This document shows positions 1 to 42,175 of a DNA stretch of 42,175 bases, piece after piece. The stretch's first letter is position 1, and each line of letters opens with the position of its first letter. The notes beneath the pieces are model-generated. The model worked only from the letters and a program-made list of their open reading frames with translations. It was not told the DNA's origin and ran no database searches. The position numbers were made by a program, and so were the translations under genes. Origin of the DNA: a virus; IMG/VR virus record IMGVR_UViG_3300017755_000015, positions 1 through 42,175 of that record, one strand, 5' to 3'.

Positions 1-949
1 GATAAGGCCCTTGAGCATTTTTTTGGTGTTGTGTACTACCCTGTCCCTGCCCATTGGTAATATAAGGTTGTTGACTTTGCTGTGTAAATGGATATCTTCC
101 AGTTGCAATATATGGTTGTTGTGTTCTTGGAGTAAACGAATAAGGCTGTTGATACGCATAAGGAATCGGAAACTGTGAATTCAATTCAGGTTCTGGCCAA
201 GGAGTTGTACCATTTACAGGTCTTCTTCCATTGGCAATAGAAGGTGTACGACCTCTTACATTCTGTGACCCTTGATAATATCCTTGTCTATTAGCAGGCC
301 TTCGACCTTGGGCATTTGTGCCTGGGTCTTTAGGGTCAAAACTAAAAAAGAACGGATATGGAACTTGATATCCGTGAGGCCCAAAAAGGGGAGTAGATGT
401 AGTAAACGGATATCTTGCCCTATTGACTACCTGTGTCCTCGCTGAATATGGATATGTACCACGGTGGTTAGCAGGACTAGGTCTACGGGCGCTATAGGTA
501 TACGGAAAAGTATATGCTATTTGATAATTTTGTTGATAAGGATATGTACCACTTGCATTAGCAGGATATCTTCCCTGTGCTGTATAGTTTGCAGGATACG
601 GATACCTTGCTTGATAAGCGAATGGATATCTTGCGATATATTCAAACGTATAGGGATTTTGTCCTATCGCAGGATAAGTAAATGGATATTGTCCTTGTGC
701 TGAAGCAGGATATGGCGTCTGAGAGTTTGCAGGATATGGATATCTTCCACGTGCGTTTGCTTGGTAAGTAAATGGATATCTTGCCTGATAAGTAGTCGGA
801 GTTTGACCAGTTACAGCTCTTTGTGCCTGCAAAGTACCCGTAACAGCTGCTTGACCTTGATACGGTTGTTGAAAATTGCCTGAACTACCTAATTGTCCTA
901 GTTGACTATGCGGAGTGTTCTTGGTGTTTATATATATTTCGTCTGACAT
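1..949 (-). CDS. Tyr-Pro-rich repeat protein, 3' end beyond window (partial)
   Basis: An open frame runs on the minus strand from the ATG at 947-949 off the left edge, at least 316 codons with no stop. After a short start (MSDEIYINTKNTPHSQLGQL) the protein becomes low complexity, dominated by degenerate units such as RYPYPAN, RYPFTYQA and QQPYIANA. A Tyr-Pro pair recurs every 7 to 20 residues, with many Gln, Ala, Asn and Arg and few acidic residues. It follows the tail-fibre-like gene by 17 bases in the same direction, so it is probably a late virion-associated protein. Tyr/Pro-rich proteins of this style occur in marine T4-like phages, but I know of no defined function. An extended polyproline-type, adhesive or fibrous structure is my inference. 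The coding call is firm because the frame stays open in AT-rich DNA and the repeat is a protein-level one. Confidence 0.8.
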   Translation of the reverse strand, partial: MSDEIYINTKNTPHSQLGQLGSSGNFQQPYQGQAAVTGTLQAQRAVTGQTPTTYQARYPFTYQANARGRYPYPANSQTPYPASAQGQYPFTYPAIGQNPYTFEYIARYPFAYQARYPYPANYTAQGRYPANASGTYPYQQNYQIAYTFPYTYSARRPSPANHRGTYPYSARTQVVNRARYPFTTSTPLFGPHGYQVPYPFFFSFDPKDPGTNAQGRRPANRQGYYQGSQNVRGRTPSIANGRRPVNGTTPWPEPELNSQFPIPYAYQQPYSFTPRTQQPYIATGRYPFTQQSQQPYITNGQGQGSTQHQKNAQGPY

Positions 950-966
950 TACACATTACTCATTCA

Positions 967-2556
967 CTATATCACAAACCAAAGGTGACCGTCAGAAGTT
1001 GAACCAACTGAGCCTGGAGCTGAGTTAGTTACTTCGTAGTCAATTTGCACATCATCTGCATTGACTTTTATACCTTTACCTGCGCCGATATTTATGGTGT
1101 TTTCTCCTGTAGCTTCTGTAGTTGCAAGCATACCAGCACCACCTTCAATATCACTGTGAATGGTTAATGTATTAGCGGAATCATTATAAGTTAAATCTAT
1201 ACCATTTCCACCTACTAGTCCACCGCCACCTAAGAAATCTAGGACATCTTCATTACCGTATTGAGCAGAACCATTAATTGTTAATGTGTTACTTGCATCG
1301 TCATATACAGTTGCTATACCTGTTCCACCAACTATCAGTGCATTAACTCTATTGTCAACTCTTTCGTTTGTAAAATATAAATTACTTGAACCTTCTGTCA
1401 CACTGTCAGAAGTATTTTGGTCTGTAGCTTCGTATCTGCTATTACTTGAACTATAAACAAGTATCTGTCCGTCACTTGGGGCACTTCCACCAACGTCACT
1501 CAATCCTGTAATACTATGATTAGAAATATCAGAAGTTGTACCTGTTAAAGTTCCTGTAAATGTACCTGTAATAGTTTTATTTGTTAAAGTCTGAGTATCA
1601 GTTGTACCAACTAATTCTTGGTCACCACCTGCAGGAAGTGTTAATGTATTTGTAACACCTTCACTATGTGGTTGAGGTCTAATAGTTTGACCATGAGAGT
1701 TAACATGACAGTTAAGTCTAATCTGTCCTTCGGTTGAACCACCACCTCTAAATTCTGTTATGTATGTTGCTGAATTAACTTGAATATTACCTGAACTTGA
1801 ACTCAACGGCCCAATGTGTGTTCCTGTAGTATCACCTGCAACGTTACCTGTTAAGTTACCAGCAAACGAAGTAGAAGTTATACTTGTCCAACCAGTACCA
1901 TTACCACCAGTAAATGTTCCTGTTCCGTCTGTAATTGTTGGAGCAGTAAATGTATGACCAGTATCAACTGATAGATTACCGTCAACTTTAGTTACACCTT
2001 CTAACTGAATGTTTATACCAGTATCTAATGAAGTGATAGAAGGAGTATTGGTTGCGTTTAATACTATACCATTACTATTATGGTTAAAGATTGTATTGTT
2101 TGCAGTTTCTGTAAATAGAGAACTACCACCGACACCACCACCTTGAACTGTTAAGAATGAACCAGTAAAGGCATGGATTGCGATTTTATCACCTGTGGTA
2201 GCACCTGAAATAAGTGTAATCTGTTTGAATGTTCCGTCTGATTGTTGACTTGCTAAAACATAGTCGTCACCAACTCTTAACAATGCACCATTTTTATAAA
2301 CCTGTATTCTATCTTTCTTGAATACTAGGTCATTACTAAATGCGTCATTTCCTGTAAATGCAGTTTGTCCACTGGTCGCAGTATAAAGAAACTCTTGATA
2401 GAAGAATGTTTTATCTTCTATACTATTGATTGCGTCTATTAGGTTTCCTGTAACGTCTGTTCTTAAGCCAGAGATATCCCCAACGTCATTTGCTAAATCG
2501 TTGTAACGAGTTCTAAAGTTTTCTAACGTACTAAATTGGTCAATCGTTTTTGCCAT
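967..2556 (-). CDS. Tail-fibre-like structural protein
   Basis: The 529-aa protein has an N-terminal segment of about 140 residues (TSGQTAFTGNDAF, then VYKNGALLRVGDDYVLAS) of the type found at the N-terminus of marine phage tail-fibre and adhesin proteins. The rest is Gly/Thr/Ser/Asn-rich with repeats of the TLTNKTITGTFTGTLTG type, typical of beta-structured fibre shafts. A GGTGIATVYDDASNTLTING unit recurs in variant form further on, as GGNGIDLTYNDSANTLTIHS. It starts inside the end of the 79-aa gene (17-bp overlap), so the two are likely co-translated. A late-promoter-like AATAAATA lies about 60 bp upstream at 2617-2624. It probably forms part of the host-contact apparatus. The exact fibre (short or long) cannot be assigned. 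Confidence 0.75.
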   Translation of the reverse strand: MAKTIDQFSTLENFRTRYNDLANDVGDISGLRTDVTGNLIDAINSIEDKTFFYQEFLYTATSGQTAFTGNDAFSNDLVFKKDRIQVYKNGALLRVGDDYVLASQQSDGTFKQITLISGATTGDKIAIHAFTGSFLTVQGGGVGGSSLFTETANNTIFNHNSNGIVLNATNTPSITSLDTGINIQLEGVTKVDGNLSVDTGHTFTAPTITDGTGTFTGGNGTGWTSITSTSFAGNLTGNVAGDTTGTHIGPLSSSSGNIQVNSATYITEFRGGGSTEGQIRLNCHVNSHGQTIRPQPHSEGVTNTLTLPAGGDQELVGTTDTQTLTNKTITGTFTGTLTGTTSDISNHSITGLSDVGGSAPSDGQILVYSSSNSRYEATDQNTSDSVTEGSSNLYFTNERVDNRVNALIVGGTGIATVYDDASNTLTINGSAQYGNEDVLDFLGGGGLVGGNGIDLTYNDSANTLTIHSDIEGGAGMLATTEATGENTINIGAGKGIKVNADDVQIDYEVTNSAPGSVGSTSDGHLWFVI

Positions 2557-2779
2557 TTGTTCTCTCTAATATTTCACCTAATAGTTGTTTTATCTCTGTC
2601 ATTTCTACTTTTAAAGTATTTATTTCCTCTCGCTGTATTTGAAAAACTTTTTTTCTTCTAATAGCAGCTTGATATCCGTTGATATCATTATTAATAATCG
2701 CACTTGAACTTTCTTCTCTAAGTAGAGTCGAATGTCCTTCTACTTTTGCATGTCCTTTTTCGTAAGCGAACTTTGACAT
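2540..2779 (-). CDS. Small coiled-coil protein of the tail module
   Basis: The 79-aa protein has a basic N-terminal half and a C-terminal heptad-like stretch (EEINTLKVEMTEIKQLLGEI) predicted to form a coiled coil. The segment SSAIINNDINGYQAAIRRKK resembles small proteins encoded among structural genes of marine T4-like phages, which have no assigned role. It starts 4 bp after the stop of the giant DUF4815 gene and overlaps the fibre gene by 17 bp. The ATG is preceded by ATAATATT rather than a Shine-Dalgarno sequence. It may be a minor structural protein or a fibre-assembly factor; both are inference from position. Confidence 0.7.
   Translation of the reverse strand: MSKFAYEKGHAKVEGHSTLLREESSSAIINNDINGYQAAIRRKKVFQIQREEINTLKVEMTEIKQLLGEILERTNGKND
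2617..2624 (-). promoter_or_regulatory. Possible late promoter for the tail-fibre gene
   Basis: AATAAATA on the minus strand, inside the 79-aa gene and about 60 bp upstream of the fibre start. It fits NATAAATA, but one such match in coding DNA can arise by chance. Confidence 0.4.
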
Positions 2780-2783
2780 AATA

Positions 2784-5700
2784 TTATGTTGCTAATGCAA
2801 TCGCTCTCAGGTTACTTACAAGTGGGACTGTGGAAGTATTAGTTGACTGTCCTACAATCTTAATTGCAAATGCTGAGAACTCTGCTAGTCCCTCTTGAGT
2901 ATAATTATATTCTTTAAAGTTTCTTGCGTCATTTCCTACAGCGATATCTGGCGAACCGTCTGTATTAAAATATCTCCAACCGATATCATCGAATGGTGTC
3001 GAGTTATCGTTTTCTAACACCTTGTAAAGAACTTTTAAATCAGTTCCCGAAGGTCTAAATCCGTCTAACATTACCTTCACGGCGGTGCCAGGCGTAGCCA
3101 GAGACGCCTTTCTTGTACAGTATACAAATGCATTGTTGTCACCATCGGGTTCCGTAGAATCAACATATGTGATTCCTGTAGGTACATCTGAACTACTGTC
3201 TATGTTATTTAATCTGTTCATGATACCTAATGCACCTAAAGAAGAAATGTCAATCATTGGTGACAAGTTACCCCTAGGTGATTGCATTTGCAAAGTACAA
3301 GTAAATGACTTCACACTTGCCATTTCATTAGTTTCATTGATAGGTGAAGCAACAATCGAAGGTTGGTCTAAGAAGTGGTTATCATTTAATGTGATAAACT
3401 CTGCAGTATTGTTTTTAACATATGCAGTTCCACCAACACCTTCTGGCGATTTCATTGCAGTTGTTCTAATATTAGTATGCAACAATGTTCCTTTCAATTG
3501 AACACTTGGTATCATTGTGTGTATTGTATCGAAGTAATAGTTTCTTTGTGCGGTTGCGTTTCCACCACCACTTTGTGTGCTTTCTAGAGCAACATAACCT
3601 GTTTTAAGGTCTGTACTAGACAAGTCGGGTATTACCGTATAACTATCAATGTCTGTTCCTGAGATAGCGGTGTATGTTCCATTGATACATGATATTGGAA
3701 TACCACCGATTGTTTGGTCTACTGTGTCAATGTCAATTTCTACTGTGTTAGTTGCACTACCAAAGTTTGTTACTGTTAGTTTGTTTGAAGTTGTATATCC
3801 AAAGCCAGGGTCTGCAATTTTAATTGAAGTTATACTTCCACTTGATACAGTGATATCTAATTTACAACCTGTTCCTGAACCGTCAGTAGTTGTCGCAACT
3901 CCTGTTGAAGTAGAACCCATGGTTCCAGTTGTTGCTATTGAACCTTCTGCTTCTATGTTTATAATCGCACCAGTTTTTTCTCCTGTAACTCCCGCTATAA
4001 CAGCGTTAGAAGAATTATCATACATACCGTGTCCATATGCATAAACTCTTACGTAGTTTTCACCAGCATATGATTCGATTGGATTATTTTGTAAAGGTGA
4101 AGCTTCTAATGCTTTGTTATTAAATTTAACAATAGGTCTCTTAGAAATATCAAACCTTGCATACTTCAAATGGAACTTGAGGTCATCTGTTTGTTCTGCA
4201 GTCCATGTTGAAGCATTTTGAGATGCGAATAATGAACCAGCATATGGTTGTCCTGAAATTGTTTGTCCTGTTACTAAGTCTGTTTCACCCATTCTTGAAA
4301 TGAATGCTTCATACTTGTTAGAGTTTGAAAGAACTACAAAACAATATTCTTGATTCTGTTCTAAGAATACTGGACTTTGGAATGTGAATGTTGTAGAAAC
4401 TGAACCGTCCTGTGACAAATTAACGTCTGCAGGATTTTTTGTAACCTCTGAGAACGGTAATATAATTTGGCCAGGATATCCATTAACCATGTTTCTAATT
4501 TCTACAGATACAGGTAAACTCTCGTCTTTAGTTTTAAAGAACAAGTCTACTTCTGTTAAGTACATACCACCACTTTTATCAACTAAGAATGATTGTGCAA
4601 GCGGATCCATCCACCCACCAAATTCAAATACATTGAAATCAAAATCAAAATCTATGTTTAACGGTAGATTTATGTTAGGTATTGGTGGCGGTGGCAACGG
4701 CGGGTCTTCCCTTGGTGGGTCAGGTTCCGCTGGTGGAGTTGCTGGAAAATTAGGGTCAGGTAATGGTACTGGTGGTGCGTCAGTATCCACATTACGTGAG
4801 TTCATTTGTTCACCACGTCTTGTTATCTGTCTTTCACCCGCTGTAGCACCTACTATAGTTCTACCATTTCTAGTAGAAATAATTTCTGTTTGATTAGTTT
4901 GTAGTAAACCTTGAGCACTAAATTGTGCTTGACCACCCGATGAAGGGTTAGATTCATTGTATACACTTGACGTTACTTTTAAGTCTCTTTGACCTGTAGG
5001 GAATCTATCTGGCCCATTATTAGGTAAATCAAAGTATGCACGAACTCTACCGTTACCATCTGCTTTAATTCCTGATGTAACACCTGTTCCACCGTCCTGA
5101 GAATAAGTTGCATTGAATGGTCTTACGAATCTGTTTACGTCTTGTTGGTCAAAGAATACGTAATGGAATGAATCAGGTTTTAAGTTTACTGCGTCAATCT
5201 CAATTGTTTGAGCACGTATAAATGGAATAACAGATATACTTACAACTCTGTCATTTCTATCTTCTACAAAATCTTCTACTACAGTAGTTCTAATACCAGT
5301 TCTACTTTGTGTTTCAATCGTATTTGTTATTTCTCTTGATACTTCTGTACCCGATACCCATTCACCACCTTGTGCTGGGTCACCACTCCATGAACCACTA
5401 GAAGTCGATAGAACCTCTGTAGACACAGTTGTAGGTTCTCCTACCCAGTTTGTTTGCCATGCATTCCAAACAGTTCCAAGGTCTGCACTTTCAGCTAACA
5501 ATGCGTCAAAGTTACCTTCTCTGTTTATTCTTACTTCGGGTAATTGTGTTTGGTCTTGCCATATATCAGAAGCAGGAGTCAGACTTACATTTCCAATAAA
5601 TGCAAATACGTGATAAGGGTTAACATTCATTGCCCTTGACGCTTTACTTTGATTTACATAAGTTGTACTTGTATAAGGTAAAGTAATTAAGTCACCCGTC

Positions 5701-8700
5701 TTTTGAAACTCTGAACTGTTAACTGAATCGAATTCAATATCGAAGAAGTTTTGGAAGTTCTTAGGTCTCAGTACGCCTGATTTCGTATCGACTGAACAAT
5801 TATAATCTATATGGTTAACGTCTCCGACATTATGTCCTTTAAATGAATCCACAACAAAACCTGATTTGAATCTATCAAATCCGTCTGCATCTTTAAACTG
5901 CATTGTTTGTGTATCTCTTTCTAATAGAGATAGTGTTGTTAATCTTTCTAAGTTAGCAACACGATTTGATATCTTACCGATATCTTTCATTGTAAACCTT
6001 CTATGGTCTACACTTCTTAATCTTACTCTCTTTAAATCGTCTGTGTAAGGTGGAATTCTTAACTCGTATAATTCAATTGCATCGTCAATACCTTTTGGTT
6101 TCATAGGAGTCAATGCAGGTGTTCCTTGAGCTATTTGGAATTCACCGTCTTTGTGTAAGAAGACTTTGTCAATTCTTCCAACATAGAAACTAATATCACC
6201 AACTACGTTTGAGCCTGGCACTGGTACGTCTACCGCACTAGCACCTGTTGCTGAGATACCTGTTACAGCAGATTCAAATGATTTACTTGCATATGCAAAT
6301 GGTGATGAAACAATACCCGAAGTCGTATTACTAATATTAATTGGTGATTCGGGGTTAGGTGTTGCTGAACCAAAAGTAGTTGTACCTAATAGTTGTCCTA
6401 ATACTGGTCTAAAGTCTACTGCGTCTGCTAATTCAAACTCACCGTCAGGTTCTAAACCACCTAAGTCTACTTTACTTGGAACGTATCTAGGAATAGTTTC
6501 ATAATCGATACCACTGTATGAATTTACGTCAAAGAAGTCACCGTTACCACTTGAAGTAAAGTAATCAAGTAAAACTAGTATCTGATTGTTAGCAGTTGGA
6601 TTTCCTGGCTTCAATTGTAATCTACCATGGTCATAGAATCCATCTCTTTGTCCATCGTCAAAGTAATATCTGTCTGTTATGTTTGTTGCACCTTGGTCAA
6701 AATTAGTTAAGTTACCAGTTGCTTTTGAAGTCTGTCCTACAAGAACTTCACCTTCTATAAATGTTTTGTTTAATGTGGTATAATAAAAATAACTCTTATT
6801 TGTAGAACCATTGTAATTTACAATTACCGCACGTGCGTCTGAGGTATTACCTTTTATGACCTCAAAACTTTGAAATGGTATAGCAGGACTTGATGTCTCT
6901 GTAATTGTTCCCGAAGGTGGTAGAGGTGCAGTTGCACCATTACCTTCATAGATTGCACGAACTTTAAATACGTCTGCAACACCTAGGGATATTTCTTTAT
7001 CGTTATAACATGTTCCGTAGAATCCACCTGTGGTTCTAGAGTTTACAACTGAGAGACACCTTGCTTGTTTTAGTGACTTATCTCTGTTAACTGGTGAATT
7101 AATATCTACAGTAAATGTTACTTTTAGAATTGCACCGTCATCAGCAGTTGGGAACCCACTGAATTCTAAGTTGTTTCCTGAAATTGTATCTGTAAATGGT
7201 GCACCACTTAAGTTGTTGACAACGTCAACCATGTCACCATTTACTAATGTAGGTGAACCTGATGTTTGTGCTTCTACAACTGAGAAGATATAGTTATCAT
7301 CTGTTCTTGTTGAAAAGGATTCTCCTGAACCACATGTAAGTGTAATTGTACCACTTGACAATGTTACGTTTTGTGACCTTCTTACTTGTACTTGGTCGGG
7401 TGTATGTGTTTTTACATAGTCTCTTGGCCATGCAAATATGGACGCAACTTGTTCTTGGTCAAATACTCTTGTTCTTCGTCTAGTTGCGTTTGCGTTTGTT
7501 AAAGCAGTTCCTACCGCACCTGTTAGTGTAGCAGCTATATCACTGGTTATAGAAGAAATAACTCTTTCGTTACCAGCACCGTCAATAACTATATCACCTT
7601 CTTTAAGTTCTGCAGTAAATTTAGTTGCAAAACCTGTTACACTTGTAGAAGACATTGATACTTGACCAGTTAATATAAAGTCTTGGTCTGTGTATATGTC
7701 TGCAGTGAATGTTTCTCTTGCGGTTACATTTGGTGCTTGTGATATTCCACGAACTCTGTCAATATTATATGTTCTTACTTCGTTAGCAGTTCCTCTAAAA
7801 TTCTCACCAGTATGTTGACCAGCTGACATTGCAAAAGAACCATTTGTTGAACTGATTGCGTCTGCTGAAGTAAATGTTCCTACTACGTCATGGACGTATA
7901 ATGCACCTGAACCATCGTCATAACCGACAATAGCAGTTGCACCTGATACTGAACCTGTAATCTTATCACCAACTACTGCAGTACCACTATGTGCACTGTA
8001 CTTAAGTTTGGTAAACATTTTGATATCAAATAGATATGCATTAAACCTAGTTGCATTATCCCAAACTTCTGAACTGTTTGAAGTTCCAGCAGTTGCCATA
8101 TCAAAGTTTCTAATTCTTGCGAAACCAATTTGTCCACTAGTGTTTTCAGTTCCAGGCGTTGCTGTTACTGCGTCAAAAAGTTTTACGATACCATATGGTT
8201 TCTGTGCGTCTGTTCCTGACTCATTACCGAATTCAGGAAGACCGTGTGAGTTTATTACTTTTACAAAGTTACCTAGTCTAACTGGTGTTGATGCACCTGT
8301 AAGACTTGCGGTGCTTCTTGCTTTTCTGATTGGTATAGTAGAGCCTACTAGTTTATCTACTTGGTATCCTTTAACATATGCTTTACCAGCAGAAGTTTTA
8401 ACTACGAATTTAGATTCGTCACCACCGTTAATTGTTGAATATACACCACCATTAGTTCCGTCATCTAAATGTTCTTTAAGATTTGGTACAAATTGGTTTA
8501 CAATAAAATCACCCGAAGTATCAAATGTTCTTTGTGCAAGTAAGTTTGCAAATGCATTGTACTCAGGTCTTTGGATTGACAGTTCCATGATTCCATTGTT
8601 AACTCTCATTAACTCAATGAAGTTTGCGTCTGTAGTGGAATCTATAAGATGTTTTGCTAAAGTTAATTCTATTTTTAATCTGTCAGCACCAGCTGCGTTC

Positions 8701-9446
8701 TCGTTAGAAGAACCCTGTGCATTATCAAATAATGTAGAGTCTGTTGAAGAACCAACTAAAGTTTCTGCAATCTCTAGTCCGACTCTATAACTTGGTGCAC
8801 CTGAATATTTTTCAAGTGTTATTTGTTGTTGATTAACCTTAGTAAAAAACCCTCTAGTAAAAATAATACCTTCTTGGATTTCTGCTAATGAAGAACGTCC
8901 AACTGGTGTATGAGTTGAGTCCTTAATTTTTAATTCGTTGTTGTTACTTGCAGAAGAAGCTGAACCGTTTGCATCTATTGTGACTTCTTTTAGTTCTTCT
9001 CCTGCTGAAAATCTAATAGAGTTATTTGTATCAGAACCTGACTTATACATTCTGACAATGTACGTGATAGGGTCAGTTGAAGTTTCTGCATATGAAGTTA
9101 CTACCTGTGCAACTGCACCTGTAGTTTCACCTTGTAGATATTTGTTATCAAAAGTAGTTCTATAATTTTCTACACCAGTTGTTCCCAAACCATTAGGGTT
9201 GGTACTCTCAACTTTTACATACATAACGTCCATGTCCACGTTTGATTCAGCACCAGTAATGATACTTCCTTCTTTGAACATGTGGTCACCAAATCTTTCA
9301 ATTTGGTTTTGTAGAATAGATTGAGCTTGTGTTAACTCTCTTGCCTGTATCGGTCTACTAGGACGATAAAGTACCTTATGATACTTTTTATCTTCATCAT
9401 AATCGTCATAATAAGGCGATACATTTAAGTCTACTTTCTCAGGCAT
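2784..9446 (-). CDS. Giant DUF4815-type baseplate/tail-fibre structural protein
   Basis: At 2220 aa this is the largest gene here. Its N-terminus (YYDDYDEDKKYHKVLYRPSR, then QARELTQAQSILQNQIERFG) matches the DUF4815 domain of large virion proteins in marine T4-like phages. The middle is Thr/Ser/Gly-rich beta-type sequence. A Pro-rich linker at roughly residues 1550-1610 (PPREDPPLPPPPIPNINLP), followed by an Asp/Phe alternation, separates it from a C-terminal part of about 600 residues containing WMDPLAQSF, a motif common in phage baseplate and fibre proteins. Position after gp8 corresponds to T4 genes 9-12, so it may replace several T4 proteins linking baseplate to fibres. That replacement is inference. 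The ATG at 9446 has no clear Shine-Dalgarno; the gene lies 25 bp after gp8. Confidence 0.85.
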   Translation of the reverse strand: MPEKVDLNVSPYYDDYDEDKKYHKVLYRPSRPIQARELTQAQSILQNQIERFGDHMFKEGSIITGAESNVDMDVMYVKVESTNPNGLGTTGVENYRTTFDNKYLQGETTGAVAQVVTSYAETSTDPITYIVRMYKSGSDTNNSIRFSAGEELKEVTIDANGSASSASNNNELKIKDSTHTPVGRSSLAEIQEGIIFTRGFFTKVNQQQITLEKYSGAPSYRVGLEIAETLVGSSTDSTLFDNAQGSSNENAAGADRLKIELTLAKHLIDSTTDANFIELMRVNNGIMELSIQRPEYNAFANLLAQRTFDTSGDFIVNQFVPNLKEHLDDGTNGGVYSTINGGDESKFVVKTSAGKAYVKGYQVDKLVGSTIPIRKARSTASLTGASTPVRLGNFVKVINSHGLPEFGNESGTDAQKPYGIVKLFDAVTATPGTENTSGQIGFARIRNFDMATAGTSNSSEVWDNATRFNAYLFDIKMFTKLKYSAHSGTAVVGDKITGSVSGATAIVGYDDGSGALYVHDVVGTFTSADAISSTNGSFAMSAGQHTGENFRGTANEVRTYNIDRVRGISQAPNVTARETFTADIYTDQDFILTGQVSMSSTSVTGFATKFTAELKEGDIVIDGAGNERVISSITSDIAATLTGAVGTALTNANATRRRTRVFDQEQVASIFAWPRDYVKTHTPDQVQVRRSQNVTLSSGTITLTCGSGESFSTRTDDNYIFSVVEAQTSGSPTLVNGDMVDVVNNLSGAPFTDTISGNNLEFSGFPTADDGAILKVTFTVDINSPVNRDKSLKQARCLSVVNSRTTGGFYGTCYNDKEISLGVADVFKVRAIYEGNGATAPLPPSGTITETSSPAIPFQSFEVIKGNTSDARAVIVNYNGSTNKSYFYYTTLNKTFIEGEVLVGQTSKATGNLTNFDQGATNITDRYYFDDGQRDGFYDHGRLQLKPGNPTANNQILVLLDYFTSSGNGDFFDVNSYSGIDYETIPRYVPSKVDLGGLEPDGEFELADAVDFRPVLGQLLGTTTFGSATPNPESPINISNTTSGIVSSPFAYASKSFESAVTGISATGASAVDVPVPGSNVVGDISFYVGRIDKVFLHKDGEFQIAQGTPALTPMKPKGIDDAIELYELRIPPYTDDLKRVRLRSVDHRRFTMKDIGKISNRVANLERLTTLSLLERDTQTMQFKDADGFDRFKSGFVVDSFKGHNVGDVNHIDYNCSVDTKSGVLRPKNFQNFFDIEFDSVNSSEFQKTGDLITLPYTSTTYVNQSKASRAMNVNPYHVFAFIGNVSLTPASDIWQDQTQLPEVRINREGNFDALLAESADLGTVWNAWQTNWVGEPTTVSTEVLSTSSGSWSGDPAQGGEWVSGTEVSREITNTIETQSRTGIRTTVVEDFVEDRNDRVVSISVIPFIRAQTIEIDAVNLKPDSFHYVFFDQQDVNRFVRPFNATYSQDGGTGVTSGIKADGNGRVRAYFDLPNNGPDRFPTGQRDLKVTSSVYNESNPSSGGQAQFSAQGLLQTNQTEIISTRNGRTIVGATAGERQITRRGEQMNSRNVDTDAPPVPLPDPNFPATPPAEPDPPREDPPLPPPPIPNINLPLNIDFDFDFNVFEFGGWMDPLAQSFLVDKSGGMYLTEVDLFFKTKDESLPVSVEIRNMVNGYPGQIILPFSEVTKNPADVNLSQDGSVSTTFTFQSPVFLEQNQEYCFVVLSNSNKYEAFISRMGETDLVTGQTISGQPYAGSLFASQNASTWTAEQTDDLKFHLKYARFDISKRPIVKFNNKALEASPLQNNPIESYAGENYVRVYAYGHGMYDNSSNAVIAGVTGEKTGAIINIEAEGSIATTGTMGSTSTGVATTTDGSGTGCKLDITVSSGSITSIKIADPGFGYTTSNKLTVTNFGSATNTVEIDIDTVDQTIGGIPISCINGTYTAISGTDIDSYTVIPDLSSTDLKTGYVALESTQSGGGNATAQRNYYFDTIHTMIPSVQLKGTLLHTNIRTTAMKSPEGVGGTAYVKNNTAEFITLNDNHFLDQPSIVASPINETNEMASVKSFTCTLQMQSPRGNLSPMIDISSLGALGIMNRLNNIDSSSDVPTGITYVDSTEPDGDNNAFVYCTRKASLATPGTAVKVMLDGFRPSGTDLKVLYKVLENDNSTPFDDIGWRYFNTDGSPDIAVGNDARNFKEYNYTQEGLAEFSAFAIKIVGQSTNTSTVPLVSNLRAIALAT

Positions 9447-9471
9447 ATTTTTATCTCTTTTTAATTATCAA

Positions 9472-10950
9472 TTACATTTGAACAATAAGTTTGATATCTT
9501 CAATTTGGTCTGAAGCCCTAGATACCGCACCTCTGTTCTCTATGTAAATGATTTCACCCGAATGCGGTTGCACTTCGGGATAATCTGAATCAACTGCACT
9601 AACTGTTCCTATACTTGAAGACCCTAGGAAAACTGTGTTCGTACCACTAGTAGCAAAGTTTACAACTTCACCTTTAACGTTTTCTTGAGGTAAGTGATAA
9701 ACGAACTTATTACTTGTATCAATTGAGACTATAATACTTTTTGCGACACCAGTTGCGTCAGAAGCTGCACTCATAATAGTATCGTCTTTTGAAAGACCTG
9801 TTACTGAACTCAATGTCATTTTGTACATTGCGCTTAGAGTTGTATCTGTTGAAACTGTAGTTGTGTCATCTTGGAATGGGTCTTGAACTAGACCAATTCT
9901 TCGGAAATCGTTATCGACTGGGAAGTCACCGCTTCCTTCTGCGAATTCTAATCTTGAGTTTACGATAACATAGATACCACCTAGTTCTTCAACTGGGTTA
10001 GCACCATGTCCATAAACTGGTGATATGATTGGTTTTACTACTGCACTTGTTGAAGGTGTACCGATACCTGAAATATCGTCAATATTAATTGAAGCACGTC
10101 TGTAACCAGTTCCTTCGTCTGAACCTATGCTGTTTACAAATACTTCTGTTACAGCACCACCAGCTACTTTAACTGATACTGTTGCACCACTTCCGTCTCC
10201 AACTACTGCGACACTATTGTAAGTACCGTTAGTATATCCAGCACCACCGTTAGTAACTACTACGTGGTGAATTCCACCGTCTACAGCGGCTGTTTCTACG
10301 TCATATTGAGTTGAACCGTCATCTGCACCAGCAGAACCGAATGCACCTAAGTCACCATTGACTTCTGTTTGTGCACCTAATGTTTTTACAGGGATAAAAT
10401 CGTTTGTTACAAACTTAATAGTTTCTGAAGCAGAAACTGAATACATATACTTCCAAATATAACCACGTCCTGAGGCAGCTGAACTATCTGCGGTTGCGAA
10501 TGGAGTTGTTGCAGTTCCTGTAGGTTTAACTGTAGATGCAACTACGTTACCTGAACTATCTCTTCCTGTCCTTAAACATTTGTATACATTGTAATCGTCT
10601 GTAATCACAAAATATCTTGAGTCAAACAAGTTGTTTGAACTAGAAGCAGGAGAAGTATTTGTTGCACTATAATCATGTGCATACTCGTCATACGTTGTTC
10701 CTGTTGTCCAATCCCTTCTTACTAGAGCATGTGATACGTCCGAAGAAGTAATTTTCTTCATTGCAATCATATCGTTATATGCGTCTATCATTTCTCCAAT
10801 AGAGTTTGAAGGTGTTGGGGTTGTGTCTGATGCGTCCCACTGTTGTGGTCGTCCTATAAAAAGGAATGTCGATGAAGCGGCTTCACCAAAATCTTCCTTA
10901 AACTGTCTCGCATTATGGATACGAAACTTTTCTGTTATTATTGCTGCCAT
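9472..10950 (-). CDS. 8: Baseplate wedge protein gp8-like
   Basis: The 492-aa protein begins MAAIITEKFRIHNARQFKED and continues with FLFIGRPQQW, NDMIAMKKITSSDVSHALVRRDWTTG and LFDSRYFVITDDYNVYKCL. This is the conserved N-terminal pattern of gp8 wedge subunits in marine T4-like phages; T4 gp8 is shorter (334 aa). The extra length comes from Gly/Ser/Thr-rich beta insertions around residues 190-330. gp8 belongs to the baseplate wedge, joining the gp6/gp7 core to outer proteins. Two tandem TATAAATA late-promoter boxes lie 27 and 39 bp upstream, and an AGGAG Shine-Dalgarno precedes the ATG, so this gene probably heads its own late transcript. Confidence 0.8.
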   Translation of the reverse strand: MAAIITEKFRIHNARQFKEDFGEAASSTFLFIGRPQQWDASDTTPTPSNSIGEMIDAYNDMIAMKKITSSDVSHALVRRDWTTGTTYDEYAHDYSATNTSPASSSNNLFDSRYFVITDDYNVYKCLRTGRDSSGNVVASTVKPTGTATTPFATADSSAASGRGYIWKYMYSVSASETIKFVTNDFIPVKTLGAQTEVNGDLGAFGSAGADDGSTQYDVETAAVDGGIHHVVVTNGGAGYTNGTYNSVAVVGDGSGATVSVKVAGGAVTEVFVNSIGSDEGTGYRRASINIDDISGIGTPSTSAVVKPIISPVYGHGANPVEELGGIYVIVNSRLEFAEGSGDFPVDNDFRRIGLVQDPFQDDTTTVSTDTTLSAMYKMTLSSVTGLSKDDTIMSAASDATGVAKSIIVSIDTSNKFVYHLPQENVKGEVVNFATSGTNTVFLGSSSIGTVSAVDSDYPEVQPHSGEIIYIENRGAVSRASDQIEDIKLIVQM

Positions 10951-10976
10951 TTGATTCTATCTCCTAAGATATAATG

Positions 10977-10996
10977 TATTTATACTTCTATTTATA
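10977..10996 (-). promoter_or_regulatory. Tandem late promoters upstream of gp8
   Basis: Two exact minus-strand copies of the T4 late-promoter box TATAAATA occupy 10989-10996 and 10977-10984, with starts 12 bp apart. They sit in the 65-bp gap between the gp7-position gene and gp8. In T4 this box is read by the gp55/gp33 RNA polymerase tethered to the sliding clamp. Transcripts would begin roughly 6 bases downstream of each box, leaving a short leader containing the gp8 Shine-Dalgarno. Confidence 0.75.
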
Positions 10997-11015
10997 ACAA
11001 CTTATGTTATAAAAT

Positions 11016-14000
11016 CTAATTTGTTCCTGATTTAACGTATGCTGAATAGGTTACGTTAGTCCTATCTCTAGCATGGTCGGAAAATTTTGGAATAAAGGTG
11101 TTGGGGAACAAAGTTTCCATGTCTTGGATTCTAAGTCCTTCGGGTTTTGATACTTCACTCATGATAACACCTGTACCGTCTTCTAATAAGAAGTCGTCAT
11201 TATCAGTTTCGTCCTTAATATAGTATGCAATATCATATACTTGTTGACCACTGATTATATTTAGGTCATTGAACGAAGTTCCAAAAGATACAAATGATGA
11301 AGTTACAGCATTTTCACTGACACCTTCGACAACTAGTCTATCGTCATTTTCCATACAGATAGAGAACCCGTCCTCTGTCTGCATATATCTTTCTATCAAA
11401 TTCTCTCTGCTTCTTTCTGTTACAAAATAATCAACTTCTTCTATAGTTGTAGCAGATTCTAGACGCACATTACTTCCGTCTTCCATTATCATTACGTCAC
11501 CAAAGATACCTTTTACTTCTGCGTCTCTTCGAGGTTCCATTCTTAATGTACACGCAACTTCTTCTACTTCTATTCTATCACCATTTTCCATAACAATAAC
11601 TTCTTCGTGGTGCGGATTAACTGGAAGTGGTTTACCATTACGTGTAGGTCTTCTTTCAGGCCCACCGTTTACATTTGTTTGTAAAACAAAATATGGGTCA
11701 AAGGTTCCGTCACCACTTTCTAAGGATATGGTTGTTGGTATTCCGTTCAATGGATACATACCAACTTGAGTTACCTCTGCATTCTTAGAAACAATTTTAA
11801 GAATGTTTATATGTCTTTGTCTATGTGAAGAATCACCGTGTTCTGTTCTTGGTTCAGTAATTGACCCACCTGTTCTTGGGTCTGTACTTGGGGCTGGTAT
11901 TGATTCATTAACCAATGCAATCATTGGTGCATATGCTAAGTCATGTTCTTCTGTAGATAATGAGTATATTTCAACTTCTTGTCTCTGTGCAGTTCTAGTT
12001 GCTAATTGAGCACTTGCATTTGCAGTATCGTCACCACCAGCATTGATAACAATAGTTGGTCTAAATCTTACATGGTCTGCGTCAGCAACATTCATAGAAA
12101 CATTATTTGTTACCGCAACCTCACCAAAGAATATGTGACCTGCAGGGTGAACTAAATCTTTTACTATTGAACGGAACTTATTAATACTCTCACCGATTCT
12201 TACAACATAAGAATGTGATTGATAGAATTTACTATCAGTAATTGACATACCTGAAGCTGATAGAGCACCAGTATCACCTGTTGTTCCTTTGTTTATAAAT
12301 CCTTCACCTGACTTCGTTCCTCTACCAGTGAATGGATTAAATGCATGAATTTTAAATGTTCCGCCGTTAGGGAATGTGACTGATTCATTTTCTAAGAACA
12401 TGTTAGTCATGTCTTGAACTTTAAGTAATTGTGTATTGGAGTTAAAGTCTAATACTCTCGCAGTTGAACCTGATACTGAACCTGTAATAATTGTATCTTT
12501 TGTTAGAGCAACACTTGGTGCGGATATCAATAAAGGATATGTTGAACTTTGAGATACATGTGCGTCTGAGGTATATCTATTACCTTGTGCTTTGATATTA
12601 ATTGTTCCAACTCTACCAATACTTTTTGAAAATGCAAATAGTTTCGCACCACTTCCCGAAGAAACATTTTGTTGTAAGATTGTAGAAGTCGCACCACTTC
12701 CACCACCAGTTAAAGTTTCTCCTACTACAAATGAACCAGTATCTGTTGCCCTACGATATACTTCTAGTCTATTCTTTTCGTTATTAACTAGTCCGATTAC
12801 TGCTGTCGCCCCGCCAGCGCCCGTGACAACTTCACCCTGTGTAAATGTTGACACACTCGCAGGATAAATGTATCCGCCTGGGCCACATAGAGGTAATGTA
12901 CTGTAACCACGTCCACCATTTATTAGAGTTACTTTTCTTATGTTTGAATTTGTTGTTTCTAGATTTAAAGGTGAACCGTCTTCTAAAGTAATTCTCATAT
13001 ACTCTGTGTATATTTCTACTTGGTCACCAGCACTCAATCCTGAATTGAATGTTAGTATACTTCCCTGTGTACTAAAACCTGTTGTTTGTTCTACGTCATT
13101 TACAAATACGTGTCTGTTGTGGTCTTCATAAATTACTTGTTGTCCGTAATTATCGTAACCACTGAAAACTGTTTGTCCTGCTGTTGCAGTAAACTGATAG
13201 TATCCAAATCTTGTTCCTGCCTCTTGGAATAGTTCGTCACCAGCAGAACCAATCATACCAAATGCACCACTACCGTTAGTACCAGTATTATCAAAGATAA
13301 CTAAATCACCACCTTCGTATCCTGAACCGTCTGCTTCAATATATACTTCTTCTACAGAACCTGTTTGTATACCTTCTACTACAGAAGTTGAAAGACCTAC
13401 TTGACCTAACTGGTTTTTTGAACCTTGGAAATTAATATCGTCATTTATTGCATACAAAGAACCTATCGAAGCAAAACTTGATTCTAATATCAAACCACCA
13501 CCGTCTTCTAGAAGAATGTCTCCGTCATCACCGTGGTCAATGTATATTGAAGAATCGTTATCATTGAATGTTGAAATGATACCTGATACTGTTCCTGCTC
13601 TTTTTACTTTAGTATCTCTATCTAAAAGTTCTATAGTAGAACCTTCTCTAAATTCTTTACTTGCTATGTTTGTTATATCAAGTGAAAATAATGTTTCAGA
13701 ACCAACCACTGGATATACAATGTTAACGATACCCTGTGCGTAAACAACTCCACCTTCATATTCAGTTATGGTATCTGTTGCTTGTGGTCTATCTTTTTCT
13801 ATGGGGATATTAACAACCATTCTTCTTTCTGAAACATAAGAAGATTCACTTGACTTGATTGTATTATCGAATGGATATGATACCTCTGCTTCCTGCCCGT
13901 ATAGAAGTCTTAAAAGGAACTTTAATGAATCAGGGGAACCTTTCTTTTGATAAAGGTCTCTGATATGTTTTATTGTACTTCTCTTGTTTGAGTTTAAACT

Positions 14001-14573
14001 CGCATCAAGAGAGGGCATGAAATCTTTTTGGAAAAATTCTAAGAAGTTTTCTGTTGTTTTATCTACGTCTGAGTATTCTAAGATTTTATTATTTGCACGA
14101 ATACTAGATTCTTTATATGTGGAAACAACACCAGTTTGTCCACCTGTTCTACCAGTTACATTTTCAAGAGGTTTGAAACCAAAACCTGAAATAGTCTTAA
14201 CGAATAATTGGTCTCCGTTAACGACATTAATCTTTGCGACTGTTTTAGATTTATCACCAACAAGATACTCACCTACAGTAAATGGGTCAGCACTTGCAGT
14301 TGGATTAGTAACTGTTTGCTCTAATAATATTTTATTGTCTACAGTTGTAGAAGGAGAGATGGTTGCAGTTTCATAAAGTATGTCACCACTTCCATCTTCC
14401 AATCCTACGTTGTCAATAGTTGATTGACTTTTGAGAACTACTGTCTCATGTTCTAGGAACTCAAAGTACGCTTTCAGGAAGGCGACAAATTCTGGCGACT
14501 CTGCCTGAACAAAGTCGGGTACTAGACTATTAAGTCTAGGTAGTAATTTGTCAACCCCCTGAATTCCACTCAT
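11016..14573 (-). CDS. Large baseplate structural protein in the gp7 position
   Basis: The start is placed at the ATG at 14573 (MSGIQGVDKLLPRLNSLVPD), giving 1185 aa. An upstream in-frame start at 14696 would add 41 hydrophobic residues lying wholly within the 159-aa gene. The chosen ATG directly follows that gene's TAA with one base between. The N-terminus (FVQAESPEFVAFLKAYFEFL) is helical and conserved-looking; the rest is beta-rich. Short hairpin-like units of the form L-x-E-D-G-x-G-x-I/L-x-x-E (for example LLEDGGGLILES, LLEDGTGVIMSE) recur at least six times. Order gp25-gp6-x-this-gp8 puts it where T4 has gene 7 (1032 aa, wedge initiator). I infer that role from position and size, not from a recognised motif. 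Confidence 0.75.
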   Translation of the reverse strand: MSGIQGVDKLLPRLNSLVPDFVQAESPEFVAFLKAYFEFLEHETVVLKSQSTIDNVGLEDGSGDILYETATISPSTTVDNKILLEQTVTNPTASADPFTVGEYLVGDKSKTVAKINVVNGDQLFVKTISGFGFKPLENVTGRTGGQTGVVSTYKESSIRANNKILEYSDVDKTTENFLEFFQKDFMPSLDASLNSNKRSTIKHIRDLYQKKGSPDSLKFLLRLLYGQEAEVSYPFDNTIKSSESSYVSERRMVVNIPIEKDRPQATDTITEYEGGVVYAQGIVNIVYPVVGSETLFSLDITNIASKEFREGSTIELLDRDTKVKRAGTVSGIISTFNDNDSSIYIDHGDDGDILLEDGGGLILESSFASIGSLYAINDDINFQGSKNQLGQVGLSTSVVEGIQTGSVEEVYIEADGSGYEGGDLVIFDNTGTNGSGAFGMIGSAGDELFQEAGTRFGYYQFTATAGQTVFSGYDNYGQQVIYEDHNRHVFVNDVEQTTGFSTQGSILTFNSGLSAGDQVEIYTEYMRITLEDGSPLNLETTNSNIRKVTLINGGRGYSTLPLCGPGGYIYPASVSTFTQGEVVTGAGGATAVIGLVNNEKNRLEVYRRATDTGSFVVGETLTGGGSGATSTILQQNVSSGSGAKLFAFSKSIGRVGTINIKAQGNRYTSDAHVSQSSTYPLLISAPSVALTKDTIITGSVSGSTARVLDFNSNTQLLKVQDMTNMFLENESVTFPNGGTFKIHAFNPFTGRGTKSGEGFINKGTTGDTGALSASGMSITDSKFYQSHSYVVRIGESINKFRSIVKDLVHPAGHIFFGEVAVTNNVSMNVADADHVRFRPTIVINAGGDDTANASAQLATRTAQRQEVEIYSLSTEEHDLAYAPMIALVNESIPAPSTDPRTGGSITEPRTEHGDSSHRQRHINILKIVSKNAEVTQVGMYPLNGIPTTISLESGDGTFDPYFVLQTNVNGGPERRPTRNGKPLPVNPHHEEVIVMENGDRIEVEEVACTLRMEPRRDAEVKGIFGDVMIMEDGSNVRLESATTIEEVDYFVTERSRENLIERYMQTEDGFSICMENDDRLVVEGVSENAVTSSFVSFGTSFNDLNIISGQQVYDIAYYIKDETDNDDFLLEDGTGVIMSEVSKPEGLRIQDMETLFPNTFIPKFSDHARDRTNVTYSAYVKSGTN

Positions 14574-14574
14574 A

Positions 14575-15054
14575 TTATGATAGTGTAACTGTACTATTAA
14601 AGTTTGATAGAACAAACCAGTTAGAACCGTCCCAAACACAGATAACCGCATCACCCTGAGTATCCTGAGAGATTTGGTTACTTGAACTTGTTCCACTTCC
14701 GAAACTGGTTACAGTAATGTTAGCCGCATGGGAAGATGCAGGTTCAGTTTTTTGATAAATCAATTTTAACTGACCAACGTCTGTTCCGTTGTCTAACGTA
14801 AATGCAACGTTACCTGAAGCACCTGATAAATCAATCGCAGTTGCGAATGAAGAAGCAAGGTTACTTGCAGTTGCCGTTACTGTTGTAATATCGTCAACTG
14901 CTAAGTGAGTTGGGATATTTTCAAAAAGTTGAGCAATTGTCATCTTTTTGTTTACAGGCGTTCCGCCTGGGTTATCAACGATGTGAAGTAAATCATCACC
15001 ACCGATGTCTGCGTCTGCTACTGCAGTTAACGCTGATATTTTCTTATCTGCCAT
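14575..15054 (-). CDS. Small baseplate-module structural protein, unknown
   Basis: The 159-aa protein starts MADKKISALTAVADADIGGD, followed by DLLHIVDNPGG. This opening resembles the N-termini of assorted marine phage structural and fibre-like proteins. The C-terminal half is Thr/Ser-rich with a GDAVICVWDGSNWFVL segment, resembling a capping beta-domain. It lies between gp6 and the gp7-position gene, separated from the latter by one base, so it is co-translated with wedge proteins. T4 has no gene here. A small beta-structured decoration or wedge accessory protein is the likeliest reading, but this is inference. The Shine-Dalgarno AGGAG lies a few bases upstream of the ATG. Confidence 0.7.
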   Translation of the reverse strand: MADKKISALTAVADADIGGDDLLHIVDNPGGTPVNKKMTIAQLFENIPTHLAVDDITTVTATASNLASSFATAIDLSGASGNVAFTLDNGTDVGQLKLIYQKTEPASSHAANITVTSFGSGTSSSNQISQDTQGDAVICVWDGSNWFVLSNFNSTVTLS

Positions 15055-15126
15055 TTGAATTTTCTCCTATTTTAATCCAATTTAATGGTAAACTACTCAG
15101 GGGACTCCTGACCACTTTATCCATGG

Positions 15127-17001
15127 TTAATAAGTCGAGGTTGACGTTGGAGTAAATCCTACACCAGCACTCGATTCACCGCTTGCAACGGTATCCAATT
15201 CACTTGAGACCTTGATATCAGCAGAAGAGATATCGATTAACGAACCTCTCTTTGCAATAACATCATTTGAGTTAGGTATTAAAGTGAAGTCAATCGTATT
15301 GTCTGAATTAACTGTTGAAGTTATGTTCAGAGCATTGATTGTTATTTTACCAGTGCCATATGCGATAGTACCCGCTTGGTTATCTTGATAGACTCTTACA
15401 GAACCTGATAGATAGTACCTACGGATATTACCTTCACCGTCATCGTCAAAAAACATGACGTTGGTTGCATCGCCACTAATGTAAAATCCTGTTGACGTTG
15501 TAATACCACCAGCGTGTTTATTATGTCCACTGTGTGGGTTATACAACGGGTTACCAAAGTCTACTGTTATTCCAGCAGTTTGACCTAGTAACAAAATCTT
15601 TTTCTTAAGCATTAGTCTTACGTTAGTTACATTTGATAGAATAGAACTATCCACTTCGTCTATGTTTCTTAGAAGATTTGAATGTCTGAATATACTATCA
15701 AAGTTATTAAGATTATCTGTATCATATTTAACGATAGCGTTCTTAACTAAAGTTTCTAACTCACCACTTGTTAAATCTGTTAATTTTTCATTGAATTGAA
15801 ATGTAGTATTAAGTAAAATCTTAATAATTTCAGCGTCTACTATTTCAGGTCTAACTGTTATAACATTTAGTTTGTTTAGATTTGCTTTGACCTGTGTCTT
15901 TTCTACGTCTGATAAGTAATCACTATTCAATGGTTTGATTGCAACAAAAACTTTACCATATACAGGTGGGTCATTATCTTCTCCGCCCCATACTGCTACT
16001 GCATCTGCATTTGGATAATACTCTGAGACTTTTGCTTTGTAGTCATTCAATGTTACTAATCTGTTTTGTGAAGAATAGAACTTTGTTGCCTTAAACTTGA
16101 TTGATTCTACAGATTCTTTTTCTGAACCACCCTGTGCTATATTTGTAGTTACAACTGTTGAATCTGAGAAACCATTGATTGCGTCAGTAAGACTAAATGT
16201 ATTTGCGCCATTAGCATGAATAACGTCTACAATCGTATATTGTATTGTAATAATATCTCCGTCATTCAATTCTGCACCGATACTACCGTCACCAAAATAT
16301 ACTTCGGTAAATCCGTCTTCGTTTTCTTGAGTAAAGTATACTTTACTTGTAGAAAGAATATTTGATATATCACTTGCAAGAGCATATGCGGTACTTGTAC
16401 CACCTGAGTTTACAGATACAGTCATTGCAGTTCTATCTATTCTTGATTGACTTAGTACAAACTTAGGATTTGCAATTTGTCTATCATAAACAAAAACGTC
16501 ACTTGCATTTGTTCCTTGTTTTATATTGATTCCTGTATAAGAAAAACTTTTTCCATTTGGTTGAGGTGTTACACCTGCACTTACAACAAAGTTGTATGCT
16601 TTACCGTCATACTGAGTTGAGAATCTTGTACCTGCTTCGATAGTCATATCGTTTGCACTTGGGAATGTACCGTCTGCATTTCTTACGTTATTCATAGTTA
16701 GGTCAACGATTGCTGTAGAGGCAGATTCTGAAGCAGGGACGAAACCTAAATCTTTCGCACGTGATACAACGTTCTTTCTCATTTGTGCGGAATCTAAGAA
16801 TAGTTCTGAAGCAGCTATGTTTGTGTTTACTGCTCCGATATGTGATGAATACGCAAGTAAGTCTATTAACATTGAAAGTGTTGAACCTTCAAAGTCATAA
16901 TCTTTTAGACTATCTTGTCCTTTTAAATAACTTTTCAGATTTTGACTTATATCGTCAAAGTCTAAATCAGTTACATTTAGTGATGAACTTTTAACTGCCA
17001 T
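15127..17001 (-). CDS. 6: Baseplate wedge protein gp6
   Basis: The 624-aa protein is close to T4 gp6 (660 aa). The N-terminus shows the gp6/gpJ-like pattern: DFDDISQNLKSYLKGQDSLKDY, then STLSMLIDLLAYSSHIGAVN and LFLDSAQMRKNVVSRAKDLGF. A later segment (LVTLNDYKAKVSEYYPNADAV, then VYGKVFVAIKP) is also characteristic of gp6. gp6 dimers form the ring that holds the wedges together around the central hub. The gene starts 10 bp after gp25, reproducing the T4 order 25-6. Confidence 0.9.
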   Translation of the reverse strand: MAVKSSSLNVTDLDFDDISQNLKSYLKGQDSLKDYDFEGSTLSMLIDLLAYSSHIGAVNTNIAASELFLDSAQMRKNVVSRAKDLGFVPASESASTAIVDLTMNNVRNADGTFPSANDMTIEAGTRFSTQYDGKAYNFVVSAGVTPQPNGKSFSYTGINIKQGTNASDVFVYDRQIANPKFVLSQSRIDRTAMTVSVNSGGTSTAYALASDISNILSTSKVYFTQENEDGFTEVYFGDGSIGAELNDGDIITIQYTIVDVIHANGANTFSLTDAINGFSDSTVVTTNIAQGGSEKESVESIKFKATKFYSSQNRLVTLNDYKAKVSEYYPNADAVAVWGGEDNDPPVYGKVFVAIKPLNSDYLSDVEKTQVKANLNKLNVITVRPEIVDAEIIKILLNTTFQFNEKLTDLTSGELETLVKNAIVKYDTDNLNNFDSIFRHSNLLRNIDEVDSSILSNVTNVRLMLKKKILLLGQTAGITVDFGNPLYNPHSGHNKHAGGITTSTGFYISGDATNVMFFDDDGEGNIRRYYLSGSVRVYQDNQAGTIAYGTGKITINALNITSTVNSDNTIDFTLIPNSNDVIAKRGSLIDISSADIKVSSELDTVASGESSAGVGFTPTSTSTY

Positions 17002-17011
17002 TTAGTGTCCT

Positions 17012-17431
17012 CTATCTCGCCCTGCTAACAGTGAAATCTAGTTCCTGTCCTTGGGAGTTGTTCTTTATGTTGTAGAAAATAGTAACGTCCAATTCATTTC
17101 TATCTGATACTTCGCCGAATTGAACCTTTACATTCTCAACTCTTGGTTCAAAGTCTTCGATAATCTTTTGAACTCTGACTGCAAGTCTTCTTACTTTCCT
17201 ATCCGTGGTCATTTCAAAAAGTTGATTCCTCAAAGAAGACCCCAAACTTGGTTTGAAGGGTCTCTCATAAAAATTAGTTAGAACTATATTTCTAACTGCA
17301 CGTTTAATAGCGTCTGTATCATATTTAATGGTAACGTCACCCGTAATCGGGTGTGGTCTAAACCTAAAATCTATATCTGCGTATAGTTTTGTTTCCGCAA
17401 CGTTTTGTCCCTGTGATTTTAAGTCTGCCAT
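17012..17431 (-). CDS. 25: Baseplate wedge protein gp25
   Basis: The 139-aa protein (T4 gp25 is 132 aa) has the gp25/GPW family layout: DIDFRFRPHPITGDV near residue 20, AIKRAVRNIVLTNFYERPFKPSLGSSLR at about 41-68, and the signature Glu-Pro-Arg at residues 95-97 (DFEPRVENV). In contractile systems gp25 forms the sheath-facing core of the wedge with gp6 and gp53. A TATAAATA late box at 17437-17444 lies exactly 5 bp before the ATG and there is no Shine-Dalgarno in between, so a transcript from it would be leaderless. Confidence 0.93.
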   Translation of the reverse strand: MADLKSQGQNVAETKLYADIDFRFRPHPITGDVTIKYDTDAIKRAVRNIVLTNFYERPFKPSLGSSLRNQLFEMTTDRKVRRLAVRVQKIIEDFEPRVENVKVQFGEVSDRNELDVTIFYNIKNNSQGQELDFTVSRAR

Positions 17432-17436
17432 ACTTC

Positions 17437-17444
17437 TATTTATA
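17437..17444 (-). promoter_or_regulatory. Late promoter abutting gp25 start
   Basis: An exact TATAAATA on the minus strand is followed by five bases (GAAGT) and the gp25 ATG. By T4 late-promoter geometry (box at about -13 to -6) transcription would start at the A of the ATG. The same 5-base spacing is seen at 22794-22801 and 37054-37061. Confidence 0.65.
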
Positions 17445-17458
17445 CAACCTCTCTAAAT

Positions 17459-18769
17459 TTATGCATCAGGAATTGTGGTATCTGTTTGAACACCAGCATT
17501 AGCACCAACACCTGTATCTTTAGAAGTTGATTTGTGTACATGAGTCGCAAGAGTCGGTGCGTTTCCAGCGTCTGTTGATACGTCACCAACTGAATGTGTT
17601 GTTTTAGTAACATGTACTGTACCGTCAACTGTTAAATTTGTAGTCATAAGTGTTTCGGGTGAAGTGAATGTTGTATTACCAACCACGTCTGCATTTAGTG
17701 TTCCGCCTATACTTGCATTTACGTTTCCGTCTACCATTAAATCTGTATGTCCTGCTACGTAGATATCTGCATTACCTGTCGCTACTGCGATTCTAACATT
17801 ACCCTTTTCGACAGACACGTCTACGTTACCACCGACAATTAGTTTATTGTCTTTTGCAACTACAGTATAATTATCATTTACAATTCTAGTTACCTCTGAA
17901 CCATCAGGGTGTATCTCATGGAACGTTCCACTTCTATGTTCGATTGCCATTCTTTCTACACCAAGAGTATCGTCTATCTCAACGATATGTCCTGACTCTG
18001 TAGTCATGGATTTGTTATATGGATATACTGGTTTAGCAGGTGATACTGGGAATGCCCATTCCTCGTCTACTACTCTTTTCTTTGTATTGTCTGTAAAGAT
18101 TTCTTTTGTGTTTATGTGTTTTAGATTCTCAACTTTATCGTCTACAACTTTTGTAAAACTTCTATGTGTATATGTTGCGATACCTGTTGTGTTATCATTT
18201 AAATCTGAAGCGTCATAGTATCTTGGATAGTAAGGTAAATCATCTTTGGTAAGTTCTACTTCTTCTATTGTTGAACCTGTTCCGTCATAGTTCAGCGTGA
18301 GAGACTTGACGTGTTTTGGTGCGGTATCTAATGCAGTAGTCAATCCAAAACTTCTAGTCCTATCGTGTGTAGGTGTTTCACCGTCTGGCGTCTCAGCATA
18401 GTCTGCTATTGTTAATCGTCTTGGGTCATTGAATCCGTCTTCAATCTTTCTTTGTATCAATTCGTCTTTGATTGTAATACGAGAACCCTGTGCAGGCATT
18501 CCAGCTGCTACACCAAGAACCACTGGGTCTTGCATATAGTTTTCGTCTCTCCAAAAACCGAATACCGTAGACCCTTCTACGAGACCGTTACCTTTTCCGA
18601 ATCCTGAGAGTCCTGCTTCTGTTGTTGGAAGTAATACTTGCGCCCATGGTAAATCAGGTGTTGAGATTTGGTCTTTGATATGAGTATGTACTCCGTGTAC
18701 ACGCACACGCACACGGCCAATCTTTAATGGGTCTTGTCTGTCTTCTACTATCCCGTACCAAAATTTCAT
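17459..18769 (-). CDS. 5: Baseplate hub/tail spike protein gp5-like, no lysozyme domain
   Basis: The 436-aa protein opens with the gp5/VgrG OB-fold: FWYGIVEDRQDPLKIGRVRV, then LPWAQVLLPTTEAGLSGFG, with GSTVFGFWRDENYMQDPVVLG following. Its C-terminal part (about residues 290-400) is a run of short beta-strand repeats (VDVSVEKGNVRIAVATGNA, DIYVAGHTDLMVDGNVNAS), as expected for the triple beta-helix spike. It ends near a THVHK motif, a possible metal-binding HxH at the tip region. T4 gp5 (575 aa) carries a lysozyme domain between these parts; here I see no lysozyme motif and the protein is about 140 aa shorter. It sits beside the gp27-like hub gene. Confidence 0.88.
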   Translation of the reverse strand: MKFWYGIVEDRQDPLKIGRVRVRVHGVHTHIKDQISTPDLPWAQVLLPTTEAGLSGFGKGNGLVEGSTVFGFWRDENYMQDPVVLGVAAGMPAQGSRITIKDELIQRKIEDGFNDPRRLTIADYAETPDGETPTHDRTRSFGLTTALDTAPKHVKSLTLNYDGTGSTIEEVELTKDDLPYYPRYYDASDLNDNTTGIATYTHRSFTKVVDDKVENLKHINTKEIFTDNTKKRVVDEEWAFPVSPAKPVYPYNKSMTTESGHIVEIDDTLGVERMAIEHRSGTFHEIHPDGSEVTRIVNDNYTVVAKDNKLIVGGNVDVSVEKGNVRIAVATGNADIYVAGHTDLMVDGNVNASIGGTLNADVVGNTTFTSPETLMTTNLTVDGTVHVTKTTHSVGDVSTDAGNAPTLATHVHKSTSKDTGVGANAGVQTDTTIPDA

Positions 18770-18770
18770 T

Positions 18771-19010
18771 TTATCTCCAAGGTAACATTGTCATACCAAG
18801 TTGATTTAAACCCAACTCTAATAATATGAATACTAATAGACATGGGCCTAATTGCCATGCCCACCATTGCCAACCTTCCAAACTGTCTACCCATTGTCTG
18901 AGTTTACTGTTTCGTGCCTTATCATATGCACCACTCTTTTCACCTATTTTGTTTGCCCAATGGTTTGGGTCTACCCAATTTTTAAGTGCTTTTAGAAATC
19001 TAATTATCAT
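18771..19010 (-). CDS. Small single-pass membrane protein, unknown
   Basis: The 79-aa protein has a basic, amphipathic first half (KALKNWVDPNHWANKIGEKS) and one hydrophobic segment at about residues 49-72 (WWAWQLGPCLLVFILLELGL), with a short tail. Its ATG overlaps the stop of the gp27-like gene (ATGA, 19007-19010) and gp5 starts one base after its end, so it is translationally coupled to hub proteins. No family recognised. It could help lysis (holin or pinholin-like) or act in membrane contact during assembly or infection; its place inside the hub operon is unusual for a lysis gene. Confidence 0.65.
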   Translation of the reverse strand: MIIRFLKALKNWVDPNHWANKIGEKSGAYDKARNSKLRQWVDSLEGWQWWAWQLGPCLLVFILLELGLNQLGMTMLPWR

Positions 19011-20488
19011 ACTTCCCTCGGAGCTGCTGTATTATCTAATGGTGTATAGTCTGCAATCTTCTTAGCATAACTTTCTTTCACGCACTCGACAAAACATTTC
19101 CCTACCTTATCAGCAGGGATACCATTAATACATATGTCTGTAATCAAATATCTATTGTCGTTCATTTTATCTGAGATATCTACACCACCTGTTGAAGATT
19201 GCGGTGGTGGTATATCTAATTTAATAATTGTACCTACATTTAAATCTGTTCTCATAGGTATTGTGATTATGATTCTGTTTTGTTGTAGAATCTCTAACAT
19301 TGCCCTACGTTCTAATTTACCAGCATCGACTTTAGCAGACCAACCTTTAAATGATTCTTCGGTATCTAACTTATCTGCATTGTCAAAAGAATGCACCATT
19401 TTAGTATCATAAATTTTCAACGAATCATACTTGTAACCTAGATTTGCGTCAACGTCTTTTTCTGTAACTGGCGGAGAAACTTTTGCGTCCGTTACATTTT
19501 CTGTTGTAAAGACTTTTTCAAATACTTCATTTTGACCACCCGTTCTAATTAACGGAAACCCTGATAAATGGTTTTCTGCATTCCTTTCAAACAAGTCATT
19601 TATAGAATACAGGTCTACTTCGTCTACTTTTCTTATCGGGTCATATGTTATTTGTGTTGACGCATATGCACCACCAACCATTCCTCTTAATGTATCTGCT
19701 CTTTGTGGTATTTGTATATCTTCAATAATAGTATTAACACCACCGTCAGCATTTGCGTCTACGTCTGCAGTTTCTGTATCTGCTTGTCTTGAACCATATG
19801 AGAATGTAAGGGGGAACTCTTCTTGAAACATTGAATCGATTGATTTAAAAGTAAAACCACCGTTTAGTGTTTGATAAAAGAACATACCATTTTTGTATAC
19901 TGCTTTTTCTTCTAGTCCTTTATCTGCATTGTTAACTGTAAAGTCTATAAACTTATCGATAGTCCAGTTAGGTACAACCATTTGTTGATTTTCAGGTTTA
20001 GTATCTTCCCAATGAACAAACTCTTCTGTTTCCATATGTCCTTCATTGATTAAAACATTCTGCAACATTTTATCATATGAACCACGCATGACTCTAGACA
20101 CTCTAGTATTTCTAGCAGTAAACATGCGTGGGTCACATACCTTTAAAACATAGGATTGGGTTGATTGGTCTACTCTGTTAACTGCAGTTATTTTGTAGAC
20201 TTTTAAATCTCTGTCTACGGTAAACTCTTTGGGAGCTTCTTCTCCCATACCTTCAATTTGTTTGACTGCAATACGTATATATTCGTCACCTGTAATCTTA
20301 AAATTCTTTAACAGGTCAAGACCGTCTATAATACTAATATCACCTGTAACAAACTTATTGTAAATACTTTCGTAAAGACGAAAAGATAAAACAAGACCCT
20401 GTATGTCTACAGACTCGCCTTCTTGGTTTACTAGATTAATTGCGTCAATGGTGAATACACCACCCTGCATGTTTTTCTTTTCAGACAT
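19007..20488 (-). CDS. 27: Baseplate hub protein, gp27-like
   Basis: The 493-aa protein begins MSEKKNMQGGVFTIDAINLV and has the two-barrel-type hub pattern: SFRLYESIYNKFVTGDISI, a mid region LKVCDPRMFTARNTRVSRVM, then PNWTIDKFIDFTVNNADKG. T4 gp27 is 391 aa; extra length is near the middle (acidic TETADVDANADGG) and C-terminus. In T4 a gp27 trimer grips gp5 and adapts sixfold tube symmetry to the threefold spike. It lies between gp53 and gp5, starts with an ATG touching the gp53 stop and ends overlapping the small membrane gene. The call is from local pattern and position; I cannot confirm the fold. Confidence 0.68.
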   Translation of the reverse strand: MSEKKNMQGGVFTIDAINLVNQEGESVDIQGLVLSFRLYESIYNKFVTGDISIIDGLDLLKNFKITGDEYIRIAVKQIEGMGEEAPKEFTVDRDLKVYKITAVNRVDQSTQSYVLKVCDPRMFTARNTRVSRVMRGSYDKMLQNVLINEGHMETEEFVHWEDTKPENQQMVVPNWTIDKFIDFTVNNADKGLEEKAVYKNGMFFYQTLNGGFTFKSIDSMFQEEFPLTFSYGSRQADTETADVDANADGGVNTIIEDIQIPQRADTLRGMVGGAYASTQITYDPIRKVDEVDLYSINDLFERNAENHLSGFPLIRTGGQNEVFEKVFTTENVTDAKVSPPVTEKDVDANLGYKYDSLKIYDTKMVHSFDNADKLDTEESFKGWSAKVDAGKLERRAMLEILQQNRIIITIPMRTDLNVGTIIKLDIPPPQSSTGGVDISDKMNDNRYLITDICINGIPADKVGKCFVECVKESYAKKIADYTPLDNTAAPREV

Positions 20489-21222
20489 TATACACTCATT
20501 ACACGTTCAAACTCAGATACCACTCTTCGTATGAACTCAGGTTTGATAACTTTTATCTTTCTTCTCGCTTCGTTGTCTTCGTATTCTTTTTCGTAATACG
20601 TTCTTGGTTGATAGGTTCCTGTACTATTATTATTGTATCTAAATTCTTTGTCGATTGCATCAGGGTCATAGTAATATGCAACACCGTCTACTCCGTTTGC
20701 TACACTGCTAGGTGTAAATACCTTAGTGCTACTCGCACCCGTAACCGCTTGGTTGGCCACAAATTTTTGGCCGTTTGTTGTTTCTACTAAAATTCTATTG
20801 TAAGTTGGGTCAACTTTTAAAATTTTACCTTTACGTGTTCCTTGAGTTATGTCTTCACCAATTAAAAATTTAGAAGTAGAAGATACTATGTCCGTACTCG
20901 TAGACGCAACTAAAAATTGGCCAGGATATGTAGATTTCATATAATTTTCAAATGTAGAAGTATCCATATGCCAATCGTAGTAATTAGTAATGTCATTTGC
21001 AAGGAATAATGTCCAGTGTAAATCACCATTACCATATAGTTTACTTGCAACTATATCAGGTCTTTCACCTTCTTGTAGTTCATAGACTGTGTAATCGATT
21101 ACTTGATTAAGTTGTGTGCCTTCTAACTTTGCTTTACGAAAGAAGTCTTTGATTGTAACAATCTTTCCATTACTAAGTGTGTATCTTACTTCGGGAAAAT
21201 TCTTAAATAGTTCGTTTGCCAT
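20488..21222 (-). CDS. 53: Baseplate wedge protein gp53
   Basis: The 244-aa protein (T4 gp53 is 196 aa) shows the gp53 signature: ELQEGERPDIVASKLYGNGD, then LHWTLFLANDITNYYDW, a LysM-like fold in T4. The C-terminal half carries an insertion (about residues 115-175, GEDITQGTRKGKILKVDPTY) and ends with a conserved-looking KIKVIKPEFIRRVVSEFERV. gp53 locks adjacent wedges by clamping gp6, gp7 and gp25. It directly abuts gp48 upstream and the hub gene downstream. Confidence 0.88.
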   Translation of the reverse strand: MANELFKNFPEVRYTLSNGKIVTIKDFFRKAKLEGTQLNQVIDYTVYELQEGERPDIVASKLYGNGDLHWTLFLANDITNYYDWHMDTSTFENYMKSTYPGQFLVASTSTDIVSSTSKFLIGEDITQGTRKGKILKVDPTYNRILVETTNGQKFVANQAVTGASSTKVFTPSSVANGVDGVAYYYDPDAIDKEFRYNNNSTGTYQPRTYYEKEYEDNEARRKIKVIKPEFIRRVVSEFERVMSV

Positions 21223-22313
21223 TATCCGTCACCCCTTGTCTGTCTATCACGAATACTGTAGTCAGTACCAGTAATAGGTTGACCCCCATCTCCTGTGCCT
21301 TGACCAATTGGAGAAATCTTTTGGAAGTTCTCTTGAGTAACAATTTTGATTTCTGTAAAGTCTAACTTCATAGCAGACTTTGTTGGTTGTCCGTTTTCAA
21401 AGAATCCTAATTCTGTATCTCCGTGTTGGATATCGCAACCAGTACAAACCATAGGCATAAATCCGTCTAGTCTTTTTTTGATTGGGCCATCAAATGATAC
21501 GTCAAACACGTTTGGATAGTTAAAGAAGTTTTCGTTTTCTGTTGTCTCTGCACTACCATATGTATCAGGTAACATTGCAGTTCTGAAATAGTACATAATC
21601 TGTTGTACCATATCTGCTTCTTCTTCTGAACGTGGATAGAATTCATATTGGAATGAGAAAGAACGGAATCCAATACCTTCCAACAATTGTTCTTCCATTG
21701 GATTAACTGCTCGTCCAGCATTCATGTTCATGAAATCTCCTGTGGCAGAATTCATAAGTTTGTTTATAGCAGCTCCTGCTACATTTTTGACTTCTGCACC
21801 GAACTGTTCTAGGTCACCCCCGTCACCAAAAAAGTTTCCTGATTCTCCACCGTCAAACATATCTGCAAGACCACGAATACCAGCACCGAATCCTTGAGTC
21901 TTATAGTTAACAGTAAAGTTACTTGCTAAATGTTCGGGTTTAACATACAATGCTATTTCTAGATTCTTTTTCGATAGTAGGTTTTCCCCATTCTTTCCGT
22001 CTCTTGCTTCACGTGCCCTAGTTTGAAAAAGAATGTAGTTGTCTAGTTGGTCATACAGTGGATAAATTAAATCTATATCTGCAGTTGAAGGTGTCGATTT
22101 TGCAATTGACTTACCTTTATTTCTTGCATCAAGATTTTTCTCTAAAGAAGACCGTCTCTTCTCTAAAGTTCTTTTAGCTTCTTCTGCTTGTTCTCCTAAC
22201 TGGTCAAGAACAGTTGTCTTGTCTAAGTTCTTAAGTTTGGTCTTGATACCTTTTACAGATTCTACAGCGGACTTTGCTTGGTTGACTTTGTCTAATAATT
22301 TGCCTATTGCCAT
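21222..22313 (-). CDS. 48: Baseplate tail-tube cap protein gp48
   Basis: The 363-aa protein matches T4 gp48 in length (364 aa). The central segment GFRSFSFQYEFYPRSEEEAD, followed by MVQQIMYYFRTAMLPDTYG and FFNYPNVFDVSFDG, is the conserved tube-fold pattern of gp48/gp54. The N-terminal 70 residues are helical and Lys/Glu-rich. gp48 sits on the hub and nucleates the tail tube. The ATG at 22311-22313 is the first gene of the leftward tail operon and overlaps a rightward late box (22311-22318); its own late box is at 22351-22358. No clear Shine-Dalgarno precedes it. Confidence 0.85.
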   Translation of the reverse strand: MAIGKLLDKVNQAKSAVESVKGIKTKLKNLDKTTVLDQLGEQAEEAKRTLEKRRSSLEKNLDARNKGKSIAKSTPSTADIDLIYPLYDQLDNYILFQTRAREARDGKNGENLLSKKNLEIALYVKPEHLASNFTVNYKTQGFGAGIRGLADMFDGGESGNFFGDGGDLEQFGAEVKNVAGAAINKLMNSATGDFMNMNAGRAVNPMEEQLLEGIGFRSFSFQYEFYPRSEEEADMVQQIMYYFRTAMLPDTYGSAETTENENFFNYPNVFDVSFDGPIKKRLDGFMPMVCTGCDIQHGDTELGFFENGQPTKSAMKLDFTEIKIVTQENFQKISPIGQGTGDGGQPITGTDYSIRDRQTRGDG

Positions 22314-22318
22314 AAATA
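22311..22318 (+). promoter_or_regulatory. Late promoter for the rightward operon (gp4)
   Basis: CATAAATA on the plus strand, fitting the NATAAATA late consensus described for marine T4-like phages. It begins on the complement of the gp48 start codon and lies 38 bp upstream of the gp4 ATG. It mirrors the leftward box at 22351-22358. Confidence 0.7.
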
Positions 22319-22350
22319 CCTTCGTCTTAATAATTAATTGGTAATATATC

Positions 22351-22358
22351 TATTTATG
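22351..22358 (-). promoter_or_regulatory. Late promoter for the leftward operon (gp48)
   Basis: CATAAATA on the minus strand. It begins on the complement of the gp4 start codon (22356-22358) and lies 38 bp upstream of the gp48 ATG. Together with 22311-22318 it forms a symmetric divergent promoter pair only about 48 bp across. Confidence 0.7.
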
Positions 22359-22790
22359 TCTTACAGTGGCAAGTTTAAACCGAAGAACTATAAAAAATAC
22401 AAAGGAAACCCTACAAAAATCTTTTATAGGTCTTTATGGGAAAGAAGATTCATGGTCTACGCTGATTCAAACCCTAATATCATTGAATGGGGTTCGGAAG
22501 AAGTAGTCATTCCTTACATATCACCTCTTGATAGAAGACCTCACAGATACTTTCCCGACTTTTACATTAAGTATGTGAATGCTTCGGGACAAACTGTACG
22601 GGAAATCATAGAAGTCAAACCAAAAAAACAACTTAAACCGCCAAAGAAACCTGAACATAGAGTTTCCAAAAGATATCTTATGGAAGCACAGACATATGCA
22701 GTCAATCAGGCAAAGTTCAAAGCAGCTGAATTATACTGCAAAGAAAGAAGATTAAAATTTAGGATATTAACGGAAGACCATTTGACTTAA
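22356..22790 (+). CDS. 4: Head completion protein gp4
   Basis: The start is the ATG at 22356 (MSYSGKFKPKNYKKYKGNPT), giving 144 aa; a TTG further upstream would add six residues but lies within the promoter region. The pattern IFYRSLWERRFMVYADSNPN, then IIEWGSEEVVIPYISPLDRR and HRYFPDFYIKY, followed by EIIEVKPKKQ, matches T4 gp4 (150 aa). The spaced Asp/Glu/Lys (PDFY...IEVKP) looks like a PD-(D/E)xK-type nuclease core. gp4 acts at head completion, after packaging and before tail joining. It heads the rightward operon. Confidence 0.9.
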   Translation: MSYSGKFKPKNYKKYKGNPTKIFYRSLWERRFMVYADSNPNIIEWGSEEVVIPYISPLDRRPHRYFPDFYIKYVNASGQTVREIIEVKPKKQLKPPKKPEHRVSKRYLMEAQTYAVNQAKFKAAELYCKERRLKFRILTEDHLT

Positions 22791-22793
22791 ATG

Positions 22794-22801
22794 CATAAAT
22801 A
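22794..22801 (+). promoter_or_regulatory. Late promoter abutting the 183-aa gene
   Basis: CATAAATA on the plus strand followed by five bases (GTTGT) and the ATG at 22807, with no Shine-Dalgarno between. It lies just after the gp4 stop. The spacing matches the gp25 and 36800-37048 genes and predicts a transcript starting at the ATG. Confidence 0.6.
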
Positions 22802-22806
22802 GTTGT

Positions 22807-23358
22807 ATGGGACAACTATTGGACGATTTACAAAACGAGAAACCTGCTGAACTAAGAGCAAGAAGTATCGAATCCATGAACTGGTTCCGTAACAATTTAA
22901 GACAAATAAGAGTGCGGTCTACTTCCTTAATGGACGAATTTGATACTGAGGGAGCGCTTCAACTAGGGCAAATGTATATGTTCTTTTATGACGCAAAGAC
23001 ACAGGACAAACTCCCATATTGGGACTACTTTCCTTTATGCATTCCTATTAAGAGATATAAAACAGGTTTCATGGGTTTGAACCTACATTACTTAGCACCA
23101 AGATATAGAATTAGATTACTGGACGCTATGTATGAGTATGCTTCAGACGGTGTATTTGATATCAATTATAAATTGGTGAAGTCAGTCGGAAAACTAAGGT
23201 GGGCAAAACCATGTGTAAAACAATATCAATATGGATTCTTTAAGAGTTACATAAAGAAAGTAGACTCTCAGTATTATGATTTAATATCCATGTTACCAAC
23301 AACGAAATTTAACGTGAATGCAAACACAGTATATTCAGAATCACTAGGAAGAATTTAA
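22807..23358 (+). CDS. Conserved T4-like virion/packaging-region protein, unassigned
   Basis: The 183-aa protein has the block GQMYMFFYDAKTQDKLPYWD, then YFPLCIPIKRYKTGFMGLNL and HYLAPRYRIRLLDAMYEYA, followed by KPCVKQYQYGFFKSYIKKV. I recognise this block from T4-like phages but not its function. Position between gp4 and a tube-like protein suggests head-tail completion or DNA-end protection (gp2- or gp3-like roles); this is a guess from neighbourhood. The stop overlaps the next ATG (TAATG), implying coupled translation. Confidence 0.75.
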   Translation: MGQLLDDLQNEKPAELRARSIESMNWFRNNLRQIRVRSTSLMDEFDTEGALQLGQMYMFFYDAKTQDKLPYWDYFPLCIPIKRYKTGFMGLNLHYLAPRYRIRLLDAMYEYASDGVFDINYKLVKSVGKLRWAKPCVKQYQYGFFKSYIKKVDSQYYDLISMLPTTKFNVNANTVYSESLGRI

Positions 23359-24107
23359 TGGCATTAAGAGATTTAGTAAAACAAGGTGTTTCCAACTTTT
23401 TAAGTGGGAACGACAAAGGAACTGCAATCGATAAGTTCAAAGCAAACTTTGATACAGGTGCAAGAACAAATAGATTCCAAGCAGACTTTTTTGGCCCGCA
23501 GGGATTATCTTTAGAGGGGTTACGTTGTGACTCTGCTTCATTGCCAGGCAGAACAATTGAATCAACTCCATGGTCAGAATATGGACAAAAGAGACAAATG
23601 CCTCACGCAGTAAATGACGGTGGTGAAACTACGTTCTCTTTTTTCTGCGACCAAACATTCGCTGACAGATTAATAATCGAAGCATGGCAGTCTTTAGTAT
23701 ACACTGCTGGTGAAGGTAGTCAATTACAACCTACCTTTGCATACTACAATGATTACATAGGACAAGTTGATATAACACAATACAGGATTGACGGTAACTC
23801 TGCATTGAAATATAAGTTATATGAATGTTATCCAAAAGCTTTTGATGCAATGGCATTAGACTCAAACTCTCCTGATAGTATATTGAAGTTTGGGTGCACC
23901 ATTGCATATCGAGGGTGGGAAGTAGAATATACTCAACCACCTGAACTATCAGGACTAAATAAAGGAAGGAGAGCACTTAATGCTGTCATGGAAGGACTAT
24001 CAGTCGCTTCTAGATTTGGTGGCAAAGGTGATAAACTTCTTGGAAAACTGACTTCACTGGATACTAACCTTGGTAAGGTTAACAATGTATTCGGTAGTGG
24101 CGGTTAA
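23358..24107 (+). CDS. Tail-tube-like protein (gp54/gp19-type)
   Basis: The 249-aa protein has NRFQADFFGPQGLSLEGLRC, then CDSASLPGRTIESTPWSEYG, with FSFFCDQTFADRLIIEAWQS and a terminal YRGWEVEYTQPPEL. This fits the tail-tube fold shared by gp19, gp48 and gp54: an opening strand, 'xxxSLPG' loop and a D/E-rich helix. T4 has gp54 next to gp48 as tube initiator, and this gene lies one operon away from gp48 beside the chaperone and tape measure, so gp54-like is the best guess. It could be another tube-family protein. The start overlaps the preceding stop. Confidence 0.65.
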   Translation: MALRDLVKQGVSNFLSGNDKGTAIDKFKANFDTGARTNRFQADFFGPQGLSLEGLRCDSASLPGRTIESTPWSEYGQKRQMPHAVNDGGETTFSFFCDQTFADRLIIEAWQSLVYTAGEGSQLQPTFAYYNDYIGQVDITQYRIDGNSALKYKLYECYPKAFDAMALDSNSPDSILKFGCTIAYRGWEVEYTQPPELSGLNKGRRALNAVMEGLSVASRFGGKGDKLLGKLTSLDTNLGKVNNVFGSGG

Positions 24108-24132
24108 TTTTTATTATTTGAGGAAATAAATT

Positions 24133-24849
24133 ATGGCATTACCAATACAAAGTGCACCTACTTATAAGTGCACCTTGCCAAGTGACGGACGTGAAGTAAC
24201 ATTTAGACCGTTTCTTGTTAAGGAACAAAAGGTTTTAGTAATTGCGAAAGAGGGTGAAGACCAAAGTCGGTCACTTGCTTCTATAAAGCAAATGATTAAG
24301 GCAGTAACATCATTCAGTGAAAACGAATGGTTGGACGTTGAAAAACTTCCTATGTTTGACATTGAATATCTGTTCATTAAAATTAGAGCAGTATCAGTAG
24401 GTGAAACAGTTAAACTTAATCTAACTTGTCAAGAAGCAGAGTGTAATGGCAGTGGTGAAGTCACTGTAAATCTAGATGAAGTACAGTGTAGTAAACCAAA
24501 AGGTGTAGAACCTAGAATTATGATTACCGATGAACTAGGTGTTGTGTTAAGATATCCCGATTGGAATCTTATGGAAGACGTTCAAAAGATTGATTCCAAC
24601 CAACAACCTATTGAAATGTTGAAGGCATGTATCACTGAAATATTTGATAGTGAATCTGTATATGATGCAGATGACGTATCAAAGAAAGAACTTAGTGAAT
24701 TTGTGGATAACTTAACTTTCCCACAGATTGAAAAACTAGGTGAATATTTTGATGATATGCCAAAGATTTTTTATGATGCGAGTTACAAATGTAACACATG
24801 TGAAAAAGAACAAAGTAGAACCTTGGAGGGCCTACAAAGTTTTTTTTAG
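24133..24849 (+). CDS. 26: Baseplate hub/tail assembly chaperone gp26-like (0-frame product)
   Basis: The 238-aa protein contains SDGREVTFRPFLVKEQKVLV and VEKLPMFDIEYLFIKIRAVS, followed by VGETVKLNLTC, the conserved pattern of T4-type gp26. Cysteine pairs near residues 100-105 (CQEAEC) and 226-229 (CNTC), with one more Cys between, could bind zinc. A GAGGA Shine-Dalgarno stands before the ATG. The gene ends in eight T (24840-24847) with the TAG stop formed by the last T. A second frame continues downstream (see next entry). Location just before the tape measure is that of tail assembly chaperones in many phages. Confidence 0.85.
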   Translation: MALPIQSAPTYKCTLPSDGREVTFRPFLVKEQKVLVIAKEGEDQSRSLASIKQMIKAVTSFSENEWLDVEKLPMFDIEYLFIKIRAVSVGETVKLNLTCQEAECNGSGEVTVNLDEVQCSKPKGVEPRIMITDELGVVLRYPDWNLMEDVQKIDSNQQPIEMLKACITEIFDSESVYDADDVSKKELSEFVDNLTFPQIEKLGEYFDDMPKIFYDASYKCNTCEKEQSRTLEGLQSFF

Positions 24850-25049
24850 TATGCCTTTCGCATGAGTCTGTATTGAATTATTACAATACAAACTTTCAGT
24901 TGATGCAACATCATAACTACAGTTTGGAAGAACTTGAAAATATGATGCCATGGGAAAGGGAGATTTATATTATGCTGTTATTGCAGTTCCTAAAAGAAGA
25001 ACAGGAACGGCAGAAGAATGAACAAGCCAAATATAATCAAAGGAGATAA
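24133..25049 (+). CDS. gp26-gp51-like frameshift fusion (predicted -1 frameshift at the T8 run)
   Basis: In the -1 frame, reading passes from the T run at 24840-24847 (heptamer T TTT TTT, in phase with gp26) through LVCLSHESVLNYYNTNFQLM and then HHNYSLEELENMMPWEREIY, ending at a TAA at 25047-25049. This adds 67 residues, for about 305 aa in total. The added sequence matches the short partner of gp26 (gp51-like: 'HNYSLEELExMMPWEREIY') and ends in a charged helix. That frame has no ATG before the conserved block, only a TTG with a poor Shine-Dalgarno. The arrangement parallels the G/GT chaperone frameshift of lambda-like phages: short product plus a minority extended product, just upstream of the tape measure. 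A separate TTG-started gp51-like protein is the alternative. Confidence 0.75.
24840..24849 (+). promoter_or_regulatory. Predicted programmed -1 ribosomal frameshift site
   Basis: Eight T followed by AG. In the gp26 frame the codons are AGT TTT TTT TAG. Slippage of both TTT codons back by one base gives TTT TTT TTA and opens the gp51-like frame. The stop codon directly after the slippery run would favour a pause. I did not find an obvious strong stem-loop immediately downstream by eye. Confidence 0.7.
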
Positions 25050-25050
25050 C

Positions 25051-25437
25051 ATGGCAGAAGATAGAGAAAAATTCAGTGGTGACATGAGTCGTAATGAAGT
25101 TGAAATAGACTTAAGTAAGTTTATGGAAATGGTCACCGAAAACAATGCTCTTAAACAAGAGATTTTTGAATTAACCCACAACGATAGAGCAAACCCTTGG
25201 CAGAAATGGATTTTCGCTGCTAAAGCAGTTGACTCATGGAGAATATGGCCTAGAGCATTTCTAAGTGTTTACATATTCTTAATTTACTACGTTGTTATGT
25301 GGTTCCTAGATTTAGAAGCACCTACCATGGAACAATCGGGTCTTATCAGTATCTTAGTTGGTGCTGGGGCGGCATGGTTTGGACTATATGTAAACAGTGC
25401 AGCTAAAGAACATGACTCTGATAACAATAAGAAATAA
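25051..25437 (+). CDS. Small membrane protein, putative holin
   Basis: The start is the ATG at 25051 (MAEDREKFSGDMSRNEVEID), giving 128 aa, with an AGGAG five bases before it and one base after the chaperone-frame stop. An ATG at 25018 would lack this signal and overlap the gp51-like frame. Residues about 73-91 (PRAFLSVYIFLIYYVVMWFL) and 103-121 (ILVGAGAAWFGLYVNSA) are two likely membrane spans, with a basic segment WRIWPR before the first and a charged tail. The pattern resembles small holin-like proteins near tail genes in marine phages and gene transfer agents. The lysis role is inference; no endolysin lies in this window. Confidence 0.65.
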   Translation: MAEDREKFSGDMSRNEVEIDLSKFMEMVTENNALKQEIFELTHNDRANPWQKWIFAAKAVDSWRIWPRAFLSVYIFLIYYVVMWFLDLEAPTMEQSGLISILVGAGAAWFGLYVNSAAKEHDSDNNKK

Positions 25438-25441
25438 TTAA

Positions 25442-27535
25442 ATGGCAAACGAAATCGATAAACAGTTAGAAGAGGCCGCAAAGACTCTTAAACCAGCATT
25501 TAAACAGGTTGTAGATTCTCTTGCGGATAGTAATAAAGAGGTTGCTCTAACAGCAGCTAACTTTAGAAACTCTTCAAGAGATTCCTTTAAGGGTGCACTC
25601 GCAGCTCAAAAAATGAGAGACACCCTTACTAAAGTAGCAGACGGATTGAAGTCTGGCGAAGGACAACTGGGTAATATCGATTTTGCTGAATTTAAAAAAG
25701 TTTCGGAAACAACCCAACAGTTAGAAGAACAATTAGCTAAAGCACAGAAAGCACGTGCTGATAGATTAGCAACTGCGGAAAAGAAAAACAATGATCTTGG
25801 TAAAAAAGATATAGAGATTGCAGCTTTAAAAGAGAAACAATCACGTCTCCAAGGTCAAGCTCTTAACAACGCAACCGAAGCGCTCAAACAAGCGGAAAAA
25901 GAAAGAGAAGAACAAAAAACAAGAATACTTGCCGCTAAGGATAGAGAAGTAAAAGAAGCAGAAGTTGCTTTAGAAAAAGAAAAGAAATCTAGAGATAATT
26001 ATAATAAAGAACTTGAAGGAATTCTAAAAGCGACTAATGACGAATCGGGAAAAAGATTAGGCGAGTTCAGTGACGGACTAAAAGAACTTACAAGTTTCGA
26101 CCTTATGGATTCTTTTGATTCTGTTGTCAAAAAGATAAATGGTGTTGGTATGTTGTTCGGTAACCAAGACTTATTCGGTGATGTTGTTGGTGGGTTACAA
26201 AACTTTGCTTCAGCAACTGGTAGTGCTCTTTCTTCATTATCGTCAAGTGTTATGGCAGGACTTAGCGCAACTGGAACTTATTTCAGTGGTATTGGTGAAA
26301 CATTCAAAGAAGGTGGACTCTCTGCAGTAACTGAACAATTAAATGCTGACCTCGGTAAAGTTTGGGGTAGCATGAAAGAAGGCGCTGGTAACATGATGAA
26401 GGGAATCAAGGGTGGTTTCGATAAAGGTGTTGCAAGTTTACAAGCAGGATTCACAGCTTTTAAAGCGGGGTCAATGAATATTCTTAGAGGTATGAAAACT
26501 TTTCTAGCGTCTACTGCTACTCTACTAGTAGGATTGGTAACTGCTGGTGCGTCACTAGTCGCAACTGGTGTATCAATGTTGGCAGCTGCTTTAGGATTAT
26601 CAGTCCCTGCATTATTGATTGGTGCACTTGCACTATTACTGATAGGTGGTGCAATCTACCTATACAATTCATCAGAAGGATTTAGAGCCGCTGTCGATAC
26701 AGTGGTTGGTTACTTCATGGATATCATATCAACAATTGGAGATATCTTTGGTGGATTCTATGACTTCTTTGTAGGACTATTCACTGGTGACTTCGATATG
26801 ATGTTCCAAGGTATTAAAGATATCTTTGGTGGTCTATGGGATTTACTACTCGCACCGTTTAGGGCAATAGGTGATTTCTTTAAGAATGTATTTGATATTG
26901 ATATTGGTAAAATGTTAAGAGGTATGGCAGAAAAGATTTTGCCTGGCTGGTTAGTCAATAGACTATTCGGTGAAGAGACTTCTGAACCACCAATGGAAGA
27001 AGCACCTGCAAATCAAAAAGCAATGGAACGTGGAGCCCAACCTACTCTATCTGTAGACGAAATAGACCAATTATCTACAGAAGACCAAGTTCGATTAGGA
27101 TATGCTAACGTTACTGGTTACTCAGAAGAAGCCATGGTAAATGCACAAGGTGAGGCACTTCTTGATGAAGACGGCAATCAAAGAATGCGTGAATTCGCAA
27201 CGTATGAAAGTTCAGAAAAGTATAGAGACGCACTTAAAGCAGAAGGTGTTACAAGTGGTGGTGGATTTAGCGGAACTGCAAGTGGTTCTGTCGCTGAAGA
27301 AATAGCATTCCAAGAGAGCATGAAACAAGCAAGAGGTGAAGCAGAATCTTATGAAATAATTGGGGACGCAACTCAATCAGTTAGAGACGGTGAGAAGAAA
27401 GCAATGAATCAAGCAGTAGTAACTACAATCAATGCACCAACAACGAATGCGTCTAATACTAATGTGAAGAGTGTAAACCCAACACCTAGAGATACAGACC
27501 CTACTGGTAGTCGGTTATCAGCCGTTCCTGCTTAA
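25442..27535 (+). CDS. 29: Tail tape measure protein (gp29-like)
   Basis: The 697-aa protein (T4 gp29 is 590 aa) has a long Ala/Glu/Lys-rich coiled coil at about residues 85-195. A Gly/Ser-rich zone at 240-350 is followed by a strongly hydrophobic block at 355-407 (LLVGLVTAGASLVATGVSML). Amphipathic Phe/Gly/Asp-rich repeats at 420-490 (IGDIFGGFYDFFVGLFTGDF) and a hydrophilic tail complete it. This is the classical layout of a tape measure, which sets tail length and passes through the membrane at DNA entry. It follows the assembly chaperone and the putative holin. The ATG has no Shine-Dalgarno and lies 4 bp after the previous stop, so coupling is likely. Confidence 0.88.
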   Translation: MANEIDKQLEEAAKTLKPAFKQVVDSLADSNKEVALTAANFRNSSRDSFKGALAAQKMRDTLTKVADGLKSGEGQLGNIDFAEFKKVSETTQQLEEQLAKAQKARADRLATAEKKNNDLGKKDIEIAALKEKQSRLQGQALNNATEALKQAEKEREEQKTRILAAKDREVKEAEVALEKEKKSRDNYNKELEGILKATNDESGKRLGEFSDGLKELTSFDLMDSFDSVVKKINGVGMLFGNQDLFGDVVGGLQNFASATGSALSSLSSSVMAGLSATGTYFSGIGETFKEGGLSAVTEQLNADLGKVWGSMKEGAGNMMKGIKGGFDKGVASLQAGFTAFKAGSMNILRGMKTFLASTATLLVGLVTAGASLVATGVSMLAAALGLSVPALLIGALALLLIGGAIYLYNSSEGFRAAVDTVVGYFMDIISTIGDIFGGFYDFFVGLFTGDFDMMFQGIKDIFGGLWDLLLAPFRAIGDFFKNVFDIDIGKMLRGMAEKILPGWLVNRLFGEETSEPPMEEAPANQKAMERGAQPTLSVDEIDQLSTEDQVRLGYANVTGYSEEAMVNAQGEALLDEDGNQRMREFATYESSEKYRDALKAEGVTSGGGFSGTASGSVAEEIAFQESMKQARGEAESYEIIGDATQSVRDGEKKAMNQAVVTTINAPTTNASNTNVKSVNPTPRDTDPTGSRLSAVPA

Positions 27536-27653
27536 GTTTATTTCTATTGTATTTGGTTCGGTCTCTTTCGACCTTATGACCATAAGGCGAATCCTTTACA
27601 AACAACTCTTTTGCAAACCTAGGTTTAGGTTTTTGTGGAATTCTTTTAGACAT
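27501..27653 (-). CDS. 50-aa basic protein convergent with the tape measure gene
   Basis: An ATG at 27651-27653 opens a 50-codon frame ending at TAG 27501-27503. The product begins MSKRIPQKPKPRFAKELFVK and continues DSPYGHKVERDRTKYNRNKL. The composition (about one third Lys/Arg, with Pro and Tyr) and the 'HKVERDRTKYNRNK' end resemble very small basic phage proteins of unknown function. It lies 3 bp after bS21 in the same direction and overlaps the 3' end of the tape measure gene by 35 bp in antisense. It may bind nucleic acid or ribosomes; this is inference from charge and neighbour only. Confidence 0.65.
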   Translation of the reverse strand: MSKRIPQKPKPRFAKELFVKDSPYGHKVERDRTKYNRNKLKQERLITDYQ

Positions 27654-27656
27654 AGT

Positions 27657-27908
27657 TTATAAAAATCTTGACGTAAGTTTTCTACGTGCTTCAGCTTGTT
27701 CTGCCCTAACTTTGTTAAGATAGTTGCGTCTCTTACGTTTCTGATTATCCTCATGTTTCTTTTGATTGGGTTTTACATAGTATTCTCTACTACGCACTTC
27801 CGCAACGATACCTGCCCTCTCACACTTCTTTTTAAAGCGTCTAAGCATTTGGTCAAAGGATTCTGTCTTGTTCCTTTTTTTATCGTGTCTTGGTGTTACT
27901 TGTGGCAT
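27657..27908 (-). CDS. rpsU: Phage-encoded ribosomal protein bS21
   Basis: The start is the ATG at 27906-27908 ([20 protein letters not shown]), giving 83 aa; a TTG upstream would add five residues overlapping the methyltransferase end. The core [20 protein letters not shown], then [16 protein letters not shown], aligns closely with bacterial bS21 (E. coli: FDVALRRFKRSCEKAGVL, AEVRRREFYEKP), with a basic C-terminal tail. bS21 is a small-subunit protein involved in mRNA selection at initiation, and phage-encoded copies are known in marine viruses. It may replace or compete with the host copy and bias initiation to phage mRNAs. ATAATATT precedes the ATG, with no Shine-Dalgarno. Confidence 0.93.
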
Positions 27909-27915
27909 AATATTA

Positions 27916-28806
27916 TTATTCAAAAAAATCAGTCAGTGACGACTGCTCCTTATTTCTTATTTTATCTGAGTTAACTTCTAACTCCCCTTGTTTGCGAAAC
28001 ACTAGAACGTACTCATGTACTTTACTAGTATATCTTTTACTTGCACACTTACCCATTTGTAAAGCTGCAAATATGGTGTCGTTCTTCATAACAATAACGT
28101 CATGAAGTTTTAGACCTGCCATTGTGAACATATTTATACAATCAGAATGGAAAGGTATGTATTGACCGTCCCGTCTCCAATCTCCGCATACCCATACACA
28201 AAATCCGCCAGGCACTAAAACTCTTTCTATGTTCTTGGCACATACTTCTATACGATTACGAAACTCTTCATAGTTTCTTATATCCGATAATTGTCCGTCT
28301 GCACTTTCATATCTTTCGATATCTCCATACGGTGGACAAGTCATAACTAATTGTGCACATTCATCATCAGTATGAGACATTTCACAACCGTCACCTTCTA
28401 CAATATCATAGTGACCGTCAAAGGCATGTCTTGACATTTCTGATTTAACTTTAGTTACAGTTGTTGGTGATACATCATAACCAACATAATCTCTTCCTAG
28501 TGAAGCGGATACAAATGCTCTTGTCATTCTACCTGCAAATGGGTCAACGATTGTATCCCCAACCATACTCCAATAGTGAACAATGTTCTCACACAGACCT
28601 GCGTGGAACTCAGACATCATTAAACCATTTGGTAGTCTAGGACATTCTCCTCTCTTCTCTTCATATGCAGTCAAGTATGCGTCTTCCCAATTTGACTTAG
28701 ACGCTTTACTTGGTGTTATGACTGATAAAGGAGTCCAACCAAATTGGTCAACGACTCTCTCGTTCTCATTGAACGGTAAAATGTTTTTGTAGTATTCGCT
28801 TTTCAT
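27916..28806 (-). CDS. DNA methyltransferase with C-terminal sliding-clamp-binding motif
   Basis: The 296-aa protein has the SAM-binding motif I region [20 protein letters not shown] (DPFAG at 88-92, followed by GYDVS) and the catalytic motif IV TCPPYGD at 156-162, so it is an N6-adenine or N4-cytosine methyltransferase. Motif I precedes motif IV, unlike the commonest beta class. The last residues are [11 protein letters not shown]288, L291, F294 and F295 form a canonical Q-x-x-L-x-x-F-F clamp-binding box, almost the same as the gp33 C-terminus. I infer that it is tethered to the phage sliding clamp and methylates new DNA. Target sequence cannot be read from the protein. No partner restriction enzyme is adjacent. 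Confidence 0.88.
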
Positions 28807-28995
28807 ATTCTTAATAAGTGTAAAGTCGCCCCACGCATTACTGCATTCCCGCTCTTTACAGACAAATCCGCAAGTTTGCTATTTGCCTTTCCCTAACTAA
28901 GTACCCCCTCAGATTGTTATCCACGGTCTTAGTTCAACTGGGTAGTGCACTCAAGGACACATAACATAGTCACTACCCCCCGAAGTTACTTCTGT
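28807..28995. other. Intergenic region between gp32 and methyltransferase genes
   Basis: This 189-bp region is among the longest non-coding gaps in the window. It contains the near-palindrome GCAAGTTTGC (28870-28879), two G/C runs (CCCCCTC near 28906 and CCCCCC near 28976) and a D-arm-like segment at 28930-28950. No open frame, Shine-Dalgarno or consensus late box was seen. A small RNA, gp32 mRNA 3' structure or regulatory site is possible but not supported by a recognisable family. Confidence 0.4.
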
Positions 28996-29009
28996 TTACG
29001 AATCAGAAG
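28989..29009 (-). terminator. Possible 3' hairpin at the gp32 stop codon
   Basis: CTTCTG (28989-28994) and CAGAAG (29004-29009) can pair as a 6-bp stem with a 9-base loop that straddles the gp32 TAA. No T run follows, so it is not a standard intrinsic terminator; it could protect the 3' end or be chance. Confidence 0.3.
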
Positions 29010-29892
29010 CAAGCTTCTTGAAGTAATCCATTGCGTCTTCTGAATCATTAGAATCAGCAGATTGAATTACAGGTTCCTCTGCAACGGGTTCCTTGTTTAC
29101 GTCTGACCAAGGCACTTCGTCAAGGTCTTCAGCAATGGACTCTGCAGTAGAGGTTGAAGTCGCACCAGTTAGTCCTAAGACTCTGTCGAACTTTTCTTTA
29201 AGTTCTTCATAAGACTTAAACTCTTCGGGTGCAATAATAGCAGATAAAGAATGTAGAGAAGAAACAACTTCTTCTAGTTTATCTTCTTCTGCAAATAAAG
29301 GTGCTGGTGAATCAAACTCAGATTTGTCGTAGTTCCAGTAACCGTCAACTTTTCTGATTTTAATTTTGAAGTTTGCACCTTCTCCTCTTATGTCGAAAGG
29401 ATTGATTGCTTGTTCGTCTGCGAATGCAGGTGAAATAGCTTCTTTCAACATTTCAAAGATTTTCTTACCGAAACGGTATTTGAAAACCTTACCTTCGTTG
29501 TCAGGATTTTTAGGGTCGGAAACAACATAGACATTAGACACATAATGTAAACGTCTTTTCTGTTTACGTGCAATCTCTTTATTTGCTTCAACACCAGTAT
29601 TCCACAACTGAGAGTTGTAGTCTGACACTGGGTCTTTCTTATTAAGAGTAGTCAAAGACTTCTCAATATACCAACCGCCAGGGCCTTGAAAACCGTGGTC
29701 AAAATAACTGACCCATGGCATTTCTTCTCCTTCGGGTGTTGGTAGGAAACGAACTACTGCAAAACCGTTACCTGTTTTATCAAGTTCTGGCTTCCACATA
29801 GTGTCGTCATTGTAGGACTTTTTTTCTCCCGAATTGGGCGTTGATGCGGACTCCATAGCCGCTCTCAATTTTTCTAATGATGCATTTGACAT
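28996..29892 (-). CDS. 32: Single-stranded DNA-binding protein gp32
   Basis: The 298-aa protein (T4 gp32 is 301 aa) has an N-terminal basic start (MSNASLEKLRAAMESAS), the OB core KRRLHYVSNVYVVSDPKNPD with NEGKVFKYRFGKKIFEMLK (nearly identical to T4 in this stretch), and an acidic C-terminal tail. gp32 coats ssDNA and organises replication and recombination. It has no cysteine at all, so the zinc ribbon of T4 gp32 (His-Cys-Cys-Cys) is absent; TLNKKDPVSDYN stands where T4 has its CPVC. The leader contains 10-bp repeats and an AGGAG Shine-Dalgarno. Confidence 0.95.
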   Translation of the reverse strand: MSNASLEKLRAAMESASTPNSGEKKSYNDDTMWKPELDKTGNGFAVVRFLPTPEGEEMPWVSYFDHGFQGPGGWYIEKSLTTLNKKDPVSDYNSQLWNTGVEANKEIARKQKRRLHYVSNVYVVSDPKNPDNEGKVFKYRFGKKIFEMLKEAISPAFADEQAINPFDIRGEGANFKIKIRKVDGYWNYDKSEFDSPAPLFAEEDKLEEVVSSLHSLSAIIAPEEFKSYEELKEKFDRVLGLTGATSTSTAESIAEDLDEVPWSDVNKEPVAEEPVIQSADSNDSEDAMDYFKKLASDS

Positions 29893-29901
29893 TGTATTCT
29901 C

Positions 29902-29941
29902 CTATCGTATTGCATTGTATCGCATTTTATCGCATTGTATC
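29902..29941 (-). repeat. Tandem 10-bp repeats in the gp32 leader
   Basis: Four minus-strand units follow one another: GATACAATGC, GATAAAATGC, GATACAATGC and AATACGATAG. They run into the Shine-Dalgarno and the start context GAATACAATG. Units 1 and 3 are identical. The stop codon of the upstream gene falls in unit 2. T4 gp32 represses its own translation by binding cooperatively to an unstructured leader; this repeat is a plausible counterpart. Confidence 0.7.
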
Positions 29942-30637
29942 GGATTCAAAGCCTTGACCAAGAATCCACCTGTCACTATTTTCATAATAATATAATTCAT
30001 TATACTCCACTTTTACATTTCCTGTAAGAGGGTTTTTGAAAAAGACGTTAACGTCTTCAAATTCTTCTAGTAGAGCAATGAACTGTGATTGCTGAGCACT
30101 TAAGACTCTGCTATCACTACTATATTTATGTAAATAATTCTCTGTGCCTTCGTACTGATTTGAATAATCATCATTTTCTAAAGCATTGAATCCAGTCAAT
30201 GTGATTTCCTTTTCACCATTAAGCATAGCATATCCTAATGCACTCATTCCACAAAACATGTTCTTGAGCTCAGGATTATTATACATAATAATGTTCTTCA
30301 TTTGGGGGCTGCTAAGGCCAAGAAACGTGGTCATTTCATCGTCTCCCTGTACTACCAAATACTCACTATCGGGCGAAATCGATTCTACTATCTTGGTATT
30401 TGTAAATCCCATTCTCAATGGTTCTAACATATCCATTGGCATAACTTCCCAATCCCCAACCGCAACTTTGTTTGCTTCTGCATAACCCCATTCTATTATT
30501 TCTCTCTGCATGGGTATGTCTACAGTAAAAAGTATTTCGGGATTTGCGTCTCTATAAAAAGCATTACAACCCCAAAACCTATCTTCACCATAAGTTGGCA
30601 TTATTCTGTTTGTTCCGTTTCCTACTATTGTGAGCAT
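29927..30637 (-). CDS. Conserved phage protein with N-terminal GNG motif, unknown
   Basis: The 236-aa protein starts MLTIVGNGTNRIMPTYGEDR, followed by FWGCNAFYRDANPEILFTVD. The opening hydrophobic strand with a GNGxxR loop, then 'GCNAxYRD', is a pattern I associate with Rossmann-like phage proteins sometimes labelled glycosyltransferase- or DUF115-like. The middle (ALGYAMLNGEKEITLTGFNA) has a second alternating strand/helix pattern, supporting an alpha/beta fold. It lies between gp59 and gp32, overlapping gp59 by 13 bp, so it is expressed with replication genes. An enzymatic role on a sugar-phosphate or nucleotide is possible but not shown. Confidence 0.7.
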   Translation of the reverse strand: MLTIVGNGTNRIMPTYGEDRFWGCNAFYRDANPEILFTVDIPMQREIIEWGYAEANKVAVGDWEVMPMDMLEPLRMGFTNTKIVESISPDSEYLVVQGDDEMTTFLGLSSPQMKNIIMYNNPELKNMFCGMSALGYAMLNGEKEITLTGFNALENDDYSNQYEGTENYLHKYSSDSRVLSAQQSQFIALLEEFEDVNVFFKNPLTGNVKVEYNELYYYENSDRWILGQGFESDTMR

Positions 30638-31218
30638 AGTTCTATTAGTTTTAGTTTGTACGCTTCGTGGTCATACTGTATGAATGACTTATACTTGTTA
30701 ATCTTAATGTGCATATCAGGATAGACTATCTTCTCTGCAATCAGTCGTTCCCAATCTTTTGTGAATCCTATGATAGCGTCCATGATACAAACTGTTTCCA
30801 AAGATACTTTTTTACTCATAAGAGATTTTAAAAGTCTTGGGTGTTGTCCGTCTGTTACTTTCAATATGGTATCTATCTTAAATGTTTTAAGCAGGTCACT
30901 TACTTCTGTATTGAATAGGTATGCTTGTTTCTGTCGATTGTTCTTCCACTTCTTATATCTTCGGTCTGATTCTTTATCTAACAAGTCACCTACCCAATAG
31001 TCTTTCTCGGAAAGATTTGCAATGAAGAAATCTTTAAGTTCATGTTTGTATGTTCTTGATAGTTTACCAAAGTGAAATTTGTCTTTACGTTTTAAGAAGG
31101 ACGGTAGTTCTGCTTTGACTACACCATTGTATTTGACAAAGTCGTAGTCCTTGGAATGAAAGTGTAATTTGATTCCAAGGTACAACTGATATGCATCGAA
31201 TCCTTCTCTAGAGGTCAC
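30625..31218 (-). CDS. 59: Helicase loader gp59
   Basis: The 197-aa protein (T4 gp59 is 217 aa) shows AYQLYLGIKLHFHSKDYDFV, then KYNGVVKAELPSFLKRKDKF and FHFGKLSRTY, matching T4 gp59 (VYKLYLMIKQH, YDVIKYN, RRDKYFFQKLSEKY). gp59 loads the gp41 helicase on gp32-coated forks. It starts with GTG at 31216-31218, overlapping the TGA of the preceding gene, and its end overlaps the next gene by 13 bp. Confidence 0.92.
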   Translation of the reverse strand: MTSREGFDAYQLYLGIKLHFHSKDYDFVKYNGVVKAELPSFLKRKDKFHFGKLSRTYKHELKDFFIANLSEKDYWVGDLLDKESDRRYKKWKNNRQKQAYLFNTEVSDLLKTFKIDTILKVTDGQHPRLLKSLMSKKVSLETVCIMDAIIGFTKDWERLIAEKIVYPDMHIKINKYKSFIQYDHEAYKLKLIELCSQ

Positions 31219-31511
31219 TTAACTAATGTAGGCCCTGTTGGTGTTACGATTGAACCAGTTTGTTCTTGCCATGCTTTCGTAACTTGTTCGTTTGTTGGTG
31301 TTACAAATACTACATTCTGAAATGTAACTTCTTCGGGATTCTCAGCACCAGTGACTGCTATCCCTCTCGCAAAACCCATTTCACCTGACTGTGGGTTTTG
31401 TAATATCATTCTAGGTTTATCGATAGATACATTACCACCGTCAAGGTGTGTAAGTCTACCTACGTATTCACCACTCACAGTAATGACTGTGACTATATCT
31501 CCATTCTTCAT
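31215..31511 (-). CDS. Small beta-rich protein, possibly Sm-like
   Basis: The 98-aa protein starts MKNGDIVTVITVSGEYVGRL, then THLDGGNVSIDKPRMIL, and later VTFQNVVFVTPTNEQVTKAW. The short alternating strands with 'GDxVTVxxxxGxYxGxL' resemble the Sm/Hfq-type small barrel. Family unknown to me. It is placed between gp33 and gp59 and coupled to gp59 by a GTGA overlap, so it is probably a replication- or transcription-time protein. RNA binding is speculation from fold resemblance. Confidence 0.65.
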   Translation of the reverse strand: MKNGDIVTVITVSGEYVGRLTHLDGGNVSIDKPRMILQNPQSGEMGFARGIAVTGAENPEEVTFQNVVFVTPTNEQVTKAWQEQTGSIVTPTGPTLVK

Positions 31512-31518
31512 AATTACC

Positions 31519-31749
31519 TCACTTAAAAAATGTTGTTAAACTTGCCTGTGAATTGCTTCCACGATTCACCATATTAAGTTTTTTTGCTTCTGCTTCCAAC
31601 CGTTCTTTGAGTGGGTCACTAAGCAATCTCTTTGTTGATTCAGGTTCTATCTTGTTGTTGTCGCATACCTTAATGATTGCGTCCATAACACTAGCACCTT
31701 TACTAAGTAGAACTTCTACTTGTTCAGTAAATTCTTTTTTTGATATCAT
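31519..31749 (-). CDS. 33: Late transcription coactivator gp33-like
   Basis: The start is the ATG at 31749 (MISKKEFTEQVEVLLSKGAS), giving 76 aa, overlapping the nuclease stop as ATGA; a more upstream ATG would overlap that gene by 43 bp. The middle, MDAIIKVCDNNKIEPESTKR followed by LLSDPLKERLEAEAKKLN, is the gp33 pattern (T4 gp33 is 112 aa). The C-terminus QASLTTFF (68-75) is an exact Q-x-x-L-x-x-F-F clamp-binding box. In T4 gp33 bridges RNA polymerase and the gp45 clamp so that late promoters are read only when replication supplies clamps. Confidence 0.85.
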   Translation of the reverse strand: MISKKEFTEQVEVLLSKGASVMDAIIKVCDNNKIEPESTKRLLSDPLKERLEAEAKKLNMVNRGSNSQASLTTFFK

Positions 31750-32426
31750 ATTCCGTATAAGTTTTTGTATTGAAGTCTCACTGCACATAAGTCGTCAATG
31801 TAGTCTTCATGGTTTGCTGTAAAGATTTGAAACGTTCCATTCTCTAACATAACTAATGCAACAATTTCTTCTATCTTCTTCCCTGTTAGTTCTTCAACCA
31901 TGAGAGCGTAAGCAGTCATTTGTAAGAACCATGGTCTCGCCATATAATCTTCTTTGAACTTACTTGAAGTCTTGAAGTCGATTATACATAAGACATCGTC
32001 CAACATTCCAATACAATCTACCCTTCCTGCCATTTTCAGATTATCTGAATACATGGGTGCTTCTAAAGCTAAGGGGATAATCTCGTCTAACACTGGGCGT
32101 ATTCCTTTGAACATTCCCTCATGTATTAGGTTGTCGAATTCTATAAAATCTTTTTCTTGTCGTAAGTAATCTTCCACGTGTTGGTGCATGGTCGTTCCAC
32201 GTGAAGTAGCAGACTTTGTAATCTTGTTTGCTTTCTCTTCACCAATTCGTTTACGCCACGCTTTGATATGTTTCCTTGATTCCAATCCTACAACCGTGGT
32301 GACACTTGGATATCTTTTAGTTCCTTCGGTATCAGTATAGAAACGTTGACCATTCTCTGTAACAGTTTTTAGGTCTAGGTCTTCTAGTTCAGTAATATCC
32401 AATGTTGATAATCTCACTTCTGTCAT
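31746..32426 (-). CDS. RecB-like PD-(D/E)xK exonuclease
   Basis: The 226-aa protein has the expected nuclease order: YPSVTTVVGLESRKHIKAW near residue 40, RGTTMHQHVEDYL at 76-88 (the His-containing motif), AGRVDCIGMLDD at 133-144, DFKTSSKFKEDY at 150-161 (D and K of PD-(D/E)xK) and FLQMTAYALMVEEL at 167-180 (the Q-motif). It resembles the Cas4/RecB-type exonucleases found in marine T4-like phages. It likely processes DNA ends in recombination-dependent replication or degrades host DNA. No CRISPR array is present to suggest a Cas4 role. ATAATATT precedes its ATG. Confidence 0.88.
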   Translation of the reverse strand: MTEVRLSTLDITELEDLDLKTVTENGQRFYTDTEGTKRYPSVTTVVGLESRKHIKAWRKRIGEEKANKITKSATSRGTTMHQHVEDYLRQEKDFIEFDNLIHEGMFKGIRPVLDEIIPLALEAPMYSDNLKMAGRVDCIGMLDDVLCIIDFKTSSKFKEDYMARPWFLQMTAYALMVEELTGKKIEEIVALVMLENGTFQIFTANHEDYIDDLCAVRLQYKNLYGI

Positions 32427-32435
32427 AATATTATT

Positions 32436-32744
32436 TTACTTCTTTTTGTTCTGTATGTCTACATGCTTTTTGACAATATCTCTAGTCTTAATATCTTTTA
32501 CAGATTGATTGTTGTATCGTTTGTCGAGCGGGCTGTCGGGGAACTTGCTACCGACTTTGGATAGCACTTCCTTAAAACCAGCATCAGTCTTGACTCGGTC
32601 ACCCGTACCACCAACTATTCGTGGTGCGGATACTTGTTGTTTAAGGTGGGGATTGTTTAGTTTGAAATCGTCAAGGTCTCGCCATGACATTGTATATTCA
32701 ATCAACTCACCAGTCTCTTCATTGTAAAAATCGTATCTAGGCAT
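32436..32744 (-). CDS. Conserved small protein (MPRYDFYNEETGE start), unknown
   Basis: The start is the ATG at 32744 (MPRYDFYNEETGELIEYTMS), giving 102 aa and overlapping the previous stop by 8 bp. An ATG at 32810 would add 22 residues inside the neighbour. The N-terminus looks like the FmdB-type ribbon opening ('MPxYxFxxxETGE') but the usual cysteines are missing. The remainder (APRIVGGTGDRVKTDAGFKE, then VLSKVGSKFPDSPL) is a pattern I associate with marine T4-like phages. A CATAAATA box lies at 32813-32820, about 69 bp upstream. Function unknown. Confidence 0.7.
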   Translation of the reverse strand: MPRYDFYNEETGELIEYTMSWRDLDDFKLNNPHLKQQVSAPRIVGGTGDRVKTDAGFKEVLSKVGSKFPDSPLDKRYNNQSVKDIKTRDIVKKHVDIQNKKK

Positions 32745-33279
32745 ATTGTTCCATAAATGTAGGGGTCTCTCTAAGAGTCCATTTTGCAAAATCTTTCTTT
32801 TCGTTTGCATAGTATTTATGGTAAGAAATTATAGAGTCTTCGTGTTTGCAATAATCAGGCATTGCAGGTGGTGGTTGTCTCCATGTTCCTAGTTTAATAT
32901 TCTGAGGAATAACGTCTAGTAGACTTCTGAGTTTATCGTCCGTCATGTGGACTTTACCATATCGATAGGTATACTCGTTACATAATGCAACAAACAAATC
33001 ATACATGTATTGATACTGTATTGCATTCTCTCGCACCCATATAGCAGAAGGGTGATTGATATGACTTGCTTTGTATAAGACTCCTTCCATGTTTGAGTTC
33101 GGGTGTCGCCAACGTTTGATACGCCTACCACTAGATGCATCTATATATTCTTTACCGTCCAACATGCGGTGAGCAGTAGATAACATTTGAGCATACTCAA
33201 TAATCATCTTGACCACGTGCTTGTCGCAGTGCAACTGAGCAGACTCTTTCGGGTCTTCGTGTAAATAGAATATGTTCAT
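32737..33279 (-). CDS. Conserved phage protein with HCDKHVVK motif, unknown
   Basis: The 180-aa protein starts MNIFYLHEDPKESAQLHCDK, then HVVKMIIEYAQMLSTAHRML, with HPSAIWVRENAIQYQYMYDL and EYTYRYGKVH later. This family is common in large phages. Its clustered His/Cys/Asp/Lys residues suggest a metal or catalytic site, but I know of no demonstrated function. The ATG overlaps the previous stop (ATGA). Confidence 0.75.
   Translation of the reverse strand: MNIFYLHEDPKESAQLHCDKHVVKMIIEYAQMLSTAHRMLDGKEYIDASSGRRIKRWRHPNSNMEGVLYKASHINHPSAIWVRENAIQYQYMYDLFVALCNEYTYRYGKVHMTDDKLRSLLDVIPQNIKLGTWRQPPPAMPDYCKHEDSIISYHKYYANEKKDFAKWTLRETPTFMEQYA
32813..32820 (-). promoter_or_regulatory. Possible late promoter inside the HCDKHVVK gene
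   Basis: CATAAATA on the minus strand, 69 bp before the ATG at 32744 of the 102-aa gene and 2 bp before an alternative ATG at 32810. It could drive the 102-aa gene, the nuclease and gp33 late in infection. Confidence 0.4.
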
Positions 33280-33467
33280 CGCTTTAACTTGATAAACTTA
33301 CGTCTTGATTTTGAGAACAACTTGGAAGGTGTCTTGTAAAAGAGTTCTTCCTTAGTTCCCGTTTTGATATAACCAACATTCTGATTCTTCTCGTTGAAGA
33401 TGTATGTGTGGTTCTTGACTTTGTATTCACCCCAATCGGTGATTTCTTTTAGATACGTGTAATTCAT
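33276..33467 (-). CDS. Small basic protein, unknown
   Basis: The start is the ATG at 33467 (MNYTYLKEITDWGEYKVKNH), giving 63 aa, with ATGA overlap of the zinc-finger gene's stop. A start 12 bp upstream is possible. The C-terminal part (TPSKLFSKSRRKFIKLKR) is strongly basic. No family recognised; it sits in a run of coupled small genes. Confidence 0.6.
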   Translation of the reverse strand: MNYTYLKEITDWGEYKVKNHTYIFNEKNQNVGYIKTGTKEELFYKTPSKLFSKSRRKFIKLKR

Positions 33468-33664
33468 TCGTCTTCCCATATAGGTTTAGTATCGCCCATG
33501 CAGAATACCTCAAGGATAGATTTCTGTTCACCCGTCTCACCATTAGTGAGCATTTCCGTCTCACCACATGGACGGCAGAACTCAATCCATTGGTCACCTA
33601 AAACTAGGTGGTTAGTGCCCGTTGCAGGGCGTCTAGTGTCACATATTCCGCAATGATTTGCCAT
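33464..33664 (-). CDS. Small zinc-finger protein, unknown
   Basis: The 66-aa protein has two CxxC pairs: HCGICDTRRP at residues 4-13 and FCRPCGE at 29-35. Together they can make one four-cysteine zinc ribbon of the kind found in small phage regulatory proteins. The C-terminal half is acidic (MGDTKPIWEDE). A clear AGGAG Shine-Dalgarno stands before the ATG. Target unknown. Confidence 0.7.
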   Translation of the reverse strand: MANHCGICDTRRPATGTNHLVLGDQWIEFCRPCGETEMLTNGETGEQKSILEVFCMGDTKPIWEDE

Positions 33665-33672
33665 ACTTTCTC

Positions 33673-34050
33673 CTATATTAAATAATCAGGGCCATATTTT
33701 CTGTTACCAACAGTAACGTCATACCCTTCAAACAAGTTTCCTCTCGGAGCATTTAGAGCAGGTGTTTTCCAACCAGCAGCTTTTAGAACGTCACCACATT
33801 CAAATGTGATACCCGCTAAACCTTTTTGGAACTGTTTACGGTTTATGAATCCCCAAACAGAACCGTCATTACCATGTTCACACACAATAACTTTTATGTA
33901 TTTTGGTGAAACTTTGTAACGATAACTATACCAATCAAGTGTTGGATACTGTTTGTTATGCAATGTAAGTAAGTCCTCACACAATTTATCACACAATTGA
34001 AGCAACTCTTGTTCTTGGTTTACTTCGTTTACTAGTTCAGATACTTTCAT
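33673..34050 (-). CDS. Hypothetical protein, unknown
   Basis: The start is the ATG at 34050 (MKVSELVNEVNQEQELLQLC), giving 125 aa, with AAAGGAGAAAAT before it. An upstream ATG at 34074 would place this Shine-Dalgarno inside the gene. The first 35 residues are helical; the rest (YSYRYKVSPKYIKVIVCEHG, FINRKQFQKGLAGITFECGD, then VLKAAGWKTPALNAPRGN) is alpha/beta with conserved-looking Gly/Pro. Several marine phages carry 'GDVLKAAGWKxPAxNxxRGN'-type proteins with no known role. It is probably driven by the promoter at 34081-34110. Confidence 0.7.
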   Translation of the reverse strand: MKVSELVNEVNQEQELLQLCDKLCEDLLTLHNKQYPTLDWYSYRYKVSPKYIKVIVCEHGNDGSVWGFINRKQFQKGLAGITFECGDVLKAAGWKTPALNAPRGNLFEGYDVTVGNRKYGPDYLI

Positions 34051-34080
34051 ATTTTCTCCTTTATTCTCTATCATGTGTAT

Positions 34081-34110
34081 AGGCTAACAAAAAATGCATG
34101 TCACTGTCAA
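34081..34110 (-). promoter_or_regulatory. Sigma70-like promoter (copy 2 of a repeated element)
   Basis: The -35 TTGACA (34105-34110) and an extended TGT-TAGCCT -10 (34081-34086) are 18 bp apart. The -35 overlaps the stop codon of the upstream gene. It shares TTGACAGTGACA and TTTTTGTTAGCCT with the element at 34895-34924. The -10 keeps the first, second and last bases of TATAAT. Confidence 0.5.
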
Positions 34111-34442
34111 GCGCTCATTTCATATTTTTCGTCTTCGATTTCCATTTCGAGTTCGTCATGTTCGTTCTCGATATCCCTTAGTTTATCTTCAAAGGGTTCT
34201 ACAAGGTCGTAGATTGCGCTCTCAAGAGCGTTTACTGCTTCCCTAACCTCTTTGACCTTCCACTCCATATCGTCCTCTGAGATACCGTTATCTTCCGCCC
34301 AACTCTCTACTTCCATGTAGATATTGGAAGGCATATCCATGTACTTTATCTCTCTAGTCTTTTCGTTGACTCTGCCAACCAGTGCTTCAAGTTCCCACTT
34401 TAGGTCTTCAAGTTCACTTAGTTTTTTTACTTTATCTTCCAT
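34107..34442 (-). CDS. Acidic coiled-coil protein, unknown
   Basis: The start is the ATG at 34442 (MEDKVKKLSELEDLKWELEA), giving 111 aa; its A is the last base of the phosphatase stop (TAATG), and AAGGAG lies 7 bases upstream. A longer start at 34493 would read inside the neighbour. The product is almost entirely helical, Glu/Asp/Lys-rich with heptads (LVEPFEDKLRDIENEHDELE), so a coiled coil or DNA-mimic-like acidic protein is possible. No family recognised. Coupling suggests it works with the phosphatase. Confidence 0.65.
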   Translation of the reverse strand: MEDKVKKLSELEDLKWELEALVGRVNEKTREIKYMDMPSNIYMEVESWAEDNGISEDDMEWKVKEVREAVNALESAIYDLVEPFEDKLRDIENEHDELEMEIEDEKYEMSA

Positions 34443-34888
34443 TAAAAATCTCCTTCTGCGACTTGGACAACAGTGGTTCCTCTCTGTCTCCACATGTCAA
34501 CGACTTTGTTTCTGTCGTCAAAGACCAAGTCAATTTTACCACCCAACTCCTCAAACCTATCGGCCAAGTCGGATTTGAATTCTTCGTCAGGTCTGAAATC
34601 ACCGTCAGGTCTCAAGAACAAACCACTGTGGTCTTCACCAATCCATTCAGCAATCTGTTTCTCAGTAACCTCTCTTTCTGATTCGTTCCTAGCAGAAAAG
34701 AAAGCAACGTCATCACCTTGAGCGATAAACCTTTTTGCGATATCACAAACATGTTCAACAGGGGTATCATTTACAGTCTCTACTCTAAATGCATTCCAGT
34801 CTGCAGGTTTTTGATTTACAAAATGTCTCCTATGTTCAACGTTCGCAATAGTCCCGTCAACATCGAAGATAATTACTTTCTTATTCAT
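34442..34888 (-). CDS. HAD-family phosphatase, PNKP 3'-phosphatase-domain type
   Basis: The 148-aa protein has HAD motif I DVDGTIANVEHRR (catalytic Asp at 9 and 11), motif II FFSARNESERE (Ser65-Ala-Arg), a conserved Lys near 105 (FKSDLADRF) and motif III VFDDRNKVVDMWRQRG (DD at 124-125). The 'DDR...VVDMWR..G' ending is that of the C-terminal phosphatase domain of T4 polynucleotide kinase (PseT). The kinase half is missing, so this is a free 3'-phosphatase-like enzyme for nucleic-acid end repair or a nucleotide phosphatase. The ATG follows the promoter at 34895-34924 with no Shine-Dalgarno. Confidence 0.85.
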   Translation of the reverse strand: MNKKVIIFDVDGTIANVEHRRHFVNQKPADWNAFRVETVNDTPVEHVCDIAKRFIAQGDDVAFFSARNESEREVTEKQIAEWIGEDHSGLFLRPDGDFRPDEEFKSDLADRFEELGGKIDLVFDDRNKVVDMWRQRGTTVVQVAEGDF

Positions 34889-34894
34889 ACTATA

Positions 34895-34924
34895 AGGCTA
34901 ACAAAAACTAGCTGTCACTGTCAA
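34895..34924 (-). promoter_or_regulatory. Sigma70-like promoter (copy 1 of a repeated element)
   Basis: TTGACA (34919-34924), an 18-bp spacer and extended TGT-TAGCCT (34895-34900). The -35 lies inside the terminator hairpin of the upstream gene. Only six bases separate the -10 from the ATG of the phosphatase gene, so the transcript would begin at or next to the start codon. Confidence 0.5.
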
Positions 34925-34931
34925 CAGCTAG
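34903..34931 (-). terminator. Intrinsic terminator at the end of the 91-aa gene
   Basis: Perfect 8-bp arms CTAGCTGT and ACAGCTAG enclose an 8-base loop, followed on the minus strand by five T (34903-34907). The hairpin includes the last codons and stop of the 34908-35183 gene and overlaps the next promoter. Confidence 0.7.
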
Positions 34932-35183
34932 TTTCATTATTTTCTTCTTATTTTTAAGGAAGTCCTGCACTGCTTTTGATTCAGACTTGGACAAATCCTT
35001 GACAGATTTGATACCCCAAGTTGTACCCAAAGTGCACAGTTTGTTACCTGCTACTACAGCAGTGTTCCACATATAATCATCATTTGAATACAGTGCGTTC
35101 TTCTCACAGGCAGTAATCATGTTACGCCCTATCTCCACAATCATCATGACTGCTTCATTGTTTTCATAGATAGATTTCTTCAT
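34908..35183 (-). CDS. Hypothetical helical protein, unknown
   Basis: The start is the ATG at 35183 (MKKSIYENNEAVMMIVEIGR), giving 91 aa, whose A is the last base of the nuclease stop (TAATG) with GGAGAAAAT before it. The product is mixed helical with a Lys-rich end (FLKNKKKIMKLAVDSDS). No family recognised. It is translationally coupled to the DUF262-HNH nuclease and ends in a terminator, so these two and the 49-aa gene upstream form one transcript. A partner or modulator of the nuclease is possible but unproven. Confidence 0.65.
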   Translation of the reverse strand: MKKSIYENNEAVMMIVEIGRNMITACEKNALYSNDDYMWNTAVVAGNKLCTLGTTWGIKSVKDLSKSESKAVQDFLKNKKKIMKLAVDSDS

Positions 35184-36526
35184 TATTTTCTCCAATTACA
35201 GGTTGAGTGCACAGCGGCACAATTTTCTTGAGTCGTTGGGTGACCGTCTTTGTATAACAAAATATGGTCTCCGTGTACGTCCTCGTTGAACTCAGGCATT
35301 TCTTCATTACAGATTGCACATATACCACCCTGTTCATCGAATGCTATACGTACTTGGTCTCTAGTGAATATCCTTTGTTTGTCTTGCAGGACTTTAGCAA
35401 ATCCTATCACGTTCATTTCATCACGAATCAATACAAGTGCAACTTTGGTATCTTCACCACCGTTACCTCTCATACGTAATTCGTAAGGTGAACCTGTCAA
35501 ACCGTCCATGGGTGCAACTGCTTTTAAGTTGTCAACTGCTTTCATGTAAACTCTAAGGAATTCAAGTGGGTCAATCTTGTTACCGTTTGCGGTAATCTCA
35601 CCAACTAGGTAAGAATAATTTCTCCACTGCTTCAGTCCCATTTCTTTACCAGTCTTGACACCTCTAACTCCTTGGTTGACTAGAGTCAATACTCTCTTGA
35701 CGAAATTGACATTGTCAAATTTCTCAGGACTATCTTCTGCTTGTTCTTTGTAGAAGTCAGTAATGACTTTACCAGTTGTACCAGTCTTCGTGAAGTCTTG
35801 TTTCCTCGAATTCTGTAACATGTAAACAAGTTCTGCAAGAGTCTTATCAACGTCTAGTCTTGAATGATTAGCACCTTTGATATACTTCAAGTCACCATTA
35901 GTTTTAGTTTCAAACATTGGGTGGATATCATCATACCTAGTCCAGTTCTGAATCTGAATAGACATTGCTGACGCAATCGCCTGTCTCTTCTCTTGAGGGT
36001 TCAGGGTGTTAGTATTGTTTAACACGTCTGTAAAAAGAAACCCTGCTCTGAGAGAGTCAATGTCATAATACAACATTGCACCTAGACCTTGATTACCAAA
36101 GTGCTCCTTTGCAACCAGTGGTAACTTTTTGTAAGATAGTCCACGCAGGTCTTCTGTCATTTCTGCACCTTCAAACTTAATTGCTTTAAGGGCATCAACC
36201 TCAGGCAAATCAACCTCACCTCTAACGAATGCCAGAATCGTAGAGACTCTTTGACAACCGTCCATTACTTCTGAATCCCAATCTTCGGGAATGTTCTCAC
36301 CAAGTCTCAATGCAATTTCAGGAATGACAATTCCTTCTACAAAGAAAGATACCAAGAACTGTTGTTGCCATGCTTTGTCGGCATGAAAGTTCCTTTGATA
36401 TGCTTTTGGTGATAAGTTAACTCTCCCAATCTTACTAGATTCATGAATGAAATCTTCAACAAGAAAGACTTCCCTCTGTGGATTGCTTTTGTGACTTCCG
36501 TCTAGGAAGTATTTAAGATTCGCCAT
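35183..36526 (-). CDS. DUF262-HNH endonuclease (GmrSD-like architecture)
   Basis: The 447-aa protein joins an N-terminal DUF262/ParB-like domain to a C-terminal HNH nuclease. In the first part, YQRNF at 43-47, the helix KAWQQQFLVSFFVEGIVIPE and VMDGCQRVSTILAFVRGEVD (DGCQR at 89-93) are the DUF262 signatures. The last 50 residues have CAIC at 403-406, GDHI with Asp420-His421, NCAAVH with Asn435 and His440, and Cys443, forming a zinc-supported HNH site. DUF262 plus HNH is the architecture of GmrSD-type modification-dependent restriction and related anti-phage nucleases. A phage copy could attack rival phage or host DNA. The motif residues look intact. The start is supported by AAGGAGAAGACA before the ATG. 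Confidence 0.87.
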   Translation of the reverse strand: MANLKYFLDGSHKSNPQREVFLVEDFIHESSKIGRVNLSPKAYQRNFHADKAWQQQFLVSFFVEGIVIPEIALRLGENIPEDWDSEVMDGCQRVSTILAFVRGEVDLPEVDALKAIKFEGAEMTEDLRGLSYKKLPLVAKEHFGNQGLGAMLYYDIDSLRAGFLFTDVLNNTNTLNPQEKRQAIASAMSIQIQNWTRYDDIHPMFETKTNGDLKYIKGANHSRLDVDKTLAELVYMLQNSRKQDFTKTGTTGKVITDFYKEQAEDSPEKFDNVNFVKRVLTLVNQGVRGVKTGKEMGLKQWRNYSYLVGEITANGNKIDPLEFLRVYMKAVDNLKAVAPMDGLTGSPYELRMRGNGGEDTKVALVLIRDEMNVIGFAKVLQDKQRIFTRDQVRIAFDEQGGICAICNEEMPEFNEDVHGDHILLYKDGHPTTQENCAAVHSTCNWRK

Positions 36527-36662
36527 TGTCTTCTCCTTGATTAAGGTTAAGAACCAATGGTTCGTTTGGTTCCCTATCAGACATGAAGGGTTCCAGTGTT
36601 GCAGTAATTTCTTCCCCTACGTCTGCAAACTTCTCACGTAGGTATATAGCCAATTGTTTCAT
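36513..36662 (-). CDS. 49-aa acidic protein preceding the DUF262-HNH nuclease
   Basis: An ATG at 36660-36662 with TAGGAGAACAG before it opens a 49-codon frame (MKQLAIYLREKFADVGEEIT, then ATLEPFMSDREPNEPLVLNL) ending at TAA 36513-36515, 14 bp inside the nuclease gene. The nuclease Shine-Dalgarno lies in its last codons, so translation is coupled. The C-terminal half is acidic. It is the first gene after the strong promoter at 36762-36791. Function unknown; a leader peptide or nuclease modulator are options. Confidence 0.65.
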   Translation of the reverse strand: MKQLAIYLREKFADVGEEITATLEPFMSDREPNEPLVLNLNQGEDNGES

Positions 36663-36761
36663 TCTGTTCTCCTATAGAAATATTGGTGGACTTCGTCCGT
36701 TAATATAACGACAATAGACCTTTAGAATATGTTCCAAGGTTTATTGCCAAGTACAGATACC

Positions 36762-36791
36762 ATTATACGATAACAGCCATGTCATCGTCAA
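36762..36791 (-). promoter_or_regulatory. Strong sigma70-type promoter for the nuclease operon
   Basis: TTGACG (36786-36791), an 18-bp spacer and a perfect TATAAT (36762-36767) on the minus strand, about 100 bp upstream of the 49-aa gene. The -35 region TTGACGATGACA resembles the TTGACAGTGACA of the promoters at 34105 and 34919. It is the best host-type early promoter in the window. Confidence 0.8.
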
Positions 36792-36799
36792 TAGGGTTT

Positions 36800-37048
36800 T
36801 TAAATATTTTTTTGAATTAAATCAAGTTCTTCAATTTTCTTATTGATTATCTCGACTCTTTTTGGCCAGTAGATGTAGTCCTTATCTGAATCCTTTGCAA
36901 GGTTCTCTAATAGAGGTCTGATAAACTCATCTAGTTTATTGATTATTTCTGTAGCAGTGGTTGTCTTCTCTACGATTTTAGTATCTACAGTCGCAAGTTC
37001 GTCTGCGTCCATAGCGGTAAAACCGAAGTCGTTGTATTCTATGCTCAT
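36800..37048 (-). CDS. Conserved small phage protein, unknown
   Basis: The 82-aa protein has a Thr/Asp-rich start (FGFTAMDADELATVDTK) and a helical end (KLDEFIRPLLENLAKDSDKD, then YIYWPKRVEIINKKIEELD). The 'PLLxNLxxxxxKDYIxWPxR' block is shared by many large phages, without a known role. A TATAAATA box lies 5 bp before the ATG, with no Shine-Dalgarno, as at gp25. Confidence 0.75.
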   Translation of the reverse strand: MSIEYNDFGFTAMDADELATVDTKIVEKTTTATEIINKLDEFIRPLLENLAKDSDKDYIYWPKRVEIINKKIEELDLIQKNI

Positions 37049-37053
37049 ACTAT

Positions 37054-37061
37054 TATTTATA
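37054..37061 (-). promoter_or_regulatory. Late promoter abutting the 82-aa gene
   Basis: An exact TATAAATA on the minus strand is followed by ATAGT and the ATG at 37048. It lies 3' of the 94-aa gene's coding end (overlapping its last codons). Third case of the 5-base box-to-ATG spacing. Confidence 0.65.
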
Positions 37062-37341
37062 CTGATACTTTCTCAACAATGTAATTTTTATTAGGTGTAT
37101 ATGTTAAATGTATAACATTAGGTACACGCATAATGTCAAATTCATGTTGGTGATAAAACCCTGCTTCTGTCAGTTCTTCGATTACATGAACTTTACGTTT
37201 GTCGTAATCTTCTTCGGAGGCCTGAATCTGAATTATTACTTGTCCAGTTTTAGACAAAGCAGTTCTAAAGAGTGCTGTGTCCTTCTCCGTCCACTTGTTG
37301 AATTTGCCCATCACTTGGGTTGTCGGTAGTGTCCAATCCAT
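37057..37341 (-). CDS. Degenerate nucleotidyltransferase-like protein
   Basis: The start is the ATG at 37341 (MDWTLPTTQVMGKFNKWTEK), giving 94 aa, with AAAGGAGAAGAAA before it. The block PTTQVMGKFNKWTEKDTALF, then RTALSKTGQVIIQIQASE, parallels cytidylyl/adenylyltransferase-like proteins of marine phages ('PTxQMxGRWQPWHxGHxxLFxxALxKTGQVxI'). Here the HxGH catalytic motif is replaced by TEKD, so catalysis is probably lost. It overlaps the preceding gene by 77 bp in another frame. A non-catalytic binding role is inference. Confidence 0.6.
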   Translation of the reverse strand: MDWTLPTTQVMGKFNKWTEKDTALFRTALSKTGQVIIQIQASEEDYDKRKVHVIEELTEAGFYHQHEFDIMRVPNVIHLTYTPNKNYIVEKVSV

Positions 37342-37810
37342 TTTCTTCTCCTTTGGATAACCGTATGTGTCGTTCACCTTCTAATACTTCGTCCATACTG
37401 ATACCATGTAACCACACGGCATTCTTTGGTGCAGGGTCAACGTATTCCATATTAATAGTATCACCTACACTGTAGTTTGTAAAGTCGTTTTCTGGCAACG
37501 TTATGAATTGAGAATCATAAATCAAATCTAATTTTGTAGACTTAGGATTACCATTCTCTTTGTGATAATAAAGTTTTGCTTCTCCATAGAAGTCTTCGTC
37601 CATGTAGTTTGCTGATAACACTATATCGTCTTCTACTTTGTATACGAGTGCACTATCTAAATCACCATTGAGTCCTATACGACATGACCAGTCCCAAGGT
37701 ATGTTCACTCTAAAGTGTCCCTTGGGAATGTCGTAGTTTGGATTGTGAGGTGCAGGACTACTTAGAGTCGTCTTCTCCGAAGTAACCACCATCTCTAATG
37801 ATGTCTTCAT
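37265..37810 (-). CDS. Hypothetical protein, start uncertain
   Basis: Candidate starts are ATGs at 37810 (MKTSLEMVV) and 37795, both inside the end of the 448-aa gene, and a GTG further down; none has a good Shine-Dalgarno. I show the 37810 start (181 aa). The body (YDIPKGHFRVNIPWDWSCRI, FITLPENDFTNYSVGDTINM, VDPAPKNAVWLHGISMDEVL) looks like a folded beta-rich protein. Its last 25 codons overlap the next gene. No family recognised. The protein-like composition and lack of stops support coding. Confidence 0.55.
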   Translation of the reverse strand: MKTSLEMVVTSEKTTLSSPAPHNPNYDIPKGHFRVNIPWDWSCRIGLNGDLDSALVYKVEDDIVLSANYMDEDFYGEAKLYYHKENGNPKSTKLDLIYDSQFITLPENDFTNYSVGDTINMEYVDPAPKNAVWLHGISMDEVLEGERHIRLSKGEENGLDTTDNPSDGQIQQVDGEGHSTL

Positions 37811-39104
37811 CTTGTTGTACCGTTGCGTTCTCGTCTGCTTCTGCTTCTTGAATAAGATTCCATGCTTCTTCCTCAAAGTCTTTTATCATTGCGTTCTTAG
37901 TTTGATTCGCACTAACTGTGATTCCAATCTTGTCAGCAACTTCAGCGATTGTAGACTTTGTCATTTTTTGTAGTTCCATAGAATTAGGAATCACGATTTC
38001 TTCATACTCTTCTTCAACTGATTCTTTCATTGCTTGAACTTCTGCGATTGATTCAGGGTCTTCTCGTACTTCGATTTCTACTTCACCGTCACCTTGGACA
38101 GGTTCAAAGTCGTCATTCATATCCATGTAAGTGGTATTCATGTTAACGTCTTCTTCTGTGACTTGGTCTCCTAGTGGGGCATTACCGTCTTGTCCAATAT
38201 TGATTTTGAATAGAGGTTCTACTTCTCCATCGCCAGGAATATTAACAGGAACTTCTACTTCATCAAAGACAGTGAAACCTGAAGGCACATTAACACTAAC
38301 GTCTAAACCTTCGTCTTCGACTTCAATGTTTTCCCATGCGTTTTGCATTTGTTGACTAATCTTATCATAAGACTGTTCGTCTGACCATTGGTCTTCGCCT
38401 CTGTCTTTCCATTCCTTAATCATTTTATCCATAGGATTAGTTTCTTCTTCAACTGTCCTACCGTAATCGTCAAATGCTTGTTTTGTTTCCTCTATCTTTT
38501 CAGCGAGTTCAGGGTTAGCAGTAATCGTTCTAGTTGTTTCACTCTGTGGTGCAATCATAGGTGGTTGATTAGTAGTTACAGGAACTGGGTTCTGTGCTCT
38601 TGCGTTGTCCCATGACTTACTTGGTGAACCCATGTTAACAGGTTTCATTGCAACGTTAAGTTCTTCGTCACTGTGTTCAGATACAACTGGTGTAATCCCA
38701 CGTGCTTTTGCTTGGTTCTCCAATTCATTAATTCTGTTTTGTAGAATCCTAGAAGCGTCTTGAGCTGCTTGAACTTTTGCGTCTGAGGTTGCTTTGACTG
38801 ATTCAATTTCTTGTTGTTGTTTTAACTTTGCTTGTTCATTAACAATCTGTTGTTCAACCGCAACAATCTGTTGACGTTTCTGTACCCATGTTTGATAGTC
38901 TTGGACTTCTAACATACAGTCATTTCTAATTTGATTTAGGATTGCAAGTTCGTCACCTTTAATAGAACCTCTCGCTAATGCGATTTCAACCAAAGACAAA
39001 ATACCATTAACGTCTTCATACGTTATGTGGGACATTGAATAATTGGTGGGTACGTCTTGCAGTTCAGCAGGTAGCTGAAAAGTTGATTCAATTTGGTCGT
39101 TCAT
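37758..39104 (-). CDS. Acidic coiled-coil protein with C-terminal SAP/LEM-like segment
   Basis: The 448-aa protein has a helical N-terminus. A Gln/Lys/Ala-rich coiled coil at about 70-135 (VEQQIVNEQAKLKQQQEIES) and a Pro/Asn/Thr-rich linker at about 165-200 come next. Then an acidic, Met/Asn-rich region and, near residues 377-412, MELQKMTKSTIAEVADKIGI with TVSANQTKNAMIKDFEEEAW, the shape of a SAP/HeH-type two-helix nucleic-acid-binding motif. Total charge is strongly acidic. I do not recognise the family. GGAGTAAATT precedes the ATG. A scaffold-like or DNA-organising role is speculation. Confidence 0.7.
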   Translation of the reverse strand: MNDQIESTFQLPAELQDVPTNYSMSHITYEDVNGILSLVEIALARGSIKGDELAILNQIRNDCMLEVQDYQTWVQKRQQIVAVEQQIVNEQAKLKQQQEIESVKATSDAKVQAAQDASRILQNRINELENQAKARGITPVVSEHSDEELNVAMKPVNMGSPSKSWDNARAQNPVPVTTNQPPMIAPQSETTRTITANPELAEKIEETKQAFDDYGRTVEEETNPMDKMIKEWKDRGEDQWSDEQSYDKISQQMQNAWENIEVEDEGLDVSVNVPSGFTVFDEVEVPVNIPGDGEVEPLFKINIGQDGNAPLGDQVTEEDVNMNTTYMDMNDDFEPVQGDGEVEIEVREDPESIAEVQAMKESVEEEYEEIVIPNSMELQKMTKSTIAEVADKIGITVSANQTKNAMIKDFEEEAWNLIQEAEADENATVQQDEDIIRDGGYFGEDDSK

Positions 39105-39205
39105 AATTTACTCCATGGACAAGAACTAGACTAGAAAGTATTGATACTAGAATAAAAATCTATTCTCTCTTATATGTATAGTCTCGGTCTTGTAATTATA
39201 TTTAG

Positions 39206-39718
39206 TTACCCTAATAGTTCAGGAAATGCCATTTTCACAGCTTCTTCACTAATATTTTTAAAAGGAAATTTACCTTGGTGAACTAAGTCCATAAGTTCTG
39301 CTTCCTTCTTAGGGATACCTTCTAACATACCAATCCACATTGACTCACGTTTTGTTTGTGCAATCTGTTCGGTAACAAAGTATTTGAACAACTTATGTTC
39401 AAACCTTAAACTTGTTTCTGTAAGGTCACTTGCAGGGGCAACGTTATCACCAAAAGGTGTTGGGCCTTCTGGCAATGTAGAATTGATATTTGGGTCAAAT
39501 GCCCATTTCAATACTTTACTTACTGCACCGTTTCTGTCGTTGTAAACTTTCAGACCATGTGCCTGTTTGTCTACTTCTTCAACTAAGTTTGCTTGACCTA
39601 GTATTTCAAAAACGTCTGCGTCTTGTGTGAGATTAGCTCTCTCTGTTGGCATACCTTCCATAAGGGGTTTGTTTGGTGCACCCTTTGGTCTGCCTCTACC
39701 TTTTTTCTGTTCTGTCAT
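39206..39718 (-). CDS. AT-hook DUF6433-type protein
   Basis: The 170-aa protein starts with an AT-hook-like basic motif (KKGRGRPKGAPNKP) and continues with LKWAFDPNINSTLPEGPTPF, SLRFEHKLFKYFV and MWIGMLEGIPKKEAELMDLV, ending KMAFPELLG. That body matches the DUF6433 family of marine T4-like phages. The hook suggests minor-groove DNA binding. Function not known. Its ATG overlaps the RNase H stop (ATGA), tying it to replication. Confidence 0.8.
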   Translation of the reverse strand: MTEQKKGRGRPKGAPNKPLMEGMPTERANLTQDADVFEILGQANLVEEVDKQAHGLKVYNDRNGAVSKVLKWAFDPNINSTLPEGPTPFGDNVAPASDLTETSLRFEHKLFKYFVTEQIAQTKRESMWIGMLEGIPKKEAELMDLVHQGKFPFKNISEEAVKMAFPELLG

Positions 39719-40551
39719 AATCTGAAATCCTCAACATTATTTAATAGGTCATCTAACCTATGAGTTCTCAAGTAGTCAAATACTTTACCTGTAACAGGCG
39801 CTGTCTTATCATACTCTTGTAATATTCTACTCTCCACATTTTCGGGAATGAAATCAAAGTCAATAAGAGTTTGGTTTCTCAAGTAGTTCCTATAGTATTT
39901 ATCGTCCTTTTCAATAGAGATTCTCATGTATGCATCAAAGATAGGTTTACGCAATGGCGTTTGCCTAATACCTTCAACCATACAGTTATCATTTGAAAGG
40001 ATATTCGGAATACCGTCCGACTTATCACCTCGCAGTGTATGTTCTTTTAAAAACTCATCGGGTCTGTCCTGCACTACAAACTTGTTTAGATTAGGCGACC
40101 ACTGTTTTACATAATCATATTTATGCAGTTGTTGAAAGTCTTTATCACCACTTACTATGAGTACAGGTTCTTTTGACTCTTTTGTTAACACTGCAATGAT
40201 ATCGTCTGCTTCTGAGTTCTCAACATACATGTATCGGTATGGGAAGTTCTCTTTGATTTCCATTTTGACTTTATGTAATGTGTCAAAGATAAGACCCCAA
40301 TCCATATCGTCATTGTCTCTTGCTTTCTTTCTGCCTGCTTTATAGTGGGGGTAGAAGTCTCGTCTCCATGGATTAGCTGCGTCCGTACACAATACCATTT
40401 CTCCATACTCTTCTGCGTATCTCTTTTGATAGTTACGTAAAGAGTTGATAATCATATGACGTAACAAGTCTTCACTTATCTGACCGTCATTCACTTTCAA
40501 CTGTGCCATTAGACCTGCGATTATGGTCTGACTAAAATCTATTAATATCAT
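39715..40551 (-). CDS. rnh: RNase H / 5'-3' flap exonuclease (T4 Rnh-like)
   Basis: The 278-aa protein (T4 Rnh is 305 aa) has the FEN-1/T4 RNase H metal-site order: Asp5 (ILIDFSQT), CTDAANPWRRDFYPHYKAGR at 55-74, EADDIIA at 114-120, SGDKDFQQL at 134-142 and GDKSDGIPN at 175-183. It removes Okazaki primers and flaps in T4. It starts at an ATG overlapping the preceding stop. Confidence 0.95.
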   Translation of the reverse strand: MILIDFSQTIIAGLMAQLKVNDGQISEDLLRHMIINSLRNYQKRYAEEYGEMVLCTDAANPWRRDFYPHYKAGRKKARDNDDMDWGLIFDTLHKVKMEIKENFPYRYMYVENSEADDIIAVLTKESKEPVLIVSGDKDFQQLHKYDYVKQWSPNLNKFVVQDRPDEFLKEHTLRGDKSDGIPNILSNDNCMVEGIRQTPLRKPIFDAYMRISIEKDDKYYRNYLRNQTLIDFDFIPENVESRILQEYDKTAPVTGKVFDYLRTHRLDDLLNNVEDFRL

Positions 40552-41246
40552 TTAACAACTTTCACTAATATACAATTCTTATTAACAAGATTATTCTCTG
40601 GCGTCTTAGACTTAGTTTTCAACTCGTCCATGAAACCGTTTGCAATAATATTGCCACCTTTAATAAGCCTATCAAGTAACTTGACATCTGTCAAGGTCTT
40701 TTCTTCAACTTTATCAACAGAAGTTATTCCTGTGTTTTTTACACTCAAACCATATGAACTGTAGCACCTTAACTTCCTGCTTTTAACATTGTACGTAAAT
40801 AGTTTCTTGGCACGAATGATTTCGATTGGGTCTATACTTGTTAATCCTTCTCCTGATTGTAGATAGTTTAGTTTCTTTACCTTCTGTGCTGGTGTTAGTA
40901 TTCTTTTCTTTCTTACAATCTTATTATCTTTCAACCACCGTTCAATATCAGATTCTATTTTTATATGAAAGTCTAGATACTTTTCTTTTTGTTTTGTTGT
41001 GAGGAAACTATATCCTTCTGCTAACTGTTCACAGTCTTCTTCGTTTTTAACTTCATAGATAATATGTTGGTTGAGACCAATCATATATTTAACCACCATA
41101 GGACTATAACCTAATCGGTTTAACCACTTGTACATATCGAATTTCTTAGGCCAGTTATCGATTGCTTCTTCCACGTCTCCCCACGCTTCTAAAGCTTTTT
41201 CACGACACCTTTCTTGAATCGAAGGTTTAATCTTCGGTTGAATCAT
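40548..41246 (-). CDS. Conserved marine T4-like phage protein, unknown
   Basis: The 232-aa protein has FDMYKWLNRLGYSPMVVKYM, then EYSFLTTKQ-type helix sequence (EGYSFLTTKQKEKYLDFHIK), a basic centre (RKKRILTPAQKVKKLNYLQS) and IIRAKKLFTYNVKSRKLRCY followed by SSYGLSVKNTGITSVD. The last block recurs in marine T4-like phages but has no known function. It is coupled at both ends: a 20-bp overlap with the RimK-RimB gene and ATGA with RNase H. Confidence 0.7.
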   Translation of the reverse strand: MIQPKIKPSIQERCREKALEAWGDVEEAIDNWPKKFDMYKWLNRLGYSPMVVKYMIGLNQHIIYEVKNEEDCEQLAEGYSFLTTKQKEKYLDFHIKIESDIERWLKDNKIVRKKRILTPAQKVKKLNYLQSGEGLTSIDPIEIIRAKKLFTYNVKSRKLRCYSSYGLSVKNTGITSVDKVEEKTLTDVKLLDRLIKGGNIIANGFMDELKTKSKTPENNLVNKNCILVKVVK

Positions 41247-42175
41247 CTCTCTTATTAGTTAACAAAAACTTCCTCGCTGGATTTATCATTAGGTTCGCCC
41301 TTTTCATAAAGTCACGATTGACTAGGAAAGGAATAAAGTTACGTTTATCTAGTGATACTTCTTGTTCATATTCTGTATTCAAGAAGTTCACCTTCATACT
41401 TACTACAGGTCTTTCTTCTGCAGGTTTTACTAACTCAACCATGCGTACTAATCTAGCACTGTGTTTCTTCCCGTGCCAACCCGTCCAAGTAACTTTCTTA
41501 CCTACGATTTTTAAATCCTCTGCGTGTAGAGAACAAACCGTTGTGTTGTTACCTGTGTCCAATTTTGCTGTCATTTCTTCACCGTCAACTTCCATGGTCT
41601 CTAAGACACCACACTCTTTAGGTGAGTATTTCCAAATGTCTCTGTCCATGTATTTGTCTATAACCATTTCAGAAACGTTCTTCTTTATAATGTTACTAAT
41701 ACCTGCGGTGCCAGGCGAGTGATTAACTTCGAGAATATATGGGTCTTCCTTGTCTCTATTCTTTGCAGGAATAAAGTCAACACCAACCCATTGTCCATTC
41801 ACTGCCTTAGCAGCTCTGAGACATGCGTCTTTCTCTACGTCCGTAAGTTCTACTTCGTCACCCGTAGCACCCTGTGACATGTTACTTCTAAAGTCACCAG
41901 TAATTTTATTACGTTTCATTGCACCGATAATCTCACGATTAACAATCACAACTCTAACGTCAAAGTCCGATTCGATATACTCTTGTAATAGAATATCACA
42001 GTAAGGGTCAATCTTATAAATCAAACTAACCTGTGATTGTAATGAACGTTCTGTTTCAATTAATAGAACACCCACACCTTTAGAACCCTGTAATGTTTTA
42101 AGTACCATAGGGAATTCATTGTCTAATGATTCGTGTGCTACGTCTACTGTCTCAGGTTCGTCATTCGGAATCAAA
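41227..42175 (-). CDS. RimK-type ATP-grasp ligase fused to RimB-type retropepsin domain (partial, N-terminus beyond window)
   Basis: The frame is open to the right edge, so the N-terminus is outside; 315 residues are visible. Residues 24-36 (VLKTLQGSKGVGV), DVRVVIVNREIIGAMKR near 72-88, VDFIPA at 132-137 and EVNHSPG at 149-155 are ATP-grasp motifs of the RimK family, which adds glutamates to ribosomal protein bS6. From about 190 a second domain has KLDTGNNTTV (Asp-Thr-Gly at 206-208), TGWHGKKHSARLVRM and NRDFMKR, matching the RimB/'ATP-dependent zinc protease' retropepsin-like family (PF05618). RimB acts with RimK in the Pseudomonas RimABK system. A single-chain phage version would combine ligase and protease. 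Both sites look intact. Confidence 0.85.
   Translation of the reverse strand, partial: LIPNDEPETVDVAHESLDNEFPMVLKTLQGSKGVGVLLIETERSLQSQVSLIYKIDPYCDILLQEYIESDFDVRVVIVNREIIGAMKRNKITGDFRSNMSQGATGDEVELTDVEKDACLRAAKAVNGQWVGVDFIPAKNRDKEDPYILEVNHSPGTAGISNIIKKNVSEMVIDKYMDRDIWKYSPKECGVLETMEVDGEEMTAKLDTGNNTTVCSLHAEDLKIVGKKVTWTGWHGKKHSARLVRMVELVKPAEERPVVSMKVNFLNTEYEQEVSLDKRNFIPFLVNRDFMKRANLMINPARKFLLTNKRDDSTED

Follow-up and report, generated by a model that had tools for sequence, protein, structure and literature searches.

Comparison of related loci indicates that the window (the whole 42,175-nt stretch of DNA analyzed here, a 42-kb virus fragment from IMG/VR) carries an exchanged nuclease cassette in a cargo site. 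It does not appear to carry the self-contained three-gene operon with its own promoter that a preliminary description had proposed, as the 91-aa gene and the promoter position are resident and the 49-aa gene is optional. The cassette is 1.6 kb and consists of a DUF262-HNH nuclease gene, in most cases accompanied by a 49-aa gene and a structured leader, located between two resident genes that encode proteins of 82 aa and 91 aa. The 49-aa, 447-aa and 91-aa ORFs, the promoter and the terminator-like stem are all on the minus strand. The virus is a T4-like marine myovirus, as shown by its T4-type baseplate and tail proteins, single-strand binding protein, helicase loader and late-transcription coactivator. 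For the 82-aa gene, Phage C48C1 and Pelagibacter phage Mosig are the closest of the annotated records. No match to the window DNA was found in the phage collection, and an Rfam search of the window did not find a known RNA.

The 447-aa ORF (positions 35183–36526) is a real gene for an intact DUF262 protein with a C-terminal HNH domain, maintained under purifying selection. The DUF262/GmrSD_N region is of the ParB/Srx type (residues 42–191, positions 35954–36403) and matches PF03235 with an E value of 4.5e-6 and 27.4 bits, a weak match just below the Pfam cut-off of 33.2. The HNH domain (residues 403–447, positions 35186–35320) matches PF01844 with an E value of 4.6e-4 and 20.7 bits, just below the cut-off of 21.4; the HNH match is above the cut-off in the nucleases of loci L015 and L092. 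The protein also matches PADLOC NsnA (E value 4.4e-9), a name for which a literature search turned up no paper. The DGCQR motif (residues 89–93, positions 36248–36262) is invariant in six aligned window-type alleles, and the motif and the HNH residues are kept without exception in relatives of 94, 77, 73, 53 and 50% identity. The GDH and both asparagines of the HNH domain (N435 and N444) are invariant down to a relative of 22% identity. The dN/dS is about 0.2–0.3, with values of about 0.13–0.36 between diverged alleles where dS can be estimated. This conservation of motifs, together with the low dN/dS, implies a maintained gene and not a remnant, and the phage-borne nuclease with intact DGCQR and HNH residues is thus as first described. 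An AlphaFold2 model made from a 12-sequence alignment is poor (pLDDT 49), and Foldseek gave no fold match.

Of the sequence features expected of GmrSD in the broad sense, the 447-aa protein has the C-terminal HNH/His-Me finger nuclease in the same gene; the N-terminal DUF262/ParB_n domain with a DGQQR-type motif is represented by a weak match and by DGCQR. The GmrSD-like architecture assigned earlier to this phage gene is borne out by published bacterial type IV systems, whose groups include single-gene ParB_n plus nuclease (HNH or DUF1524) forms and several of which restrict T-even phages (PMC12373910). The single-gene ParB_n + HNH systems are the closest known kind: like the window protein, in which DUF262 is a weak match, they encode an N-terminal DUF262/ParB_n part together with a C-terminal HNH and have a conserved DG-x-QR motif, and they differ in that the carrier here is a T4-like phage, the motif is DGCQR and not DGQQR, the HNH is of the PF01844 type and DUF1524 is missing (PMC12373910). 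Membership in GmrSD in the strict sense does not follow, since GmrSD_C/DUF1524 (PF07510) gave no Pfam match in the 447-aa protein at an E value of 1. DUF1524 is the usual GmrD domain. SspE and BrxU likewise couple a DUF262 NTPase to a His-Me finger nuclease, but both have DUF1524, whereas the window nuclease does not. SspE works with a phosphorothioation system; here the search for such a system covered the neighboring genes alone. DUF262 has a ParB/Srx fold (PMC4619093). Use of NTP by the window protein is not assured, because DGCQR stands in place of DGQQR.

No close relative of the nuclease was found in a scan of bacterial and archaeal genomes, and phage and plasmid records gave only weak, DUF262-wide matches. 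Two other T4-like marine contigs, L275 and L277, have genes with the same two domains that differ in length (494–523 aa), are about 22–26% identical and have the canonical DGQQR. The L275 gene is about 7 kb from an rnh-type exonuclease gene, outside the cargo site, which is empty in that record. Carriage of the DUF262-HNH architecture by phages is thus patchy but extends beyond the window lineage.

Judged from sequence, T4-like marine myoviruses have a cargo site where the 82-aa gene meets the 91-aa gene. This junction was surveyed at 83 distinct loci; the best matches per query were kept, hence the counts are not population frequencies. The junction is empty at 51 loci, has about 200 nt at 2, holds a cargo of 0.95–2 kb at 27 and is cut off at 3. 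Eight of the 27 occupied junctions have a DUF262-HNH gene and 19 have other cargo. The left border is the 82-aa gene (positions 36800–37048, minus strand), which is about 70–96% identical in nearly all locus-bearing relatives whether the junction holds cargo or not. The right border, outside the nuclease module, is the 91-aa gene (positions 34908–35183). The two genes are usually adjacent in relatives, 40–84 nt apart, and in about 50 junctions of related T4-like marine phages the 91-aa gene is beside the 82-aa gene without a nuclease. The 91-aa gene had been called coupled to the nuclease: its ATG does overlap the nuclease stop codon (TAATG), but it is an ordinary neighboring gene. A role of the 91-aa protein as antitoxin or modulator of the nuclease is rejected, since nuclease-free phages also have its gene as a resident.

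The empty junction of L098, GTATAATGGTATCTAAACTTAATAGGAGAAGTTATG, corresponds to GTATAATGGTATCTGTACTT at the left of the window cassette plus GGAGAAAATAATG at the right. In the simplest reading, the cassette would lie between a resident promoter and a resident ribosome-binding site; the latter, which serves the 91-aa gene, would now form part of the final nuclease codons (TGG AGA AAA TAATG). The promoter noted initially, TTGACG-N18-TATAAT, is present at positions 36762–36791 and has 11 of 12 matches, the best of 56 within 27.5–42.2 kb. Of 50 empty junctions, 44 have a sigma70-like promoter (at least 9 of 12 matches) after the 82-aa stop codon, placed and surrounded as in the window, compared with 25% of shuffles. 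Because these nuclease-free junctions have a promoter at the same place, that of the window probably belongs to the 91-aa gene as its resident promoter and now drives the cassette. The hairpin proposed as an intrinsic terminator has an 11-pair stem (positions 34905–34934), but it overlaps the final codons of the gene for the 91-aa protein, and terminator-like hits across the region are no more frequent than by chance (9 found, 8.7 expected). Positions 34081–34135 and 34895–34949 are an 80%-identical repeat with a terminator hairpin and a promoter-like site, found after two different genes. Similar terminator-promoter composites (GGGG..CCCC, a T-run and TATAAT) precede the 91-aa gene in relatives.

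The 49-aa gene (positions 36513–36662) encodes an acidic protein (11 D/E, 4 K/R) and overlaps the nuclease ORF by 14 nt, as previously described. It is conserved in L007, L015, L033 and partly in L014, and is absent at the nuclease loci L092, L093, L178 and L179, a lineage of 49% identity. It appears to be an optional companion of the closer nuclease alleles only. The expectation that the three genes travel together therefore fails for the 91-aa gene, given its presence in nuclease-free junctions, and is borne out only in part for the 49-aa gene, which is missing beside the L092-type nuclease.

Between the promoter and the start codon is a leader of about 100 nt that folds better than shuffled sequences in the window, L007, L015, L014 and L092 (z-scores of -2.4 to -3.9; window -2.5, L007 -2.5, L015 -3.9). 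The structured part (positions 36688–36748, minus strand) has hairpin A at positions 36748–36710 and hairpin B at 36698–36688. All 18 base pairs of the window-type leader are kept in the three sequences (window, L007 and L015), with two changes on both sides of a pair. The L014 and L092 leaders form a hairpin of different sequence in which 10 of 10 pairs are kept with three both-side changes, which are small numbers. A further leader hairpin was not preserved in the alignment as made. The fold in L015 covers the ribosome-binding site. The leader hairpins may exert translational control.

Comparison of related phages at the sequence level demonstrates that nuclease alleles are swapped, and that the cassette is replaced by other alleles or cargo in relatives. 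The flanking proteins of L014 and L015 are 93–100% identical (dS 0–0.18), but the nucleases are only 54% identical with a dS of 1.44. Nucleotide identity falls from the end of the 82-aa gene onward and recovers in the HNH region; identity of the nucleases is 48% in the N-terminal part, 53% in the middle and 77% in the HNH. L007 and L013 have flanking proteins of 100% identity and nucleases of 89%. The window encodes a stand-alone PNKP-like phosphatase (positions 34442–34888, minus strand; HAD_PNKP, E value 4.6e-27), which is not found in the L092-type locus. Between the window and L008, the nuclease dS is 0.32 (the last 123 nuclease codons in L008), compared with 1.85 for PNKP and 1.6–1.9 or saturation for the flanks, and the lower value for the nuclease implies a recent transfer between diverged phages. 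The window and L123 share a tract of 99–100% identity over p106, p82, p49, the nuclease and p91, with divergence on both sides (dS 0.23 for PNKP and 0.25 for p448). Five nuclease-bearing contigs (L008, L013, L016, L018 and L033) each end inside the cassette, as is expected if co-occurring phages share it.

The 19 cargos without DUF262 fall into one linked family of 12 (by phmmer), a second of 4, a third of 2, and L113, whose cargo matches a restriction endonuclease family (E value 1.1e-5). The first three families display ParB-like motif patterns by eye; a Pfam search of them gave no ParB match. An AlphaFold2 model of the L163-family cargo is poor, and its top Foldseek hits, ParB-family proteins (E values 0.01–0.1) and sulfiredoxin (0.2), lend weak support. 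Profile comparison of the nuclease with ParB-like cargo was negative, as were two of three comparisons of cargo with cargo. In L183 the gene after the ParB-like one encodes endonuclease VII (E value 9.5e-9), and in L117 it encodes a methyltransferase. That related viruses leave the site vacant or hold a different, sometimes nuclease-linked gene suggests a possible site for weapons between viruses.

The allele swapping and cargo-site context are compatible with a conflict module. The reading preferred here, put forward tentatively and with somewhat less than an even chance of being correct, is that the cassette encodes a GmrSD-like nuclease, exchanged between phages and gated by NTP, which is directed against competing DNA, most plausibly the genomes of co-infecting phages. 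The cassette would have been inserted behind the resident promoter and in front of the 91-aa gene; that promoter would transcribe it, the last nuclease codons would provide the 91-aa gene with a ribosome-binding site, and the leader hairpins may keep translation low until needed. On sensing foreign DNA by some feature, probably a base modification, the DUF262 (ParB/Srx-fold) part would bind and hydrolyze NTP; hydrolysis would license the HNH domain to cut or nick the sensed DNA. In SspE, DUF262 NTPase activity activates the nuclease (PMC10952713). In a lytic phage the most useful target would be a co-infecting phage genome, with host or plasmid DNA less likely. Divergence of the DUF262 part and allele swapping would alter specificity. 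The domain matches, invariant motifs, dN/dS, junction survey, allele swaps and the greater divergence of the N-terminal and middle parts than of the HNH argue for this reading. The replacement of DGQQR by DGCQR, the missing DUF1524 and the poor nuclease model without a fold match count against it. Swapping and placement in a cargo site are, moreover, equally expected of a homing nuclease, and self-protection of the phage is unexplained, since its own methyltransferase also occurs without the nuclease.

The strongest rival, judged less likely than the preferred reading although it would account for much of what was observed, is a free-standing, selfish nuclease of the homing type. It would cut a co-infecting relative at the vacant 82-aa/91-aa junction or in sequence close by, repair would copy the cassette with its flanks, and exclusion would be a by-product. 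The nuclease gene is inserted where the site of relatives is empty (51 empty, 27 occupied), between core genes and near replication genes, and both the window/L123 tract, with divergence on either side, and the horizontal transfer between the window and L008 are as homing would produce. Phage nuclease genes are known at such boundaries (PMC10448857). The phage homing endonucleases T4 Mob/Seg, ICP1 HEGs and PhiPA3 gp210 are likewise accessory nucleases between core genes, horizontally exchanged and located where recombination tracts end. Enzymes of the homing type can also exclude rivals, so that homing and exclusion may coincide (PMC11620839). However, the DNA-recognition part of the window nuclease is different: searches of Pfam and PHROGs gave no match to AP2, NUMOD, zinc-finger or GIY-YIG domains, the nuclease plus DNA-binding layout of known HEGs is not seen, and DUF262 with a C-terminal HNH is not described as a homing-enzyme architecture in the portions of the literature searched. 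The site is shared with ParB-like genes that have no recognizable nuclease domain, and other cargo there mostly has no recognizable nuclease by itself. The cassette-limited swap between L014 and L015 is unlike classic co-conversion, and the close relatives seen all carry the cassette, so no empty/occupied polymorphism is observed among them.

An improbable alternative is a takeover nuclease directed against host, plasmid or prophage DNA, with the phage DNA protected by its own modification. The window does encode an N4/N6 DNA methyltransferase (positions 27916–28806, minus strand; PF01555, E value 2.5e-21), but this gene also occurs in relatives lacking the nuclease, e.g., the L098 record, and a search of the L092 and L123 records, which are fragments only, did not find it. 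An accessory, rapidly swapped nuclease is also unlike a core takeover function. A link of the nuclease to this methyltransferase is rejected, as the latter also occurs without the former; it is 77–93% identical in several relatives, independent of the nuclease. Least probable is that the ParB/Srx-like proteins of the site, nuclease included, are mainly DNA- or RNA-binding regulators of the junction, e.g., of neighbor transcription, with an incidental HNH: most cargo proteins are ParB-like without a recognizable nuclease domain and the leaders are structured, but the HNH catalytic residues are invariant, several cargos have nuclease domains or nuclease neighbors, and most phages have no cargo.

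Bacteria are known to use GmrSD-type enzymes as weapons against T4-like phages. If the preferred reading, a nuclease against competing DNA, is true, an enzyme of this kind is swapped cargo inside T4-like phages, which may use it on each other. A broader proposal, more doubtful than either this reading or homing, is that the 82-aa/91-aa junction is kept by T4-like marine phages as a dedicated site for weapons. Interchangeable modules, each with its own structured leader, would be swapped there under selection imposed by phage-phage conflict; they would combine a sensor of ParB/Srx fold with a nuclease or methyltransferase, either as a fusion or as the next gene. The junction also offers a well-defined place to search for further unnamed conflict genes, with at least three separate cargo families that have no or weak database matches. 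The cargo proteins of L110, L117, L127, L132, L144, L162, L163, L183, L201, L209, L219, L222, L255 and L257 are 325–423 aa, belong to three families and are without Pfam matches. At many of these loci the promoter -35 (TAGACA) starts at the 82-aa stop codon, and several have long leaders. The L113 and L115 junctions have a tRNA-like sequence (CGTCTAGTGGTTAGGACACATGGTTTTCATCCATG...), with or without protein cargo. At the end of the window (positions 41227–42174, minus strand), a single protein has a RimK-like ATP-grasp domain followed by a Zn-protease-like domain.
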